DNA of 64,000 bases, taken from positions 1-64,000 of the forward strand of contig CAJOGX010000008.1 of NCBI GenBank assembly GCA_905234175.1. Direction: 5' to 3'. The translations under genes were made by a program, and so were the position numbers. Below are positions 1 through 64,000 of the stretch, piece after piece. This DNA comes from an uncultured Selenomonadaceae bacterium (lineage in GTDB: Bacteria > Bacillota > Negativicutes > Selenomonadales > Selenomonadaceae). The notes under the pieces were generated by a model. That model saw only the letters and a list, made by a program, of their open reading frames with translations, had not been told where the DNA came from and ran no database searches. Numbering within the stretch: position 1 is the first letter of the stretch; each line of letters starts with the position of its first letter.

Positions 1-18
1 TTGAATTTGAGCTTCCAT
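1..18 (-). CDS. 5' end of an unidentified gene running off the window
   Basis: The first six codons of a minus-strand gene (M-E-A-Q-I-Q) lie at the left edge. An ATG at 18-16 is preceded, 8 nt upstream, by AAGGAGGG (complement of 27-34), a near-ideal Shine-Dalgarno site. That spacing is the only reason to call a gene. Nothing can be said about its product. It is divergent from the plus-strand promoter at 63-91. Confidence 0.55.
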
Positions 19-62
19 ATAAAAAACCCTCCTTACAGTAAAAGCCAACAAGGTCAAGAAAG

Positions 63-91
63 TTGACAATCAACCGCAAGCAGGGTATAAT
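63..91 (+). promoter_or_regulatory. Perfect sigma-70 type promoter
   Basis: TTGACA (63-68), a 17-nt spacer and TATAAT (86-91) match the vegetative consensus exactly. Transcription should start near 98. The -35 box lies inside a small palindrome, TTGACAATCAA (63-73), and the sequence AAGGTCAAG occurs just upstream (50-58) and again at 175-183. The first annotated gene downstream on this strand is hemA, but a terminator-like hairpin lies between them. Confidence 0.8.
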
Positions 92-97
92 CCATTT

Positions 98-214
98 ATC
101 TTAAGATTATTTTTAACCCTACTTTACGGTAGGTTGTTTTAGAAGATACTATTATTATAAACGGTTAGGATAAAAAGGTCAAGGAAAATTTCGCCGGTAA
201 CAGGCGATTTTTTT
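98..214 (+). ncRNA. Candidate small RNA or hemA attenuator leader
   Basis: This is the stretch between the consensus promoter and an intrinsic terminator. It has no ATG-started ORF and is AT-rich. It contains a hairpin with arms CCTAC (118-122) and GTAGG (129-133), extendable to about 7 bp with one bulged C. The predicted transcript is about 115 nt. It could be a free-standing small RNA or a leader whose terminator attenuates hemA. I do not recognise it as a known riboswitch or RNA family. Confidence 0.4.
191..214 (+). terminator. Intrinsic terminator upstream of hemA
   Basis: TCGCC (191-195), loop GGTAACA, GGCGA (203-207), then seven T (208-214). The stem is short but GC-rich and directly abuts the T run. 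It lies 57 nt before the hemA start, so it ends the upstream transcript or acts as an attenuator. Confidence 0.6.
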
Positions 215-271
215 GTGCCTGAAATGAAAAAAGCAAACGAAGAAAAAGTCAAAGCAATGGAGTGAGCGGGA

Positions 272-1516
272 ATGCGGTTGCGGGCATTGGGGCTGAACTA
301 TCGGACGGCGCCGGTGGAAGTGCGTGAAAAGTTTTCGCTGAGCAGGGAGGCGGTGCGGCGCGGCCTAGAAAATCTGGAGGAGTACGACGGCTTGAGCGAG
401 GCGGTGATACTTTCGACGTGCAACCGGCTGGAAGTCTACGCGGTGGCGGCGGAGGGCTGCGAGCTGAGCGTGAAAAATTTTCTGGCGGACTTAACGGGCG
501 GCGTGGACGAAAAATATTTGTACGAATTTGGCGGGGAAGAATGCGTGCGGCATCTTTTTGAAGTGGCGGCGAGTCTGGACTCATTAGTTTTGGGCGAAGG
601 GCAAATTCTGTCGCAGGTCAAAGACGCGTACGCGCTGGCGAAGGAAGTCGGGGCGACGGCGACGATTTTGAACACGCTGTTCCACAAGGCGATAGCGTCA
701 GGAAAAAGCGTGCGGGCGGAAACGAAAATCGCGTACAGCTCGGTTTCAGTTTCGTCGGCGGCGGTGCAGCTTGCGGCGGAAAAGCTGGGCGGTCTGGCTG
801 GAAAAAAGGCGTTAATCTTCGGCGCAGGGAAAATGGCTCGGCTTACGGCGCAGCATTTAAAATCGCGCGGGATTGGAAAAATTTTCGTAGCGAACCGGCA
901 TTTGGAGCGGGCGCAGGAAATGGCGCTGGAAATCGGCGGGGAGGCTGTGCCGTGGGAAGAAGCCCTGCCTGGCGCGGCGGAAATCGACATAATCATAACG
1001 TCGACGGGCGCGCCGCACTACGTAGTTAAGCCGTGGCAGACACAGCAGCTCATGACGAAACGCGGCGGGCGCGGAATTTTTTTCATAGACATAGCAGTCC
1101 CGCGCGACGTAGATCCGGAGGTTGGGAGAATCCACGGCGTGACGCTTTACAACATAGACGATTTGGAAGCGGTCGTGGAATCGCACGTGGCGGCGCGGCG
1201 GCTCGAAGCGGAATCTGCGCGGAAAATAATCGAAGCGGACGTGGCGGCGATGATGGAGCGGTTCAAATCGCTGAAGTTCCGGCCGCTCATGGCGGATTTG
1301 TCGAATCGCGCGGAAAAAATTCGCGAGCGGGAACTCAAAAGAATTTCGGGTAAGCTGACGGATTTGAGCGAGGAGGAACGGCGCGCGGTTGAGCAGATGA
1401 CGCGGAAAATCGTGCGGAAACTTTTGCGGCTGCCGATGATGAAACTGAACGCGTCGGCGGGCACGCAGGAGGAAAATTTCTACGCCGAGGCGGTAAGGGC
1501 GCTGTTTCGCGAATGA
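272..1516 (+). CDS. hemA: Glutamyl-tRNA reductase
   Basis: HemA reduces glutamyl-tRNA(Glu) to glutamate-1-semialdehyde, the first committed step of C5-pathway tetrapyrrole synthesis. The 414-residue product has the family landmarks in order: an N-terminal GLNYRTAPVEVREKFS stretch, STCNRLE with the catalytic Cys near residue 50, the segment SLVLGEGQILSQVKDAY, and a Rossmann NADPH-binding site (ALIFGAGKMA) near residues 173-182. Length is normal. The ATG is preceded by GGAG at 259-262, 9 nt upstream. The stop overlaps the next start (ATGA), so it is translationally coupled to an ECF ATPase. No other hem gene is adjacent. Its product would feed the cytochrome c operon at the far end of the window. 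Confidence 0.96.
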   Translation: MRLRALGLNYRTAPVEVREKFSLSREAVRRGLENLEEYDGLSEAVILSTCNRLEVYAVAAEGCELSVKNFLADLTGGVDEKYLYEFGGEECVRHLFEVAASLDSLVLGEGQILSQVKDAYALAKEVGATATILNTLFHKAIASGKSVRAETKIAYSSVSVSSAAVQLAAEKLGGLAGKKALIFGAGKMARLTAQHLKSRGIGKIFVANRHLERAQEMALEIGGEAVPWEEALPGAAEIDIIITSTGAPHYVVKPWQTQQLMTKRGGRGIFFIDIAVPRDVDPEVGRIHGVTLYNIDDLEAVVESHVAARRLEAESARKIIEADVAAMMERFKSLKFRPLMADLSNRAEKIRERELKRISGKLTDLSEEERRAVEQMTRKIVRKLLRLPMMKLNASAGTQEENFYAEAVRALFRE

Positions 1517-2334
1517 TTAGCGTTAAGAATTTGCGGCACGTTTACAGGACTGCGAACGGCGAACGGCTCGCGCTGGACGGGATAAATCTGGAAATTGCTG
1601 ACGGGGAATTTCTGGCGGTGATTGGAACGAACGGTTCCGGCAAGTCGACGCTGGCGAAACATTTCAACGCGCTTTTAAAACCGACGGCGGGGAAAGTTTA
1701 CGTGGACGGCCTTGACACGGCGGCGGAAGAAAATTTGTGGCGCGTGCGTGAAAAGGTCGGCATGGTCTTTCAAAATCCCGATAACGAAATAGTAGCGGCG
1801 ATAGTCGAAGACGACGTGGCGTTCGGGCCGGAAAATTTAGGGATAGCGCCGGAGGAAATTCGGCGGCGGGTAGATTTGGCGCTGGAAACTGTCGGAATGA
1901 CGGGCTACAGAAATTTTTCGCCGAGCAAACTTAGCGGCGGGCAGAAACAGCGGATAGCGATAGCGGGCGCGGTAGCAATGCGCACGAAAATAATCGTGTT
2001 CGACGAGCCGACGGCGATGCTTGACCCGCAGGGGCGGCGCGAAGTTCTGGCGACGATAAAAAAATTGCACGCGCAGGGCTTGACGGCGGTTTTAATCACG
2101 CATTTCATGGAGGAAGCGGCGGCGGCCGAGCGCGTGGCGGTAATGGCGGCGGGGAAAATTTTAAAAGTCGGCGTGCCGCGCGAAATCTTCTCAGACGTGG
2201 CGGGAATGAAACGGCTTGGGCTGGACGTACCGGCAGCGGCGGAGCTCGCGGAAAGGCTGAGGCGGCGCGGTTTCAAACTGCCGGAAGGAATTTTGACTGC
2301 GAAAGAATTGGCGGCAATTTTGAAAGGAAAATGA
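1513..2334 (+). CDS. ecfA1: Energy-coupling factor transporter ATPase (EcfA1 type)
   Basis: This is an ABC ATPase of 273 residues that would power uptake by an ECF vitamin or metal transporter with EcfT and an S component. It has Walker A GTNGSGKST near residue 39, a Q-loop in VFQNPDNEIVA, signature LSGGQKQRIAIAG and Walker B IIVFDEPTAMLDP. The QNPDNEIV wording is typical of EcfA1 (CbiO1). It starts within the hemA stop codon. A CgeB-like gene separates it from its partner EcfA2. No ecfT is visible anywhere in the window, so the membrane scaffold must be encoded elsewhere. Confidence 0.9.
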   Translation: MISVKNLRHVYRTANGERLALDGINLEIADGEFLAVIGTNGSGKSTLAKHFNALLKPTAGKVYVDGLDTAAEENLWRVREKVGMVFQNPDNEIVAAIVEDDVAFGPENLGIAPEEIRRRVDLALETVGMTGYRNFSPSKLSGGQKQRIAIAGAVAMRTKIIVFDEPTAMLDPQGRREVLATIKKLHAQGLTAVLITHFMEEAAAAERVAVMAAGKILKVGVPREIFSDVAGMKRLGLDVPAAAELAERLRRRGFKLPEGILTAKELAAILKGK

Positions 2335-2336
2335 GT

Positions 2337-3389
2337 ATGCGATTTCTGGTAACGACTCCTGGCGATATTCAGGTTCAGGCTATCGCTAACGCCGTTTTGG
2401 ACGAGCTGAAAAATATTTTCACCGGCGCGGAAATTGAGCTGGTTGTCATAGCGGATTTTCACCTGAAGGCGACGTATTTTGAGCGCAGAATGAATAATAT
2501 CGGCTTAAAAAACTACAAGAAAATTTATTACGAAAAGTTGACGGACGAGTTTCGCGAAAAGTGCCGGCAGTTCAGGCCGGACTTCATATTGATTCTTGGC
2601 GGCGTCATTGACCACGCGAAGATGATGGAATTTCTGGCGCAGAACAAAGTTATTCTGTGGCTGTGGGATTCGTACAGGCGTTTTTCGGGGCTGATAAATA
2701 TCGTGCGGTCTTCCAACGAGATTTTCTGTTTTGAGTACGAGGACGTTGACGAGCTGCGCGAAAAATTTGACGTACTGATTGAGTATCTGCCGCTGGGCGC
2801 GAATGAAAAAATTTATTATCCGGCGGAGTGCGAGCGCGACGTTGATATTTCGTTCGTGGGCGCGGCGTACAAGGACAGGATTAAGTTTTTGGAAAAAGTT
2901 TGCGCGCGGGCGCTAGAGGAAAACTGGTCGGTGAAAATTGCGGGGCCGTTCCTTGAGCACCGGCACATTTACAAGCGCTGGCTGTTCAAAGTGCGCAATT
3001 CGCACCTGTCGAAGTTCCTGTGGAAAAATTACTGCACGCCGGCGGAGGCGGCTGACTTGTACCGCCACAGCAAAATCTGTCTGAACCTCAACACGATTGG
3101 GCACCACAGCCTGAGCCCGCGAACTTTTGAAATCTGCGCAACGGGAAGTTTTCAGCTGATGAACGGCGGGCAGGCGGCGCATGGGCTGATGAATCTGGAA
3201 ACGGATTTGGTGACGTTCGACGGGCTGGAAGATTTGATAGCGAAGATAGAATTTTATCTGGCGCACGACGAACTGCGGGAAAAAATCGCGCGGGCGGGCT
3301 GCGAAGCGGTTATGGCGAACTGCACGCTGAAAAAATCTGTGGCGAAATTGTCGGCGACTTCGGAAATCATGAAAGAGGCGGCGCGGTGA
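2337..3389 (+). CDS. CgeB-family glycosyltransferase-like protein
   Basis: The product (350 residues) resembles the CgeB/'spore maturation protein' family: an N-terminal Rossmann-like half (LVTTPGD...; FILILGG...) and a C-terminal GT-B half with YRHSKICLNLN and LSPRTFEICATG, the segment that binds a nucleotide-sugar in this family. An acceptor cannot be predicted. Two ATGs are possible, 2331 (overlapping the ecfA1 stop) and 2337. I chose 2337 because AAGGA then has an 8-nt spacer. The 3' end overlaps the GTG start of ecfA2. It is thus embedded between the two halves of an ECF ATPase pair, which is unusual. Confidence 0.75.
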   Translation: MRFLVTTPGDIQVQAIANAVLDELKNIFTGAEIELVVIADFHLKATYFERRMNNIGLKNYKKIYYEKLTDEFREKCRQFRPDFILILGGVIDHAKMMEFLAQNKVILWLWDSYRRFSGLINIVRSSNEIFCFEYEDVDELREKFDVLIEYLPLGANEKIYYPAECERDVDISFVGAAYKDRIKFLEKVCARALEENWSVKIAGPFLEHRHIYKRWLFKVRNSHLSKFLWKNYCTPAEAADLYRHSKICLNLNTIGHHSLSPRTFEICATGSFQLMNGGQAAHGLMNLETDLVTFDGLEDLIAKIEFYLAHDELREKIARAGCEAVMANCTLKKSVAKLSATSEIMKEAAR

Positions 3390-4210
3390 TTGACGTTAAA
3401 AATGTCAGCCACACGTACGCTGTCGGGACGCCGTTCGAGAAAACTGCTCTGCGCGAAATTTCCTTCAGCGTGAGCGAGGGCGAATTTCTTGCGATAGCTG
3501 GGCACACGGGTTCCGGCAAGTCGACGCTGATTCAGATTATCGCAGGGCTGATTAATTTGCAAAGCGGCGCGGTTGAAGTTGACGGCGAAAGTGTCAGCGT
3601 TCAGACGGCGCGGCGGAAAATCGGAATTGTTTTCCAGTACCCTGAGCACCAGCTCTTTGAAGAAACCGTGGCGAAGGATATAGCGTTCGGACCGAAAAAT
3701 TTTGGATTAGCTGAGGCGGAAATTTCAAAGCGCGTCGAGGAAGCGATGAAATTTGTGGGGCTGGAACTTTCGCTGAAGGACGTTTCGCCGTTTGAACTTT
3801 CGGGCGGGCAGAAACGGCGCGTGGCAATCGCAGGAATTTTAGCGCTGAAGCCGAAATATCTAATACTTGATGAGCCGACGGCGGGGCTCGACCCGAAGGC
3901 GCGGCGGAATTTGCTGGCGGAAATAAAAAAGCTACACCGCGCGGGAATGACGATAATTTTCGTGTCGCACTCGATGGAGGACATAGCGAATCTGGCGAGC
4001 CGCGTGGCAGTTCTCGCGCAGGGGAAAATTTTATTTGACGGGGAACCGCGTGAACTTTTCGCGCAGGAAAAAATTTTGGACGCTGCAGGTTTACTGCCGC
4101 CGCCGGTAACTCAACTCATGCTTGAATTGAATCGCGCGGGCTTGAGCGTAGACGCCGGAGCGATAACGCTGGACGAGGCGGAACGCGAAATTCTGCGCCA
4201 GTTAAAATAA
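3386..4210 (+). CDS. ecfA2: Energy-coupling factor transporter ATPase (EcfA2 type)
   Basis: This second ECF ATPase (274 residues) would form the heterodimer with EcfA1. It has Walker A GHTGSGKSTL near residue 39, VFQYPEHQLFEETVAKDIAFGPKN (the EcfA2-type Q-loop), LSGGQKRRVAIAG and Walker B YLILDEPTAGLDP. The start is GTG at 3386 with GAGG seven nt upstream, overlapping the preceding stop. Family operons usually continue into ecfT, but here the next gene is an unrelated YbjN-like protein after 20 nt. Confidence 0.92.
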   Translation: MIDVKNVSHTYAVGTPFEKTALREISFSVSEGEFLAIAGHTGSGKSTLIQIIAGLINLQSGAVEVDGESVSVQTARRKIGIVFQYPEHQLFEETVAKDIAFGPKNFGLAEAEISKRVEEAMKFVGLELSLKDVSPFELSGGQKRRVAIAGILALKPKYLILDEPTAGLDPKARRNLLAEIKKLHRAGMTIIFVSHSMEDIANLASRVAVLAQGKILFDGEPRELFAQEKILDAAGLLPPPVTQLMLELNRAGLSVDAGAITLDEAEREILRQLK

Positions 4211-4230
4211 TTTACGGGGAGGAAATTTTT

Positions 4231-4689
4231 ATGGAAGAAACAGAAGAAGTTCGCCTGAACTACGCAGAAATTATCAAAAACTCATTCGAGCAGAACGACT
4301 GGAACTTTACATTTAAACAGATTGACGATGAAATTTTTTTCTCGCTGCCGCTAGGTGCAAAAAATCTGCCTGGCTTAGACGTTAAACTGATAGTTGATAC
4401 CGACGGCGATTGCAAAATTCGCTGCTACCTTGCTAAGGGCGTCGCTGAGACAAGGCGCGTGGAAATGCTGGACGTGCTCAACTCGCTCAACACGCGTTAC
4501 CGCTACGTCACGCTTTCCATGGACTCAGATAATGACGTTCTGGCGTCGTACGACTTTCGGATTTTCGGCGACGCTGAGACTGCTGATCGGCAAGTTGGCG
4601 CCATGATTTTTATTGTCAGCCGCATTATGGATAAGTGCGTTCCGAAAATTATGCGCGTTATCTGGAGCGGCGACGAAGACGAAGATTAA
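4231..4689 (+). CDS. YbjN-like domain protein
   Basis: A 152-residue acidic cytoplasmic protein with no signal peptide. The alternating strand-helix pattern (FKQIDDEIFFSLPLG; a polar helix MLDVLNSLNTRYRY; and a C-terminal helix IFIVSRIMDKCVPKIMRVIW) resembles the YbjN/type III secretion chaperone-like fold, whose members are thought to act as chaperones or sensors. The match is structural rather than motif-based. GGGGAGG lies 11 nt before the ATG, and a terminator follows the stop, so it closes the hemA-ecf run. Confidence 0.55.
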   Translation: MEETEEVRLNYAEIIKNSFEQNDWNFTFKQIDDEIFFSLPLGAKNLPGLDVKLIVDTDGDCKIRCYLAKGVAETRRVEMLDVLNSLNTRYRYVTLSMDSDNDVLASYDFRIFGDAETADRQVGAMIFIVSRIMDKCVPKIMRVIWSGDEDED

Positions 4690-4699
4690 CTTTACCCTG

Positions 4700-4724
4700 A
4701 CCGCTGAGGAGGCGGTTTTTTTTT
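4700..4724 (+). terminator. Intrinsic terminator
   Basis: ACCGC (4700-4704), loop TGAGGAG, GCGGT (4712-4716), followed by a run of T. It ends the hemA-to-YbjN transcript. Confidence 0.75.
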
Positions 4725-4735
4725 GCAAAATGTGC

Positions 4736-4764
4736 TTGCTTTTTTCAACGTATCCATTTACAAT
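4736..4764 (+). promoter_or_regulatory. Promoter of the GH32 gene
   Basis: TTGCTT (4736-4741), a 17-nt spacer and TACAAT (4759-4764) lie between the upstream terminator and the GH32 start, giving a leader of about 47 nt. Confidence 0.6.
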
Positions 4765-4817
4765 ATTACAAATGCGACTCCGCAAATTTTCAGAAATTTT
4801 AAAAGGGAGGTTTTCAC

Positions 4818-6332
4818 ATGGCACTTCCACCCGATGAACAAATTCAATCTTCCAAATGGTACCCGAAATATCACGTCGCCCCGCCGCACGGCTGGCTGAA
4901 CGACCCGAACGGCTTCTGCTGGTACAAAGGGCAGTATCACATTTTCTATCAGCACCACCCCTATTCCGTCGACTGGGGTCCAATGCATTGGGGACATTCC
5001 ACGTCCAAAGATTTCTGCAGTTGGGAACATCAGCCAATCGCCATTGCGCCAGGCGCGTTTTCTGAAGGGCATGAATGGTACGATTGGGACGGCTGCTTCA
5101 GCGGCTGCGGTTTCGAGTTCGAGGGAAAACTCTGGCTCATGTACACCAGCCAGCGCTTCAACGGTCCTGGCGGCGTAAATTCTTCCGCGCCCAATCCTTC
5201 CGGCTACAATCCTTCCGGCAGCGCGGGCGGCGGCAACGTCACTGAGCGTCAGTGCTACGCCTATTCCGAAGACGGTATCCACTTCACCAAGTACGAAAAA
5301 AATCCCGTCATCGACATTCCGAACGGCCACCCAATTATCGCCAATATCGACTTCCGCGACCCGAAAATCTGGGAACACAACGGCAAATATTACTGCGTTA
5401 TCGGCAACAGAATCCACGACCGTTCCCGCACGCAAATCGTCCTTTTCGAGTCCAGCAATTTCTTCGACTGGACTTACAAATCCGTCGTCGCAATTTCCAA
5501 GCCGGATTATTCCGAAGGAACTATGTGGGAATGCCCTGGCTTCGCGCATTTCGGTGACGATTACGTTATGATTATTTCGCCGCAGCACGTCCCGCCGCAG
5601 GGGCGCCTTTTCCACAATATTCATCAGGCCGGCTACATGGTCGGCAAACTCGATTACGACCAGGGAGTTTTCACGCACGGCGAATTTTTCACGTTCGATT
5701 ACGGCTTCGACTTCTACGCAACCACGATGATGAAACACCCCGATACCGGCCGCTACTTTATTATCGCGTGGATGGCGGCGTGGCAGAGTCCCTTCCCCGA
5801 ACAGGCTGACGGCTGGGCAACCATGCTCACAATTCCGCGCGAACTCAAAATGCGCGACGGCAAAGTCCTTACCGTTCCGCCCGAAGAACTCAAAGCCCTC
5901 CGCAAAACTCAGAAGCACTACGAAAATCTCAAGCTCGACAAGGCTACCAAACTCGACGGCGTTAAAGGCAGCGTCGGCGAACTCGTCGTCAATATCGACG
6001 CGAAACAGGCGTTTGAAATTGACCTGCGCGTCGGCGAGAGCGACAACGAAAAGACCATGTTCAGCTACGAGCCCAACGAAAGAGTTTTCGCGCTTAACCG
6101 CGACTTCGCTGGCGCCGGCGGCAAGGGCGTTCGCGAATTTGAAATTGCTCCGTGCGATAATCTTGAACTGCGCGTCTTCCTCGACACTTCGTCAATCGAA
6201 ATTTTCATCAACGACGGCGAATACGTCACGACGACCCGCGTCTACCCCAAATCCACGTCCGACGATATCGTTTTCATTCCGAAGGCCGGCACGCTCGAAA
6301 TTAAATCTGTCGACTATTACAGCTTTGAATAA
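4818..6332 (+). CDS. Glycoside hydrolase family 32 (sucrose/fructan hydrolase)
   Basis: GH32 enzymes hydrolyse beta-fructofuranosides such as sucrose, sucrose-6-phosphate or fructans. The 504-residue protein has the three catalytic blocks: WLNDPNG with nucleophile Asp29, RDPKIW near residue 180 (transition-state Asp) and WECPGF near residue 237 (acid/base Glu), followed by a C-terminal beta-sandwich. There is no signal peptide, so a cytoplasmic sucrose-6-phosphate or short-fructan hydrolase is more likely than a secreted levanase. A GGGAGG site precedes the ATG. Codons are strongly C-ending, suggesting good expression. No sugar transporter or repressor is adjacent; it is a monocistronic unit with its own promoter and terminator. 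Confidence 0.92.
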   Translation: MALPPDEQIQSSKWYPKYHVAPPHGWLNDPNGFCWYKGQYHIFYQHHPYSVDWGPMHWGHSTSKDFCSWEHQPIAIAPGAFSEGHEWYDWDGCFSGCGFEFEGKLWLMYTSQRFNGPGGVNSSAPNPSGYNPSGSAGGGNVTERQCYAYSEDGIHFTKYEKNPVIDIPNGHPIIANIDFRDPKIWEHNGKYYCVIGNRIHDRSRTQIVLFESSNFFDWTYKSVVAISKPDYSEGTMWECPGFAHFGDDYVMIISPQHVPPQGRLFHNIHQAGYMVGKLDYDQGVFTHGEFFTFDYGFDFYATTMMKHPDTGRYFIIAWMAAWQSPFPEQADGWATMLTIPRELKMRDGKVLTVPPEELKALRKTQKHYENLKLDKATKLDGVKGSVGELVVNIDAKQAFEIDLRVGESDNEKTMFSYEPNERVFALNRDFAGAGGKGVREFEIAPCDNLELRVFLDTSSIEIFINDGEYVTTTRVYPKSTSDDIVFIPKAGTLEIKSVDYYSFE

Positions 6333-6356
6333 AATTTTTTCGCCTCAGGTTTTCCA

Positions 6357-6381
6357 GCTCGCTTCGGCGGGCATTTTTTTT
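6357..6381 (+). terminator. Intrinsic terminator of the GH32 gene
   Basis: GCTCGC (6357-6362), TTCG tetraloop, GCGGGC (6367-6372), then A and nine T. Its T tail is also the start of a 35-bp direct repeat. Confidence 0.8.
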
Positions 6382-6404
6382 TGCGCAGATTAAATTTTGA
6401 TTAA
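6369..6404 (+). repeat. Direct repeat, copy 1
   Basis: GGGCA, nine T, then GCGCAGATTAAATTTTG and ATTAA. It matches 6882-6916 except for one extra T. The copies lie 513 bp apart and bracket the AT-rich secreted-protein gene. The repeat covers the end of a terminator and an AT-rich stretch just upstream of a promoter in both places. Confidence 0.85.
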
Positions 6405-6418
6405 AAATTATACAGCTC

Positions 6419-6448
6419 TTGACAAATAAAGAAAAACTATATTAAAAT
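6419..6448 (+). promoter_or_regulatory. Promoter of the small secreted-protein gene
   Basis: TTGACA (6419-6424), an 18-nt spacer and TAAAAT (6443-6448). The AT-rich end of the direct repeat lies directly upstream and could act as an UP element. Confidence 0.65.
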
Positions 6449-6480
6449 TTGTAAAATTTAACTGAAAGGAGGAACTCAAA

Positions 6481-6849
6481 ATGATTAGAAGTAAAATTTT
6501 GCTGACGATGTCGCTCATTATAGCACTGGTATTTTCTATTGGGATTTTTGATTCTGCGACGGCTAATGCTAACAGAAAACTATTACTCGTAAAATCTGAT
6601 ATGTATAAGGCGCGAATTATTACGGGAAATATTTCTACAATTAGAGTAGCGTTTACAAATAAGAGCACTAGCCTACCGATAATATTTCAAATTGAAGGTT
6701 TGCCAATTACAGGTCTCGCACCAGAAGAAACTAAGTATGTTGATTTGAGAGGAAATACCGTCTACTATATTGGTCTTAGTGCTAGTAATCAAATTGGAGC
6801 TTATGTAGAAATCAATGTAAGTGACGGTTCAGTAGTTGATGGCTGGTAA
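6481..6849 (+). CDS. Small secreted protein of unknown function
   Basis: The 122-residue product starts with a classical signal peptide: Arg and Lys at positions 3 and 5, a hydrophobic core of about 15 residues, and a likely cut after ATANA near residue 30. The mature part (about 90 residues) is beta-rich with no Cys or recognisable domain. AAAGGAGG precedes the ATG. Base composition is clearly more AT-rich than the neighbours, with codons such as AGA, TTA and ATA, and the unit (promoter, gene, terminator) lies between two copies of a 35-bp direct repeat beside a tRNA gene. This suggests acquisition. I do not recognise the family. Confidence 0.75.
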   Translation: MIRSKILLTMSLIIALVFSIGIFDSATANANRKLLLVKSDMYKARIITGNISTIRVAFTNKSTSLPIIFQIEGLPITGLAPEETKYVDLRGNTVYYIGLSASNQIGAYVEINVSDGSVVDGW

Positions 6850-6866
6850 ACTTGTACGAATTTTAT

Positions 6867-6894
6867 CCCCAATTTTGGTTGGGGCATTTTTTTT
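6867..6894 (+). terminator. Intrinsic terminator
   Basis: CCCCAA (6867-6872), six-base loop, TTGGGG (6879-6884), then CA and eight T. It ends the secreted-protein gene. Confidence 0.8.
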
Positions 6895-6916
6895 GCGCAG
6901 ATTAAATTTTGATTAA
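6882..6916 (+). repeat. Direct repeat, copy 2
   Basis: Second copy of the 35-bp repeat at 6369-6404, again spanning the T tail of a terminator and the AT-rich region ahead of a promoter, here that of tRNA-Pro. Confidence 0.85.
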
Positions 6917-6920
6917 GCGC

Positions 6921-6948
6921 TTGCCAAAAAATTTTTACGTGCTATAAT
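6921..6948 (+). promoter_or_regulatory. Promoter of tRNA-Pro
   Basis: TTGCCA (6921-6926), a 16-nt spacer and TATAAT (6943-6948). A TG one base before the -10 makes it an extended -10. The tRNA 5' end is 9 nt downstream. Confidence 0.7.
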
Positions 6949-6956
6949 TCGATTAT

Positions 6957-7031
6957 CGGGGTTTAGCGCAGCTTGGTTAGCGCGTCTGCCTTGGGAGCAG
7001 AAGGTCGTGAGTTCAAATCTCACAACTCCGA
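6957..7031 (+). tRNA. tRNA-Pro (anticodon UGG)
   Basis: A full cloverleaf can be drawn: acceptor CGGGGTT paired with AACTCCG (7024-7030), D arm GCGC-AGCTTGGTTA-GCGC, anticodon arm TCTGC-CTTGGGA-GCAGA with anticodon TGG, T arm GTGAG-TTCAAAT-CTCAC and discriminator A (7031). CCA is not encoded (CTA follows). No terminator separates it from the secreted-protein gene that starts 29 nt later. Confidence 0.95.
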
Positions 7032-7059
7032 CTATTTTATTCTTGAAAGTTTGAGTGCC

Positions 7060-7587
7060 ATGAAAAAATTTTTTGCAGGAATAATTTTCAGCGTGCTGGT
7101 GGTCGCGCAGCTTTTAGTTTCCGCCGCCGTGCCGAAGATAAATTATCAGGCTTACGTTGAAAAAATTGGCTGGCAAAATCCCGTCAGCAACGGCGAAACT
7201 GCCGGAACTACGGGTCAGTCTCAGCGCATTGAGGCGCTTAGAATTAATCTTGCTGGCGTGGAATACTGCGCACACGTTCAGAATATCGGCTGGCAAGAAT
7301 GGAAAAAGTCCGGCGAAATTTCTGGGACGACGGGAAATAATTTGCGCATGGAAGCCGTCCGCATTCGTCTGACTGGCAGCGCGGCTGAGGAGTTCGACGT
7401 TTACTATCGCGCGCACGTTCAAAACGGCGGATGGCTGGGATGGGCTAAGAACGGAGACCCCGCGGGAACTGCCGGTGCCAAGCTGCGTATGGAGGCTCTG
7501 CAGATTCAGGTTGTCCCGAAAGGCACTTCCGTCAACAGCGGCGGCAGGGCTTTCTACGAGCCGAGAAATAATTTGCCTACAGTTTAA
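7060..7587 (+). CDS. Secreted protein with three hydrophobic-W (ChW) repeats, paralogue 1
   Basis: The 175-residue product has a signal peptide (MKKFF, a hydrophobic core, probable cut near SAAVP) and three tandem repeats of about 45 residues of the form YxAxVxxxGWxxxxxxGxxAGTxGxxxRxEAxxIxL. This is the clostridial hydrophobic W pattern, found in extracellular proteins and proposed to mediate surface or substrate interactions. ATG 7060 is chosen because everything upstream in frame runs through the tRNA and because paralogue 2 begins with the same MKKFF. The Shine-Dalgarno is weak (GAAAG). It probably relies on read-through from the tRNA promoter. Confidence 0.85.
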   Translation: MKKFFAGIIFSVLVVAQLLVSAAVPKINYQAYVEKIGWQNPVSNGETAGTTGQSQRIEALRINLAGVEYCAHVQNIGWQEWKKSGEISGTTGNNLRMEAVRIRLTGSAAEEFDVYYRAHVQNGGWLGWAKNGDPAGTAGAKLRMEALQIQVVPKGTSVNSGGRAFYEPRNNLPTV

Positions 7588-7616
7588 ATTTTTACGAAAG
7601 GAGTTACCTGCTCAAA

Positions 7617-8204
7617 ATGAAAAAATTTTTCTTTGCAATAGCGGCGGCGTTCCTGCTCGTCGCGCAGTTTTCAGTTGCCAGCGCGTACGACCTTAGCTAC
7701 CAGGCTTACGTTGAAAAAATCGGCTGGATGCGGACGGTCGGCGAAGGGCAAACCGCTGGAACAACCGGCGAAGGTCTTCGTATGGAGGCGATTCGCATAA
7801 ACCTCAGCGGAATTGAGTACTGCGCGCACGTCGAAGGGCGGGGCTGGCAGGGCTGGGTTAGTAACGGAAATGTCGCCGGTACGACGGAACGCAGCCTTCG
7901 CATGGAGGCTATCAGAATCCACCTGACCGGCAACTACGCCAACAGCTACGACGTTCGTTACCGCGTCCACGTCGAAGGAATTGGATGGATGAATTGGGTT
8001 AGAAACGGCGAAGTCGCGGGAACGGTCGGCGAGAGCCGCCGCATTGAAGCGATTCAGATTGCGCTCACCAATAAATCCAGCAGTAGCCGCTACGATTATG
8101 ACGACGACGATTATAATTACAGGCGCGGTCACCGCCACAGCTACGATTACGACGACGATTATGATGACGACGGTTACCGCCGCCACCACCGCTACGGCTG
8201 GTGA
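7617..8204 (+). CDS. Secreted ChW-repeat protein with an Asp/Tyr/His-rich tail, paralogue 2
   Basis: The 195-residue product is a tandem paralogue of the preceding gene: signal peptide (MKKFFFAIAAAFLLVAQ...), then three ChW repeats (YQAYVEKIGW, YCAHVEGRGW, YRVHVEGIGW at their starts) to about residue 155. Unlike paralogue 1 it adds a tail of about 40 residues made almost only of Asp, Tyr, Arg and His, which could bind divalent metal or a polyanion. GAAAGGAG lies 13 nt before the ATG, 29 nt after the first gene, so the pair is one unit ended by a strong terminator. Confidence 0.88.
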   Translation: MKKFFFAIAAAFLLVAQFSVASAYDLSYQAYVEKIGWMRTVGEGQTAGTTGEGLRMEAIRINLSGIEYCAHVEGRGWQGWVSNGNVAGTTERSLRMEAIRIHLTGNYANSYDVRYRVHVEGIGWMNWVRNGEVAGTVGESRRIEAIQIALTNKSSSSRYDYDDDDYNYRRGHRHSYDYDDDYDDDGYRRHHRYGW

Positions 8205-8228
8205 TTTGTGAATTTCGACAACGAAAAA

Positions 8229-8260
8229 GGGCAGGAAATTTTTTCCCGCCCGATTTTTTT
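8229..8260 (+). terminator. Intrinsic terminator
   Basis: GGGC-A-GGAAA (8229-8238) pairs with TTTCC-C-GCCC (8242-8251) with one mismatch, followed by CGA and seven T. It sits between convergent genes. Confidence 0.8.
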
Positions 8261-8679
8261 TATTCAAGTTCAGCAACTGCGCTGTCGCCGAACAGACTGC
8301 GAATTTTTTCCTTAGCGTTGCGCTTAATTTCGTCGTTGATATAGGCTTGAGCGATAACCATTGCCACAGCGATAATCCCCGCGTCGTCCGTGAAGCCGAC
8401 AAATGGCGTGATGTCGGGAATGAAATCGATTGGCGAAATGAAATAGCCCAGCGGAGCGATAATCGCCGCGCGAATTTTCATTGGAACGTTGGGATTTTGA
8501 GCGACGTAAAAAAGCTGGAGCGCCTTGTAAATCAGCGCCAGACCGGCTTTCTTTACGCTGCCGGTAACTTTATCGAAAAGCCCGCGCTCGGAATAATTTT
8601 TGGCGAACTTATCTACGTCGGCTTTCCTGTAGCCCGTGCCGTCGTATTCCATGTCAATCGTTTTTTCGTCCCTGCTCAT
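8260..8679 (-). CDS. YkvA family protein (DUF1232)
   Basis: The 139-residue protein carries the YkvA/DUF1232 core near its centre: IRAAIIAPLGYFISPIDFIP followed by DITPFVGFTDDAGII, a conserved membrane-associated segment with the characteristic SPIDxIPD motif. The family is widespread with unknown function. The ATG at 8679 is chosen because GAGGTG lies 6 nt upstream; the reading frame is open for 18 more codons upstream but without a ribosome site. Confidence 0.85.
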   Translation of the reverse strand: MSRDEKTIDMEYDGTGYRKADVDKFAKNYSERGLFDKVTGSVKKAGLALIYKALQLFYVAQNPNVPMKIRAAIIAPLGYFISPIDFIPDITPFVGFTDDAGIIAVAMVIAQAYINDEIKRNAKEKIRSLFGDSAVAELE

Positions 8680-8825
8680 GCGAATCACCTCGCAAAGAAT
8701 ATCGAAAATTTTGCAGCGGGATTTTAAGCCCAAGCAAATTTACACGCGTTTATAGGTTAAAAATTCTCGGTGTATAAACTGCCGGAAATCTCCTCTAAAA
8801 TAACGGCGAAAGGGGAGATTTTTTT

Positions 8826-9011
8826 ATGTTTGCAGTAAAAAAAATCGAAATGGTCAACAAAACTTTCCGGCTGCCGACCGAGTTGGTGAAACGCCTTGCC
8901 ACAGTTGCACAGGAGCAGGGCGTTTCGATGAACAACCTCGTCGGTCAGTGCTGCGAATACGCGCTCAACCACATGGAAAAATCTGCGAACCGCGAATCCG
9001 ACAGCCAGTAA
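8826..9011 (+). CDS. Ribbon-helix-helix DNA-binding protein
   Basis: The 61-residue product reads as a ribbon-helix-helix (Arc/MetJ-like) protein: strand VNKTFRLPTELVKRLATVAQ, then the turn EQGVSMNNLVGQCCEYAL. Such small regulators often control their own promoter or a neighbouring toxin or kinase gene. AAAGGGGAG precedes the ATG. No toxin-like partner is directly downstream; the next gene on the other strand is a protein kinase. Confidence 0.7.
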   Translation: MFAVKKIEMVNKTFRLPTELVKRLATVAQEQGVSMNNLVGQCCEYALNHMEKSANRESDSQ

Positions 9012-9066
9012 CAGCATAGCACAAAAATTCCGGTCTGTGTTGTTACGGCGGGACAATTTCCAAAAA

Positions 9067-10050
9067 TTATTCCGTGTCAGAATCGAAATTCTCAATCGGA
9101 TATTCTTCGAGGGCGGCGCGCATTTCCGCAAAATCTTCGTCGGTGAGGGAGTACACCACCTTTTCAAAATCCTCCACGACTTTCCAGGCGCCGCTCTCAA
9201 GCAGCCGCTTCTGCAACTCGTTGCCGTCCTCAACCTCCAAATAGCTGTCGTACATCGCGTCAATGTCCGCCAGATTTTTCACCAGCTCGCTGACTTTGCC
9301 GTAAGTATCCAGCTCCGGCTCAGGGGAATTTTGCGCGGGAACTTTTTTGAGCCGCTTAAGATTCTGCTGCCAGCGCCGCCGGTCGAAATCGTCAAGCAGA
9401 TTCTGCGCAGATTCGTAGCGATCTTTCGGGTCGAGCTTAGTGCACTTCGCCAGAATTTTTTTCATCCAGCCGCCGTAATTTTTTCCGAGCAGCCGCTGAA
9501 TCGTGACGCCCAGCGAATAAATATCACTTCTGGCGTCCGTCTGCCCGAAGCCGTACTGTTCCGGCGGAGCGTAGCCGCGCGTGCCGAGAAATTCCGTGTC
9601 GGTGTCGCTGTCGTCCTTAGCCAGCCGCGCAATTCCAAAATCAATCAGCCGAATCACGCCGTCCTTCGTCAGCATGATATTCGCCGGCTTCAGGTCGCGG
9701 TGAATAATTTTGCGCGCGTGCAGGTCAATCAGACATTCGCAAACCTGCCGGAAAATATTCGCGGCGAGTTCCTCGTCAAAATTTTTTTCGTAGCTCAAAA
9801 TCTCGGCGAGCGTCCTGCCGCTGACGTATTCCTCGACGATAAAAAGTTTCCCGTCAAATTCCACAGCGCGATAAATTCTGGGAACGTAGCGGCTGTCAAT
9901 TTCGCGCAGAATTTTATAGAGCGCGGCGGTCTGAAGACTGCGCGCCTTGATAACGCAGATTTGTCTGGCGGCGCGGTTGTAGGCGAGCTTAACGCTACCG
10001 TCGGGCTTGAGCGCGTCAATCATCTCGTACAAATTTTCCAGCGGGTTCAC
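9067..10050 (-). CDS. Cytoplasmic serine/threonine protein kinase
   Basis: This Hanks-type kinase (about 327 residues) phosphorylates Ser/Thr of unknown targets. It has the VIK lysine near residue 35, HRDLKPANIM at about 117-126, DFG near 137, and an APPEQY activation-segment end. The Gly-rich loop is poor (DGSVKLAY). There is no transmembrane helix or extracellular PASTA domain, so it is soluble; the 100-residue C-terminal tail is helical and acidic. The GTG at 10050 is preferred over the in-frame GTG at 10059 because AAGGGAG then has an 8-nt spacer. It diverges from an XRE regulator and lies downstream of the AAA/STAND operon on the same strand. Confidence 0.9.
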   Translation of the reverse strand: MNPLENLYEMIDALKPDGSVKLAYNRAARQICVIKARSLQTAALYKILREIDSRYVPRIYRAVEFDGKLFIVEEYVSGRTLAEILSYEKNFDEELAANIFRQVCECLIDLHARKIIHRDLKPANIMLTKDGVIRLIDFGIARLAKDDSDTDTEFLGTRGYAPPEQYGFGQTDARSDIYSLGVTIQRLLGKNYGGWMKKILAKCTKLDPKDRYESAQNLLDDFDRRRWQQNLKRLKKVPAQNSPEPELDTYGKVSELVKNLADIDAMYDSYLEVEDGNELQKRLLESGAWKVVEDFEKVVYSLTDEDFAEMRAALEEYPIENFDSDTE

Positions 10051-10080
10051 GGCTTTCACTCCCTTGCAAAAAGTGATAAT

Positions 10081-10089
10081 ATTTTAGCA
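10081..10089 (-). promoter_or_regulatory. Extended -10 element for the kinase gene
   Basis: On the minus strand TGC-TAAAAT (complement of 10081-10089) forms an extended -10 about 30 nt before the kinase start. No clear -35 was seen. It lies in the 60-bp divergent region shared with the XRE gene, whose product could control both directions. Confidence 0.45.
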
Positions 10090-10110
10090 CAAAAATTTGG
10101 AGGCGATAAC

Positions 10111-10536
10111 ATGAGCGAAAAAACTACCGACGAGCTGTTCAACGAAATCAAGGCCGACGCCGATATTGAAAATTTTATTGCGGCGAATCAGGCGGAATTT
10201 ACCGGCAAGTTCCACGAATACTTACGCCAGCTCCTGTGCGAAAAAAATCTGACGGTACGGGATATCGCTGACGCGTTAAATCTGGACAGGAGCTACGTGC
10301 ACCACATATTTTCGGGCGCAAAAAAAACGTCGCGGGAAAGGCTTCTGGCAATCGCGCGAGTAATGCGACTGAACCTTCAGGCGACGCAATATTTGTTACG
10401 GTACGGCGGCTTCGCGATTTTGTACCCGCGAATCCCGTGGGACGCCGTGGTAATTTCAGCGATTGAGCACGACATGACTTTCGCAGAAATGAACGAGTAT
10501 TTGCGACAGCTGGGCGAGCTACCGATTGTCAAGTGA
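10111..10536 (+). CDS. XRE-family transcriptional regulator
   Basis: The 141-residue protein has an N-terminal helix pair, a Cro/CI-type helix-turn-helix near residues 45-95 (LTVRDIADALNLDRSYVHHIFSG), and a C-terminal helical half (LLRYGGFAILYPRIPWDAVVI then MTFAEMNEYLRQLGELPI) seen in other Firmicute XRE proteins and probably involved in sensing. The ATG at 10111 has GGAGG 7 nt upstream. The frame is open far upstream only because it runs antisense to the kinase. It is divergent from the kinase and its last 18 bases overlap the convergent Cys-cluster gene. Confidence 0.85.
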   Translation: MSEKTTDELFNEIKADADIENFIAANQAEFTGKFHEYLRQLLCEKNLTVRDIADALNLDRSYVHHIFSGAKKTSRERLLAIARVMRLNLQATQYLLRYGGFAILYPRIPWDAVVISAIEHDMTFAEMNEYLRQLGELPIVK

Positions 10537-10794
10537 CTCCGCTTTGAGTTTCGCGCAGGCTTCGTAGTTCAGCCGCAGGTATTCTTCTTCGCTGAAACTG
10601 CGCGCGAAATATTTTTCGTAGCCATGCTCGACACTGCAGCAATCCGGTCGGCTGTCGTAAATTTTGCAGAGGTTTGTTGACTCGTCAAGGAATTTGCAAA
10701 CGCCGTCGCCACGGTCGAAGTCTTTCAGCAAAGTTGAGCGGTTGATATGCCGGCAGCAGAGCCCGCAGCGGTCGCAGTGAAATTCAAAACTCAT
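10519..10794 (-). CDS. YkgJ-type cysteine cluster protein
   Basis: The 91-residue product matches the YkgJ (putative zinc- or iron-chelating) family: CDRCGLCCRH at residues 8-17, CKFL, CKIYDSRPDCC. Six or more Cys in this arrangement suggest a bound metal or Fe-S cluster. The role in this family is not firmly established. It is the last gene of the minus-strand operon; its ATG lies inside the end of the AAA+ gene and no ribosome site of its own is visible, so it is probably translated by coupling. Its 3' end overlaps the XRE gene by 18 bp. Confidence 0.85.
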   Translation of the reverse strand: MSFEFHCDRCGLCCRHINRSTLLKDFDRGDGVCKFLDESTNLCKIYDSRPDCCSVEHGYEKYFARSFSEEEYLRLNYEACAKLKAESLDNR

Positions 10795-11830
10795 TGAGTT
10801 TGGCGCGCGCCTCGAAGTGCCCAGCGTCCGCCGCCGCTCTGTAAAGTTCCAGCGCCTTAGCCTTATCCGCCATTCGCCCGTTCAGGCCGTAGTAAAATTC
10901 CTGCGCCTGCTGATAAAGTTTCTTCGCCTCTTCAGGGCTGACCTTTTTAGTCGCGCGGCGCTTAGCGGTAAATTCCTGGCTTTGATTCGCCGCCCTGCTC
11001 GCCAGAATATTTTCCACCGCCTCGAAAACCAGATTCTTATCCAGTTCGTCGACTCCTAATCTTGCCGCCTTGAACGCCGCGTTGAGAATTGCGGTTGAAA
11101 TGTCGCTGCCGGAAAGCCCGTCGTACTTTTTAGCGAGTTCCTTCGCGTCGATATTGTTGGGAAGTTCCGGCGGAATGTACATACGCCAGAGTTTTTCGCG
11201 GCAGGCTTCGTCGGGCAGTTCAAATTTGACGTGCATGGAAATTCTGCGCATGAATGCGGGGTCGAAGTTCTCAATAAAATTCGTGGCGAAAATTATGAAG
11301 TCCTCGTACTCGTTCATGAGCATGAGCATAACCGAACGCGTCTGGTTTACGCTCACATCAACCGCCTGCGTCATATTCGTCACGCGCTTGCTGAGAATCG
11401 CGTCCGCCTCGTCGAAAAAGAGAATGCTGCCGGAACTTTTCGCCGCCTCGAAAGCCTTGCGAATATTTTTTGGCGTTTCGCCGACGTACTTCGACTCGAT
11501 GTCCGCGTAGTTGACGATTAGAATTTTTTTGCCGAGCTTTTTGGCGATAGCGTGCGCCGCCATGGTCTTGCCGGTGCCTGGCGCGCCGTAAAGGTTGATC
11601 CCGATTCGCTTGGAATATTTGTGCGTGCGCTTGAATCCCCACAGCTCAAAAACTCGGTGAGAATTTTCCGCGTAGGTCGCCGCGTCAAGAATCTGTTCGC
11701 GCGTCGCCGGCGATAAAATTATATCTTCCAGCGAATAGCGCGGCTCCTCCGGCACGAAAATATTTTCCTCAGCAGATTTTTTTACTTCGGCGTTCGGGTC
11801 GACGCCTTTTTTTATTGGCAAGGAAATCAC
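10784..11830 (-). CDS. AAA+ ATPase with C-terminal Sel1-like repeat
   Basis: This 348-residue classical AAA+ protein has Walker A GAPGTGKT at about 82-89, the pore-loop-like stretch SKYVGETPKN near 113-122, Walker B SILFFDEADA with Asp140/Glu141, and arginine fingers in AFMRRISMHV. The last 45 residues (AKKLYQQAQEFYYGL...KALELYRAAADAGHFEAR) form one or two Sel1/TPR-like repeats, pointing to a protein partner. It would use ATP to remodel a protein, probably another product of the operon. The start is GTG with GAGG just upstream. It lies 11 nt after the RNxxxH-containing gene. Confidence 0.88.
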   Translation of the reverse strand: MISLPIKKGVDPNAEVKKSAEENIFVPEEPRYSLEDIILSPATREQILDAATYAENSHRVFELWGFKRTHKYSKRIGINLYGAPGTGKTMAAHAIAKKLGKKILIVNYADIESKYVGETPKNIRKAFEAAKSSGSILFFDEADAILSKRVTNMTQAVDVSVNQTRSVMLMLMNEYEDFIIFATNFIENFDPAFMRRISMHVKFELPDEACREKLWRMYIPPELPNNIDAKELAKKYDGLSGSDISTAILNAAFKAARLGVDELDKNLVFEAVENILASRAANQSQEFTAKRRATKKVSPEEAKKLYQQAQEFYYGLNGRMADKAKALELYRAAADAGHFEARAKLNEF

Positions 11831-11841
11831 CGCCTCAATTT

Positions 11842-12876
11842 TTATTCTGACAACGTGAATAATTTTTCAAGCTCGCTGAGCTCGATGGTTTTCAGGTGCG
11901 AAAGGTCGTTGCGGGCGCCGTAGGCAAGTTCCAGCAAATTCCAGTCGTCGAGCTGAAAAATTTTGTGCTTGCCGCCGTAGTAGTGCAGGTGACGGAGTTC
12001 CATATCGAACGGCTCAAAAAGAATCGTGCCGAACTCGTCCTGCACCGGCAAAATTCGGCGGAGCTGCTGCTCATTTTTGACGATAAGCCGCTCGCGAATC
12101 TGCTCCAGCGTCGGCAGGAAAAATTTCACCTGGCATTCCCAGACCGCGCGCGAAAAAATTCTTTCGTCGAACCCAGGCAGGATCCGCCGCACAAATTCCA
12201 GCCCGTAATTGTACAAATCGACCCGCGCGAGATTTTTTACAAGCTCCGGCGAATACCCCGAAAGTTTTTCCGCCAGCGTCGACGTGTACATTTTTTTCTT
12301 AGCGGAAAGCGGCGCGTTTTCCAGAAAGTTTATCGCGAAAAACTGAACGTCGTAGGGCGTCAGAAAATCTTCGAGGCGCGCGATATTCGGCGGCGGGTTT
12401 TCCTCCGACGTTACGAAAATCAGCGCGACGCCAAAATTCGCCGTGCCGCGATTAAATTCCGTGACGGCGTCGGTCAGCCAGTCGGTTTTGGTTTCGAGCC
12501 GGATAATAATCGCCGAATAGCCGTGGAACGGTTTCTGCTTCGCTAAATCTTCCATTGGCTGGCGCGTAAAATTCCGCTGGAAATTCGGCGCAAATTCCGC
12601 CGTCAGCGCGTCAACGAAATCGCCGATTGTCCCGCCGTCGAAGTAGCTGAACCGCTCAATCAGCGAATTTATATCCTTGCGCTGAATTTTTTCCTCCAGC
12701 GCCTGAATGAACCCTTCGGCGTCTTTTTCCGGCAGGTGCACGGCGATTGCGCATTTTTTATTGAAAGCCTCGACGGCCGTGTTTAAAAATCTGCGCGCGC
12801 CTGGAATTGCCCGCCACCACGAATCAAGTTCGTCCTGGTCGAGCGGCTGAATATAAACCGAATCTGAACTGCTCAT
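11842..12876 (-). CDS. ATPase-like protein without a P-loop, ending in an RNxxxH (HEPN-like) motif
   Basis: I do not recognise a named family for this 344-residue protein. The first 230 residues follow the strand-helix order of a STAND/AAA module: a strand CAIAVHLPE where a P-loop would be expected but no GxxxxGK[ST], a hydrophobic strand SAIIIRLE in the Walker B place, ALIFVTSE resembling sensor 1, then a helical lid. The C-terminal part is helical and ends with ARNDLSHLK (Arg322, His327), the RNxxxH pattern of HEPN ribonucleases, although a non-catalytic Swt1-like helical domain is also possible. It overlaps the STAND gene by 4 nt with GGGAGG upstream. Confidence 0.6.
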   Translation of the reverse strand: MSSSDSVYIQPLDQDELDSWWRAIPGARRFLNTAVEAFNKKCAIAVHLPEKDAEGFIQALEEKIQRKDINSLIERFSYFDGGTIGDFVDALTAEFAPNFQRNFTRQPMEDLAKQKPFHGYSAIIIRLETKTDWLTDAVTEFNRGTANFGVALIFVTSEENPPPNIARLEDFLTPYDVQFFAINFLENAPLSAKKKMYTSTLAEKLSGYSPELVKNLARVDLYNYGLEFVRRILPGFDERIFSRAVWECQVKFFLPTLEQIRERLIVKNEQQLRRILPVQDEFGTILFEPFDMELRHLHYYGGKHKIFQLDDWNLLELAYGARNDLSHLKTIELSELEKLFTLSE

Positions 12877-15800
12877 GACGCGCCTCCCTCAGCCCGCGTG
12901 AAAGAGTCGAGTTTTTCGCCGACTTCAACGAAGGTGCCGAGCATGTGGCGGAAGGAATAGCGGTTGAACTCGAATTTGTCGTCAACGCGGCGGAAAAGAT
13001 TGAGCGCAACCATTTCGTCAAGCAGTCCCAGTAAATTTTCGTCGCTGAGCCTTGTAATTTTTTCGATACCGAAACAGACGTCGCGAATCTGCGTGAGGTC
13101 GACGCTGACGGGGCGGTCGTCGTGTTCGTAGCAAATCCACGCAACCGCCAGCGCAAGAATTTCGTAGTAGTTGTCGTCAACGACGGCGAGCGTGTCCTGA
13201 AAACGCTGCTTGATTTCCTTTTGAAATTCGCTGTTGCCCAGCATGTTTTTCAGATAATTATTGTCCAGCGTGTACGGCGGATTTTTCGTGGCGTCGAAGT
13301 TGCGGTTCTGATAATTATTCTTGACGGACTCGACGAGCATTTGGCAATAGTACTGAATCAGACCCGGGTAATAATTCGTGTGGCTGAGAATCGCGCTGAT
13401 CAGACTTTCGTCCTCGACGTGGAAGCCGAGGTAGCTCATTGGCTTGATGAAAAGTTCCATGGCGTCGGGCGTGCGGAAGGGCAAAACGGAAATGTGATTG
13501 AGGTTGCCGAAGCTGGAATTTTTTTCAAAGCGGATGACTTTGTGGAGGCCGGCGAGCACGAATTTGAATTTGCCGCTGAACTCTATAAGGAGCTGGCGGA
13601 AAACATTGATAGCGTTTTCGGTATCGTCGTCGCTGAGGAAGGCGTCACTTTCGTCGAGCAGGAGCATAAGTTTTTTCGGCTCTTCGACGCCGCGCAGCTG
13701 TCCGCTAAGGAGTTTGTGCATTTCCAGCGAAAATTCCGCCCAGGTTTCGACTTCGCCGAGGAGTTTGGCGCCGCGCAGTTCAAGCACGATTCGCTGAAGG
13801 GCGGCTTTGCTGTCCAAATCTTTCAGGTCGATAAAAAATGCGTAGCTGAGCTGAGCGGGATTGTGCTCAAGATTTTTAACCTGCCGCAGGAGCGCGGATT
13901 TACCGAGCTGGCGGCCGCCGTAAACGAAAACGGGGCCAGTCATGTCGCGGATTTTGTCAAGTTCCTCCGAGCGCCCGATAAACATTTCCGGCGCAAGGAC
14001 GCCGCGCGAAGTGTACGGTTGAACGCGCGCGAAGGGAAGGGCGGCCTGCAGCATACGCTTGCCGCGATTGGCGTCGTCGAAGTGCGTGAGATACAGCGCC
14101 AGAACCTGGTCGATGACGATAATATTTTTCAAGTTCACTTCGAGCTTGAAAGCCTTAGCGAGCTGGCGGCGTTCGGGCAGACGGAGCGCGGTATCAATCA
14201 GACAGATTTTCCCGCGGTCCGCCATAACCATATCGCCGAGCACCTTGGCAATGTTGTCGGGCGAGCGGTTGGCGCCGAGGTAAATGACTTCGAGGCCTTT
14301 GCTGAAAATTTCGGTGCCGAAAACGGTGAACGGGTGCGGATAATTCGTGCGCGCATGAATGGGGCTGCTGAAACTGACGGTGTAGGACTTCGCATTTTTT
14401 TCGTTCATGTTCTGCGCAGAAATTTTGCCGTCGTAGCCGAGGTGCTTAAGAATTTCGACGATAGAAATTTCTATAGCGTTGTTCTGACCGGAATGAATGC
14501 CCTGCCAGCCGCGCGCGAAGGCCAGCGCGTCCTGCGTTTCGCGGTTGAGAATTTTGGTGCTGGTGATGTGTTTGCGCTGCATGTAGGCGCCTTCGACGGA
14601 GCCGCGCGCGTTGATTATGTCGTGGAAAAGCACTTCGTACTTGTTGAGGAAATCCTCCAGCGTTTCCAAATCCGAATCCATGAGGTCGAGATTTGTCAGC
14701 AGACTGCCGCCCTCGCGTTCGATTCGGTTCATGTAATCTTCGGCGACGGTGAAATTTCTCAGCTGAATCTGGTGGCGGACTTCGGAAATGAGTTTGTAGC
14801 GGGTTTCGAGCGTCTCGCCTTCGCTGAGGTTGCTGCGCAGATTTTCTTCGAGCCTGCCGAGCCGTTCAGTCATAGCGCTGCTCTGCGTCTGCGAAGCGTC
14901 GTCGATGGATTTGTTGCAGGCGGCGATAAAGCGCTGAAAGAGGCCGGCGTTTTTGGTGTAGGAAAAATGCTCGCGGGCGGCGGCGACAACTTTGCTGTAC
15001 TCGTCAATTTTTTTCTGGTCGGTTATGCGCGAATACGTCCGCGCCAGCTCAAGGTCATTCAGGAAATTGTCATAGGCGCGCTGAATCTGCCGCTCAACGC
15101 TGCGCTCAAAAGAATCTTCGTCCGTGAGCTTCGACTGCTGAGGAAAATGCTGCGAAAGGCACTGCCAAATTCCGAAGTCGTAGTTTTGAATCGCGGTATC
15201 GTAAGCGGTCTGCAGATTTTCCGCGAAAGATTTCCCGTCGAGATCCGCCTCAAAATTATCCACGCGCTTCTTGAGCGAAAATTCTTCTACGCCGAAAGAA
15301 TCTGTTACGGGCAAATCTTTTTCGAGTTCGATATACTTCGAGCCGAGCAGGCAGGCGCCGTAGGAAAGCAAAGTATTTTCGCCGCTGAGTTTCCTGCCGA
15401 GGTTTTCAACAAATAAGCGAAAGACTATTTGACCAATCGTAGTTCTGTCGGTGACGGCGGGGAGCTGGCTTTTGAGTTCGTCGAGAATTTCGAGCGCCTT
15501 ATCAGCTGGCGCGCTGGGTTTCGAGCCGCTGCCGGAGGCGTCGAATTTCCTTTTGGCGTGCAGGTAGTTCAAAAGCGCCGTCAGAATGTCGCTCATGACT
15601 TTATAAAGTTCCTTGCGGCTGATTTTGTCGTTGACGCCTTCCCTGTCGCGGAGCATGGGGTTGACGAGGGATTTGCCGCCAATTTTTTCGATAAAGTTAT
15701 CGATTTTCTTTTTGGAGAAAATTTTTTCGTCGATAATCGCGCTGCCGTCTTCGACGATTTGATTTAAATCGGCGTCGGTGAACTGCTGGCAGAACTCCAG

Positions 15801-18149
15801 AATTTCTTCGGGCGAATGTTCGTCCACGTCCAATAATTTGCGCACGTCGCCGTTATTTCTGAAGTACTGCTGCACTTCTTCCTTGAGGCTGTAGCGCTTA
15901 ATCAGAAGGGATTCGGTTTTCTGTTTGGCATCTTCGAGGAGTGCAAGCGCGGCGTTAAAATTACTTTCGCTGTTATCGCCGGAGCCCTGCAGGCAGTCCG
16001 CGAAGGCGAGCCCGTTGTTTTCCGTGAAGAGGTTGAAAATGCTGGCGAGTTTTTTAGCGGCGGGAAGTTCCTTCAGTGCGGCGTTTGACTTATCGCCGTT
16101 TAACTGCCGCCAGAGCTGCTGAATCTGGTAATTTGAAGGATTGGCGGGCGCGAAGAAATTTTTAATCGTCGCCGCCAGGTTCAAATAGTCAGCGCCGATG
16201 TTGACTTTTGAAACTTCGAGGCCGCTCGTCCAGAAACTGTACGTGTCGAAATCGTGGAGCGTGCTGAGCGTAACGGGGTCGTCGAGGATAAAGCCAATTT
16301 CGCGCGTCAGATCGTCAATCCAAAGTTCGTTTTCGTTGTCAGCGAAATAATCTTTCAGCGCGTGCAGAGCCAGCATACCGCGACCGGTTTCGCCTTCCCT
16401 GAAAAGTTTCGCGACTTTTTTCAGCGAATCGGAGCGGAAAATATCTTCGTCGGTTGTCAGCGTTTCGACGGGCGGCTCAACGATAACGGCGGGCTTGATT
16501 TTCGTTTCAGTAACTGCGGGTTCGATTTTGGTTTCAGTTTCCGGCGCGCCGCTGAAAATATCTTCGCCGTCGTCGGGCGTTTCCTCCGCGTCAGAATCAA
16601 TCGTGACGGGCTGGGCGGGTTCGTCCGTCAGAAGATTTTTGAGCGTGTCGAGGCTGACTTCGCTGCCGGTTCTGTCAAAGAGCCCTTCCCAGGTAAACAT
16701 GAGGAAGTTGACTTTTTTGAGCTTGAGCGTCTCGAAAATTTTGAGCCAGGCGAGGTCTTCCTTGTGGAGCGCGAAAATAATTACCGCCTTCAAATCCGTG
16801 CCGGCTTCGAGTTCGCGTTCAATGATAAGGCGGAAAGACGCGACGTGAGATTCAACCCCCGAGCCGATTAGTATCAGCGAGAACATGAGCACGACGCGAT
16901 TTTTGTCGGCGCCGTCCACGAAGTTTGTGCGCGCGATTGGCATCAGACCGCCGTAGGGGAATTTGATTTTCAGAATGTCGCGCAGGCGCATTTCGTACAT
17001 TGCCAGCGTCGAAAAACGCAGCGCGTCAATCATCGTGATAAAATAATTTTTGTTGACATTTTTCGGCACGTTGCGTTTAAGGTAGCGGCAGCAAAGTTCC
17101 AGCCCGAAATCGTTGAGGAAATAAAATACAATTCCGCGCCAGGTAACTTTGTCGACGATACCCCAGTTGAAAAATTTGTCGCAGAAGGCGGGGAAGTCGG
17201 GAATTTTTTTGCTGAGCTTGCCGACGTTGAAAATGCTGCTGGGGTCGTCCCTGAAAAAAATTCTGGTGTTGATAAGCAGTTCGACGACGGCGACGGAATC
17301 GTTGCTGCTGAGGATGTCGCGGATTTTGTTCCTGAACGCCTTGACGCTGGTTTTCTTGTTATCGGGCGCCTCTTCGATTTTGAAGTTGTTCCTGTCGACG
17401 GTTACGAGCGACAAATCGAGCGGCGGGACGGCGTTTTCCATTTTTTTCCGCACGTCGGAGATTGAGCGCTTTGCAGGAATTGGCGGGAAATTCAGCGGCG
17501 TCGGTTCGGGCTGTACTTTTTCGGCGGGCGGTTCCGGCTTTGGTTGTTGAACTTTTTGTTTTTTGAAGTGCAGAATGCGGCGCATGACCGCCATTGTTAT
17601 CAGCGGCGTTTCGGAAAAATTTTCGTGTACCCTGAGGAAATCTTCTTCGGAAAGTTCCTCCGTTTCGCTGGCGCCGTCGATAATTTCAGCGAGCAGAATA
17701 AATTTCTTCGCAATGTTGGCAAGGTGGTTGGGCTCGGTACTGTCGGCTTTGTTTTTGAGTTCCTCAGCTCTGGCCTGAATTTTTTGGACGGCTTCGAGCA
17801 TTGTGGGGGACTTGGAATCGACTGTGAGCGTGGAAAATCTTTCGAGGACTTTGGTAATTTGTTCGAGCTTGCAAATTTGTTCAAGGCGGTTCAAACTTTT
17901 GTCGACGACCTCAAGTTTTCGGGAAGTCGCCGCCATTTTCAGCTGTTCGACTGAGAAAAATTCCTGCTGCGCGCCTAAAATTTGTTCAAGCAGCTGGTGC
18001 ACTTCCTCAGAATCTGCGTCGATAAACAATCCCTTTTCGATTGAGCTGGCAATTTCTGTCAGGATTGGTTTCAGCTGCCAGCGCGATTCGTTCATCTGCT
18101 CGAATAATTTTCGCAGTTTGTCCAGCGCGTCCGAATTTAAATTTTCCAT
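12873..18149 (-). CDS. Giant STAND-like ATPase (1758 residues)
   Basis: The N-terminal 200 residues are helical, followed by a Pro/Lys/Glu-rich linker and a globular domain to about 500. A second acidic linker (about 505-560) leads to a long helical array (560-1210). An alpha/beta domain follows (about 1250-1380). The C-terminal ATPase begins at MFIGRSEEL, with Walker A GGRQLGKS at 1411-1418, Walker B LMLLLDES near 1494-1501 and a winged-helix-like end. This order fits a STAND signalling NTPase with a large sensor region. GGAGG precedes the ATG. It heads a coupled operon with the pseudo-ATPase, AAA+ and Cys-cluster genes. No transmembrane segment is seen. Codon use is like the neighbours, so recent transfer is not evident. 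Function unknown. Confidence 0.75.
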   Translation of the reverse strand: MENLNSDALDKLRKLFEQMNESRWQLKPILTEIASSIEKGLFIDADSEEVHQLLEQILGAQQEFFSVEQLKMAATSRKLEVVDKSLNRLEQICKLEQITKVLERFSTLTVDSKSPTMLEAVQKIQARAEELKNKADSTEPNHLANIAKKFILLAEIIDGASETEELSEEDFLRVHENFSETPLITMAVMRRILHFKKQKVQQPKPEPPAEKVQPEPTPLNFPPIPAKRSISDVRKKMENAVPPLDLSLVTVDRNNFKIEEAPDNKKTSVKAFRNKIRDILSSNDSVAVVELLINTRIFFRDDPSSIFNVGKLSKKIPDFPAFCDKFFNWGIVDKVTWRGIVFYFLNDFGLELCCRYLKRNVPKNVNKNYFITMIDALRFSTLAMYEMRLRDILKIKFPYGGLMPIARTNFVDGADKNRVVLMFSLILIGSGVESHVASFRLIIERELEAGTDLKAVIIFALHKEDLAWLKIFETLKLKKVNFLMFTWEGLFDRTGSEVSLDTLKNLLTDEPAQPVTIDSDAEETPDDGEDIFSGAPETETKIEPAVTETKIKPAVIVEPPVETLTTDEDIFRSDSLKKVAKLFREGETGRGMLALHALKDYFADNENELWIDDLTREIGFILDDPVTLSTLHDFDTYSFWTSGLEVSKVNIGADYLNLAATIKNFFAPANPSNYQIQQLWRQLNGDKSNAALKELPAAKKLASIFNLFTENNGLAFADCLQGSGDNSESNFNAALALLEDAKQKTESLLIKRYSLKEEVQQYFRNNGDVRKLLDVDEHSPEEILEFCQQFTDADLNQIVEDGSAIIDEKIFSKKKIDNFIEKIGGKSLVNPMLRDREGVNDKISRKELYKVMSDILTALLNYLHAKRKFDASGSGSKPSAPADKALEILDELKSQLPAVTDRTTIGQIVFRLFVENLGRKLSGENTLLSYGACLLGSKYIELEKDLPVTDSFGVEEFSLKKRVDNFEADLDGKSFAENLQTAYDTAIQNYDFGIWQCLSQHFPQQSKLTDEDSFERSVERQIQRAYDNFLNDLELARTYSRITDQKKIDEYSKVVAAAREHFSYTKNAGLFQRFIAACNKSIDDASQTQSSAMTERLGRLEENLRSNLSEGETLETRYKLISEVRHQIQLRNFTVAEDYMNRIEREGGSLLTNLDLMDSDLETLEDFLNKYEVLFHDIINARGSVEGAYMQRKHITSTKILNRETQDALAFARGWQGIHSGQNNAIEISIVEILKHLGYDGKISAQNMNEKNAKSYTVSFSSPIHARTNYPHPFTVFGTEIFSKGLEVIYLGANRSPDNIAKVLGDMVMADRGKICLIDTALRLPERRQLAKAFKLEVNLKNIIVIDQVLALYLTHFDDANRGKRMLQAALPFARVQPYTSRGVLAPEMFIGRSEELDKIRDMTGPVFVYGGRQLGKSALLRQVKNLEHNPAQLSYAFFIDLKDLDSKAALQRIVLELRGAKLLGEVETWAEFSLEMHKLLSGQLRGVEEPKKLMLLLDESDAFLSDDDTENAINVFRQLLIEFSGKFKFVLAGLHKVIRFEKNSSFGNLNHISVLPFRTPDAMELFIKPMSYLGFHVEDESLISAILSHTNYYPGLIQYYCQMLVESVKNNYQNRNFDATKNPPYTLDNNYLKNMLGNSEFQKEIKQRFQDTLAVVDDNYYEILALAVAWICYEHDDRPVSVDLTQIRDVCFGIEKITRLSDENLLGLLDEMVALNLFRRVDDKFEFNRYSFRHMLGTFVEVGEKLDSFTRAEGGAS

Positions 18150-18221
18150 CGGGAATCCTCCTTAAAATTTTATGAAATTAATATTTGACGCCTGCCGGAA
18201 AAAACCTGCCCGCGCGTTGAC

Positions 18222-18250
18222 TTGCTTTAACGGCGCGTTCGGTATATACT
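18222..18250 (+). promoter_or_regulatory. Promoter of the acidic-protein/rfbD unit
   Basis: TTGCTT (18222-18227), a 17-nt spacer and TATACT (18245-18250). The gene start is 36 nt downstream. Confidence 0.5.
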
Positions 18251-18285
18251 ACGCGTGCACAAAAAATTTTTCGGGAGGGATTTTT

Positions 18286-18672
18286 ATGAGAAAGCGCCCC
18301 ATTATCGAAGACGACGAAGAAATTTATATTCCTGAGCTCGACGAGGTTGACGCAGAAATTGACATTCACGGGCAGTACCCGCGCTCTAACGCAGGAATTG
18401 CGCTGGACTGGTCGCCGCTTGAGCAGCAGATTTTTGACCTGCTCTATCTGAACCGTTTCGCAAAGTACGACCGCGAAGTTTTGGACGAGGCGGCGAAGGA
18501 AGCAATTCACCTCGTCAAAACGTTCAAGTCGCACGAAATTGCGCGCATTGCGTCCGTCGCTATGATGGCGTTCCAGCTTTCGGAATCAGAGGGAAAATCC
18601 TTTGAGGAGGAGTACCAGAAATATATCGACTACATTCGCAAGCACCCCGAAGACGCCGAAGAAGTGAGGTAA
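18286..18672 (+). CDS. Acidic protein of unknown function
   Basis: The 128-residue protein has an acidic N-terminus (IIEDDEEIYIPELDEVDAE) and a helical C-terminal two-thirds (LEQQIFDLLYLNRF...KEAIHLVKTFKSHEIARIASVAMMAF). No signal peptide, membrane segment or known motif was recognised. The ATG at 18286 has GGGAGGG 6 nt upstream; the frame is open further upstream but without a ribosome site. It is divergent from the STAND operon and 9 nt before rfbD, so it is probably cotranscribed with rfbD. Confidence 0.7.
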   Translation: MRKRPIIEDDEEIYIPELDEVDAEIDIHGQYPRSNAGIALDWSPLEQQIFDLLYLNRFAKYDREVLDEAAKEAIHLVKTFKSHEIARIASVAMMAFQLSESEGKSFEEEYQKYIDYIRKHPEDAEEVR

Positions 18673-18681
18673 CGCCGCGCG

Positions 18682-19524
18682 ATGATTTTAGTTACAGGAA
18701 CCACCGGTCAGCTGGGGCACGACGTTATTCGCGAACTTTCAAGGCGCGGCGAAGATTTTCTCGGTACGACGCGCGCGGAACTCAACCTTGCTGACCCCGA
18801 CGCCGCGAAAAAATTTATCCTTGAGAAAAAGCCTGACGCCGTGATTCACTGCGCCGCGTACACCGCCGTTGACAAGGCGGAAACTGAGGCGGAACTTGCG
18901 CTGACAGTCAACGGGCTCGCCACGCGCAAAATCGCTGAGGCCTGCCGCGATATTGGCGCCAAAATGCTTTACCTCAGCACCGACTACGTTTTCGGCGGCG
19001 ACAGCCACATTCCCTACGAAATTCACGACGAAAAAAATCCCGTCAACGTCTACGGCAGGAGCAAACTCCTCGGCGAAGATTCGGTTATCGCCGTGCTGAA
19101 AAATTATTTCGTCGTGCGTATCAGCTGGGTTTTCGGCGCCAACGGCAAAAATTTTGTTAAGACAATGCTAAATCTCGCCGATAAAAATAAAAAACTGCGC
19201 GTCGTAAACGACCAGGTCGGCAGCCCGACTTATACCGCTGACCTCGCGCCGCTTTTAGTCGATATGATTTACAGCGACAAATTCGGAATTTACCACGCGA
19301 CGAATGAAAAATTCTGCAGCTGGGCGGAATTTGCCGAAGAAATTTTTAAGCAGGCTGGCAAAAAAGTTGAAGTTGAAAAAATTTCTACCGCCGATTATCC
19401 GACGCCCGCTAAGCGCCCGTTCAATTCGCGCCTCAGTAAAAAAAGTCTCGACGACGCGGGATTTAAGCGGCTGCCGGACTGGGAAGACGCAGTGAGAAGA
19501 TTTCTAAATGAAGTAAAACTTTAA
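18682..19524 (+). CDS. rfbD: dTDP-4-dehydrorhamnose reductase
   Basis: RfbD makes dTDP-L-rhamnose from the 4-keto intermediate using NAD(P)H, the last step of the pathway. The 280-residue SDR protein has TGTTGQLG at its N-terminus (cofactor site), LNLAD, the HCAAYTAVDKAE stretch, catalytic YGRSKLLGE and the C-terminal RPFNSRLSKKSL segment typical of RfbD. GAGGTAA precedes the ATG. The other three rhamnose genes (rfbA, rfbC, rfbB) are 43 kb away, so the pathway is split between two loci. Confidence 0.94.
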   Translation: MILVTGTTGQLGHDVIRELSRRGEDFLGTTRAELNLADPDAAKKFILEKKPDAVIHCAAYTAVDKAETEAELALTVNGLATRKIAEACRDIGAKMLYLSTDYVFGGDSHIPYEIHDEKNPVNVYGRSKLLGEDSVIAVLKNYFVVRISWVFGANGKNFVKTMLNLADKNKKLRVVNDQVGSPTYTADLAPLLVDMIYSDKFGIYHATNEKFCSWAEFAEEIFKQAGKKVEVEKISTADYPTPAKRPFNSRLSKKSLDDAGFKRLPDWEDAVRRFLNEVKL

Positions 19525-19560
19525 GCATAAGTCAGCATTTTTTAAGCATAAGTCAGCATT
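19520..19560 (+). repeat. Tandem 20-bp repeat
   Basis: TTTAAGCATAAGTCAGCATT occurs twice (19520-19539 and 19541-19560), period 21, directly after the rfbD stop and directly before the structured repeat element at 19559. The unit begins within the last codons of rfbD. Confidence 0.85.
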
Positions 19561-19653
19561 TCTTTTTGCCAAAAAGAAACGCTGGCAAAGAAAAACTGGG
19601 CCGAATGACGCCGTCCAGGCGTCAGTGCGGCCCGCGCCCCATCCGTGGGGCGC
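19559..19653 (+). repeat. Structured intergenic repeat element, copy 1
   Basis: Three nested or successive hairpins without an ORF: a 9-bp perfect stem TTTCTTTTT/AAAAAGAAA (19559-19579), an outer stem GGGCCG/CGGCCC (19598-19603 with 19628-19633) enclosing GACGCC/GGCGTC (19607-19623), and GCGCCCC/GGGGCGC (19634-19653). The same architecture and the shared string GCAAAGAAAA between the first two hairpins recur at 53471-53566. It resembles REP/MITE-type dispersed elements. Confidence 0.65.
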
Positions 19654-19709
19654 TCCTTCCACCGTTACATAACGATAAGCTGAATACAAAAATTTTGGGA
19701 GGGTTTGAC

Positions 19710-20057
19710 ATGGCTTTAATGGAAGGCAAGACCGTCACCGCGAAAAATCGCTTCGGCGGCAAGGGCGAAATTTATATCACGCACCTTCTTACGCAAAACG
19801 AAATGCTCGGTCAGTGCGGTATGTTCGCCAAAGTTACCGTACCGCCTGGCTCTTCGCTCGGCAGGCACGCCCACAACGGCGATTCCGAAACCTATCACAT
19901 TCTGCAGGGTACCGCGCAATACACCGACGGCGACGAAACTTATACCGTCAGGGCGGGCGATACCACTTTCTGCGCGGACGGCGCGTTCCACGGCATCGAA
20001 AATACCGGCAGCGAGGATTTAATTTTCATGGCACTCATTATTAAAACGCCCGCTTAA
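19710..20057 (+). CDS. Small cupin-domain protein
   Basis: The 115-residue protein is a single Cupin_2 barrel. Motif 1 is GRHAHNGDSETYHILQG, with two His and a Glu as metal ligands, and motif 2 is the later GDTTFCADGAFHGIEN with the third His. Substrate cannot be inferred; relatives bind small carbohydrates or act as metal-dependent isomerases or dioxygenases. The ATG at 19710 has GGGAGGG 7 nt upstream. Codons are C-ending, as in well expressed genes here. It follows the repeat element and seems monocistronic. Confidence 0.85.
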   Translation: MALMEGKTVTAKNRFGGKGEIYITHLLTQNEMLGQCGMFAKVTVPPGSSLGRHAHNGDSETYHILQGTAQYTDGDETYTVRAGDTTFCADGAFHGIENTGSEDLIFMALIIKTPA

Positions 20058-20155
20058 ATCGACGCCGCGACTTCCCTTGCGCCATCAACCATAATCGCTC
20101 AGAAAGTTGGTGGCGTATTTGCATTTATAATCGCCAGTATTTTTTCATTTTCGTA

Positions 20156-20164
20156 TGCTAAAAT
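20156..20164 (+). promoter_or_regulatory. Extended -10 element upstream of the PIN/TRAM gene
   Basis: TGC-TAAAAT (20156-20164) lies 32 nt before the gene start. There is no convincing -35. The same TGC-extended -10 precedes several other genes in this window. Confidence 0.4.
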
Positions 20165-20195
20165 GCTAAACTCAAAGTTCCAGGAGGTGGAGTCT

Positions 20196-21437
20196 ATGCT
20201 CGACAAAATTATAAAGTTTTTTATCGTGCTGACGTTCGTCATAGCGGGCGGCGCGCTCTTGCGGCTGGCAACTCCGTGGATGGCGACATTAATCACGACG
20301 GAATTTTTTCAAGTCGACCTGGGAATTTTTCAGCTGACGCTCGCGGGACTGATTTGCATTCTGATTGGCGCAACTCTGGGCGGGATAGGCGGCTGGCTGG
20401 TATCGCCTTTTTTCATTCGCTGGCTGAAAACTTTCACGTCCTTCGTCGAAAAGCAGCTCAGCAAAATGCCGATTAACGACGTCATAGCCGGCGCCGCTGG
20501 TCTGGCGATTGGACTCATAATCGCGGATTTGCTGGGCAACGCCTTCGCTCGCATACCTGGCGTCGGAAATTTTCTCCCAATTGTATTCAGCCTCGTGCTC
20601 GGCTACCTCGGCATTCGCCTGACGATTAAAAAGCGCAGAGAAATTGAAAGCAGCCTCAATTTTATTCCGCGCATGTTCAGAGAAGTTATGCGCAGCCGCG
20701 AAGAAAAGGCTAAGAACGACGCCAGCGCTGACGCTGAAAATATAACTGACGCAGAAAATTCCGCCGCCGCTCAATCTGAGGAGGCGCCGCACAAAATCAG
20801 TCTCGTCAAAGCTGAAACTAAGGTTGAGCCCGAAACTGCGCCGGAAAAAAATTACAAACTGCTCGATACCAACGTGATAATCGACGGCCGCATTGCCGAC
20901 ATTTGCAAGACCGGCTTCCTCGAAGGCAAACTGCTGATTCCCGTTTTCGTTCTGGAGGAACTTCAGCACATAGCCGATTCGCCGGACAATCTGCGGCGCG
21001 TACGCGGTCGGCGCGGGCTGGACGTTCTGCAGAAAATCCGCGAAGATTCGCCGCTCGAAGTCGAAATTGTGAACATTGACTTCGACGACATTCACGAAGT
21101 CGATTCCAAGCTCGTCCGCCTCGCGCAGAAAGTCGGCGGCAAAATTATCACAAACGATTTCAATTTGAACAAAGTCGCTCAGCTGCGCGGCGTCGAAGTT
21201 CTCAACATAAACGATTTGTCCAACGCCGTCAAAGCCGTGGTTATCCCTGGCGAGACGATGAAAGTTCAGGTCGTCCGCGACGGCAAGGAGCCTGGGCAGG
21301 GCGTTGCCTATCTTGACGACGGCACGATGATTGTTATCGAAAATGGACACAGGTACTTGAGCCGGACGATTTCCGTTGAAGTTACCTCGGCGCTGCAAAC
21401 TTCCGCCGGCAGAATGATTTTCGCTAAGCCGCGCTGA
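20196..21437 (+). CDS. Membrane-anchored PIN/TRAM domain protein (YacL family)
   Basis: The 413-residue protein has four N-terminal hydrophobic segments (to about residue 160), a charged linker, a PIN nuclease-like domain starting at KLLDTNVIIDGRIADI with further acidic positions (LEELQHIAD; KIITNDFNLNKVA), and a C-terminal TRAM domain predicted to bind RNA. This is the YacL architecture. Its exact role is unsettled, but a membrane-bound RNase is likely. AGGAGGTGG precedes the ATG at 20196, which decides the start over an upstream in-frame ATG at 20163. The next gene, cheB-like, begins 11 nt later. Confidence 0.9.
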   Translation: MLDKIIKFFIVLTFVIAGGALLRLATPWMATLITTEFFQVDLGIFQLTLAGLICILIGATLGGIGGWLVSPFFIRWLKTFTSFVEKQLSKMPINDVIAGAAGLAIGLIIADLLGNAFARIPGVGNFLPIVFSLVLGYLGIRLTIKKRREIESSLNFIPRMFREVMRSREEKAKNDASADAENITDAENSAAAQSEEAPHKISLVKAETKVEPETAPEKNYKLLDTNVIIDGRIADICKTGFLEGKLLIPVFVLEELQHIADSPDNLRRVRGRRGLDVLQKIREDSPLEVEIVNIDFDDIHEVDSKLVRLAQKVGGKIITNDFNLNKVAQLRGVEVLNINDLSNAVKAVVIPGETMKVQVVRDGKEPGQGVAYLDDGTMIVIENGHRYLSRTISVEVTSALQTSAGRMIFAKPR

Positions 21438-21448
21438 CTGGTTTTATC

Positions 21449-22030
21449 ATGGGAAAAATAAGTTTAATCGCGATAGGTTCCTCGACGGGCGGCGTGGAGG
21501 CGCTGGCGACGATTTTGCCGCGTCTTCACCCGCCGCTCCCGCCAATCGTCATCGTCCAGCACATACCGCCGGATTTTTCGCGAATGTTCGCAGACAGAGT
21601 CAACCGCGAATGTTTTCTGACGGTCAAGGAAGGCGAGAACGGCGAATTTATCCGCGAAAATTTTGCGTACATCGCGCCAGGCGGCTTGCATATGAAAGTT
21701 AGTCGTTACGGCGGCGAGCGCCTGCAACTGCGCTGTTTCATGGCGCCGCCGGTGCATTCGTGCCGTCCGGCAGTCGACATACTTTTTAAATCCGTCGCGG
21801 AGGAAGTTGGAGCGTCAGCGCTCGGCGTAATTCTCACGGGAATTGGCAAAGACGGTGCGGCGGGCTTACTCGAAATGCGGCAGAAAGGCGCCGTCACGCT
21901 GGGGCAGGACAAAGATTCTTCCGTAGTTTATGGAATGCCGAAATCCGCCTTTGAAATTGGCGCTGTCAGCCGTCAAATTCCGCTGGCCGGTATGGCGCTG
22001 GCAATTTCCGCTATCGCACACAAAAATTGA
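21449..22030 (+). CDS. Stand-alone CheB-type methylesterase domain
   Basis: The 193-residue protein corresponds to the catalytic domain of CheB, which removes methyl groups from (or deamidates) chemoreceptors. The triad is visible: Ser in GSSTGG (about 11-16), His in VQHIPPDF, and Asp in TGIGKDGA. The receiver domain that normally regulates CheB is absent. No cheR, receptor or flagellar gene is near; it is coupled to the PIN/TRAM gene. The Shine-Dalgarno is weak. It may act on a non-chemotaxis receptor or be controlled by a separate protein. Confidence 0.88.
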   Translation: MGKISLIAIGSSTGGVEALATILPRLHPPLPPIVIVQHIPPDFSRMFADRVNRECFLTVKEGENGEFIRENFAYIAPGGLHMKVSRYGGERLQLRCFMAPPVHSCRPAVDILFKSVAEEVGASALGVILTGIGKDGAAGLLEMRQKGAVTLGQDKDSSVVYGMPKSAFEIGAVSRQIPLAGMALAISAIAHKN

Positions 22031-22040
22031 GCAAAAAATT

Positions 22041-22072
22041 AAGCTGTGAGCAGTTTCGCCCGCAGCTTTTTT
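22041..22072 (+). terminator. Terminator between convergent genes
   Basis: AAGCTGTG (22041-22048) pairs with CGCAGCTT (22061-22068) with one G-T pair, followed by a T-rich tail. It can serve cheB and perhaps the convergent dnaE. Confidence 0.65.
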
Positions 22073-22075
22073 CGT

Positions 22076-25447
<3,372 letters not shown>

Positions 25448-25474
25448 AAATAACGCCCTCCCCTAAAAAATTTT

Positions 25475-26465
25475 TTAACTTTGTAATCGTTCGAGTTCCG
25501 ACGGGTCAGCGAGCCAGTCAGTCAGCGCGGGTTTATTTTCCGGCGCACAGGGAATTAGTGCGAGGAAATTCTCGGCGAAAATGTCAACGCCGGTCGCGGC
25601 GGGGAAGCCCTGCATTCCGAAACGCTCAGCGAATTTGAAACTTAGCGCGTCAACGGGGCATTTGTAAAGTTTACCGTCGCGCAGGAACCGGCAAAAGTTG
25701 CTGTGACAGACGGCGCGCGCTTTCGCAGAATCGTGGCCGCTTTGAAGTGTTAAAAAAACGTTGAAGGTTTCAACTTCGCCGGTAACGTTCAGCAGTGGAA
25801 TTTCATTTTCAGCGAGCGTGGCTTTGATTTTGTCGAGAATTTTTAACGTCGGCGGGTAAAGCGAAATATCAACCGTGAATTTATTTTCGCGCAGGGCGTC
25901 GAATAATTTTTGCGGCGCACTGGGAAGAAGCAGACCGTTGGTAACGAGCCGGAGCGCAGTTTTTGGCAGGAATTTCCGCGCGATTTTAATGTACTGGTCA
26001 AGATTTTTCAAAAGGAGCGGTTCGCCGCCCATTAGCCGGAGTCGAAGAACGCCAGCTGTTTCAGATTTGCGAAGTGCGTGCAGCCGCGGCAGTTAAGATT
26101 GCAGCTGTCAATTAAATTTGCCTCCATGTACGGAATGAACGCCCTGCCACCGTCCAGCCAGTAAATTTGCTCCGCAGTATTCCAAAAGTTTATGACGCCA
26201 GTGGGAATTTCGTACAGCTTGCAAAATTTAACAACATCCTTCAAGGTCCCTCCTCGGCGATAATCAAGCCGTCAAGCGCGCCGGAATCAATCAGCCTGCG
26301 AAATTCAAAAAAGCTAACCTGCTGAAAATCAGCGGGCAGATTGAAACTTTCTTCGCCGCGGCTGGAAATAAAATCGCTGACGAAATGCGTAACTTCCACG
26401 CCGGAATTTTTGAGCGCGTCGATAAGCTGAACGGCACGCGGCGGATACCCGCAAACTGCAATGTT
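25475..26465 (-). pseudogene. Broken radical-SAM protein gene in three frames
   Basis: Three abutting minus-strand fragments read as one protein. The first (about 26465-26241) is a Rossmann-like N-terminus (NIAVCGYPPRAVQLIDAL) that lacks a start and ends at TGA. The second (26244-26032) holds FCKLYEIPTGVINFW and the radical-SAM cluster motif CNLNCRGC, then stops. The third resumes in a different frame as RLRLMGGEPLL (the second radical-SAM block) and runs through a Cys-rich C-terminus to 25475. About 20 residues normally found between the blocks are missing. Loss of the start, one frameshift and one deletion-frameshift point to a decayed gene. Relatives accompany surface-sugar or cofactor pathways, but a substrate cannot be named. 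Confidence 0.7.
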
Positions 26466-26473
26466 ACCTCGAG

Positions 26474-28147
26474 CTAAATTTCCATGATAATCGGCAGAAT
26501 CATTGGGCGGCGGCGGGTCTGGTCGAAGAGGAACTGCGCCAGCGCGTCTTTAACCTGAACTTTCATCGTTGACCAGTCGGAAATTTTTTCTTCGGTGCAG
26601 CGCCGCAGTGCCTGCAAAACTCTCGCCTTTGCCTCGTCCATGAGCTCTTCGGATTCGCGGACGTAAACGAAGCCGCGCGAAACGATATCGGGGCCGGCGA
26701 CGATTTTGTTAGTCTCCTTGTTCATAGTGACGACGACGATTAAAATTCCGTCCTGAGAAAGCTGGCGGCGGTCGCGCAGGACGATATTGCCGACATCGCC
26801 GACGCCCAGCCCGTCAACCATGACGACGCCCCAGTTAATTCTGCCGACGACTTTGCCGCGCTCTTTGGTGAACTCGAAGACGTAGCCGTTTTCGCCAACG
26901 AGAATGTGGTCGCGCGGCATACCCAGTTCCTCCGCAAGTTTTGCGTGCGCGAAGAGGTGATGAATTTCGCCGTGGACGGGAATGAAAAATTTCGGCTTAA
27001 TCAGATTGTGCATGAGTTTAAGTTCTTCGCGCGAGGCGTGGCCGGAAACGTGAATGCCGTCGTTGCGGCTGTAAATGACGTTGGCGCCGAGGCGTAAAAG
27101 GTTATCAATAGTTTTGGCGACAACTTTTTCGTTGCCAGGAATGGGCGTGGCGGAAATTATCACGGTATCGCCCTGAATAATGTCAACCTGCCGGTGGTCG
27201 CTCATAGCCATGCGGGTCAGCGCGCTCATGGGCTCGCCCTGGCTGCCGGTTGTTATGATAACGACGCGGTTGGCGGGGTAATTCACGATGTCTTCAATGT
27301 CGATAATGACGCCTTCGGGCGCGTGAATGTAACCGAGCTCAAGGGAAATGTTGACGACGTTGACCATGCTGCGGCCGAGAATTGCGACGCGGCGGCGGAA
27401 GCGTACGGCGGTATCGATAACCTGCTGAATGCGGTGGACGTTGGAAGAAAAAGTTGCGACGATAATTCTGCCCTGCGCGTTCATAAATTCGCGGGTGAAA
27501 GCGGCGCCGACGGTTTTTTCGCTGGGCGTGTGGCCTTCCTTTTCGGAATTGGTGGAGTCGGCGAGCAAAACGAGTACGCCTTTCGTGCCAAGGTCTGCGA
27601 GGCGGCGGAAGTCAGTCATTTTGCCATCAACGGGCGTGTAGTCGAATTTGAAGTCGCCGGTGTGCACGACCATTCCGACGGGCGTTTTAATCGACAGCGC
27701 GATAGAATCTGGGATTGAGTGATTGACGCGGATAAAGCCGACGCTGAAACAGCCGAGCATTACAATTTCGCCAGGCGTAACCGCGCGCAAATTGCCGGAG
27801 TCGACGCCGTTTTCGTGCAGGCGCCCTTCCAAAATTCCCAGCGTCAGTTTCGTTCCGTACACCGGCACCGAGAGTTTTTTCAAAATGTACGGCAGCGCGC
27901 CAATGTGATCTTCGTGCCCGTGCGTCAGAATTATCGCCTTGAGGCATTGCTGATTTTCCAGCACGTACGTGATGTCCGGAATGACTAAATCGATTCCCAG
28001 CATTTCATTTTCCGGAAACATTAAGCCCGAATCGACAATAATCATTTCGTCGCCGCAGCGGATTACCGTCATATTTTTTCCGATTTCGCCCAGCCCGCCC
28101 AGCGGAATTATCTGCAGTTTCTGTTCAGTTTTCTGTTCGTTCTTCAA
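26474..28147 (-). CDS. rnjA: Ribonuclease J
   Basis: RNase J is a metallo-beta-lactamase/beta-CASP nuclease with endo- and 5'-3' exoribonuclease activity, central to mRNA decay in Firmicutes. Visible motifs are ILTHGHEDHIGALPY (HxHxDH metal ligands), VHTGDFKFD, the beta-CASP ATFSSNVHRIQQ segment and HVSGHAS. The product is about 557 residues, normal length. I favour the TTG at 28147, which has GAGG 9 nt upstream. An in-frame ATG at 28162 lacks a properly spaced ribosome site. A strong AGGAGG further upstream instead serves a short out-of-frame ORF. The gene ends 9 nt before the pseudogene remnants. Confidence 0.93.
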   Translation of the reverse strand: MKNEQKTEQKLQIIPLGGLGEIGKNMTVIRCGDEMIIVDSGLMFPENEMLGIDLVIPDITYVLENQQCLKAIILTHGHEDHIGALPYILKKLSVPVYGTKLTLGILEGRLHENGVDSGNLRAVTPGEIVMLGCFSVGFIRVNHSIPDSIALSIKTPVGMVVHTGDFKFDYTPVDGKMTDFRRLADLGTKGVLVLLADSTNSEKEGHTPSEKTVGAAFTREFMNAQGRIIVATFSSNVHRIQQVIDTAVRFRRRVAILGRSMVNVVNISLELGYIHAPEGVIIDIEDIVNYPANRVVIITTGSQGEPMSALTRMAMSDHRQVDIIQGDTVIISATPIPGNEKVVAKTIDNLLRLGANVIYSRNDGIHVSGHASREELKLMHNLIKPKFFIPVHGEIHHLFAHAKLAEELGMPRDHILVGENGYVFEFTKERGKVVGRINWGVVMVDGLGVGDVGNIVLRDRRQLSQDGILIVVVTMNKETNKIVAGPDIVSRGFVYVRESEELMDEAKARVLQALRRCTEEKISDWSTMKVQVKDALAQFLFDQTRRRPMILPIIMEI

Positions 28148-28175
28148 AGTAAACAACCTCATTTCTGTTTTCCAA
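28125..28175 (-). CDS. Possible 16-codon upstream ORF overlapping rnjA
   Basis: TTG at 28175 has a full AGGAGG (28184-28189) 8 nt upstream, the best ribosome site in this region, and opens a 16-residue peptide (M-E-N-R-N-E-V-V-Y-F-E-E-R-T-E-N) that ends at a TGA inside the first codons of rnjA in another frame. It may be a leader ORF that couples or modulates rnjA translation. It could also be a decoy site without function. Confidence 0.35.
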   Translation of the reverse strand: MENRNEVVYFEERTEN

Positions 28176-28236
28176 TAAAATTACCTCCTGAGTTTTCAAT
28201 ACAAAAAATTTCCGTCCGAACACTCATAGCGTCAAC

Positions 28237-28265
28237 ATTTTAACATTTCGGCCGCGTCAATGCAA
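28237..28265 (-). promoter_or_regulatory. Promoter of rnjA
   Basis: On the minus strand TTGCAT (28265-28260), a 17-nt spacer and TAAAAT (28242-28237). The same pair of hexamers and spacer precedes trmB. The transcript would carry about 80 nt of leader before rnjA, including the short upstream ORF. Confidence 0.6.
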
Positions 28266-28347
28266 TTTAAATTTGCGCGCTTGAAGGATTTTTAGCGCCT
28301 TCCCGCGAAATTTCACGTTAGAATTAATTTTTGGAGGGATTTAGTTT

Positions 28348-29148
28348 ATGGTGAAACTCGTTGCCGTCGACGTGGACGGCACTTTTATTCATGATGACCA
28401 CACTTACGACGAGTCGCGCTTTGAAAAAATTTTCGCCCAAATGAAAAAAGCCGGCTGCAACTTCGTCGTGGCGAGCGGCAACCAGTATTATCAGCTGCGC
28501 GAAATTTTCAGCAGGTACGGCGACGAAATTTCTATCGTCTCGGACAACGGCGCTTACGTAGAGGCGCGCGGCGAACTGATTTTCGCGGCGGACATTCCAA
28601 AGGCGTCAGCTCATTTTGCTGTCGACGTGTGCAAAAAAATTCCTGGCGTACAAATTTTCATGTGCTGCGTCAAATGCGCCTACTGCGAACGCGGCAACGT
28701 CCCCGCCGACCTTTTCAACTTCATGCACCTTTACATGCCGCGAATGGAATTTGTGGACGATTTGAAGAAAGTCGACGACCAGATTTTGAAATTCGCGCTG
28801 ATTGTCCCCGAAGGCAAGCCGCTTGAGTACGAAGAAATTCTGCGCGAAAAACTCAGCGGCGTGCTCACGCCAACGGCAAGCGGAAATATTTCGATTGACC
28901 TTATCGTTCCAGGTTTGCACAAGGCGTCGGGAATTGCGCGGCTCGTCGAAAAGTTCGGGATAACTCCGGCGGAATGCACGGCGTTCGGAGACAGCTCAAA
29001 CGATATTGAAATGTTGCGCTACTGCGGCGAAAGCTACGCCATGGGCAACGCGGCGCCACACGTCAAGGCTGTGGCGAAACATATTTGTCTGACGAACAAC
29101 GAAGACGGCGCGCTGGTCGCGCTGGAAAAAATTTTTGGAGGCGATTAA
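28348..29148 (+). CDS. Cof-type HAD phosphatase
   Basis: The 266-residue protein is a HAD-superfamily class IIB hydrolase that dephosphorylates small phosphometabolites such as sugar phosphates or nucleotides. Motif I is VDVDGTFI (residues 7-14), a type C2 cap occupies the middle (Cys-rich IFMCCVKCAYC), the motif III Lys lies near GLHKASG, and motif IV is FGDSSNDIEML. GGAGGG precedes the ATG. It is followed after one base by a second HAD gene, so the two form a unit. Confidence 0.9.
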   Translation: MVKLVAVDVDGTFIHDDHTYDESRFEKIFAQMKKAGCNFVVASGNQYYQLREIFSRYGDEISIVSDNGAYVEARGELIFAADIPKASAHFAVDVCKKIPGVQIFMCCVKCAYCERGNVPADLFNFMHLYMPRMEFVDDLKKVDDQILKFALIVPEGKPLEYEEILREKLSGVLTPTASGNISIDLIVPGLHKASGIARLVEKFGITPAECTAFGDSSNDIEMLRYCGESYAMGNAAPHVKAVAKHICLTNNEDGALVALEKIFGGD

Positions 29149-29149
29149 T

Positions 29150-29803
29150 TTGAAACACGGAGCAATTTTTGACATGGACGGCACGCTCGTCGATACCGAG
29201 AAATTTTTCCGTGACGCGTGGATAGAAACTGCGGACTTTTTCGGCGTGCAGCGCAAGCCCGAACTTGCGGCGGCGATGAGCGGTTCACAGCGCGCGAAAA
29301 TGCCGGAAATTCTGCACAGGTTCCACCCGACGGTTGACGCAGAAAAATATATCGACATGGTTTATGCGAAAGTTGACGAGCGGCGCGAAACTGAACTGGA
29401 ACTCAAATTCGGCGCGCGCGAAATTCTCGAATACTTCAGTGCGGAAAAAATTCCAATGGCGGTCGCCAGCAGTTCCAAAGCGGCGGTAGTCGAAAAAAAT
29501 CTGGCGCGCGTCAATATCAGACAGTTTTTCACTGCGATAATCGGCGGCGACGAAGTACAAAACGGCAAGCCCGCGCCCGACATTTTCCTCAAGGCGGCGG
29601 AAATGATTCGCGTGCCGGCGGAGGACTGCTACATTTTCGAGGACAGTTTCAACGGGCTTCGCGCGGCGGCGGCGGCTAAGGGCGCGGCGATTTTCGTTAT
29701 CGACTGCGTTCAGCCAATCGACGAGATTCGCGCGCTGAGCTCCGGCGGCGTTTACGAAAATCTGAAAGAAGCGCTTACCGCGATTCGTCAGGGGGATATT
29801 TAA
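29150..29803 (+). CDS. HAD-IA phosphatase (beta-phosphoglucomutase-like)
   Basis: The 217-residue protein has motif I FDMDGTLVDTE, a small helical cap, motif II VASSSKAAVVEKNL, the Lys of QNGKPAPDIFLKAA and motif IV FEDSFNGLRAAAAA. This matches the class of beta-phosphoglucomutases and sugar-phosphate phosphatases; mutase or phosphatase activity cannot be told from the sequence alone. The start is TTG at 29150 with GGAGG 8 nt upstream. An in-frame TTG at 29135 overlaps the previous gene and the ribosome site itself. Confidence 0.9.
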   Translation: MKHGAIFDMDGTLVDTEKFFRDAWIETADFFGVQRKPELAAAMSGSQRAKMPEILHRFHPTVDAEKYIDMVYAKVDERRETELELKFGAREILEYFSAEKIPMAVASSSKAAVVEKNLARVNIRQFFTAIIGGDEVQNGKPAPDIFLKAAEMIRVPAEDCYIFEDSFNGLRAAAAAKGAAIFVIDCVQPIDEIRALSSGGVYENLKEALTAIRQGDI

Positions 29804-29860
29804 CATGCGACAGGATTTTTGGGGAAGTTTCAGGTGCGCTAAATCAACTGGAGTGATACA

Positions 29861-30739
29861 ATGCCTTCGTATGCCCATGACGTTAAAAATGAGCTGGCGC
29901 GCAAGCTCGACGAGGATACCGAATGTATGCGCGCGGAACTTGCCGCGATTTTCAAGGTCGGCTCGGTTATCGGCGAAGACCGAATGGATTTTTCCACCGC
30001 GAACGCCGCCGTTGCCCGCAAGGTTATCACGCTGCTGAAAAAACTCTACCCCGACGCGAGCAAGGAAGTCGCCGCCGTCCGTACCAAGCGCCTGACGCGA
30101 ACAATGCGCTACGCCGTCCGGCTTTTTCTTACCGGTCACACGGAAAAATTTTTCAGCGGGCTCGATTCGCCGGAAATTATTCGTCGCACGCGCTACAAAA
30201 TTTCCTACCTGCGCGGCGCGTTTCTGGCTGGCGGCACAGTCAACCGCCCCGAAGCTCAGTACTACCTCGAAATTATGTCGCTGAATCCATCTGCGTCGGA
30301 TTTCGTCAGGAGAATTTTTACGCAGCTGGAGTTCAATACCTCGGCGCGCGTCCGCAACAAAGATTTCGTCGTTCACATGAGCGAAGGCGATTCGATTTGG
30401 GAATTTCTCGGAATGATTGGCGCCGAAGAGGCCGTCGACCGCTTTGACAGCGCGCGCAATATGAAGGAAGTCCGCGCCAACGTCAACCGAATCACCAACT
30501 GCGAAATGGCGAACCTCAACAAGGCGATAGACGCCGCCCAGCGCCAGCTCGCCGATATTCGCCTCCTTATCGAGAATAACGTTAAAGTCAGCGACGAACT
30601 TCAGCAAACCATGCAAATCCGCCTGCGCCACCCCGAATACACCGTCGGGCAGCTCGCGGAAGAAATGTTTATCACGCGCCCTGGCCTGATGTACCGCTTT
30701 AAAATTCTTCACCAGCTCGCGGAAAATTTCCGGCGCTAA
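29861..30739 (+). CDS. whiA: DNA-binding protein WhiA
   Basis: WhiA is a sporulation/cell-division regulator conserved in Gram-positive lineages, with an N-terminal LAGLIDADG-like domain and a C-terminal helix-turn-helix. The 292-residue product shows the start SYAHDVKNELAR, YLRGAFLAGGTVNRPEAQYYLE, and the C-terminal NVNRITNCEMANLNKAIDAA block with the HTH in YTVGQLAEEMFITRPGLMYR. GGAG precedes the ATG. The usual neighbours yvcJ/rapZ and yvcK are absent; HAD genes lie upstream instead. Its stop abuts the stop of the convergent ChrA gene. Confidence 0.93.
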   Translation: MPSYAHDVKNELARKLDEDTECMRAELAAIFKVGSVIGEDRMDFSTANAAVARKVITLLKKLYPDASKEVAAVRTKRLTRTMRYAVRLFLTGHTEKFFSGLDSPEIIRRTRYKISYLRGAFLAGGTVNRPEAQYYLEIMSLNPSASDFVRRIFTQLEFNTSARVRNKDFVVHMSEGDSIWEFLGMIGAEEAVDRFDSARNMKEVRANVNRITNCEMANLNKAIDAAQRQLADIRLLIENNVKVSDELQQTMQIRLRHPEYTVGQLAEEMFITRPGLMYRFKILHQLAENFRR

Positions 30740-31303
30740 TCAGCTGTACTTTTTGTCGCGCAGGAGGAAAAATCCAATCACGGCGTCAATCGCTACCAGC
30801 GCCATTAAATTTGCGTCGAAGAAAACGTTGGCGACGAAAGTCCCGACGATTATCACGAGCGGCAGGATTAATTTTTTCTCGCACTGCTTTTTTAAGAGGT
30901 CAATTGCGACGCTGAGCAGAAGCGCCGTCGCTCCGCACTGCATTCCCTTGAGCGCCAGCTGAACTTTTTCGTTCGTGGCGATTAAATCGTAAAACGTGGC
31001 GACGACCGTTATGATTATCAGCGGCGGCAAAATCGTGGCGAACATTCCTGTAAGCGCGCCCAAAACGCCCGCCATTCTGTAGCCCAGCATTATCGCCGTG
31101 TTCACCGCCATGATTCCTGGCGTCGACTGCGCGATTGCGACCATGTTCAGCGTTTCTTCGTCGCTTATCCAGTGGTATTCGTCGACGTACTTCGCCTTCA
31201 GGAGCGGGATTATAATGTAGCCGCCGCCGACGGTGAACGCGCTGACGATAAACGTTGACTTAAAAAGTTTCCAATAAAAATTCGCATCAGTTTTCGGTTC
31301 CAT
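30740..31303 (-). CDS. Half-size ChrA-family transporter
   Basis: The 187-residue membrane protein is one CHR domain of the chromate transporter superfamily: FIVSAFTVGGGYIIIPLL near the N-terminus, WISDEETLNMVAIAQSTPGIMAVNTAIMLGYR, and five to six hydrophobic segments. Short CHR proteins usually occur as adjacent pairs encoding the two halves. Here only one is present; the neighbours are whiA (convergent) and a ROK kinase (divergent). Substrate (chromate or another oxyanion) is not evident. Confidence 0.88.
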   Translation of the reverse strand: MEPKTDANFYWKLFKSTFIVSAFTVGGGYIIIPLLKAKYVDEYHWISDEETLNMVAIAQSTPGIMAVNTAIMLGYRMAGVLGALTGMFATILPPLIIITVVATFYDLIATNEKVQLALKGMQCGATALLLSVAIDLLKKQCEKKLILPLVIIVGTFVANVFFDANLMALVAIDAVIGFFLLRDKKYS

Positions 31304-31327
31304 AAAAACACCTCTGGAGATGATATT

Positions 31328-32185
31328 TTGAAGATTTTGGCTGTCGATATCGGCGGGACTTTCGTTAAGTACGCCGTTATGAACGAAGCGGTTAAGTTTC
31401 TCAGTCGCGGGAAAATTCCTGCGCCCACGGGCAGTCGCGCGGATTTTTTTAACACCGTCAAAGAAATTTTCAGCGGCACCGGCGCCGAGGGAATTGCGCT
31501 TTCAATGCCTGGGATTATCGACGCGGAGCGCGGCGTCTGCCTCAAGAGCAACGCTTTTCCTTACAACAACGGCGTGAACGTCGCGCAGGTGGTCGAAAAA
31601 ATTTGCGGCGTGCGCGCGACGGTGGAGAACGATGCAAACTGCGCGGCGCTGGCTGAGGCGGAGAGCGGCAGTCTTACCGACGTGGAAGATGGTTTCGTGA
31701 TGATTTTCGGTACGTCGATTGGCAGCGCTTTCATTCGCGGCGGCGATATTCACCGTGGCAAAAATAATCTGGCGGGCGAAGTTGCGTTTACCTTTTCGGA
31801 CGGCGAACTTTTCCAGAATTTCTGCAGCGTTCCCGCTCTGCTGAAAGATTATGCGCGCGCTAAAAATTTGTCAATCGAAAATCTTAACGGCAGGGATTTT
31901 TTTAAAGCAGTCGGCAGAAACGAAAACGACGCGCTTGCCTGCCTCGACAGGTTCACGCGCCGAATTGCTGTTCAGATTTTCAACATTCAAATGCTGCTCG
32001 ACCCGGAAAAATTTGCGATTGGCGGCGGTATCAGCGCGCAGGCAAGTTTCATTGCGTCAATCCGCGCGAATCTTGATAAAGTTTACGCCGCCAGCCCGAT
32101 AGATTTTCCGCGCGTCGAGGTCGTTCCCTGCAAATTTCTCAACGACGCAAATTTAATTGGTGCAATGTTCCGCTGGCTGAAATAA
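31328..32185 (+). CDS. ROK-family sugar kinase-like protein
   Basis: The 285-residue protein has the ROK N-terminal phosphate loop AVDIGGTFVKYAVM, SMPGIIDAERG, NDANCAALAEAESG with the catalytic Asp, and MIFGTSIGSAFIRGG. It lacks the Cys-rich zinc motif (CxCGxxGC) of glucokinases and NagC-type ROK proteins, and no DNA-binding domain is present, so it resembles the zinc-less sugar kinase branch. Substrate is unknown. The start is TTG with GGAGATGA upstream. A terminator follows. Confidence 0.88.
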   Translation: MKILAVDIGGTFVKYAVMNEAVKFLSRGKIPAPTGSRADFFNTVKEIFSGTGAEGIALSMPGIIDAERGVCLKSNAFPYNNGVNVAQVVEKICGVRATVENDANCAALAEAESGSLTDVEDGFVMIFGTSIGSAFIRGGDIHRGKNNLAGEVAFTFSDGELFQNFCSVPALLKDYARAKNLSIENLNGRDFFKAVGRNENDALACLDRFTRRIAVQIFNIQMLLDPEKFAIGGGISAQASFIASIRANLDKVYAASPIDFPRVEVVPCKFLNDANLIGAMFRWLK

Positions 32186-32196
32186 ATTTTGTACAG

Positions 32197-32223
32197 GCTG
32201 CCCCTTAGCGGGCGGCTTTTTTT
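32197..32223 (+). terminator. Intrinsic terminator of the ROK gene
   Basis: GCTGCCC (32197-32203), six-base loop, GGGCGGC (32210-32216) with one G-T pair, then seven T. It sits against the end of the convergent symporter gene. Confidence 0.75.
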
Positions 32224-33646
32224 ATTTGTCGTCAGCTTTCCACTGGTAGTCAACTTCGACGCCGTTTTTCTCCTTCTCAACGACTTCGCGCTGGAAGTGG
32301 AAACATTCCTCGGCGATTTTGTTATTCAGAATCAGCAGGCACAAAAGATTTGGAATAGCCATCAGGCCATTCATCGTGTCGGAAAAGTTCCAGACAATAT
32401 CGAGCGTCTGCGTGGCGCCGACGAAAGTTATGCAGCTGAAAATGAAGCGGTAAGCGTAAATCACAGTGCGGTTACTGACAAGATATTCCAGCGACTTTTC
32501 GCCGTAGTATTCCCAGCCGAGAATCGTGCTGAACGCAAAGAGCGCCAGGCTGATTGAAACGATAAAGCGCGCCCATTCGCCGAAAACCGTACTGAACGCA
32601 AGAATCGTCAGCTGCGCGCCGGAAAAGAGCTTGCCGGTAGCAGGGTCAAGCATTCCAAGCATTCCAGAGCTGGCGATAACCAGACCGGTCAGCATACAAA
32701 TAATCATGGTGTCGAAAAATGTGCCGGTCATATTGACATAGCCCTGACGTGAGGCGTGGTCAGTGCGAGCCGCCGCCGCCGCGATTGGCGCAGAACCTAA
32801 ACCGGCTTCGTTTGAAAAAACGCCGCGCGCTACGCCCCAGCGCATTGCCGTGAGCATCGTCGCTACGATTGAGCCGCCGACGCCGCCAGCCACCGCTTCA
32901 GTTGAAAAAGCCATGCTGAGCATTGTCATAAAGCCCGACGGTACGTTTTCAAAATTCACGGCGATAACAACCATCGTCACGACGAGATAGAACGCCGCCA
33001 TTGACGGCACGATTATGCTGGAAACTTTGCCGATTGAGTGAACGCCGCGCATTAAAACCGCCAGCGAGCAAACTACAAGCACGGCGCCGGTTACCCACGT
33101 AGGAATTTCAAAACTCGTAGCGAATGCCGCGCTGATTGAATTTGCCTGCGTCATGTTGCCAATGCCGAAAGACGAGCAGACCGCGAAGAATGCGAAGAGC
33201 GCCGCCATGATTTTCCCGAAGGCGCCGCCGATACCGTTTTTCATCGCGTACATTGGCCCGCCAGCCATTTCGCCGACGGAATTTGTCTCGCGGTACTTGA
33301 CGGCCAGCACCGATTCGCCGTACTTTGTAGACAAGCCGAACGCCGCCGAAATCCACATCCAGATTATCGCGCCTGGCCCGCCCAAAACCATTGCCGTCGC
33401 TACGCCCACGATATTGCCCGTGCCGACCGTTGCAGAAAGCGCCGTCATCAGCGACTGGAACGGCGAAAGGTCGCCTTCGTGTTTCTGCTTCGTCTGCGTT
33501 ATCATTTTTATCGCGTACCACAGATTTTTCCACGGCAGGAATTTCAGCCGAAACGTCAGGAATACGCCCGTGCCGACCAAAAGTGCCAGCATGACAGGCC
33601 CCCAGACAAAATTGTTCACGTCATTGAGTAGCTGCTCCAAATCCAT
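32222..33646 (-). CDS. Alanine/glycine:cation symporter (AGCS family)
   Basis: The 474-residue protein is a sodium-coupled amino acid importer of the AGCS family. It has about ten transmembrane segments and the family blocks PFQSLMTALSATVGTGNIVGVATAM, GGPGAIIWMWISAAFG, KYGESVLAVKYRE and FSNEAGLGSAPIAAAAART. The ATG at 33646 has GGGAGGT 7 nt upstream; an ATG two codons earlier would overlap that site. It is monocistronic. Alanine or glycine is the likely substrate by family. Confidence 0.93.
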   Translation of the reverse strand: MDLEQLLNDVNNFVWGPVMLALLVGTGVFLTFRLKFLPWKNLWYAIKMITQTKQKHEGDLSPFQSLMTALSATVGTGNIVGVATAMVLGGPGAIIWMWISAAFGLSTKYGESVLAVKYRETNSVGEMAGGPMYAMKNGIGGAFGKIMAALFAFFAVCSSFGIGNMTQANSISAAFATSFEIPTWVTGAVLVVCSLAVLMRGVHSIGKVSSIIVPSMAAFYLVVTMVVIAVNFENVPSGFMTMLSMAFSTEAVAGGVGGSIVATMLTAMRWGVARGVFSNEAGLGSAPIAAAAARTDHASRQGYVNMTGTFFDTMIICMLTGLVIASSGMLGMLDPATGKLFSGAQLTILAFSTVFGEWARFIVSISLALFAFSTILGWEYYGEKSLEYLVSNRTVIYAYRFIFSCITFVGATQTLDIVWNFSDTMNGLMAIPNLLCLLILNNKIAEECFHFQREVVEKEKNGVEVDYQWKADDK

Positions 33647-33743
33647 TGTCATACCTCCCTGGAATTTGTGTAGCATAAATTATATTAAAATGGATTTTTC
33701 ATGTCAATTTCCGCCACGTGAATACATTTCCGCCAATAATTTT

Positions 33744-34949
33744 TCAGCCCGCCTTGAAGTTGTAGACCGGCTTCATGACTTCGACAATCTCAACGGCGTC
33801 GCCGATAACGTCAAGAATATCGTCGAGCGACTTGTAAGCCTGCGGCGATTCGTCGAGCGTCGCCTCGCTGACGGACGTTGAATAAATCCCCTCCATCGAC
33901 GCCTGATAATCGCTCATGCTCAGCCTTTCCTTAGCGGCACTGCGGCTCATAATTCTCCCTGCGCCGTGCGGAGCGGAAAAATTCCAGTCAGCGTTGCCCC
34001 TACCAATCGCCAGAACGCTGCCGTCGCGCATATTAATCGGGATTAAAACTTTTTTGCCGGAATGCGCCGCAATCGCGCCCTTGCGCAGAATCATTTCGTC
34101 GGTGTTAATGTAATTGTGTATCGTGTGAAAACTTTCGACGGCGCTGATACCCGTCCGCTTGATCAGAATTTCCGCCATGCGCTCACGATTCAGCCGCGCG
34201 AAGTGCTGACAAATTTCCACGTCGTGCAGGTACTGCGCCAGATATTTTCCGTACACAAAACACAAATCGTGCGGCGTCTCCGAATGCTGCTGCCGGAAAT
34301 TCCTGTGCAGTTCCTTAATCGCCTCCTGAATTTCCGAACGCCGCCCAGCCGCCTTGTACTCGCTGATAATTTTTTCCTGCGCTTTGAACATTTCCTCCTT
34401 GCCAATCGCCAAATCCACCGCCAGCTTCTGATAAATTTCCGCGACCTGCTTGCCCAGATTCCGGCTGCCGCTGTGAATCACCATATAAAAAGTCCCGTCG
34501 CGCGCTCGGTCAATCTCTATGAAATGGTTGCCGCCGCCCAAAGTTCCAATGCTCCGCTCAATCCGCCGCGTGTCCTTCAAGCCTCTGTAGCAAAACAAAT
34601 CCTGCAACTCGAATCTTTCGCCGCGACTTTCCCAGACATTTTTGCCGGACGGAATTTTATGCGCCGCCTCGTCGAACCGCTCAAAGTCAATCGCCGCCGC
34701 GTCGAGTTTCACGGTAAACATTCCGCAGCCAATATCGACGCCGACGACGTTTGGAACCGCCTTATCGCTGACGGTCATCGTCGTGCCAATCGTACAGCCG
34801 ACGCCAGCGTGCACGTCCGGCATAATCCGAATCTTACTGCCGCGCGTAAATTCGTAGTCGCACATTCGCCGAATCTGTTCGCGCGCCTCGTCCTCCATTT
34901 CCTTCGCGAACGAAACCGCCGTGCTGACTTTCCCGATAATTTCTTCCAC
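33744..34949 (-). CDS. rtcB: RNA-splicing ligase RtcB
   Basis: RtcB joins 2',3'-cyclic-phosphate or 3'-phosphate and 5'-OH RNA ends with GTP and Mn2+. The 401-residue protein has MPDVHAGVGCTIG, VGVDIGCGM with the metal-binding Asp and Cys, GTLGGGNHFIE, HSGSRNLGK and SAPHGAGRIMSR with the guanylylated His. No archease or RtcR is nearby; in Firmicutes the ligase often stands alone and may repair RNAs cut by toxins or stress. The start is GTG with GGAGGGA upstream. Confidence 0.94.
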   Translation of the reverse strand: MEEIIGKVSTAVSFAKEMEDEAREQIRRMCDYEFTRGSKIRIMPDVHAGVGCTIGTTMTVSDKAVPNVVGVDIGCGMFTVKLDAAAIDFERFDEAAHKIPSGKNVWESRGERFELQDLFCYRGLKDTRRIERSIGTLGGGNHFIEIDRARDGTFYMVIHSGSRNLGKQVAEIYQKLAVDLAIGKEEMFKAQEKIISEYKAAGRRSEIQEAIKELHRNFRQQHSETPHDLCFVYGKYLAQYLHDVEICQHFARLNRERMAEILIKRTGISAVESFHTIHNYINTDEMILRKGAIAAHSGKKVLIPINMRDGSVLAIGRGNADWNFSAPHGAGRIMSRSAAKERLSMSDYQASMEGIYSTSVSEATLDESPQAYKSLDDILDVIGDAVEIVEVMKPVYNFKAG

Positions 34950-34979
34950 AAAAATCCCTCCAGAAATTTTTTCGCTAAG

Positions 34980-34988
34980 ATTATACCA
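34980..34988 (-). promoter_or_regulatory. Extended -10 promoter of rtcB
   Basis: On the minus strand TGG-TATAAT (complement of 34980-34988), 31 nt before the rtcB start. No -35 match is seen. Confidence 0.5.
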
Positions 34989-34995
34989 GAAACCG

Positions 34996-35024
34996 TTGCA
35001 TTTTTTCGCGCATTCAAATAAAAT
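34996..35024 (+). promoter_or_regulatory. Promoter of trmB-ftsW-copA
   Basis: TTGCAT (34996-35001), a 17-nt spacer and TAAAAT (35019-35024), 37 nt before the trmB start. It diverges from the rtcB promoter with only a few bases between. Confidence 0.6.
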
Positions 35025-35060
35025 AATCTGATTGAAAATAACTTGAAAGGAGTGGCCGAT

Positions 35061-35702
35061 TTGCGAATCAGGAAGAAACCGAACGTCGGCGAGAAGCTTA
35101 AGGATTTTGCGGCGTTCGTGTCAACGGAAAAAATTGGCGCTGAAAAAGCTGGGCACTGGCACGAAATTTTTGCCAGCGAAAATCCTCTGCACGTCGAACT
35201 TGGTTTCGGCAAGGGCGATTTCATTTCCCAGATCGCTGAGAAAAATCCGCAGATAAATTTTCTCGGACTCGAAATTGAACCGACCGTCGTACTGGCCGCC
35301 GCGCGAAAAGTCTTTGAAAAAAATCTGCTCAACGTCCGGCTGGCGGTCTTCGACATAAACAATATCGCGGAAATTTTCGCCGAGGAGGAAGTCGACCGGC
35401 TGTATATAAATTTCTGCGACCCCTGGCCGAAAAAGCGCCACGCTAAGCGTCGACTGACGTACGTAAAATTTCTGGAGATGTACAAAAAAATTTTATCGCC
35501 CGCCGCCGAAATTCACTTCAAGACGGACAATCGCGGCTTATTTGATTTTTCGCTGGAGCAATTTGAACTGGCTGGCTTGAAAGTTTCGGACGTGACGAAC
35601 GATTTGCACGCCGCCGAGCCGCCGGAAAATATTCGCACTGAATACGAAAATCGATTCGCGGCGCTGGGCGTTCCTATCAATCGCTGCGTAGTTAGGCGGT
35701 GA
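35061..35702 (+). CDS. trmB: tRNA (guanine-N7)-methyltransferase
   Basis: TrmB methylates G46 in the variable loop of tRNA using S-adenosylmethionine. The 213-residue protein shows the N-terminal RIRKKP, the SAM site HVELGFGKGDFI, FLGLEIEPTVV, the INFCDPWPKKRHAKRRL block and IHFKTDNRGLF. The TTG at 35061 is chosen because AAGGAG lies 8 nt upstream; an in-frame TTG at 35043 precedes the ribosome site. The stop overlaps the GTG start of the SEDS gene. Confidence 0.93.
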   Translation: MRIRKKPNVGEKLKDFAAFVSTEKIGAEKAGHWHEIFASENPLHVELGFGKGDFISQIAEKNPQINFLGLEIEPTVVLAAARKVFEKNLLNVRLAVFDINNIAEIFAEEEVDRLYINFCDPWPKKRHAKRRLTYVKFLEMYKKILSPAAEIHFKTDNRGLFDFSLEQFELAGLKVSDVTNDLHAAEPPENIRTEYENRFAALGVPINRCVVRR

Positions 35703-36847
35703 GAAAATTGGCTGCAAAAACTTCAACGCCCGTCGAAACGCTCGAGGCTGAAAGTAAAAAATTCTGGAATAACGAAATGGAAGCGATTATCGGGATAATG
35801 TTCGTGCTAATAATTCTCGGCACGATAAACGTTTTCAGCGCGAGTTTCATAAAAGCCGACCTGGAGCAGGGCACGCCGTATTATTATCTTTGGCGGCAGG
35901 GGGCAAATCTTGCTGTCGGGCTGGTCGCGTTCATAATCTGCTTTCGCTGCGATTATCGCCTTTGGCGGCGGTACACGCCGTTCATACTGGCTTTTACGAT
36001 GCTGTCGCTGATTCTGGTTCTGCTGATAGGGCCGGAAGTGAACGGCGCGAAACGCTGGCTGGGGTATGGCGCGTTGCGGTTTCAGCCGGCGGAAATTGCC
36101 AAGCTGGTCGCAATCATGATAGCGGCGGCGTATCTGGCGCGGCAGGTGCGGCACAACCTCGAAATAAAAATTTTCACGCCGCAAATGGGCTTAATCGCGG
36201 TGATGTTCGCGCTGACGGAAATCGAGCCGGATATGGGGACGGCGTGCATAATTCTGGGCGTGCCGCTGATAATGCTAATCGTGGCGGGGCTCGACCGGCA
36301 AAAAGTTTACATGATGTCAGGCGCGGCGCTGGTTGGCGCGATAGCGATGATTTTGCGAAACCCTTACCGGCTGAACAGATTGAAAATTGTATTAGACCCG
36401 TGGTCGGACGCGCAGAATTACGGCTATCAGACGGTGCAGAGCCTGTCGGCGATAGGTTCGGGCGAGCTGACGGGAATGGGTCTGGGCGTCGGAATGTCGA
36501 AGTATGAATACCTGCCGGAAGCGCACACGGATTTTGCGTTCGCGATTTTCTGTCAGGAGAATGGATTTCTTGGCGCGATTTTTGTACTTTTACTTTTCGC
36601 GGCGCTGGCAGTATACGCCACACGCATAGCGGCGAAGGCGCGCGACGAGTTCGGGCAAATGCTTTCGATAGGAATTATGATTTTAATCGTCGGGCAGGCG
36701 ATAGGAAATTTGCTGATGGTCGGCGGCATGTTCCCCGTCGTAGGAATACCGCTGCCGTTCATAAGCTACGGCGGCACGTCGCTAATCGTAACAATGGCGG
36801 CGATGGGAATTTTGGCGAATATCGGGCGGCTTGGTAATAATGATTAA
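35699..36847 (+). CDS. FtsW/RodA/SpoVE-family peptidoglycan polymerase
   Basis: This 382-residue SEDS protein polymerises lipid II glycan strands with a partner transpeptidase. It has ten hydrophobic segments and the motifs [60 protein letters not shown] and the C-terminal [14 protein letters not shown]. The PEAHTDF and PFISYGG wording is closest to FtsW/SpoVE. It is outside any division-and-cell-wall cluster and no penicillin-binding protein is adjacent. The start is GTG overlapping the trmB stop; its end overlaps copA by 8 nt. Confidence 0.9.
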
Positions 36848-39383
36848 GGAAACCTATGACGTGACGGGAATGAGTTGCAGTGCGTGTTCGGCGCGCGTAG
36901 AAAAAGCTGTGGCGAAAGTTGTCGGCGCGGAAAATGTCAGCGTCAACCTGCTCACCAACAGTATGCAGGTCAGGCATAGCGAAGAAATTTCTGCCGCAAA
37001 AATTATTGACGCGGTTGTCGACGCGGGCTACGGCGCCAGCTTAAAAAATTCTGCCGCGAAACCTTCAGCCGACACGAAAAAATCTGCGCGAACTATCGAC
37101 GTGGAAATTTCCGAAATGCGAACGCGGCTCACGTGGTCGATAATTTTTCTAATCCCGACGGTTTTAATTTCAATGCACGTGGTCGGCGCGGAAATTTTCA
37201 GCGGGCGGGAAAACGCGGTAACATTCGCCTTCGCGCAGTTTCTGCTGATTCTGCCGATAATGTACCTCAACCGAAAATATTACGTGAACGGCTTCAGGAA
37301 TTTGTTTCGCGGCGCGCCGAACATGGATTCGCTGGTTGGAATGGGCTCGATGGCGGCGGCGGTTTTCGGAGCGTTCGCGCTGTTTCGCATTGGCTACGGC
37401 CTGGGGCACGGCGATTTGGCGCTGGTTGACGAGTACCGCCAGAATTTATATTTCGAGTCCGCCGGAATGATTGTCACTCTGATAACTGTCGGAAAATATT
37501 TCGAGGCGCGGGCGAAGGGCTCAACCACGCGCGCCGTCGAGGCTCTGATAAACCTTGCGCCGAAAACTGCTACAGTCCTGCGCGACGGCGTTGAAAAAAA
37601 TATTCCCGTCGAAGAATTAGTTGTCGGCGACGAAATTTCTGTGCGGCCTGGCGAAAGTTTTGCGGCGGACGGCGTTGTTATCGCTGGCGAATCGAGCGTT
37701 GACGAATCTGCGCTGACCGGCGAGAGTCTGCCCGTTGAAAAATCTGTCGGCAGCAAAGTCACGGGCGGCACGATTAACGGCGGCGGGTTCATAAAGTTTC
37801 GCGCGGAAAAAGTTGGCGGCGACACGGCGATTAGCAAAATTATCGCGCTGGTTGAGGAGGCGAGCGCCAGCAAAGCGCCAATCGCCAAGACCGCTGACAA
37901 AATCGCCGGCATTTTCGTGCCCGCCGTTATCGCAGTTTCAATCGCCGCTGGAATTTTCTGGCTGGAAAGCGGCGCCGGAGTCGAGTTCGCATTTTCAATC
38001 GCCGTTTCGATTCTGGTTATCAGCTGTCCCTGCGCGCTCGGTCTGGCGACGCCCGTTGCGATTATGGTCGGCACCGGCAAGGGCGCGGAGAATGGCATTC
38101 TGATTAAGTCCGGCGAGGCGCTGGAAACTGCGCACGAAATTGATACCGTCGTTGTTGACAAAACCGGCACGCTGACGGTCGGCAAGCCCTTCGTCACGGA
38201 TATTCTGACGTTCGACGTGGACGCTGATGAACTTTTGAAAATCGCCGCCGGTCTCGAAGCTAAGAGCGAGCACCCTCTGGCTAAGGCTGTCGTAGCCTGC
38301 GCCGCTCAGAAAAATATTCAGTCGGTTGACGTGGAAAATTTCCGCGCGGTTTTCGGGCGGGGCGTGCAGGCGCAAATTGCTGGCAGGAATTATTTCGCCG
38401 GCAACGAAAAATTTATTTCTGAAGTTGGATTTGAACTGGGCGCCGTTCGCGAGGAAGTTGCGGAGCTGGCGCGCGCCGGTAAGACGCCGATAATTTTCGC
38501 CAGCGATAAAAAACTTTTGGGCGTTATCGCCGCCGCTGACGTGGCTAAGGAAACTTCGCGCGCCGCCGTTGACGCGTTCAAAAATCTCGGCGTCGAAGTT
38601 GTCATGCTGACCGGCGACAATGAAAATACTGCGCGGGCGCTGGCTGAAAAGCTCGGAATTAAAAAATTCGTGGCGGAAGTTCTGCCGGAAGATAAGGCGG
38701 CTGAAATTTCCAAACTCCAGCGCGACGGCAAAAAAGTTGCGATGATTGGCGACGGGATTAACGACGCTCCGGCGCTGGCGAAGGCGAATCTGGGAATGGC
38801 GATTGGCGCGGGCACGGACGTGGCGATTGAGAGCGCGGACGCGGTTCTGGTGCGCAACGATTTACTTGACGCCGTGAGCGCGATAAAGCTCAGCCGCGCC
38901 GTCATGAAAAATATCCGCGAAAATTTATTCTGGGCGTTTTTTTATAACGTCGTGTGCATACCGCTGGCGGCTGGCGTTTTCTACCCCGCGTTCGGGCTTA
39001 AACTTTCGCCGATGATTGGCGCCGCCGCTATGAGCATGTCGAGCGTCTGCGTAGTTCTCAACGCGCTCCGGCTGAAATTTTTCAGGGTCACGCATTCAAA
39101 AACTTCCGCCGCTGAAAATCCCGTCGCGCAGGTTCAAATTCAAAATCTCAAAATCGTTCAGGCTGAGGAGGAAAAAATTATGACGACAAATTTGAAAATC
39201 GAAGGAATGATGTGCCAGAATTGCGTTAAGCACGTGCACAAGGCGCTTTCCAAAATGGACGGCGTGACGAATGTCGACGTGAGTCTGGAAAACAAGAGCG
39301 CCGAAGTTACCGCCACGCGCGAAATTCCAATGGACGAATTTGCGAGCGTTATCGACGACGCCGGCTACGAACTCGTTCGCTGA
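36840..39383 (+). CDS. copA: Copper-exporting P-type ATPase with an extra C-terminal HMA domain
   Basis: CopA exports Cu(I) using ATP. The 847-residue protein has an N-terminal HMA domain (GMSCSAC near residues 8-14), eight transmembrane helices, the actuator TGES, the ion-site [11 protein letters not shown], phosphorylation DKTGTLT, and [16 protein letters not shown]. After the last helices a linker of about 25 residues leads to a second HMA domain (IEGMMCQNC) resembling the copper chaperone CopZ. Directly before that domain the DNA has GAGGAGG with an 8-nt spacer and an in-frame ATG (39180), so the chaperone could also be made alone. The ATG at 36840 overlaps the ftsW/rodA end. Confidence 0.93.
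39180..39383 (+). CDS. Possible internally initiated CopZ-like copper chaperone
   Basis: In frame within copA, ATG 39180 is preceded by GAGGAGG (39165-39171) at the ideal 8-nt spacing. The 67-residue product ([15 protein letters not shown]...) is a complete HMA fold with the CxxC copper site and the usual ferredoxin-like length of free CopZ. Translation from this site would give a soluble chaperone plus the fused form from one mRNA. The Glu-Glu codons that create the site could also be coincidence. Confidence 0.45.
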
Positions 39384-39405
39384 AAAATTTTCCACGCAAA
39401 AAAAT

Positions 39406-39437
39406 AAGCCTCGGCAGAATTTGTCGGGGCTTTTGTT
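39406..39437 (+). terminator. Terminator between copA and maf
   Basis: AAGCCTCGGCA (39406-39416) pairs over 11 positions, with G-T pairs, with TGTCGGGGCTT (39422-39432), followed by a short T run. It lies between convergent genes. Confidence 0.75.
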
Positions 39438-39440
39438 ATT

Positions 39441-39998
39441 TTAGAAATTTATGCCAGCGGATTTTGCAAGCGTCCTCAGGCGGAACAGCGGCAGACCGAC
39501 GACGTTCGACCAGTCGCCGTTAATTTTCTCGATGAACTTGGCGGCGCCGCCCTGCAGTGCGTAACTGCCGGATTTATCGAGCGGCTCGCCGGTTTTGACG
39601 TACGCCCAAATTTCCGCGTCAGTCATTTCGCCAAAAAAAACTTCGGTGACTTCCGCCGCCGTGAAAGTTTCGCCGCCGCTGACAATCGCCAGACCGGTAA
39701 TGACTTCGTGCTTCTTGCCGGAAAGTTTGCGGAGCATATCGAAGGCGCCGGTTTCGCCGTGGGGCTTGCCGAAAATTTCGCCGTTCAAAACAACAATCGT
39801 ATCGGCGCCAATCACGGTATCGCTGGGGAAATCCTGCGCGACGGTCTCAGCCTTGAGCCGCGCATTTTTTATAGCAAGTTCGCGCGGGTTGCTGGAAGTT
39901 TCAAGCTCGGCGGCGTCACAGCCAGCTATTTTGAAGTCGGCGCAAAGTTTTTTGAGCAGTTCCTCGCGGCGCGGCGACTTCGACGCTAAAATTATCAT
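39441..39998 (-). CDS. maf: Maf-like nucleotide pyrophosphatase
   Basis: Maf proteins hydrolyse dTTP, UTP or modified nucleotides to monophosphates. The 185-residue protein begins with IILASKSPRREELLKKL (SxSPRR nucleotide site), then SDTVIGADTIVVLNGEIFGKP, KHEVITGLAIV, YVKTGEPLDKSGSYALQG and VGLPL, all family landmarks. The ATG at 39998 lies two bases past the thrS stop and its GGAG is inside the last thrS codons, so translation is coupled. Upstream in-frame codons belong to antisense thrS sequence. Confidence 0.93.
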   Translation of the reverse strand: MIILASKSPRREELLKKLCADFKIAGCDAAELETSSNPRELAIKNARLKAETVAQDFPSDTVIGADTIVVLNGEIFGKPHGETGAFDMLRKLSGKKHEVITGLAIVSGGETFTAAEVTEVFFGEMTDAEIWAYVKTGEPLDKSGSYALQGGAAKFIEKINGDWSNVVGLPLFRLRTLAKSAGINF

Positions 39999-39999
39999 C

Positions 40000-41784
40000 T
40001 CAGTACTCCAAATCGCGGCTGGAAATTTTCTGCTGGACGTAAGCGACAAAATCGTCCACGCTCATATCAACGCTGTCCTTGCTGCCGTACTTGCGAATCG
40101 GCAGGACGCCGGTTTCAACTTCCTTATCGCCAATGACGATAGCGTAGGGAACTTTTTTAACCTGGGCGTCGCGAATTTTCTTGCCGGTCTTTTCGCTGCG
40201 GTCGTCGACTTCGGCGCGGAAGCCAAGGTCGAAAAATTTTTTGCAAAGTTCGTTGGCGTAGGCGTTGTGGTTGTCGGTAATCGGCAGAATTTTAATCTGG
40301 AGCGGCGCGAACCAGACGGGGAAGGCGCCGGCGAAATTCTCAATCAAAATTCCAATGAAGCGCTCGATACTGCCGTAAACGACGCGGTGAACCATAATTG
40401 GGCGGTGTTTCTCGCCGTCCTCGCCGGTGTAGGTCATGTCGAATTTTTCTGGGAGCATCATGTCAAGCTGAATGGTGCCGCACTGCCACGTTCTGCCAAT
40501 CGAGTCGCGGAGGTGGAAATCGATTTTCGGGCCGTAGAAAGCGCCGTCGCCCTCGTTGATAATGTATTCCAGCCCGCGATTGTCGAGAGCTTTTTTGAGC
40601 GCGGAAGTGGCCGCCTCCCAAACCTCGTCGCTGCCCATGGAATTTTCCGGCCGCGTCGAAAGTTCCGCCTTGTAGGTCAGCCCGAAAGTTTTATACACTT
40701 CGTCGAAAAGGTCAATCGTCTTTTGAATTTCCGGCTCAATCTGTTCTGGCGTCATGAAAATATGCGCGTCGTCCTGCGTAAAGTTTCTGACGCGGAAAAG
40801 TCCGTGGAGCGCGCCGCTAAGTTCGTGGCGGTGAACTAAACCGAGCTCAGCGGTACGCAGCGGAAGTTCGCGGTAACTGTGCGGGTGCGTGTTGTAAACC
40901 AGAATCGCGCCAGGGCAGTTCATGGGCTTGACGGCGTAGTCCTCGTCGTCGATTTTCGTGAAGTACATGTTTTCCTTGTAGTGATCCCAGTGGCCGGAAG
41001 TTTCCCAGAGCTTGCGGTTGAGAATTATCGGCGTCTTAATTTCGCTGTAGCCGTAGCGGCGGTGCACACTGCGCCAGTAATTCAGCAGCTCGTTCTGGAT
41101 AATCATGCCGTTGGGGTGGAAAAACGGGAAGCCAGGACCTTCGTCGTGCAGGCTGAAAATATCCAGCTCCTTACCGAGTTTACGGTGGTCGCGGCGCGCC
41201 GCCTCCTCAAGCATGTGCAGATATTCCTTCAGCTCGTCTTTGGAATAAAACGCCGTGCCGTAAATTCTCTGCAACATTTTATTATGTTCGTCGCCGCGCC
41301 AGTAAGCTCCGGCAATCGACATGAGTTTGAACGCCCTGACTTTGCCGGTAGAAAGTACGTGCGGCCCCGCGCAAAGGTCGGTGAAGTCGCCCTGCGTGAA
41401 CAGAGAAATTTCGGCGTCTTCGGGCAGCGCGGTTATGAGTTCGACTTTGTAAGTTTCGTCGAGGTCGCCAAACATTTTCAGAGCGTAGGCGCGGCTTACA
41501 ACACTGCGTTCGAGCTTGAGATTCTGCTTGACGATATTTTTCATTTCGTTTTCGATGTCCGCCAGATCTTCGTCGGTGAGCTTGCGTTCCATATCAATAT
41601 CGTAATAGAAACCGGTGTCAATCGCCGGCCCGATAGCGAGCTTAACATTTTTGCCGTCGGCGCCGCCGTAAAGGTGCTTGACAGCCTGCGCCATGATATG
41701 AGAAGCGGTGTGGCGGAGCGAGTGCAGTGCCTCGGCGCCGTCGACTTCCGCGATACTGCCGTCCTTCGTGATAATTTTTTCCAT
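40000..41784 (-). CDS. thrS: Threonyl-tRNA synthetase lacking the TGS domain
   Basis: ThrS charges tRNA(Thr). The 594-residue protein starts almost directly with the editing domain (LRHTASHIMAQAVKHLYGG with the HxxxH zinc/editing motif), then the class II core (MNCPGAILVYN, RTAELGLVHRHELSGALHGLFRVRNFTQDDAH) and the anticodon-binding domain. The roughly 60-residue N-terminal TGS domain of usual 640-residue enzymes is missing, and the upstream DNA is promoter sequence, not a frameshifted TGS. No T-box leader is visible in the 136-bp gap. It is followed by maf with translational coupling. Confidence 0.93.
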   Translation of the reverse strand: MEKIITKDGSIAEVDGAEALHSLRHTASHIMAQAVKHLYGGADGKNVKLAIGPAIDTGFYYDIDMERKLTDEDLADIENEMKNIVKQNLKLERSVVSRAYALKMFGDLDETYKVELITALPEDAEISLFTQGDFTDLCAGPHVLSTGKVRAFKLMSIAGAYWRGDEHNKMLQRIYGTAFYSKDELKEYLHMLEEAARRDHRKLGKELDIFSLHDEGPGFPFFHPNGMIIQNELLNYWRSVHRRYGYSEIKTPIILNRKLWETSGHWDHYKENMYFTKIDDEDYAVKPMNCPGAILVYNTHPHSYRELPLRTAELGLVHRHELSGALHGLFRVRNFTQDDAHIFMTPEQIEPEIQKTIDLFDEVYKTFGLTYKAELSTRPENSMGSDEVWEAATSALKKALDNRGLEYIINEGDGAFYGPKIDFHLRDSIGRTWQCGTIQLDMMLPEKFDMTYTGEDGEKHRPIMVHRVVYGSIERFIGILIENFAGAFPVWFAPLQIKILPITDNHNAYANELCKKFFDLGFRAEVDDRSEKTGKKIRDAQVKKVPYAIVIGDKEVETGVLPIRKYGSKDSVDMSVDDFVAYVQQKISSRDLEY

Positions 41785-41844
41785 ACTGATTTTCCCCCGT
41801 GAGTCAGAAAAACTTTTGCTGAAACTGATTCAGCTTGTCTAAAA

Positions 41845-41853
41845 ATTATATCA
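41845..41853 (-). promoter_or_regulatory. Extended -10 promoter of thrS
   Basis: On the minus strand TGA-TATAAT (complement of 41845-41853). A 6-bp hairpin, GCTGAA/TTCAGC (41818-41834), lies in the leader. No T-box features were seen. Confidence 0.5.
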
Positions 41854-41878
41854 CAGCGCGTCAATAGTAAACTTTTTC

Positions 41879-41907
41879 TTGAAATTCGCGCGGCGGTGAT
41901 TTATAAT
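41879..41907 (+). promoter_or_regulatory. Promoter of the 131-codon gene
   Basis: TTGAAA (41879-41884), a 17-nt spacer and TATAAT (41902-41907). The expected start of transcription, about 41914, is only about 7 nt before the GTG at 41921. Confidence 0.7.
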
Positions 41908-41920
41908 ACGAAAAAAAATT

Positions 41921-42316
41921 GTGCGGGTGTTGAAATTGGCGACGATAGACAGATTCAGAGAAATTTTGGACAAGGGCGGCTTCGCAATCGACGGGAAATT
42001 CGTGCCGCTGACGGCGCAGCTGAAGTATGACTGCATGGCGGCTGTGCACACGATGGAGGAAGTTTTGAACTTAGCGGCGGAAATTCAGAAACGCAACGCC
42101 AGGCGCGATAAGCTTCGCGGAAAAATTTCCAGCAGCTTTAAACTTTCGCTGAAAAAATTTGTAGAGGACGAGGAGCCGGTTACGCTGAAGAAAATCGACG
42201 CGGCGATTCATGGACTGCACGAATGCCGCCGCGAACTTTTGAAAATCGAGACCGCTGACAACGAAACCGAAAAGCTCGCCGAATTTATTAAGGACGGAAT
42301 TACGGCGGGCAGGTGA
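41921..42316 (+). CDS. Helical protein of unknown function
   Basis: A basic, mostly helical protein of up to 131 residues (MEEVLNLAAEIQKRNARRDKLRGKI and KKIDAAIHGLHECRRELLKIE suggest coiled coils). No known domain was recognised. Start choice is uncertain: GTG 41921 is almost at the predicted transcription start, while TTG 41936 has GGGTG 6 nt upstream. It is 4 nt from the next gene (PNPOx-like), with which it is probably cotranscribed. Confidence 0.6.
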   Translation: MRVLKLATIDRFREILDKGGFAIDGKFVPLTAQLKYDCMAAVHTMEEVLNLAAEIQKRNARRDKLRGKISSSFKLSLKKFVEDEEPVTLKKIDAAIHGLHECRRELLKIETADNETEKLAEFIKDGITAGR

Positions 42317-42320
42317 GTTT

Positions 42321-42821
42321 ATGTTCAGAGAAATGCGCCGCGCCAAATGCCAGCTCAAAGCCGAGACCGCTGAAAAAATTCTGCGCGAAGGAATTTTCGG
42401 CGTGCTGGCGCTTTCAGGCGACGACGGTTACAGCTACGCCGTGCCGCTCAACTACGCTTACGCCGACGGCAAAATTTATTTCCACAGCGCGAAGATCGGT
42501 CACAAGCTTGACGCCGCCGCGCGTAACGACAAAGTTTCGTTTTGCGTCGTGGCTCAGCACGAAGTTGTTGCCGAGGAATTTACCAGCTACTTCGCCAGCG
42601 CGATTGCTTTCGGCAGAATCAGAATCGTCGAGGATAATGCCGACCCCGAAAAGCTGCGCGCGCTCGAACTTTTAGCCGACAAATATTCGCCGGACGTTGA
42701 TAAAAGTTTACGCGATAAGGAACTTGCCCGCATTGGCGCCGTCAAAGTTTTAGTTTTGGAAATTGAGCACTTGACTGGCAAGGCGGCGCGGGAACTCGTT
42801 CGTGACGGGAAAATCAGCTGA
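42321..42821 (+). CDS. Pyridoxamine 5'-phosphate oxidase-like flavoprotein (NimA-like)
   Basis: The 166-residue split-barrel protein resembles the NimA/PNPOx-like family that binds FMN or haem-like cofactors: MRRAKCQLKAETAEKILREGIFGVLALSGDDGYSYAVPLNYAY, then KIYFHSAKIGHKLDAAARNDKVSFCVVAQ. Members reduce nitro compounds or serve unknown redox roles. It follows the helical protein by 4 nt and converges on birA. Confidence 0.88.
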   Translation: MFREMRRAKCQLKAETAEKILREGIFGVLALSGDDGYSYAVPLNYAYADGKIYFHSAKIGHKLDAAARNDKVSFCVVAQHEVVAEEFTSYFASAIAFGRIRIVEDNADPEKLRALELLADKYSPDVDKSLRDKELARIGAVKVLVLEIEHLTGKAARELVRDGKIS

Positions 42822-42831
42822 AATAAAAATT

Positions 42832-42863
42832 GGACAGCCGCAAGTTGACTGCCCATTTTTTTA
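42832..42863 (+). terminator. Possible terminator between convergent genes
   Basis: TGG-A-CAG pairs with CTG-C-CCA across one mismatch and is followed by TTTTTTTATTTT. It lies between the PNPOx-like gene and birA. Confidence 0.4.
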
Positions 42864-43829
42864 TTTTGCGCGAATGGAAACGTCGCCGGCGTAAACCGTC
42901 CTCAGCTCGCCGCCCACGTCGACAATCAGCGCGCCGTCCGCGTCAATGTCAACCGCCACGCCGCCAAAACTTTCGCCGGTCTCAGCCGAAATGACGCTGA
43001 TATTTTTGCCGAGTGTGACGTTAAATTTGCGCCAGAGCTGAAAAATTTCGCTGAAGTCGTTCGCAGTGTAGAGCGCGTCAAATTCTTCGAGCACGGCGCG
43101 GAAAAAGTCAGCGCGGGGTAAATTCTTGCCGCCGTTGACTTCGGAAAGCGACGCCGCAATTTTTTGAAGTTCAGCGGGAAATTCCTCGCGTTTGACGTTG
43201 ACGTTAATACCGACGCCGACGATTATGTAGTTGACGCGGCTGACTTCGGCGCTGAGCTCAGTCAAAATGCCGACGAGTTTCCTGCCTTCGTAGAGAATAT
43301 CGTTCGGCCATTTAATTTCGGCGCGAAGTTTAAAACGTTCCATCGCCCTGGCAACTGCGACCGCCGCCAGCAAGGTGAATTTCGGCGCGTCTTTCGGCAG
43401 ACATTTCGGGCGCAGAATCAGCGAAAACCAGATACCTTTTTCCTTCGGCGAGAAAAAATTCCGCTCAAGCCTGCCCCTGCCGCCGGTCTGTTCCTCCGCC
43501 ACGACGACCGTACCGTCAGCCGCGCCGCTTTCCGCCAGCTTTTTCGCGAGCCGGTTAGTCGAGTCGACGGAATCTCGGTGGACAATTTCCGCGCCGATAA
43601 TTTTCGCGTTGAGTTCGTGCTGAATAATTTCGGGAAGGAGCAGGTCGGGCGTGCTGTTGAGTTTGTAGCCGAGCCGTTCGCTGCTTTGAATTTCGTAGCC
43701 GCTGTTGCGCAGGGCGCGAATGTGTTTCCAGACGGCGGCGCGCGAAACGTTGAACTTTTCCGCAATCGTCTCGCCGGAAGTGAAATTTCCGCCGGCGCCG
43801 CGCAGCATATCCAAAATATTTTTCTTCAA
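42861..43829 (-). CDS. birA: Biotin protein ligase and biotin operon repressor
   Basis: BirA biotinylates carboxylase carrier proteins and, in the two-domain form, represses biotin genes. The 322-residue protein has an N-terminal winged helix (SGETIAEKFNVSRAAVWKHIRALRNSGYEI), the catalytic core with DSVDSTNRLAKKL, the biotin-binding GGRGRLERNFFSP, KWPNDILYEGRKLVGIL and a C-terminal SH3-like domain. The start is TTG with GAGGCGG upstream, and it overlaps the asparaginase stop by 4 nt, so it is the last gene of a minus-strand run. Confidence 0.95.
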   Translation of the reverse strand: MKKNILDMLRGAGGNFTSGETIAEKFNVSRAAVWKHIRALRNSGYEIQSSERLGYKLNSTPDLLLPEIIQHELNAKIIGAEIVHRDSVDSTNRLAKKLAESGAADGTVVVAEEQTGGRGRLERNFFSPKEKGIWFSLILRPKCLPKDAPKFTLLAAVAVARAMERFKLRAEIKWPNDILYEGRKLVGILTELSAEVSRVNYIIVGVGINVNVKREEFPAELQKIAASLSEVNGGKNLPRADFFRAVLEEFDALYTANDFSEIFQLWRKFNVTLGKNISVISAETGESFGGVAVDIDADGALIVDVGGELRTVYAGDVSIRAK

Positions 43830-44821
43830 AATACCGCCTCAATCGTACCAATAATCTCGCCGCGATGATTTTTCAGCGTTGGCGGGAATTTTTTATCGAG
43901 CGCGTCGGCTTCGTCTTTGCTGAGCAGGTCGAACTTTTTGAGCACGGCGATAACCATTGGCGTAACTGCCGCGTAACTGCCGTCCTCAATCTTGAACGCG
44001 ACGCCGAGATTTTCGTCCTTGACGCACAGACAGTAAACCGCGTCGGCGCCAATTTTCGCGATAACCCTGCCGCCGGTAATTTCGGAAACGGCGAGGTCGA
44101 TTCTGCCGGTGCCGGAAAGAACCTGCGGGTAAGCGCTCATAGCGTCGCGGATTTTGGTGGCGGCGGTTTCGTATTCGCCCCAGCCGCCGAGTTTTGGCGT
44201 AGAAAGTCTGGCGTAGGCGAGCGCCATATTGTAGAGCGGCAGGTAGAAAACCGGCACGCCGCAGCCGTCGATACCAATTTCGAGCTGAGATTCTGGAACT
44301 TTCGCCGCCATTGCAACGTGGCTGAAAATAATTTTCTGCGCTTCGTGGTCGGGCTGGGTGTAGCCTTCAAAGGGAACGCCGAGCATTTGCGCCAGCGCGA
44401 TAATCTGCGAGTGCTTGCCGGAACAGGGATTGTGGACGGGCAAAACTTTCTGACCGGCGGCGATTAAATCTTTGAACGCCTTGCCGCTCATCGGTCGCAC
44501 AACGCCGCAATCCAAAACAGATTCGTCAAGCCCAAGCTTTTGCAGAACGCTGCGGACAAGCGCCACGTGATTCGGTTCGCCGCTGTGCGAAGAAACTAAC
44601 AGTGCCAGTTCCTCCTGCGTGATTTTATATTTTTCCAAGCCGCCGTTTTTGACGAAGGGCAGAGCCTGAAACGGTTTCGCCGCCGAGCGCCAGAACATTG
44701 GCAGCTTAGCGTTGCCGACTTCGTGAACAATTTCGCCGGCGCAGTTGACGGCCGCCACGTCGCCGCGATGAATATTTTCGACGTGAGCGCCGCGCGTAAA
44801 GTGCAGAACAATTTCGCTCAT
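43826..44821 (-). CDS. Asparaginase (type of Rhizobium AnsA/asparaginase II, PF06089)
   Basis: The 331-residue protein matches the beta-lactamase-like asparaginase family unrelated to E. coli AnsA/B: WRSAAKPFQALPFV, LLVSSHSGEPNHVALVRSVL, HNPCSGKHSQIIALAQ, and IDGCGVPVFYLPLYNMALAYARL. It should hydrolyse asparagine to aspartate and ammonia. Its ATG overlaps the epimerase stop (ATGA) and its own stop overlaps birA, so an amino acid enzyme is inserted between envelope-sugar genes and birA in one transcription unit. Confidence 0.9.
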   Translation of the reverse strand: MSEIVLHFTRGAHVENIHRGDVAAVNCAGEIVHEVGNAKLPMFWRSAAKPFQALPFVKNGGLEKYKITQEELALLVSSHSGEPNHVALVRSVLQKLGLDESVLDCGVVRPMSGKAFKDLIAAGQKVLPVHNPCSGKHSQIIALAQMLGVPFEGYTQPDHEAQKIIFSHVAMAAKVPESQLEIGIDGCGVPVFYLPLYNMALAYARLSTPKLGGWGEYETAATKIRDAMSAYPQVLSGTGRIDLAVSEITGGRVIAKIGADAVYCLCVKDENLGVAFKIEDGSYAAVTPMVIAVLKKFDLLSKDEADALDKKFPPTLKNHRGEIIGTIEAVF

Positions 44822-45726
44822 GATTTCGCCTCCAGAAATTTTCCAATGCCTTCGCGCAGATTTATTTTCGGCGCCCAGCCTGGCAGAGTTTTAAAATTTT
44901 TCCACGGCACCATAACTTCGCGCTTCCGGTACGGTCGCCCGCCCCACTCGATTGAAAGTTTTTTGCCGGCGACTTCCTCAAAAATTTTCACGACTTCGCG
45001 CAGGGGAATTGGATTGAGCGACGAGACGCCGTAAGTCTCGCAGTAATCGTAGCGGTTCGCCGCAAGATATTCGCCCGCCGCCACGAACGCGCTAACCACG
45101 TCGTCAATGTAGACAATGTCAATCAGCTGGCCGCCAGGCGACATTTTTAAATTTTCGCCGCTCTCGGAAATTTTTTTCAGCAGGCCGAGAATTTTCCCGC
45201 GCTTATCGTCCGGCCCGTACGTGTCGAACAAATGCAGCGCGATACAACGCAGGCCGTGCGCCTCCTCGTAAAATTTTATAATGCTCTCGAAGCATTCTTT
45301 GGTTGCCGCGTAAAGATTAACGGGGCTGTATTCGGCGTCCTCGAAGTGCTGCGCGAATGTGCCGGTGTTCACGAAATTGAAAACGTTGTTCGCTGTCATC
45401 GCGTCCAAAAGTTCAGTACCGAAAGTTATGTTGCTCTGAATCAGAAATTTAATATCGTCGAACTGGTGCGCCGCCATAACGTCCGCCGCCAGATGATAAA
45501 CCACGTCGGGGCGGTTGCCTTCCACGCACAAATCCTCAAGAATATCCAGCACGGTATTTTCGCCGTCGTAAACGTAAAACCTGACGTTGCGGCGGAGATT
45601 TTCGCTGAGCTCGTCGATTTTTGAAGTCGGGCGGACGATAGCAAAAACTTCGTGCCCGTCGCGAACTAAACGCTCGCCGAGGTGATGACCGATAAAGCCC
45701 GTGATACCCGTCATTAAAATTTTCAT
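44818..45726 (-). CDS. NAD-dependent sugar epimerase/reductase (RfbJ-like SDR)
   Basis: The 302-residue extended SDR has GITGFIGHHLGERL for NAD(P) binding, a Ser/Thr region at NTGTFAQHF, and catalytic YAATK (NLYAATKECFE). Sequence flavour is nearest to CDP-abequose/paratose synthase-like reductases and 4-epimerases, which act on 4-keto or 4-hydroxy nucleotide sugars. The substrate probably comes from upstream genes of the operon. GGAGG precedes the ATG. One base separates it from the FAD oxidoreductase upstream. Confidence 0.82.
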   Translation of the reverse strand: MKILMTGITGFIGHHLGERLVRDGHEVFAIVRPTSKIDELSENLRRNVRFYVYDGENTVLDILEDLCVEGNRPDVVYHLAADVMAAHQFDDIKFLIQSNITFGTELLDAMTANNVFNFVNTGTFAQHFEDAEYSPVNLYAATKECFESIIKFYEEAHGLRCIALHLFDTYGPDDKRGKILGLLKKISESGENLKMSPGGQLIDIVYIDDVVSAFVAAGEYLAANRYDYCETYGVSSLNPIPLREVVKIFEEVAGKKLSIEWGGRPYRKREVMVPWKNFKTLPGWAPKINLREGIGKFLEAKS

Positions 45727-45727
45727 T

Positions 45728-47005
45728 TCAAACCTCCAAAGAATTGTAGCCGCTCATGAAACTTTGGTCGCTCCACAGGTAGTCCCATTCGCCGAAGCGC
45801 CCGCAGGAAATTATTCCGTGGCGTTGAACTTCGCGGCGGACGACCTCGCGCAGATTTTCCATGCCGCGATAGAAAATGACGTTGGCAAATTCTACGTGGC
45901 GGCAGTCGATAACCTGAACGTCGGCTCGCTGAGCGATTTGCATTTTCTCAAGGGCGGCGAAAGTTTTTTCAATCAGCTCGGCGTCGGTGAACTTCAGCGG
46001 CATTTCGCGGCTGTAATAAATTTCAAACTGCAACGAACTGCGGTCGGCGGGAACGTTATCGGGAGACTTGTGGCTGGGCGAATGCACACGTGCCGCCGGA
46101 ATATCCTCGTCGTAAATGTAAAACCAGTTCGTCGGGAAGTCGAATTTTTTATTGAAGCCGACGGAAACCAGCGCCATGGAAGTGGTCTGCAACTTTTCAG
46201 CGGCGGCTAAAACTTCCGCGTCGGAGCTGATAAGTTTCGCTAAAAGCGGCAGTGGCATCGTCGAAATCAGTTTTTCGTATTCGCAGGTCTCGCCGTTCGC
46301 GAAGGTCAGAACTTTTTGCGCCGTGTCAATCGCCGTGACGCGCCAGCCGCAGCGAATGTGCAAATGTTTAACGAGTTCCGCGACGAAATTTTTGTAGCCG
46401 CCGCGCTTCGGGTAATTCATGACTTTCGTGTAGTAAACATTTTCGGGCTCGGGGCTGTCTGGGAAGGCGCCGCGCAAAACTTCCTCAAGCGACGGCTGAT
46501 ACATGCGCCCGCCGCACCAGTTGCAGTTCAGATTTTCCGGCGCCGCCGCCCAATATTTCCGCGTGTACCGCGCCGGATATTTTTCCGCAAAATATTTGCC
46601 GTACTGAATTTCCAGCCAGCGCCGGTAGTCCGAAATTTCCCCGTCAGGAATTTTTTCGCGCTCAATAAAACTTTGAATCACGCGAATGCGCTCCTCAACC
46701 GGCAGCTGGCGCAAATTATTTTGAACGGGGTGGCGTACCCAGTAGCCGTCCGCAAAGTTTCGCGACTCGGAAGAGTGTTCGTAGTGCGGCTGGCTGTGGA
46801 AAAGTTTTTTGACAAGTTCCGGCTCGTTGAAAGAAAGGTGAACCTCCTTATCGAAGCGGAAGCCGTCGACGGTGAAATTACCGCAAAGGCCGCCCCAGGT
46901 TTCGTCCGCCTCGAAAATCGTTGCCTGCAAATTTTTTTCGCGCGCAGAAAATCCCGCCGCAATCCCCGCGAAGCCCGCGCCGATTATCGCAATTTCAGTT
47001 TTCAT
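45728..47005 (-). CDS. FAD-dependent oxidoreductase (UDP-galactopyranose mutase-like)
   Basis: The 425-residue flavoprotein begins with IAIIGAGFAGIAAGFSAREK and a second dinucleotide block EADETWGGLCGNF, as in the protoporphyrinogen oxidase/UGM superfamily. The middle holds RYTRKYWAAAPENLNCNWCGGR, and the C-terminus has a flavin-contact block (HGIISCGRFGEWDYLWSDQSF). In sugar operons such proteins act as mutases or oxidases on nucleotide sugars; activity cannot be assigned from sequence. GAGGAGA precedes the ATG. Confidence 0.8.
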   Translation of the reverse strand: MKTEIAIIGAGFAGIAAGFSAREKNLQATIFEADETWGGLCGNFTVDGFRFDKEVHLSFNEPELVKKLFHSQPHYEHSSESRNFADGYWVRHPVQNNLRQLPVEERIRVIQSFIEREKIPDGEISDYRRWLEIQYGKYFAEKYPARYTRKYWAAAPENLNCNWCGGRMYQPSLEEVLRGAFPDSPEPENVYYTKVMNYPKRGGYKNFVAELVKHLHIRCGWRVTAIDTAQKVLTFANGETCEYEKLISTMPLPLLAKLISSDAEVLAAAEKLQTTSMALVSVGFNKKFDFPTNWFYIYDEDIPAARVHSPSHKSPDNVPADRSSLQFEIYYSREMPLKFTDAELIEKTFAALEKMQIAQRADVQVIDCRHVEFANVIFYRGMENLREVVRREVQRHGIISCGRFGEWDYLWSDQSFMSGYNSLEV

Positions 47006-47014
47006 AAAATCTCC

Positions 47015-48256
47015 TCAAAGCATGTACCGGCAGTCTACAATTTTTTTGCCGCCAAAACTCGGCACGCCGCGAAATTCCTCCCACGCCGTGACAATCGCCA
47101 GCACGTCCGCCGCGTCGTAAACTTCCCGCGCGCTCTGTAAAATTTTCACCGGCAAATTGGGATAACGTCTGGCAAATTCTTCGTTCGCAGCTGGGTCGTA
47201 CGCCACAATTTTTTCATAGCCCGCCGCCAGAATTTCCTGAATGATATGCAGCGCCGGAGTGTCGCGCACGTCGTCGGAAAGCGGCTTGAAGCTCAGTCCC
47301 AAAATTCCAATCGTAGCGTTGGCGCTGAGATTTTTGACGATTTGCCGCGCGATATTTTTCGGGCGCTGGTCGTTCGTAGCGATAACATTTTTGAGAATTT
47401 GCGGCTCGAAACCTTTGGTCTTGCTCTGCGCGAACATGGCGTTGGTGTCCTTGGGCAGGCAGTAGCCGCCGTAGCCACAACCTGGGTAAACGTAGCTGGT
47501 CATGTTGCAGCCGTTCCAGCGCTTGTCCATGTGCAAAATCCTGAACGCCTCGGCGACTTCAATCCCGCCAATCGTGTCGGCAACCTGCGCCATTTCGTTG
47601 GAAAAACTAATCAGCGTCGCCAGCAGCGTATTCGACAGATATTTGATAAATTCGCCGGTCGAGGGCGTGACGCATTTAATCGGAATGTTCATCGGCGCGT
47701 AGAGTTTGACGAGCATTTCGCGGGCGCGTTCGTTATCGCAGCCAATAACAATTCTGTCGGCGCCGATGAAATCTTCCCAGCAGTGCCCTTCGCGCAAAAA
47801 TTCGGGATTGTTCGCCACGGCAAAATTTTTCGAGCCGCCGGTTTTTTCCGCGACGTAAGGAATAATTTTTTCAGAGGTCGTTGAAGGCGGAATCGTGGAC
47901 TTGGTAACCAGCACGCGGAATTTTTCATCCGCCACGGCGTCAATCGTCATATCAACCGCCGAAAATAAAAATTTCAAATCAGCGGAGCCGTCCGCGCCGT
48001 AGGGCGTGCCGACGCAGTAATAAATAATTTCGCTGTCAGCAACCGCCGCCGCAACGTCGTCCGTCACGAAAAAGTTTTTGTTCAGATGTTCCGCCAGAAC
48101 TTTATCCATGTGCGGCTCAAGGAACGGCAACTTCCCAGCGCGAAGAATTTTTTTGCGCTCAGCGTCCACGTCAACGCCGTAAACTTTGCAGCCCAAATGC
48201 GCGAAGCCCAGCGCCGTCGTCAAGCCCACGAAGCCCAATCCGAAAACTGTCACCAT
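47015..48256 (-). CDS. Nucleotide-sugar 6-dehydrogenase (UDP-glucose dehydrogenase-like)
   Basis: The 413-residue protein is a UDP-glucose/GDP-mannose dehydrogenase family member. It has N-terminal VTVFGLGFVGLTTALGFA, CVGTPYG, KSTIPPSTTSEKI, PEFLREG, the catalytic Cys in VYPGCGYGGYCLPKDT, and a C-terminal Rossmann domain ILGLSFKPLSDDVRDTPA. It would oxidise C6 of a nucleotide sugar to the uronate with two NAD+. With the neighbouring UXS-like decarboxylase the likely route is UDP-glucuronate to UDP-xylose. AGGAGA precedes the ATG. Confidence 0.9.
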   Translation of the reverse strand: MVTVFGLGFVGLTTALGFAHLGCKVYGVDVDAERKKILRAGKLPFLEPHMDKVLAEHLNKNFFVTDDVAAAVADSEIIYYCVGTPYGADGSADLKFLFSAVDMTIDAVADEKFRVLVTKSTIPPSTTSEKIIPYVAEKTGGSKNFAVANNPEFLREGHCWEDFIGADRIVIGCDNERAREMLVKLYAPMNIPIKCVTPSTGEFIKYLSNTLLATLISFSNEMAQVADTIGGIEVAEAFRILHMDKRWNGCNMTSYVYPGCGYGGYCLPKDTNAMFAQSKTKGFEPQILKNVIATNDQRPKNIARQIVKNLSANATIGILGLSFKPLSDDVRDTPALHIIQEILAAGYEKIVAYDPAANEEFARRYPNLPVKILQSAREVYDAADVLAIVTAWEEFRGVPSFGGKKIVDCRYML

Positions 48257-48294
48257 AATAATTTCTCCTATAAAAATTTTACAAAATCAGCGAA

Positions 48295-49401
48295 CTACCA
48301 TTCGAGATTTATAATGCCCCACCCCCGTTTAGTTTCCCTGACGAACTGCAAAAATCTTTCTACGCCCTGTTCAACCTGAATCGTTGGTTCGTAGCCGAGA
48401 ATTTTGCGCGCCTTGGAAATATCTGGGCAGCGGCGCTGAGGATTGTCGGTCAGATAATCTTTGTCGGCGCTAACGGCGTAGTTAATTTTTCCGGCGTAGT
48501 TGAAAATTTTCCTGCCAGCGTCGCGGTAAATTTCGGCCAGTTGCGTGATAGAAATTTCGGGCTTGTCGATACCGATGTTGAAAAAATCGTACTGACCGTA
48601 GAGCAGAGTTTTGAGACAGCCTGCGGCGGTATCGGCGATGTAGCAGAAAGTTCGCGTTGGCGCTCCGCTCGAAAGAATCGTGAGGTCTTCGCCGTGGAAA
48701 ATGTTGTTGGCGAAATCTGCAACGACGCGCTTGTCATTGATTTTCATGCCAGGGCCGTAAGCGTTGAACAGGCGCACGACGCTGACGGGCAGATTAAATT
48801 CCAGCGCGAAATATTTGCAGAGGGTTTCGCCGAAGCGCTTGGACTCGTCGTAGCAGGCGCGCGGACCGGTGCAGCTGACGTTGCCGTTATAATTTTCGTC
48901 GGTGGGAACTTTGTCGGCGGGCGGGTCGCCGTAAATTTCGCTGGTCGAGAAAAATAAAAAGCCGCGCAGATTTTTTTCGCGGTAAAATTCCAGCAGCCGC
49001 CGCAAGCCCCAAACATTCGCGTCAATCGTTTCAATCGGGAACTGGCGGTAGAAAGTCGGCGAGGCGATAGACGCCATGTGCAGGACGAAATTTGCGTCCG
49101 CCGCGTCGGGAATGTCTTCGATTTTGTCGCTGATAATGTCGAACTTTTTGAAGACAACGCGAGGGTCATCGGAAATATTTTCAATCCAGGCGGGCTTGCC
49201 GAGAATAAAATTGTCGAGGCAGACAACTTTCTTGAAGTTCAGGACGTCGCGGAACTTGTAGAAAAAGTGCGTGAGGTAAAAGCCCATCGTGCCGGCGGCG
49301 CCGGTAATTAGAATCGTGCTGCCGGAAAATTTTTCGCGCTCGGCGTCGCGCAGGCTGTCGAAGGTGTACGCCAAATCCAAACTGAACTGCTTGCTAATCA
49401 T
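48295..49401 (-). CDS. NAD-dependent epimerase/decarboxylase (UDP-glucuronate decarboxylase-like)
   Basis: The 368-residue extended SDR has ILITGAAGTMGFYLTHFF, HMASIASPTFYRQFPIETI, FFSTSEIYGDPP and catalytic GPRACYDESKRFGE, the wording of UDP-xylose synthases (GPRxCYDExKR). It would decarboxylate UDP-glucuronate made by the adjacent dehydrogenase, unless it uses a CDP-sugar made by RfbF. The ATG at 49401 has GGGAGTGA upstream and lies four bases after the rfbF stop. Upstream in-frame sequence is antisense to rfbF codons and is not part of it. Confidence 0.85.
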   Translation of the reverse strand: MISKQFSLDLAYTFDSLRDAEREKFSGSTILITGAAGTMGFYLTHFFYKFRDVLNFKKVVCLDNFILGKPAWIENISDDPRVVFKKFDIISDKIEDIPDAADANFVLHMASIASPTFYRQFPIETIDANVWGLRRLLEFYREKNLRGFLFFSTSEIYGDPPADKVPTDENYNGNVSCTGPRACYDESKRFGETLCKYFALEFNLPVSVVRLFNAYGPGMKINDKRVVADFANNIFHGEDLTILSSGAPTRTFCYIADTAAGCLKTLLYGQYDFFNIGIDKPEISITQLAEIYRDAGRKIFNYAGKINYAVSADKDYLTDNPQRRCPDISKARKILGYEPTIQVEQGVERFLQFVRETKRGWGIINLEW

Positions 49402-49405
49402 AAAA

Positions 49406-50173
49406 TCACTCCCAGGTTTTCCACGGCGCGCCGCTTTTCCAAAATTCTTCGAGCCGCATTTTGTCGCGCAGGGTATCCATGCACTGCCAGAAGCCGCCGT
49501 GCCGGTACGCCATAACTTCACCGGCCTGCGTCAGCTTTTTCATTGGCTCCTGCTCGAACGAAACGTCGCCGTCGATAAAATCAAAAACTTTCGCGCTGAG
49601 CACCATGTAACCGGCGTTAATCCAGCCAACGTCGTCCTTACTTTTTTCGCGGAACGCCAGAACTTTGTCGCCGTCGAAGTCGAGGTAACCGAAGCGACTT
49701 TCGGGCTTGACTGCGGTAATCGTGCAGATTTTCCTGTGAGACTTGTGGAACTTCACCAGCTCAGAAATATCCACGTCCGAAACGCCGTCGCCGTAAGTCA
49801 GAAGGAACGTGTCGCCCTCAACGTACGGCTGAATTTTTTTGACGCGGCCGCCGGTCAGCGTGCTGTAGCCGGTGTCCACTACGGTAACTTTCCAGTCCTC
49901 AGAAAAATTGTTGTGAACTCTTGCGCGAACTTCGCCGCGAAAATCAAAAGTCACGTCGCTGTTGTGGAGCACGTAGTCCGCGAAATATTTTTTGATAACG
50001 TGCTGTTTGTAGCCGGCGCAAATTACGAACTCGTTGAAGCAGTGGTGCTCGTATTCTTTCATGATATGCCAGAGAATCGGCTTGCCGCCAATTTCAATCA
50101 TCGGTTTAGGAATTAGCTGGGACTCCTCGCTGATACGCGTGCCGAAGCCGCCAGCCAGAATTACTACCTTCAA
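49406..50173 (-). CDS. rfbF: Glucose-1-phosphate cytidylyltransferase
   Basis: RfbF makes CDP-glucose from CTP and glucose-1-phosphate. The 255-residue protein has VVILAGGFGTRISEESQLIPKPMIEIGGKPILWHIM, the TYGDGVSDVDI metal site, and PESRFGYLDFDGD, all characteristic of the enzyme. The start is TTG at 50173 with GGGAGGG 8 nt upstream; the upstream in-frame stretch lies in the divergent promoter region. It is the first gene of the minus-strand nucleotide-sugar run. The expected next enzymes RfbG and RfbH are absent. Confidence 0.93.
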   Translation of the reverse strand: MKVVILAGGFGTRISEESQLIPKPMIEIGGKPILWHIMKEYEHHCFNEFVICAGYKQHVIKKYFADYVLHNSDVTFDFRGEVRARVHNNFSEDWKVTVVDTGYSTLTGGRVKKIQPYVEGDTFLLTYGDGVSDVDISELVKFHKSHRKICTITAVKPESRFGYLDFDGDKVLAFREKSKDDVGWINAGYMVLSAKVFDFIDGDVSFEQEPMKKLTQAGEVMAYRHGGFWQCMDTLRDKMRLEEFWKSGAPWKTWE

Positions 50174-50190
50174 AAATTTTCCCTCCCAGA

Positions 50191-50220
50191 TTGACAAAAA
50201 CTTCGCGCAGATTATATGAT
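50191..50220 (+). promoter_or_regulatory. Promoter of the SMR exporter gene
   Basis: TTGACA (50191-50196), an 18-nt spacer and TATGAT (50215-50220). The predicted leader is only about 30 nt, too short for a guanidine riboswitch. Confidence 0.65.
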
Positions 50221-50257
50221 ACCGCGTGGATTTTTTCAACGGCGGAGCGTGATTGAA

Positions 50258-50572
50258 TTGAGCTGGATTTATCTTTTAGTCGCAGGATTTTTTGAGATAT
50301 TCTGGGCGGTCGGGCTGAAAATTTCGCACGGGTTTTCGCGGCTGATACCGAGCGCGCTGACGCTTTTCGGAATGGTGGCGAGCTTTTATTTCCTGTCGCT
50401 GGCGCTGAAAAAACTGCCGCTGTCGACTTCCTACGCGGTCTGGACGGGAATTGGAACGGCGGGCACGGTTTTATTCGGCGTGTTTTATTTCCACGAATCG
50501 ATAAGCGCGGCGCATGTGATTTGCGTGGCGCTGATAATCTGCGGGATTGTCGGCTTAAGATTTCTGAGCTGA
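50258..50572 (+). CDS. SMR-family exporter, SugE/Gdx type
   Basis: The 104-residue protein has four transmembrane helices and the SugE/Gdx landmarks SWIYLLVAGFFEIFWAVGLK (with the transport Glu) and TSYAVWTGIGTAGTVLFG. Proteins of this subtype export guanidinium, some also quaternary ammonium compounds. The TTG at 50258 gives the normal SMR length and a GGAG 10 nt upstream; an in-frame GTG at 50249 sits on top of that site. It is divergent from rfbF. Confidence 0.88.
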   Translation: MSWIYLLVAGFFEIFWAVGLKISHGFSRLIPSALTLFGMVASFYFLSLALKKLPLSTSYAVWTGIGTAGTVLFGVFYFHESISAAHVICVALIICGIVGLRFLS

Positions 50573-50584
50573 AAAATTTTGCTA

Positions 50585-50612
50585 TCGACAAATTCAAAAT
50601 TCGTGCTACAAT
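50585..50612 (+). promoter_or_regulatory. Promoter of the rubredoxin gene
   Basis: TCGACA (50585-50590), a 16-nt spacer and TACAAT (50607-50612), with TG one base before the -10. Confidence 0.55.
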
Positions 50613-50649
50613 TACGGCGTGCGATAAAATTTTTTAGGAGGAATTTAGA

Positions 50650-50808
50650 ATGAAGTACATCTGCAACGTCTGCGGGTACGAGTACGACGAGGAAGCCGGC
50701 GACCCCGATAACGGGATTGAGCCTGGCACGAAGTTCGAGGATTTGCCGGAAGATTTCGTTTGCCCGCTCTGCGGCGTCGGTAAGGAAGATTTTTCCGTCG
50801 AAGAATAA
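50650..50808 (+). CDS. Rubredoxin
   Basis: This 52-residue protein is a classical rubredoxin with a single Fe(Cys)4 centre: [20 protein letters not shown] supplies the first CxxC pair and [13 protein letters not shown] the second, at normal spacing. It carries electrons in anaerobes, for example to oxygen- or peroxide-reducing enzymes. TAGGAGGAA precedes the ATG. malate dehydrogenase starts 36 nt downstream with its own ribosome site; the two may be cotranscribed. Confidence 0.95.
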
Positions 50809-50844
50809 TTTTCGGCGCAAATTAAAAATTGGAGGAATGTTATT

Positions 50845-51795
50845 ATGAAAGTTACAGTTGTTGGTGCAGGTAACGTCGGCGCGACGGTTGCGAACGTCCT
50901 GGCTACGAAGGCTTTTGCCAGCGAAGTCGTTCTGATTGACATCAAGGAAGGGCTGTCCGAGGGCAAGGCGATGGACATTATGCAGACCGCGCACATGCTC
51001 AACTTTGACACGAAAGTTACGGGCGTCACGAACGATTACAGCGCGACGGCGGGTTCGCAGGTTGTAGTTATCACCTCCGGCATTCCGCGCAAGCCTGGCA
51101 TGAGCCGCGAAGACCTTATCAGCACCAACGCGAAAATCGTTAAAAGCGTCGTCGACCAGATTCTTGCAAATTCGCCCGACGCGATTCTCGTTATCATTTC
51201 CAATCCGATGGACGCAATGACGTACCTGACGCTGAAAGATTCCAAGCTCCCGCGCAACCGCGTTATCGGACAGGGCGGTATGCTCGACAGCAGCCGTTTC
51301 CGTTACTTCCTCGCGAAGGCGCTCACTGAAGCCGGTTACCCCGCGACTCCTACGGACGTAGACGGCATGGTCGTCGGCGGGCACAGCGATAAAACTATGG
51401 TGCCGCTCGTCAGCCTCGCAACTTATCGCGGCATTCCGGTAACCCAGCTCCTCAGCGCCGAAGCAATTCAGCAGGCTGTTGAAGATACGAAAGTTGGCGG
51501 CGCAACGCTCACGAAACTTCTTGGAACTTCCGCGTGGTACGCACCTGGCGCGGCGGCGGCGGCTCTCGTCGAAGCCATTGCACTTGACGCGAAGAAACTT
51601 ATTCCCTGCTGCGTCTACCTCGACGGCGAATACGGCGAAAAAGACCTGTGCATTGGCGTGCCCGTTATCCTCGGCAAAAACGGCTGCGAAAAAATCGTCG
51701 AAGTTCAGTTCTCCGAAGACGAAAAGGCGAAGTTCGCTGAAAGCGTAGCGGCGGCTCGCAATACCAATTCCAAGCTCGGCGACGCGCTCAAATAA
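50845..51795 (+). CDS. mdh: Malate dehydrogenase
   Basis: The 316-residue LDH/MDH-family enzyme interconverts malate and oxaloacetate with NAD+. It has VTVVGAGNVGATVANVLA, GIPRKPGMSREDL (the Arg-Lys-Pro-Gly-Met-Ser-Arg loop marks a malate enzyme rather than lactate dehydrogenase), ISNPMDAMTYL and catalytic GGHSDKTMVPL. TTGGAGG lies 8 nt before the ATG. Codons are strongly C-ending, in keeping with high expression in the reductive succinate/propionate branch usual for this lineage (inference). A terminator follows. Confidence 0.95.
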   Translation: MKVTVVGAGNVGATVANVLATKAFASEVVLIDIKEGLSEGKAMDIMQTAHMLNFDTKVTGVTNDYSATAGSQVVVITSGIPRKPGMSREDLISTNAKIVKSVVDQILANSPDAILVIISNPMDAMTYLTLKDSKLPRNRVIGQGGMLDSSRFRYFLAKALTEAGYPATPTDVDGMVVGGHSDKTMVPLVSLATYRGIPVTQLLSAEAIQQAVEDTKVGGATLTKLLGTSAWYAPGAAAAALVEAIALDAKKLIPCCVYLDGEYGEKDLCIGVPVILGKNGCEKIVEVQFSEDEKAKFAESVAAARNTNSKLGDALK

Positions 51796-51818
51796 TTTTT
51801 TTATCCGTAAACTTTTTA

Positions 51819-51855
51819 AAGCCCTGCTGCGATTTGCGGCGGGCTTATTTTTTAT
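51819..51855 (+). terminator. Intrinsic terminator of mdh
   Basis: AAGCCC (51819-51824) pairs with GGGCTT (51841-51846), with further GC pairs inside, followed by ATTTTTTATT. Confidence 0.75.
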
Positions 51856-51865
51856 TCCAGAACGT

Positions 51866-51889
51866 AAAAAAACCCGATGGCCAATCGGG
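51866..51889 (-). terminator. Intrinsic terminator of the 235-codon gene
   Basis: On the minus strand CCCGAT-TGGCC-ATCGGG (complement of 51873-51889) followed by seven T (51872-51866). Confidence 0.8.
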
Positions 51890-51910
51890 CTCCTTTAATT
51901 TGGACAACCA

Positions 51911-51973
51911 ATGTTCATTACCAATATTATTAAACGCGTCTGCCGTGGCGGAAGCTGCGGCTTTTTAAATTAA
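51911..51973 (+). CDS. Candidate 20-residue peptide
   Basis: ATG 51911 opens MFITNIIKRV followed by CRGGSCGFLN and stops at 51973, overlapping the end of the minus-strand gene by 9 bp. Codons of the second half (CGC GTC TGC CGT GGC) are the ones preferred in well expressed genes here. The ribosome site is poor (GGA, 7 nt upstream) and no promoter was found between the mdh terminator and the ATG. It is listed only as a possibility. Confidence 0.2.
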   Translation: MFITNIIKRVCRGGSCGFLN

Positions 51974-52672
51974 AATGTTGACTGGCGAAAAAATCTGAGG
52001 CGCGGAATTTTCGAGCTCATTCAGCCGCTGTTGCGCGCGCTCAATCATTTCCTCGACTTTTTTGACTTCCGCCTCGTCGCACCAGTTTTTAGAAAGCCCG
52101 TCTTTGCACTCGTCAAGGTCTTCCTGCAGGAGTTCCAGCAGCGCGCGAATATCAGCTTTAGTTTGAGCGGCGGAAAGCTGGCGGGCGCGCTTAGACTCGT
52201 TGAAGCCGACCTTTCCGGTAACTTCGCCGTCAGTTTTCTTACTGAGTTCGTCCAAAACTTTCTGCCACCAGGATTTATTATTTTTGTCGAGCGGCGATTT
52301 GGCGCGCTTAGTGCCGCCGTCGCTTTTGGAAATGCTCCACATGCTCATTTCGCCGTTAGCGTCGATAATCACGCCGGAACTTTTTACCGTGGGATTCTGG
52401 TTCCAGTTCAGATTCGCCACGTCGTAGAGCAGCGCCTCGTATTCCACGCGCTTATCTGGATTTTCCTGCATTTCGCGCAGAATTTTCGGCGAGACAGCAA
52501 CGTTGCCCTTGCCGCTGCCAGAAAACGGCGCCGTCCCAACGCTGAACTTCAGATTCGGGAACTTCTTCGCCAAATCCTTTAAAATATTTCCGCCGCCAGT
52601 TTCCTCCGCCGACGCCTGCGCGAAACTCAGCGCCGCCTCTGAAACGTAGCTCTGCCCGACCTTCACCGCCAT
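51965..52672 (-). CDS. Protein of unknown function with a coiled-coil C-terminus
   Basis: The 235-residue protein has no signal peptide. The N-terminal half mixes strands and a Gly-rich loop (ETGGGNILKDLAKKFPNLKF; GTAPFSGSGKGNVAVSP), the middle is Trp/Lys-rich (KNNKSWWQKVLDEL), and the last 80 residues are helical and charged (ADIRALLELLQEDLDECK; VEEMIERAQQRLNELE). I do not recognise the family. GGGAGGAA precedes the ATG. It is monocistronic and divergent from sepF. Confidence 0.75.
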   Translation of the reverse strand: MAVKVGQSYVSEAALSFAQASAEETGGGNILKDLAKKFPNLKFSVGTAPFSGSGKGNVAVSPKILREMQENPDKRVEYEALLYDVANLNWNQNPTVKSSGVIIDANGEMSMWSISKSDGGTKRAKSPLDKNNKSWWQKVLDELSKKTDGEVTGKVGFNESKRARQLSAAQTKADIRALLELLQEDLDECKDGLSKNWCDEAEVKKVEEMIERAQQRLNELENSAPQIFSPVNILI

Positions 52673-52768
52673 AAAAATTCCTCCCTGAAAAATTTTCCTT
52701 TGACATAGTATCGTTGCCGCCGCTGTAAAAATTCATTAGAAATCCCTGAAAATAATTTGAAAAAACTC

Positions 52769-52798
52769 TTTACAAATCCAAATCGGCTGTGGTAAAAT
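52769..52798 (+). promoter_or_regulatory. Promoter of sepF
   Basis: TTTACA (52769-52774), an 18-nt spacer and TAAAAT (52793-52798), 47 nt before the sepF start. Confidence 0.6.
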
Positions 52799-52845
52799 TA
52801 GCCAGCTTTGTAGGAAGAAAACTGCTGTTATGAGGAGACGATGAA

Positions 52846-53361
52846 ATGATAAAGGAATGGATCCAGAAAATCACGGACATAGTGATGCCGTTGGACCCGC
52901 TGCCGGAAGAAGAGCCGGTAAAAAAAGTTGAAGCCCAGCCCGCCGAATCTAAAGTTGCCGAAGTGCGCGAAGTTCGTCGCGCGGCGACTGGCGGCGGAGG
53001 CTCGACCTACGTGAACGGCATACGGTACACCGCTTACACCGACACTTCAAAGAGCGCCCGCCAGACTCTTTCGCAAGTCAAGGCGCCGGAATTTGACATG
53101 AAAATTTACAGGCCGGCGGACTACAATCAGGTTGCTGGAATTACCGACGATGTCCTCAACCAGTGCGCTGTCGTTGTGAACTATGAGCACGTCAACCTTG
53201 AAGAACAGCAGCGAATCTGCGATTTCATTGACGGCGCCTGCTACGCGATTGACGGCACTGCCACTCAGATTTCCGACAGAATTTACCTTTACGCGCCGCC
53301 AGGAATTGACGCGAATGATATCGCTGAACTTATTGCTCCTGCTACAACGCGTCGCCGCTAA
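52846..53361 (+). CDS. sepF: Cell division protein SepF
   Basis: SepF anchors FtsZ to the membrane and shapes the septum. The 171-residue protein has the N-terminal amphipathic helix (MIKEWIQKITDIVMPL), a flexible Pro/Glu/Gly linker, and the C-terminal SepF (YlmF) domain from about residue 80: FDMKIYRPADYNQVAGITDDVLNQCAVVVNYEHV, then QRICDFIDGACYAIDGTATQISDRIYLYAP. It is alone, without the ylmD-ylmE-ylmG neighbours common elsewhere. GAGGAGA precedes the ATG. Confidence 0.93.
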   Translation: MIKEWIQKITDIVMPLDPLPEEEPVKKVEAQPAESKVAEVREVRRAATGGGGSTYVNGIRYTAYTDTSKSARQTLSQVKAPEFDMKIYRPADYNQVAGITDDVLNQCAVVVNYEHVNLEEQQRICDFIDGACYAIDGTATQISDRIYLYAPPGIDANDIAELIAPATTRRR

Positions 53362-53406
53362 TGGCGAATTAACATGCTGATGAATTTTCCCCCATAAAAA
53401 ATTTAA

Positions 53407-53438
53407 CCGCCCCCGACTTTTGGAGGCGGCTTTTTTTT
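53407..53438 (+). terminator. Intrinsic terminator of sepF
   Basis: CCGCC (53407-53411) pairs with GGCGG (53425-53429) around a GACTTTTGG-containing loop, followed by C and eight T. Confidence 0.75.
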
Positions 53439-53470
53439 AATTCAGCGTTTTGTCTTTGGTGTTTTGTGCC

Positions 53471-53566
53471 CTACTTTCTTTTGGCGCAAAAGAAAGTAGC
53501 AAAGAAAACAGGCCGCTGCATTTCGCATCACGCTCATGACGCGGCCGGCGGCCGTCCATGGCCGCC
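53471..53566 (+). repeat. Structured intergenic repeat element, copy 2
   Basis: A 13-bp perfect stem CTACTTTCTTTTG/CAAAAGAAAGTAG (53471-53499, loop GCG), the string GCAAAGAAAACAGGCCG, a stem GGCCGC/GCGGCC (53511-53516 with 53541-53546), and GGCGGCC/GGCCGCC (53547-53566) around GTCCAT. Order, spacing and the core GCAAAGAAAA match the element at 19559-19653, though the stems differ in sequence by compensating changes. It lies between sepF and the convergent nrfA. Confidence 0.65.
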
Positions 53567-53587
53567 TCTTTAATTGCTTAGGTTAAT

Positions 53588-54901
53588 TTAACTCTGGGGG
53601 GTAGTAATACTGCCGCGAACGACGGCGTTGGCGCTTTCAATAGCCTGATGAGCGCGGTCGATTGAAAGCCCCAGCGTCCTCAAAACTCTGTCGGGATTGT
53701 GGAAGCCCATACCGTTTTCGGCGGCGCACCAATCCCAGTACCACTGCGCCTCGCGGACGAGAAGTCTTGCCTGCGCGAGCTGTTCGTCAGTTGCACCGGC
53801 AGCGTCGGCGGCTTGAATTGTGGAATGGGCGCGAGCGGTAGTTTCTCCGGCAATGCGCTGAATTTTGAACGTGTTGTCGTGGATAATCTGCACGCGTTGC
53901 AGTAAATCTTCCGGCGAAGCGTTGTGGCACTTAATGCAGGACTGCTCGGTAGTTTTGAGCGGCGAAGTCATCCAGTGCGAAGTATATTTCTGCCCGTCGT
54001 CGCGCATGTAGGGCATGTGGCAATCGACGCAGGTAACGCCGGCATCCGCGTGAACGCTGAGCTGCCAGCATTCAAAATCTGGGTGCTGAGCTTTGAGCAT
54101 ACGCGCGCCGCTGTCGGGGTGCGTCCAGTCGCCAGTAAAGCCCTTCGAGTGCCCGTCCTGATAATAAGCCCATTCGGATTCGGCGTCGAAGCCGTTGGCG
54201 TAGGGCATGTGAACTCTGCCGTCTTCCGCCGTGAAATAATATTCGGTGTGGCACTGAGCGCAGACGTACGCGCGCATTTCGTTATGGCTCGCCTTGCTGA
54301 TGTCGATACCTTTTTCCGCCATGGACTCGATAAAGCCCTGATTGTAAACGCGCAACTGCATGGTATCGGGGTCGTGGCAGCTTGAGCAGCCGAACCATTC
54401 GTCTTCCTTAATCGGCGCGGCAATTTCGTCGAAGGGCCTGGACGCAAATTCCCAGCCGCTTTCCTTGAAATACACGTCGTACATGTAGGAGCCCTTGCAG
54501 ACAATGCAGGAACCTTTCTGACCAGGGCGGCGCTTAGATTCAAGAATGTCCTGACCGGCGTACCAGTGCCCGCGATCGTCGTCGTACTGAATTGAAAACT
54601 TGTAGCCCTTGAAAAGTTCGAGCTGTTCGGGCTGTTCGGTAAGGTGAGAGTTGCCAGCCTGCGCGCCGCCGAAACCTGTCGGACTTGGGTCGCCGCGCAT
54701 GTTCATTTTGAAGGAATTGAACTGCAGCGGGTAAGCTTCGGCGTAACCCATTCGCGTTAAGCGCTGGTCTTCGGGAATTTTCGCCAGCTCAAATTTCGTC
54801 GCCGGCTTTGCTATTCCAATGCGGACGACGACTACTACGAACGCGAAAAACGCCACGCCCAGCACAAGCGCCGCCGCTAAATATTTTTGCCATTTATTCA
54901 A
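53588..54901 (-). CDS. nrfA: Cytochrome c nitrite reductase, catalytic subunit
   Basis: NrfA reduces nitrite to ammonium with six electrons in the periplasm. The 437-residue protein has an N-terminal signal/anchor helix and five haem sites: CIVCK (the lysine-ligated active-site haem), then CSSCH, CAQCH, CVDCH and CIKCH. The CxxCK in first position and the late helical bundle are typical. It receives electrons from the membrane protein NrfH encoded immediately upstream, with which it overlaps by 8 nt. It is the last gene of the ccm-nrf operon, so haem attachment and the substrate protein are made together. Confidence 0.96.
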   Translation of the reverse strand: MNKWQKYLAAALVLGVAFFAFVVVVVRIGIAKPATKFELAKIPEDQRLTRMGYAEAYPLQFNSFKMNMRGDPSPTGFGGAQAGNSHLTEQPEQLELFKGYKFSIQYDDDRGHWYAGQDILESKRRPGQKGSCIVCKGSYMYDVYFKESGWEFASRPFDEIAAPIKEDEWFGCSSCHDPDTMQLRVYNQGFIESMAEKGIDISKASHNEMRAYVCAQCHTEYYFTAEDGRVHMPYANGFDAESEWAYYQDGHSKGFTGDWTHPDSGARMLKAQHPDFECWQLSVHADAGVTCVDCHMPYMRDDGQKYTSHWMTSPLKTTEQSCIKCHNASPEDLLQRVQIIHDNTFKIQRIAGETTARAHSTIQAADAAGATDEQLAQARLLVREAQWYWDWCAAENGMGFHNPDRVLRTLGLSIDRAHQAIESANAVVRGSITTPQS

Positions 54902-55373
54902 CTTGAATACCTCCCTCCAAAGGATTTGAGCCGTGCGCGATTCTGCTGTGGCATTTCAGACAGTCGTTCTGAGAGCCGCCAGGCGCCGTGCTGACGTAGG
55001 ACATGGTGGATTCGTGACAGCGCAGGCAGTTTTCGCTGACCATTTTCCGCGCGTCGCCGCTCAGCCTGATATGCGCCGGATAGTCGCGGATAAATTCGTG
55101 GTACATGTCAACCATTCCCGTGCGGCCCTTTTCAATAAGGTAGTGCGGGAAATTGTCGTGCGGCAGGTGGCATTCCACGCAGTCAAGTTCGCGGTGGCTG
55201 GAAACTGCAAAGCTCGCCGCCTCGCTCTTCATCGAGTGGCATTGCCCGCAAAAAGTTTTCGTGCCGCTGAAGTGCAGAAAAAAATTCGTCACGCCCAGCA
55301 CCGCCACGCCCAGCACGAAGCCGCCCGCAATGCATTTGAGTGTATGCTTTTCGAGTAAATCTTTGAAGTTCAT
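54894..55373 (-). CDS. nrfH: Cytochrome c nitrite reductase, quinol-oxidising subunit
   Basis: NrfH is a NapC/NirT-type membrane tetrahaem cytochrome that passes electrons from menaquinol to NrfA. The 159-residue protein has one N-terminal transmembrane helix (CIAGGFVLGVAVLGVTNFFL) and four CxxCH sites: CGQCH, CVECH, CLRCH, CLKCH. The first is followed by Met-Lys (HSMK), as in NrfH, where Met serves as haem ligand. It overlaps nrfA by 8 nt. Confidence 0.95.
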   Translation of the reverse strand: MNFKDLLEKHTLKCIAGGFVLGVAVLGVTNFFLHFSGTKTFCGQCHSMKSEAASFAVSSHRELDCVECHLPHDNFPHYLIEKGRTGMVDMYHEFIRDYPAHIRLSGDARKMVSENCLRCHESTMSYVSTAPGGSQNDCLKCHSRIAHGSNPLEGGIQVE

Positions 55374-55421
55374 CTTTCGCCCTCCCCTCCGAAAAATTTT
55401 TCTACGCCAACTACTGCCCCC

Positions 55422-55772
55422 TTAATTTTCTTTTTCGTCAATCAGAGACTTAACGACAGTTCCTGCGACGCAGGCCGCCGAAAAGCCAGCGATTAAAGGC
55501 ACCGCGCTCAAAGCGGCAGCCCCCGCGCCAGTCCCAGCGATAACGCCGCCAATTCCCGTCGCCGCAATTTTCCCGATAGCAACGGTCGTCGCGCCGGTAA
55601 TCACGCCTTTCGTCGCCGCCGCACTCGCCCCCACGACGCCGCCTTTCAAGCCTTTTTTCGCCGTGTCAACAACGGTTTTCCTGACTTCGCCCGCCTTTTC
55701 AAGGAGAAAATCCCTGCGCCCTTTTTTTTCAGCCAGTTCAAATTCCAGCGGCATATTCCTCCGCGTATCCAT
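55422..55772 (-). CDS. Gly/Ala-rich membrane-prone protein of unknown function
   Basis: The 116-residue protein has a charged N-terminal third (DTRRN...AEKKGRRDFLLEKAGEVRK) and a C-terminal two-thirds of small residues (GVVGASAAATKGVITGATTVAIGKIAATGIGG, then SAVPLIAGFSAACVAG) that could pack as two to three glycine-zipper helices. No Cys-rich or haem motif is present. AAGGAG precedes the ATG at 55772. It lies 2 nt after ccmF and 48 nt before nrfH in the same orientation, so a link to nitrite respiration or cytochrome assembly is possible but unproven. Confidence 0.75.
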   Translation of the reverse strand: MDTRRNMPLEFELAEKKGRRDFLLEKAGEVRKTVVDTAKKGLKGGVVGASAAATKGVITGATTVAIGKIAATGIGGVIAGTGAGAAALSAVPLIAGFSAACVAGTVVKSLIDEKEN

Positions 55773-55774
55773 TG

Positions 55775-57619
55775 TCAAGGCTCCTTTCTTACCGCCGCCA
55801 AAGTTCCTGCGCAGACAGCCGCCGCGCTCAGCCACAGCAGCCAAATCAGCGGTTTCGTGCTGAGCGTCGTCGTTATCGGCACTGAGGAAATTTCTGCCAG
55901 CGCCGGTAAAATTTCCAGCCGCGCCTTAGTTTTATCGCCGGAAATTCCAGTAAGTCGAACACGCCGCCGCCCGTTGAAAATCTCAATCGCCTCGGAAGTG
56001 CCGCCGTCCGCCGTAACTTCAATCTGCGGCTCAATCGTTTCAGAATTAATCCCGTCGGTAACAGAAATTTTCGCGCTGGCTCGCACGGGATTATTTTCCG
56101 CGTCGTAAGAAATTTCCGCGCTGTCGAAGGTGTAGACGAGTTCGCCGTCCATCGCGAATCTGCCGCGCTCAAGTATCAGTTCCTGAGCGAGAAGATTTTG
56201 CGAAGGGTGCGGCGCTATGTAAACGTCGCCGGAAATATTTTTCAGAATCGCAGGCTCGCGCGCCGCGTCCTCACCGTTGCCGCGAAGTTTCGTCAAAGCC
56301 CGCACTTCCTGCCCGTCCACTTCGTACACGTAAAATTTCCGCCGCGTTTCAAAAATCTGCCCGCGATAAATAATTTTGTGACCGGCAAGCTCCGCCTCGA
56401 CGCCGTTGGAAAGTTCCGCCGTGACAGTTTCGCCGCTCGAAGAAATTACCACCGCCGCCAGCCCTAAGACAAAGCCCGCGTGCGCAATTTTCCCGCCCAA
56501 ACTTATCTGCCGCCCGAATCGCACGAACGAATAAATTATCAGCGCGACCAAAACCAACGCTATCGGCGCCGTGCTCTTCACGTAGAAATCTGCGTCGACC
56601 GCCGCCGTGCCCCGCGTCAAAAGCGGCATTGACATTCCCAGCCACACGATAACCGCCACGAAAATCAGCAGCAGCATTCCCAGCAAAACCGCGAACGCCG
56701 ACTCGCCGTAACTTTCGTACATTCTGCCCGCCGGAAATTTTTTCGCCCGCACGAAGATTATTGCCAGGCCGCCCAGTAAAACCGCCGCGTTCGCCAGCGC
56801 TATCGTCAGCCCAATTTCCGAGCCAACGAACGAGTGTACCGAAAAATCTCCCAGCACGCCCGACCGCGTCAGGAACGTCCCGTAAATTACCAGCGAATAC
56901 GTGAACACCGCTGCGATATGCGCCAGCGGCAGCACGGCAGATTTTTTCCGCGCGAGATTTATCACGTGCAGCAGTACCGCGCTTAAAAGCCACGGCACCA
57001 GCGACGAATTTTCAACGGGATCCCATGCCCAGTAGCCGCCCCAGCCCAGAACTTTGTACGCCCAGTAGCCGCCGATAAATATTCCCGCGCCCAGAAAACT
57101 CCACGCAGCCAGCGTCCACCTTCGCGCAGGTTCCAGCCAGTCCCTCGACGCCGGAGCCTCAAGCAGCGCGCCCACGCTCAGCGAAACCGGAACTGCCAGC
57201 AGCGCGTAGCCCACGAAAATTATCGGCGGGTGTATCGCCATCCAGAAATCCTGCAGCAGCGGGTTGAGCCCGACGCCTTCAGAGACCTGCGCCGGATTCG
57301 CCGCGAACGGGCTGTTCGTCGCCACGAAAATTATCAGCAGCGCTTCCAGAAAAAAGTACACCGACAGCGTTTCCGCCGAGACTTTTCTGTAAATCAAAAC
57401 CAGCCCCGCCAGCGCGTGAATCAGCAGCCACAGAAGGAACGAGCCCTGCTGTCCCGCCCAGAACGCCGAAATTTTGTAGAGCGCCGGCAGTTTCGTCGAC
57501 GAGTACGCCGCCACGTACGCCACGCTGAAATCGTCCGTGAAAATTAAAATCCACAGCCACGCGCCTGCCGCTACGACTGCCGCCGCCGACACCGCGCCGA
57601 AAATTTTCAGCGGAGTCAT
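55775..57619 (-). CDS. ccmF: Cytochrome c haem lyase subunit CcmF
   Basis: CcmF is the polytopic haem-handling membrane protein that ligates haem to apocytochrome c. The 614-residue protein has about 14 hydrophobic segments, the WWD tryptophan-rich motif GWGGYWAWDPVENSSLVPW, and conserved His residues (IHPPIIFVGYA; KIAHAGFVLGLA), followed by a long periplasmic beta domain (about residues 420-590). The ATG overlaps the ccmE stop (ATGA). A separate ccmH is not present. Confidence 0.95.
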   Translation of the reverse strand: MTPLKIFGAVSAAAVVAAGAWLWILIFTDDFSVAYVAAYSSTKLPALYKISAFWAGQQGSFLLWLLIHALAGLVLIYRKVSAETLSVYFFLEALLIIFVATNSPFAANPAQVSEGVGLNPLLQDFWMAIHPPIIFVGYALLAVPVSLSVGALLEAPASRDWLEPARRWTLAAWSFLGAGIFIGGYWAYKVLGWGGYWAWDPVENSSLVPWLLSAVLLHVINLARKKSAVLPLAHIAAVFTYSLVIYGTFLTRSGVLGDFSVHSFVGSEIGLTIALANAAVLLGGLAIIFVRAKKFPAGRMYESYGESAFAVLLGMLLLIFVAVIVWLGMSMPLLTRGTAAVDADFYVKSTAPIALVLVALIIYSFVRFGRQISLGGKIAHAGFVLGLAAVVISSSGETVTAELSNGVEAELAGHKIIYRGQIFETRRKFYVYEVDGQEVRALTKLRGNGEDAAREPAILKNISGDVYIAPHPSQNLLAQELILERGRFAMDGELVYTFDSAEISYDAENNPVRASAKISVTDGINSETIEPQIEVTADGGTSEAIEIFNGRRRVRLTGISGDKTKARLEILPALAEISSVPITTTLSTKPLIWLLWLSAAAVCAGTLAAVRKEP

Positions 57620-57987
57620 TGCGGCTTCTGCCCTTCGTACTTGGACGGGCACTTGATTAAAAGTTTTTTCGCGCGGAAAGTTTCAGCCGCCTCGTCGTAC
57701 TTCCCGACCGCCACGATATGATGAGCCTCGTCGAACTGGTCGGGTCTGACGCCGGAAAATTTCACGTTCAGCGTCTCGCCGGTAACTTCGTCGCGCAGGT
57801 TGAAAATAAATTCGTCGCCAGCCTGTCGCGGCGCAAAATTTTCGTCCAGCAGACCTTTAACCTGCACGCTGTTTTTCGAGGCGGTAGCTTCAGCAATGCT
57901 CACGTAGGGCGTCACGTTTTCGCTCAGATTTATTCCCGCGTAGGCGACAAATCCCAGCAGCATCGCCGCTAAAAAAAATTTTCGCAT
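57616..57987 (-). CDS. ccmE: Cytochrome c maturation haem chaperone CcmE, CxxxY variant
   Basis: CcmE binds haem covalently and hands it to CcmF. The 123-residue protein has an N-terminal membrane anchor, an OB-fold domain (KNSVQVKGLLDENF...FIFNLRDEVTGETLNVKFSGVRPDQF) and ends in LLIKCPSKYEGQ. The usual haem-binding HxxxY is replaced by CPSKY, the CxxxY form described in archaeal and Desulfovibrio-type System I*. The ATG at 57987 has GGAGG 8 nt upstream. Confidence 0.93.
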   Translation of the reverse strand: MRKFFLAAMLLGFVAYAGINLSENVTPYVSIAEATASKNSVQVKGLLDENFAPRQAGDEFIFNLRDEVTGETLNVKFSGVRPDQFDEAHHIVAVGKYDEAAETFRAKKLLIKCPSKYEGQKPQ

Positions 57988-58032
57988 AAGCACCGCCTCC
58001 ACGAATTTTTCTGAAAATTAATTTCGCCGCAT

Positions 58033-58638
58033 TCAGTTTTTTTCCTTCATGAGCCGCCAGAAAATCAGCGTGGCGTCAAGAACCGCCGCCAGCAGTACCG
58101 CTAAAATTTCCGCGTCCATTTCCAGCCTGCCCGCAGAATTTATAACCGGCGTCGGGTGCAGTGAAAAATACATGCGCGGCAAAATGAAAACTAAAAACGG
58201 CACCGTCAGCACGCTCAGCAGCGAGTACACCGCCGAAACTTTCGCGCGCGCTTTTTCGTCTGAGACCGCCGCCCGAAGCGTCAGATACGCGCCGTAAATT
58301 AATATCAGCACGAAAATTGTCGTCTGACGCGGATCCCAGTTCCAGTACGCGCCCCAGGTCAGCTTGCTGAAAACCGCGCCGCTCGCCGTCGCCAGCAGTA
58401 CGAAAATAAATCCCAGCCGCGCCGCTCTCGCGCTAAGTTCGTCAAATTTCATTTCGCCCGCCCGCAGAAATTTCGCCGCGAAAAATGCGCTCGTGAAAAA
58501 TCCAACGACTGACACCCATGCCGTCGGCACGTGGAAAAATATTATTTTCGCCAGCTCGCCCAGCCCTCTGACCGGTGGCACGAAAAATATCGCCGCTAAA
58601 ATTATCGCCGCCGTCAGCAAAATTATCAGCTTCCACAT
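58033..58638 (-). CDS. ccmC: Cytochrome c maturation protein CcmC
   Basis: CcmC loads haem onto CcmE. The 201-residue protein has six transmembrane helices, the WWD motif WGAYWNWDPRQT and flanking haem-ligand His residues (IIFFHVPTAWV; FSLHPTPV). The ATG at 58638 has GGAC at about 9 nt; a TTG two codons earlier is the alternative. It follows ccmB after a few bases and precedes ccmE by 45 nt. ccmD, which usually follows ccmC, is not evident. Confidence 0.95.
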   Translation of the reverse strand: MWKLIILLTAAIILAAIFFVPPVRGLGELAKIIFFHVPTAWVSVVGFFTSAFFAAKFLRAGEMKFDELSARAARLGFIFVLLATASGAVFSKLTWGAYWNWDPRQTTIFVLILIYGAYLTLRAAVSDEKARAKVSAVYSLLSVLTVPFLVFILPRMYFSLHPTPVINSAGRLEMDAEILAVLLAAVLDATLIFWRLMKEKN

Positions 58639-58644
58639 TCGCAA

Positions 58645-59307
58645 TCAGTCCAAAAAATCAAATAGAATCGACGCCGCCGTTACCAGAATCGCGTCGTAAA
58701 AAATCATCGCTGCTAAAAATTCCGCGCTGAACTCCGCGCCCGTGAACGCCGCCTCCGTCAGACTTATCGCCGGCAGAAATATCGGCAGCGTCACCGGAAA
58801 AAGCAAAATCGGGAACAGCCCGCCCTTCGCCGACGCCGAAACCGTCAGCGCCGCCGTCAACGTTCCAGCCGCAGAAATTCCAACTAAGCCCAGCAAAACC
58901 GTCGCTGAAAATATTCCGAGCCGCGCGATTTCCGCGTCGAACAAAATTAAAAATACCGGCAATAAAAAAATCGTCAGCGCGCCCAGCGACGCCAGCGTAA
59001 AAAACATTTTCCCGAAAAGAATCGCCTGCCGCGCCGCGTAGAGTTTCAGCGTCGATAAAGTTCCAGCCGCCGCCTCGTCCTCGAACGTGCCGGAAATTCC
59101 TGCGCTCGCCGCGAAAAATATCACGACCCATAACAGCGCCGCCAGAAGTTTCGGCTCGACGAACGCCCCGCCCAGCGCCAGGCTCAGGCTTGCAATCGTC
59201 GTAAGCGCGAACATCGCCATTGCCGCGAACGCCGCCCGCCTGCGCAGTCCAACTAAAAAATCTTTCCTAAAAATCGCCGCCGCCTGCAGGAAGCTCGATA
59301 ACTTCAT
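58645..59307 (-). CDS. ccmB: Haem exporter membrane subunit CcmB
   Basis: CcmB is the membrane subunit of the CcmABC ABC complex that releases holo-CcmE. The 220-residue protein has six hydrophobic segments and the CcmB blocks FRKDFLVGLRRRAAFAAM, GTFEDEAAAGTLSTL and a hydrophobic C-terminus (LFPVTLPIFLPAISLT). The ATG at 59307 has GGAGG 6 nt upstream, placing the start 41 nt inside ccmA. Confidence 0.9.
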   Translation of the reverse strand: MKLSSFLQAAAIFRKDFLVGLRRRAAFAAMAMFALTTIASLSLALGGAFVEPKLLAALLWVVIFFAASAGISGTFEDEAAAGTLSTLKLYAARQAILFGKMFFTLASLGALTIFLLPVFLILFDAEIARLGIFSATVLLGLVGISAAGTLTAALTVSASAKGGLFPILLFPVTLPIFLPAISLTEAAFTGAEFSAEFLAAMIFYDAILVTAASILFDFLD

Positions 59308-59863
59308 CGCAAACCTCCAAATCCGCCGCGTCGTTGGTCGCCAGCAAAATAATTTTCCCGCCGCGCGCGCCGCCACGAATTTCTCGCAGAAAAATTTCCC
59401 TGCCAGTGCCGTCGAGGTTTGAAGTCGGCTCGTCCAAAATCCAAATGTCAGCGTCAACGCCCAGCAGAATCGCGAATTTCAAACGCTGGCGCATTCCCGT
59501 AGAAAAATCGCCCGCGCGAAGTTCCGTTTCAAAATCCAGTCCGACGCGCCTTCCAATTTCGGAAACGTCGACAGCTTTACCGCGCAGCTGAGCGAAGAAG
59601 TTCAGATTTTCAGCGGCGGTAAGGGTGTCGTAAATTTTCAATTCCGGCGTGACTGCGGCGACGGTCTTTGCGCCGTGGAATTTGACTTCACCGGCGTCAG
59701 GCTTTAAAATTTTAGCGGCGAGCTTGAGGAGCGTGGATTTGCCGGAACCGTTTGCGCCGACGACGCCGAAAGTTTTACCGGCGGGAAACTCGAGCGTAAG
59801 ATTCTTAAAAAGTTCGCGGTGCCCGAAACTCAGGCTGACGCTTTCGAGATAAATTTTATTCAT
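59267..59863 (-). CDS. ccmA: Haem exporter ATP-binding subunit CcmA
   Basis: CcmA supplies ATP hydrolysis for the CcmABC complex. The 198-residue ABC protein has Walker A GANGSGKST, the signature FSTGMRQRLKFA and Walker B IWILDEPTSNLDG. It is the first gene of the operon. No Shine-Dalgarno precedes its ATG (59863); instead a consensus promoter ends 6 nt before the ATG, so the mRNA is predicted to start at the A of the start codon (leaderless). Confidence 0.93.
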   Translation of the reverse strand: MNKIYLESVSLSFGHRELFKNLTLEFPAGKTFGVVGANGSGKSTLLKLAAKILKPDAGEVKFHGAKTVAAVTPELKIYDTLTAAENLNFFAQLRGKAVDVSEIGRRVGLDFETELRAGDFSTGMRQRLKFAILLGVDADIWILDEPTSNLDGTGREIFLREIRGGARGGKIILLATNDAADLEVCDEVIELPAGGGDF

Positions 59864-61190
59864 GGCGGAATTATACGTGCTTGCAACGGGGGCGGTCAAG
59901 ATTTTCGCGAGGCGGCAGGTATTTCGAGCGCGGCTGTTTTTAGAGGGGCTGGCGGTCGGAATTTTCACGGGCGTGGTTGTGACGGCGATTAGAATTTTGC
60001 TGGACGCGGCGGACATTTTGCGCCCGCAGTGGTTTCAGCATTTCAGCGCAGGGAAATTTTTCGTGACGGCCTGCGCGATAATTTTCGTGGCGGGATTTTT
60101 AGCGCGGGCGATAAAGTTCGACGGGCAGGTAGCTGGGAGCGGCGTGCCGCAAATCAAGGGAATGCTGCAGGGAATTTCGGCGATGACGGAGCCGCTACGG
60201 CTGATTGTGCTGAAATTCACGGCGACGGTCTTGGGAATTGGCGCGGGAATGTCATTGGGTCGCGCGGGCGTGAGCGTACAGTTTGGGGCGTGTGCAGGGA
60301 ATTTTTTCGGGAAAGTTTTTTACCGGCAGCACGGAGAAATTGAGCGGGGGATATTGCTGACGGCGGGCGCTGGCGCTGGCTTAGCGGCGATATTCAACGC
60401 GCCGTTAGCGGGAATAATTTTCTGCGTGGAGGAGCTGCACAGAAAATTTTCGCCGGAAGTTCTGGTAGCGACGCTGGCGGCTTCGGTCTCGGCGTCGGCG
60501 GTCGTGAATTTAGTTTTCGGCGTGCAACCGATTTTCGCGAAGATAAGCGCGATACCGGCGGTCGTGCCGGAAATTTTGAACGTGGTGCACTTCGTCGCGC
60601 TGGGAATTTTTCTGGGCATGGTCGGCGTAGTTTTCACGCGGGCGATGATTTTTTCGCTGGACGTTTATGACCGGCTGAAAATTTTTGGGACGCGGCGATT
60701 TTTGATACCGCTGGCGCTGACGATACCTCTGGGCGTAACGGTGCCGGAAGTGCTGGGCTGCGGGAATGTTTTGGTGGACGAAATTTTGAGCGAGGAATTT
60801 GTACTGCGGGCGACGCTGATATTTTTCGCTGGGAAATTTTTATTCACGCTGGTTAGTTTTGGAACGGGCGCGCCAGGCGGAGTGTTTCTGCCGCTTTTGA
60901 CGCTGGGAGCGCTGGGCGGCTCGATTTATGCGGACGCAGGAGTTGCGCTGGGATTTTTCGGCTCAGAATGGTCGACGCTTTTGATAATTTTCGGAATGGC
61001 GGCGATGTTCGCGGCGGTCGTCAAGGCGCCGGTCACGGGCAGCATTTTAATCATGGAACTCACGGGGCAGTTTTCGTACCTGCTGACGCTGACGGTAGTT
61101 TCGGGCGCGGCGTTCATGACGGCGGATTTGCTGGGCGGCGAACCGATTTTCTCAGCGCTGTTGAACCGCTCGCTCCGCGCGAAAAATTGA
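59862..61190 (+). CDS. ClC-family chloride channel/transporter with altered gating motif
   Basis: The up-to-442-residue protein has the ClC fold signature: GSGVPQIKGML (anion-binding Ser region), GRAGVSVQFGACAGN, FNAPLAGIIFCVEEL and GTGAPGGVFLPLLTLGA. The canonical GREGP is GRAGV, so the gating glutamate is replaced by alanine; such proteins are expected to behave as less coupled anion conduits. The start is doubtful. The ATG at 59862 overlaps the divergent ccmA ATG and has no ribosome site; GTG 59877 is an alternative. No cystathionine-beta-synthase or TrkA-C domain is present. Confidence 0.88.
   Translation: MAELYVLATGAVKIFARRQVFRARLFLEGLAVGIFTGVVVTAIRILLDAADILRPQWFQHFSAGKFFVTACAIIFVAGFLARAIKFDGQVAGSGVPQIKGMLQGISAMTEPLRLIVLKFTATVLGIGAGMSLGRAGVSVQFGACAGNFFGKVFYRQHGEIERGILLTAGAGAGLAAIFNAPLAGIIFCVEELHRKFSPEVLVATLAASVSASAVVNLVFGVQPIFAKISAIPAVVPEILNVVHFVALGIFLGMVGVVFTRAMIFSLDVYDRLKIFGTRRFLIPLALTIPLGVTVPEVLGCGNVLVDEILSEEFVLRATLIFFAGKFLFTLVSFGTGAPGGVFLPLLTLGALGGSIYADAGVALGFFGSEWSTLLIIFGMAAMFAAVVKAPVTGSILIMELTGQFSYLLTLTVVSGAAFMTADLLGGEPIFSALLNRSLRAKN
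59870..59899 (-). promoter_or_regulatory. Promoter of the ccm-nrf operon, predicted leaderless
   Basis: On the minus strand TTGACC (59899-59894), an 18-nt spacer and TATAAT (59875-59870). Six bases (TCCGCC) separate the -10 from the ccmA ATG, the usual distance to a transcription start. The element lies inside the first codons of the divergent clcA ORF. No FNR- or Nar-type operator was recognised. Confidence 0.7.
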
Positions 61191-61215
61191 TAAAAAAAAG
61201 CTCCCGTGCTATAAT
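61187..61215 (+). promoter_or_regulatory. Promoter of the small coiled-coil membrane protein
   Basis: TTGATA (61187-61192), a 17-nt spacer and TATAAT (61210-61215) with TG one base before the -10. Confidence 0.75.
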
Positions 61216-61240
61216 AAACGTAGCAAGGGAGGTGATTATC

Positions 61241-61516
61241 GTGGCTGAAGAAAAAATTAAAACTGAAGCGGCAATCAGTGAATCGCAGCGTCTCAACCTT
61301 GAATCGCGAATCAGTAATCTCGAAGGAAAGTTTGAAATTTTTATTGGCGAGATGCGCGACCGCGACAATCAGCGCGCTGAAGATATGCGCGAAATTCGCT
61401 CAAAACTCGACAGTATCGGCAACCACGTCCGCAACATAACCATAGCCGCTATCGCCGGAATTGGTGCCATTTTTGTTTCCGTCGTTGGTTTTGTCATTTC
61501 CGTCGCCTCAAAATAA
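61241..61516 (+). CDS. Small coiled-coil membrane protein (XhlA-like)
   Basis: The 91-residue protein has a charged coiled coil (residues about 10-62, [20 protein letters not shown]... [14 protein letters not shown]) and one C-terminal transmembrane helix ([24 protein letters not shown]). This layout resembles XhlA-type holin partners and similar small proteins found both in prophages and as stand-alone genes. No lysin or phage gene is near, so a prophage role is unsupported. The GTG at 61241 has GGGAGGTGA 6 nt upstream; upstream in-frame sequence is antisense to clcA. Confidence 0.8.
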
Positions 61517-61541
61517 AAATCAACAAAACAAATTTTTCAAG

Positions 61542-61573
61542 GCTCCGCTCACCACAGCGCGAGCTTTTTCTTT
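61542..61573 (+). terminator. Intrinsic terminator
   Basis: GCTCCGCT (61542-61549), loop CACCAC, AGCG-C-GAGC (61556-61564) with one bulged C, then TTTTTCTTTT. Confidence 0.7.
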
Positions 61574-61673
61574 TGCCAGAATACCACAGCCGCGCGGATT
61601 TTGCAAGCCGAAAAAGGAAAAATTCCCGCCGCGTTGTATATTAGTCTTGACAAAAATTTTTGGGGGAATTTCA

Positions 61674-62555
61674 ATGATAAGGAAAGGAATAATTCTGGCG
61701 GGCGGCTCCGGCACGCGCCTTTATCCGCTGACGGAAGTCGTCTCAAAGCAGCTCATGCCGGTCTACGATAAGCCAATGATTTACTACCCGCTGTCGGCTT
61801 TGATGCTCGCCGGAATCCGCGAAATTCTGATAATCAACACGCCGCAGGACAGCCCGCTCTTTCAAAAACTCCTCGGCGACGGCTTGCAGCTCGGACTGAA
61901 AATTTCCTACGCGGTACAGCCGAAACCCGAAGGGCTCGCGCAGGCTTTTTTAATTGGCGAAGAATTTATCGCGGGCGAAAGTTGCGCGCTGGTGCTGGGC
62001 GATAACATTTTCTACGGCGCCAATTTTGCCAGGCTCGTCCAGCGCGCGGCGGCCAACGACGACGGCGCCACGGTTTTCGCCTACTACGTCAACGACCCCG
62101 AAAGTTACGGCGTTGTCGAATTTGAGCGCGAAACCGGCAGGGCGATCAGTCTTGAGGAGAAGCCGAAAAATCCCCGCTCGAATTACGCCGTGACTGGTTT
62201 ATATTTTTACGACAGCGAAATTGTTGACGTGGCGAAGTCGATTAAGCCTTCGGCGCGCGGCGAACTCGAAATTACTGACGTGAACAAAGTTTATCTGGAG
62301 CGCGGAAAGTTGCGCGTTGAAATTATGCGGCGCGGTTATGCCTGGCTCGACACCGGTACGCACGAATCGCTTTTGCAGGCAAGTTCCTTCGTTCACACCG
62401 TTCAGACGCGGCAGGGCTTGAAAATTTCCTGTATCGAAGAAATTGCCTACCGCATGGGCTACATTGATTCAGCACAGCTTTTAAAACTCGCTGAGCCGCT
62501 TGCGAAAAATGAGTACGGAAAATATTTGCAGCGCCTGGCGCGGGAAAATTTTTAA
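61674..62555 (+). CDS. rfbA: Glucose-1-phosphate thymidylyltransferase
   Basis: RfbA makes dTDP-glucose from dTTP and glucose-1-phosphate. The 293-residue protein has [23 protein letters not shown] at its start, [12 protein letters not shown], the metal-site VLGDNIFYG and [21 protein letters not shown]. The ATG at 61674 follows GGGGGAA. It heads rfbA-rfbC-rfbB, which with rfbD at 18.7 kb completes the dTDP-L-rhamnose pathway. Confidence 0.95.
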
Positions 62556-62568
62556 GGGGGAAAAAATT

Positions 62569-63153
62569 ATGCCGGTTATTAAAACTGATTTGAGTGGCGT
62601 TATTATCGTGGAGCCGCAGGTTTTCGGCGACGTGCGCGGCTGGTTCATGGAAACCTGGTCGAAGGCGAAATTCGAGGCGGCGGGTCTGCACTACGATTTT
62701 GTTCAGGACAATCAATCTTTTTCTGCGCACAAAGGAACTCTGCGCGGTCTTCACTATCAGCTTAATCCAATGGCGCAGGCAAAACTCGTCCGCTGCACGC
62801 GCGGCAAAATTCTCGACGTGGCTGTTGACATTCGCCAAAATTCTCCGCAGTTCGCCAAATGGGTTGCCGTCGAACTTTCCGCCGACAACAAACGCCAGCT
62901 CATGATTCCGCGCGGCTTCGCTCACGGCTTTATCACGCTCACCGACGACGTGGAAATTCAATACAAAGTCGACAACCTCTACGCGCCGCACTTTGAAGGC
63001 AATATCCGCTGGGACGACCCGCAGATTGGGATTGACTGGCAAATTCAGCCGACGATTCTCGCTGACAAGGACGCTAAGGCGCCGACGCTCAAAGAACGCC
63101 TCGAACGCGGCGAACTCAATTTCGTTTTCGAGCGCGGCTCCGACTGGGACTAA
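62569..63153 (+). CDS. rfbC: dTDP-4-dehydrorhamnose 3,5-epimerase
   Basis: RfbC epimerises C3 and C5 of the keto-sugar. The 194-residue cupin-fold enzyme has PQVFGDVRGWFMETW, the catalytic-His block SFSAHKGTLRGLHYQL, LVRCTRGKILDVAVDIR and IPRGFAHGFITL. The ATG at 62569 has GGGGGAAA upstream, 13 nt after rfbA. Length is normal. Confidence 0.95.
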   Translation: MPVIKTDLSGVIIVEPQVFGDVRGWFMETWSKAKFEAAGLHYDFVQDNQSFSAHKGTLRGLHYQLNPMAQAKLVRCTRGKILDVAVDIRQNSPQFAKWVAVELSADNKRQLMIPRGFAHGFITLTDDVEIQYKVDNLYAPHFEGNIRWDDPQIGIDWQIQPTILADKDAKAPTLKERLERGELNFVFERGSDWD

Positions 63154-63181
63154 AATTTATCAAAGGAAGTTGACGAATCTG

Positions 63182-64000
63182 ATGAAAATTATTGTGACGG
63201 GCGGCGCTGGCTTTATCGGCGCCAATTTCGTTTACTACGAGCTGGCGAATCACCCCGACGACGACATAATCTGCTACGACAAGCTGACCTACGCCGGCAA
63301 CCTCGAAACGCTCAAAGACGCCGAGACCAATCCGCATTTCCAGTTCGTTTACGGCGACATTGCCAGCCGCGCGGAAGTTTACCAGCTGTTTGAAATTGTT
63401 GCGCCCGACGCCGTAGTTAATTTCGCGGCGGAAAGTCACGTCGACCGCTCGATTGAAGATCCGGAACTTTTCCTGCGCACAAATATTATCGGCACCAGCA
63501 TTTTGCTCGACGCCTGCAAAAAGTACGGCGTTAAGCGCTATCACCAGGTTTCGACCGACGAAGTTTATGGCGACCTGCCGCTCGACCGCCCAGATTTATT
63601 TTTCACCGAGAACACGAACCTGCACACTTCAAGCCCGTACTCCGCCAGCAAAGCTTCCGCCGACCTGCTCGTTCAGGCTTACCAGCGCACCTACCAGATT
63701 CCCGCGACAATTTCGCGCTGCTCCAACAACTACGGTCCCTACCACTTCCCCGAAAAATTAATTCCGCTGATGATTATCAACGCGCTCAGCGGCAAGAAAC
63801 TCCCCGTCTACGGCACCGGCGCCAACGTACGCGACTGGCTTTACGTCGAAGACCACTGCTCCGCGATTGATTTGATTCTCCGCAGCGGCAAAGTCGGCGA
63901 AGTCTACAACGTCGGCGGCCACAACGAAAAAACTAATCTCGAGGTCGTCAAAACCATTTTGAAAATCCTCGGCAGGAGCGAAGAGCTGATTCAGTTCGTC
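63182..64000 (+). CDS. rfbB: dTDP-glucose 4,6-dehydratase (cut by the window end)
   Basis: RfbB converts dTDP-glucose to the 4-keto-6-deoxy sugar. The visible 273 residues carry IIVTGGAGFIGANFV, YDKLTYAGNLETL, FAAESHVDRSIEDP, the STDEVYGDL active-site block, catalytic YSASKASADLL and NNYGPYHFPEKLIPLMI, all typical. The ATG lies about 28 nt after rfbC with AAGGAAG upstream. The frame is still open at position 64000; about 60-80 residues are missing. Confidence 0.95.
   Translation, partial: MKIIVTGGAGFIGANFVYYELANHPDDDIICYDKLTYAGNLETLKDAETNPHFQFVYGDIASRAEVYQLFEIVAPDAVVNFAAESHVDRSIEDPELFLRTNIIGTSILLDACKKYGVKRYHQVSTDEVYGDLPLDRPDLFFTENTNLHTSSPYSASKASADLLVQAYQRTYQIPATISRCSNNYGPYHFPEKLIPLMIINALSGKKLPVYGTGANVRDWLYVEDHCSAIDLILRSGKVGEVYNVGGHNEKTNLEVVKTILKILGRSEELIQFV

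Follow-up and report, generated by a model that had tools for sequence, protein, structure and literature searches.

The HEPN superfamily is described, in the part of PMC3710099 available to us, by an Rx4-6H motif with a polar residue following the arginine and by a second acidic residue in an Ex3[KR] context. Several described systems come close to the gene pair analyzed here. BREX contains the ORC-type ATPase BrxC together with the inactive STAND partner BrxB (PMC12839542, accessible portion), and the eukaryotic Las1-Grc3 machine joins a HEPN nuclease with a polynucleotide kinase (PMC10942766, accessible portion). In the 2013 paper on pPIWI-RE (PMC3702460), as far as its available part goes, the genes either have REase and DinG as partners or stand alone, and the word HEPN is absent from its text. 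HEPN co-effectors are named in a paper on Dnd, the accessible part of which does not describe the pair reported below (PMC10853773). A paper on EVE/DCD domains (PMC7641849) was set aside, as its available part has no bearing on PIWI-RE.

The window is a stretch of 64,000 nucleotides from an uncultured Selenomonadaceae bacterium (contig CAJOGX010000008.1). An original prediction had placed four open reading frames on its minus strand, and their coordinates and spacings proved exact: gene A (12873..18149, minus strand; 1758 aa, with long homologues), a putative giant sensor/transducer NTPase; gene B (11842..12876, minus strand; 344 aa), a Walker-less AAA+-like protein with a predicted HEPN domain; gene C (10784..11830, minus strand; 348 aa, GTG start), an AAA+ ATPase that ends in a weak Sel1-like match; and gene D (10519..10794, minus strand; 91 aa), a CxxCxxCC protein. 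A and B overlap by 4 nt, B and C are separated by 11 nt, and C and D overlap by 11 nt. The assignment of C as AAA+ and of D as a Cys-cluster protein agrees with matches to PF00004 (5e-30) and PF03692 (2e-8), respectively. Codon use had been said to equal that of the neighbours, which holds for A, B and C: their RSCU correlations with 11 pooled window genes are 0.87, 0.84 and 0.89, the pooled genes' own range being 0.63-0.98. The value of 0.58 for D comes from 91 codons, too few for a judgement.

The original prediction joined all four genes into one system and proposed the neighbourhood of the large ATPase as the place where this idea could fail. A single scan of 84,980 species genomes gave 538 A-encoding stretches, and the analysis used the best 80 of these, chosen for their similarity to the window; frequencies among them therefore do not equal frequencies in nature. 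When all open reading frames are counted, B lies beside A in 72 of these 80 loci; among the eight where it is missing, three (L087, L119 and L120) have no more than 211 nt left after A. The 72 pairs are all encoded on the same strand with a median gap of 1.5 nt, and 63 of them lie within 60 nt of each other. B is also carried by 28 of the 31 loci fetched from a genome search. The identities of A and B correlate with r 0.92 over 58 loci (maximum 0.17 in 999 permutations), a value that includes uncontrolled shared ancestry. Beyond A and B, no gene cluster is shared by more than 7 of the best 80 loci. By the condition that the original prediction set for itself the four-gene idea fails, and A and B together withstand it. 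The core unit is the two-gene module A+B and not the four genes. PADLOC holds no families for A and B, none appears among the matches listed for D, and the statement that no named system is known stood up for A+B in PADLOC and in the literature searched. The pair is so far unnamed, and many bacteria carry it as a unit.

C and D are local neighbours. The window and its nearest relative (G558/L062), which has the same four-gene order, are the only places where C was seen immediately behind B. This shared order and the overlaps in the window speak for a conflict system of four genes in which C and D take part in the function, as do D-like genes in 4 of the best 80 loci (L062, L063, L076 and L140, downstream of A in two and upstream in two) and a D relative at L180 (43% identical). 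Against it stands the distribution of C within the genus: 53 of 60 genomes have it, and just four of them (the window's genome, G558, G012 and G147) have it on the contig of A. C is present in 10 of the 11 genomes in which A was not detected at 1e-20 and absent from six genus genomes that carry A. Together with the lack of a recurrent third gene this makes the four-gene reading highly improbable, and for the family at large it is already refuted. C matches IetA models (1e-37, 129.9 bits) far below the curated cut-off of 510 bits, and among the matches listed for A, B and D, and for the kinase, there is no IetS model, which sets the locus apart from IetAS.

Long homologues of A are found across Bacillota with the conserved parts in the same order. 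Residues 1-510 (16620..18149, minus strand) form a weakly conserved N-terminal region, recognised by two profiles (N1 and N2) that miss some relatives; we take this region as a candidate sensor. In the AlphaFold2 model of residues 561-1758 (mean pLDDT 85) it is followed by a mostly helical middle (residues 560-1224; 14478..16472, minus strand), with a few TPR matches in relatives, and by a conserved alpha/beta domain (residues 1225-1390; 13980..14477, minus strand) directly preceding the ATPase, which is also found with profiles. The C-terminus (residues 1385-1758; 12876..13997, minus strand) is an ORC/Cdc6-STAND-type AAA+ ATPase by AAA_22 and ATPase_2 matches, the model and Foldseek, the last part of which looks winged-helix-like. 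Foldseek places its fold with PDB entry 2qen (3.3e-6) and ORC/Cdc6 chains, pointing to the ORC/Cdc6 or archaeal STAND clade; the A sequence gave just two PDB matches (0.02 and 0.16), which we take as chance. The Walker A motif GGRQLGKS is where the original prediction put it, at residues 1411-1418 of 1758 (13896..13919, minus strand), and GGRQLGK[ST] is present in 54 of 54 A tails. In Walker B, D1499 is invariant and E1500 invariant or nearly so. The C-terminus of A thus looks like an active ATPase, in keeping with the large sensor-type NTPase first suggested.

B was described as a P-loop-less ATPase-like protein with an RNxxxH HEPN-like motif near its end, and both halves of this description are upheld. 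Residues 14-190 (12307..12837, minus strand) are predicted with high confidence (pLDDT 95.5) to adopt an AAA+/clamp-loader-like fold without a P-loop, with Foldseek matches to RFC, NLR and ORC structures (E 2e-4 to 1e-2, TM-scores 0.23-0.38). The P-loop pattern is absent from 57 of 58 B proteins, with a single match at residue 21. A recent origin of this part as a copy of the A ATPase was rejected, since hhalign showed no similarity (0.3%). The profile-profile comparison called for by the original prediction assigns residues 232-344 (11845..12183, minus strand) to HEPN_Swt1 with motif aligned on motif (79.7%, E 1.5e-5, score 34.6); 60 shuffles reached at most a score of 19.0, and five other regions gave 0.5% or less. 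For single B proteins the Pfam HEPN matches are weak, and HEPN_Swt1 is reached by 5 of 58 (best 0.02). Sequence searches of the PDB returned nothing up to E 10 with the B profile and nothing up to E 1 with a single B, and the top 50 PDB Foldseek hits with whole B as query include no recognised HEPN structure. The C-terminus is helical in the predicted structure. B is read as a Walker-less AAA+-like domain joined to a probable Swt1-type HEPN domain, the latter supported by profile comparison with controls.

The motif itself is RNDLSH at residues 322-327 (11896..11913, minus strand), and R322, N323 and H327, each present in 58 of 58 proteins, give the Rx4-6H arrangement with a polar residue after the arginine. 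Taken with the 54 of 54 Walker A motifs, this shows that the motifs are not chance. E258 and R261 are likewise invariant (58 of 58), spaced as E-x2-R, unlike the E-x3-[KR] given in the available part of PMC3710099. In nine distant B relatives RN...H is found at the aligned position in eight, and R and H in all nine. At L160 the motif reads RRGMAH in place of RNxxxH, and L162 has lost both E and R of the E-x2-R. These deviations at supporting residues would fit a different reading, in which the HEPN domain is inactive and A (active) and B (dead) form an ORC/clamp-loader-like complex on DNA that captures or marks foreign DNA. Among solved folds B comes closest to clamp-loader and ORC subunits and to NLRs, A is ORC/Cdc6-like, and BREX offers a precedent in BrxC and BrxB, as far as PMC12839542 is available. 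The invariant residues of B and the retention of R and H in all nine distant relatives, however, argue for kept catalysis, and the fusion of B to a Pnkp-type kinase-like domain in relatives (see below) also speaks against a DNA-bound complex, which we regard as quite improbable.

In alpha-proteobacterial plasmid relatives (L162 and L163) pPIWI_RE and the A ATPase are found in one protein, and the pPIWI_RE MID and RNaseH parts occur in relatives L160, L162 and L163 only; Microvirga has such a fusion together with a kinase-bearing B. In such relatives B carries an AAA_33 kinase-like end (L160, 7.8e-15; L162, 4.4e-14; L163, 3.2e-11; L161, weak at 5e-4), for which the closest PDB chain is Pnkp. 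HEPN cleavage is expected to leave 5'-OH ends, which a Pnkp-like kinase on B would fit. Two Fusicatenibacter loci have genes for RNA 2'-phosphotransferase (KptA/Tpt1) adjacent to A/B (3e-37 and 3e-38). Near an Agrobacterium plasmid copy of A there are ThiF and patatin genes, which we take to be CBASS-like. Since A+B recurs and some relatives are joined to a PIWI protein, the pair may represent a system for defence or RNA surveillance that has been overlooked.

Within the genus A is found in 49 of 60 genomes, mostly as a single copy; one of the 11 without A at 1e-20 (G040) has divergent A and B. A single-sequence search found B in 39 of 60, a lower count that is partly due to the limited reach of such a search. 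Outside the genus A is patchy, with eight matching genomes of other genera in the genome search and 11 of 398 genomes in a phylum sample that includes the window's own. The A tree, built by a quick method with most genome-search loci left out as near-duplicates, has two unrelated A lineages in the window's genus, so A either arrived there on two or more occasions or had one copy displaced by another. A relatives occur in 24 plasmid records, four relatives lie in viral contigs, and no A was found in 50,697 phage records. At two of the ten plasmid A loci read, L159 and L164, none of the open reading frames tested is a B; at L159 a helicase lies next to A. No clean empty site was found beside gene U, and the genes next to U vary among the genomes read, so insertion boundaries cannot be read there. 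The original prediction that the locus may be resident rather than recently acquired is borne out in part, with host-like codon use and carriage in the genus in its favour and the two A lineages against it.

This distribution bears directly on the role of the pair. Presence in 49 of 60 genomes is high for a defence gene and counts against a defence role, as does the low number of defence neighbours: among 123 Bacillota and Spirochaetota neighbours few reach PADLOC models at 1e-15, which without a control set is weak evidence either way. The 123 were drawn from 157 neighbour frames of non-Selenomonadaceae loci by setting aside 6 longer than 900 aa, the final 11 in the list and a further 17, and some of the 123 may be spurious. 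The pair could instead be a resident ATP-regulated machine for RNA processing or RNA stress, a bacterial functional parallel of Las1-Grc3. The carriage of A in 49 of 60 genus genomes, mostly as a single copy, would fit such a role, and so would the position of twelve fetched loci (L048-L059) at one common site behind ABC-transporter-like genes by sequence reading, the housekeeping nature of the window neighbours scanned (e.g. dnaE, RNase J, thrS and copA), the kinase-like end of B and the KptA/Tpt1 genes. We nevertheless find a resident machine rather unlikely in view of the patchy occurrence outside the genus, the two A lineages, the plasmid-borne relatives, the fusion of A to a PIWI module and the fast-changing N-terminus of A.

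On balance our judgement leans slightly towards A+B as a two-gene, NTP-switched RNase module with a putative role in defence, and the nucleotide-driven signalling or conflict composition originally proposed is matched by a pair that looks, by prediction, like an NTP-driven RNase switch. A, with its fast-changing N-terminus, long helical middle, alpha/beta domain and C-terminal ATPase, would be the sensor and transducer. B would be the effector, with the dead AAA+-like domain expected to dock on the ATPase of A. A trigger meeting A would cause nucleotide exchange and assembly, which would bring the HEPN domains of B into contact, with R322, H327 and E258 then making up an active site, and cleavage of RNA would then stop growth or destroy foreign transcripts.

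A wider proposal, which we consider less likely than not, is that A+B is a modular immune platform in which an ORC/STAND ATPase and a dead-AAA-HEPN engine accept exchangeable sensors. In alpha-proteobacteria a PIWI (Argonaute-like) sensor and a Pnkp-like RNA kinase on the effector would lead from guide-directed recognition to RNA cleavage, and in Bacillota and rumen Selenomonadaceae the N-terminal region would sense. Such a PIWI-to-HEPN route of immunity would be without a described counterpart in the literature searched. If the reading of A+B as a switched RNase is true, the 538-stretch A family would be an NTP-switched RNase module unmodelled in PADLOC. It would tie an ORC/Cdc6-STAND switch to a HEPN RNase, a Pnkp-like kinase and a PIWI module; pPIWI_RE proteins would gain a testable effector; and it would show how a nucleic-acid sensor can be wired to a general RNase via an AAA+ relay.

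Compared with known systems, A+B shares its HEPN type, by hhalign, with the Swt1-type HEPN-DUF499 AAA+ fusions (Hma, BREX-related Type-1), and an ORC/Cdc6-like ATPase drives both. Open frames of about 1140 aa at six of the ten reference loci are taken to be fusions of this kind, whereas in A+B the HEPN domain and the active ATPase are on two proteins, B contains a dead AAA+ domain of its own, and a recurrent methylase or helicase partner is lacking among the best 80 of 538 loci. pPIWI-RE systems resemble the alpha-proteobacterial A relatives fused to pPIWI_RE_X, MID and RNaseH (L162 and L163), and differ from A of the window, which has no pPIWI_RE match (MID or RNaseH). Las1-Grc3, as far as PMC10942766 is available, likewise combines HEPN and polynucleotide kinase in a single machine; A+B is bacterial, paired with an ORC-like ATPase, and has the kinase-like part in alpha-proteobacterial relatives only. 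With BREX, as described in the accessible part of PMC12839542, A+B shares an active ORC/Cdc6-like large ATPase with a Walker-less partner. It differs in having no recurrent third gene such as PglZ or a methylase (best 80 of 538 loci), in the position of the ATPase, C-terminal in A and N-terminal in BrxC, and in that the Walker-less partner B itself carries the HEPN domain.

The four minus-strand open reading frames lie exactly where the original prediction placed them, namely the giant 1758-residue ATPase (protein A, 12873-18149), the 344-residue RNxxxH protein (B, 11842-12876), the 348-residue AAA+ ATPase (C, 10784-11830) and the 91-residue protein with a CxxCxxCC cluster (D, 10519-10794), and the gene overlaps and the positions of the Walker A and RNxxxH motifs are likewise as predicted. 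A, B and C also use codons within the range of the neighbour genes, as the prediction had it. The source genome (2.0 Mb, 82% complete), which has the window on its contig C8, has rumen Selenomonadaceae genomes as its nearest named relatives in a scan of 84,980 species genomes. The proposal that all four genes form one unit was not borne out: pairing is limited to A and B, and C and D fall outside the module.

Matches to A were found in 32 of 151 Selenomonadaceae genomes (24 congeneric, 8 from other genera) and in 11 of 398 genomes of a phylum sample, the source genome included in both counts. In the 84,980 species genomes, 538 stretches encoding A were identified. With all open reading frames considered, B stands beside A in 28 of the 31 family loci other than the window's own, and in 72 of the best 80 of the 538 stretches, picked by similarity. 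The three family exceptions are L059 (at a contig end), L038 and L033, whose genome has B on a different contig; among the eight B-less loci of the larger set, the sequence runs out within 211 nt after A in three (L087, L119, L120), and the other five have room for B (L068, L074, L075, L078, L134). A and B share the strand in 72/72 pairs, with a median gap of 1.5 nt and a gap of at most 60 nt in 63 of them. Across 58 loci the A and B identities show a correlation of 0.92 (permutation maximum 0.17, n=999), a value that is not corrected for the relatedness of the host genomes. RN...H is intact in 71 of the 72 B proteins and in 27 of the 28 in the family set, the exceptions being L077, where B is split across two frames, and L060, where its end is altered. 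Any other gene recurs in at most 7 of the best 80 loci. Among 60 congeneric genomes, many of them incomplete, A was found in 49 and B, by a single-sequence search, in 39, and since the B search overlooked several copies adjoining A in loci that were read (for example in G134 and G128), this difference partly reflects a lack of search reach. In G098 (L036/L067) a 619-residue frame lies between A and B and the B frame has one stop, possibly an insertion and a broken pair. Read from sequence, an unrelated second A+B lineage of the same genus (L048-L059) occupies a common locus behind ABC-transporter-like genes, with a CBS-domain-like gene nearby in 9 of the 12 loci.

Gene C, of an AAA+ family with IetA/TRIP13-like scores, is present in 53 of the 60 congeneric genomes, many with two or three copies. 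In these fragmented assemblies A and C lie on one contig in just four genomes (the window's own, G558, G012 and G147), and C follows B directly only in the window and G558 (L062). It is present in 10 of the 11 genus genomes without A (A cut-off 1e-20), and six genomes have A without C. D-like Cys-cluster genes are near A in 4 of the 80 loci (L062, L063, L076 and the Lachnospiraceae locus L140), two downstream and two upstream, and a D relative of 43% identity is near B in G563; these occurrences count against excluding D, which may be a loose but recurrent neighbour of A and B. Beside the operon are a Ser/Thr protein kinase gene (9067-10059, minus strand), with a 90% identical counterpart at the same position in G558 and a 64% identical one adjoining C in G012, and a convergent XRE-type HTH gene (10111-10536, plus strand), whose end overlaps D by 18 nt and which has relatives in 44 of the 60 genus genomes, paralogues counted.

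A shows homology along its length; the first 500 residues are the least conserved and escape detection in some relatives. Individual A proteins have matches to AAA_14, AAA_22, ATPase_2 and AAA_16, and Walker A is kept in 54/54. The structures closest to the AlphaFold2 model of A 561-1758 (mean pLDDT 85, pTM 0.73) are the archaeal Walker ATPase 2qen and ORC/Cdc6 chains. B is modelled with confidence (mean pLDDT 95.5). Compared as a whole chain, it matches clamp-loader subunits, ORC and NLRs; since TM-scores are low (0.23-0.38) and rmsd high, this comparison supports an AAA+-like core, with which viral structure matches agree, and little beyond that. No P-loop pattern was found in 57 of 58 B proteins, and the single match, at residue 21, was judged to be outside the P-loop place. 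Invariant in 58/58 are W20, W21, P255, E258, R261, R322, N323 and H327. Pfam HEPN models are matched weakly by single B proteins, and profile-profile comparison of B 232-344 with ten HEPN_Swt1 domains gave 79.7% probability (E 1.5e-5, score 34.6), aligning RN..[AS]H with RN..AH; none of five other regions of A and B exceeded 0.5%, and the highest score among 60 column shuffles was 19.0.

In a tree of 96 A rows, built by a quick method with group labels assigned from record titles, the window lineage, with 24 Selenomonadaceae, is placed with Paenibacillaceae (99, starred), and other congeneric copies fall among Clostridia. Given the starred branches, the Selenomonadaceae label must change four times or more; several rows have long branches and an unsure place. 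No genome among the 60 was seen with both lineages, and G568 may hold two copies of one. The module is therefore mobile on a long time scale, yet nearly fixed in this genus, with A in 49 of the 60 genomes.

Relatives of A occur in 24 records of a plasmid collection. Ten were read, and eight have a B match among the frames tested; none was found among those of Brasilonema, where a helicase gene is present instead, or Bosea, with two short frames. A 74-kb IMG/VR contig, of viral or plasmid origin, also encodes A and B (1845 and 332 residues; L153:6983-13515). All nine of these distant B proteins keep the motif's R and H at the aligned position, and eight have RN...H, Azospirillum having RRGMAH; the Microvirga protein has lost the E and R pair. 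An AAA_33 end is present on B of Azospirillum (7.8e-15), Microvirga (4.4e-14) and Bradyrhizobium (3.2e-11); the Agrobacterium match (5e-4) is under the cut-off, and Streptomyces B has none. The Microvirga kinase-like domain is closest to Pnkp1 4xrp and to 4jst, deposited as a metallophosphoesterase and presumably the Clostridium thermocellum Pnkp kinase. The Microvirga A relative (3394 residues) carries pPIWI_RE_X, MID and RNaseH_pPIWI_RE (7e-27) followed by the A ATPase, and that of Bradyrhizobium is one 3100-residue pPIWI_RE-A fusion (2.8e-22). In Azospirillum ramasamyi (L160:1588-11364), unlike the single Microvirga protein, the pPIWI_RE part is divided between two adjacent frames, the second running into the A ATPase. 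This pPIWI_RE type is present in 14 plasmid records, at least seven of which, from three genera, also have an A relative; within loci L031-L166 the Microvirga part was found only in L160, L162 and L163 (Azospirillum, Microvirga and Bradyrhizobium) and in none of the Bacillota loci. Near A and B in two Fusicatenibacter loci are RNA 2'-phosphotransferase (KptA/Tpt1) genes (L098:5128-5835 and L110:2079-2756; PF01885, 3e-37 and 3e-38), whose products might work on RNA ends alongside a HEPN enzyme. Downstream of A and B on the Agrobacterium plasmid are genes for ThiF and patatin phospholipase (L161:14180-17556), an arrangement that we take to be CBASS-like.

We lean, by a modest degree, towards a conflict role for A and B, based on these ThiF and patatin genes, on single neighbours matching CRISPR Csn2, Cas10 and Cas5/Cas7 models, and on the uneven distribution beyond the genus, the plasmid-borne copies, the fusion to PIWI and the HEPN effector. 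Against such a role stand the near-fixation of A in the genus, the housekeeping genes among eight window proteins scanned, the mostly metabolic families among the 25 listed for 123 neighbours and the absence of A from the phage records searched. Resident RNA processing is, in our view, less likely. PADLOC models gave no match for A or B. No description of the pair was found in the literature covered, which took in little of subscription journals and preprints and no supplements, and this falls short of proof that it is unpublished.

A is proposed to be an ATP-dependent switch that would respond to a trigger and, by assembling, would bring the HEPN domains of B together so that they cut RNA. 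Since HEPN cleavage is expected to yield 5'-OH ends, on which Pnkp-type kinases act, the kinase-like domain fused to B in relatives supports an active nuclease, and the PIWI fusion suggests that some versions, at least, sense nucleic acid. In clamp loaders, subunits without a working P-loop dock on their partners, and B would use its dead AAA-like part to do the same on the A ATPase. BrxB, the inactive STAND partner of the ORC-type ATPase BrxC in BREX (PMC12839542), may dock in a similar way. The description of HEPN domains in PMC3710099 gives Rx4-6H, in which N, D or H follows the R, as the mark of the family and Ex3[KR] as a frequent additional one; B matches the former exactly and has the latter with a spacing of two.
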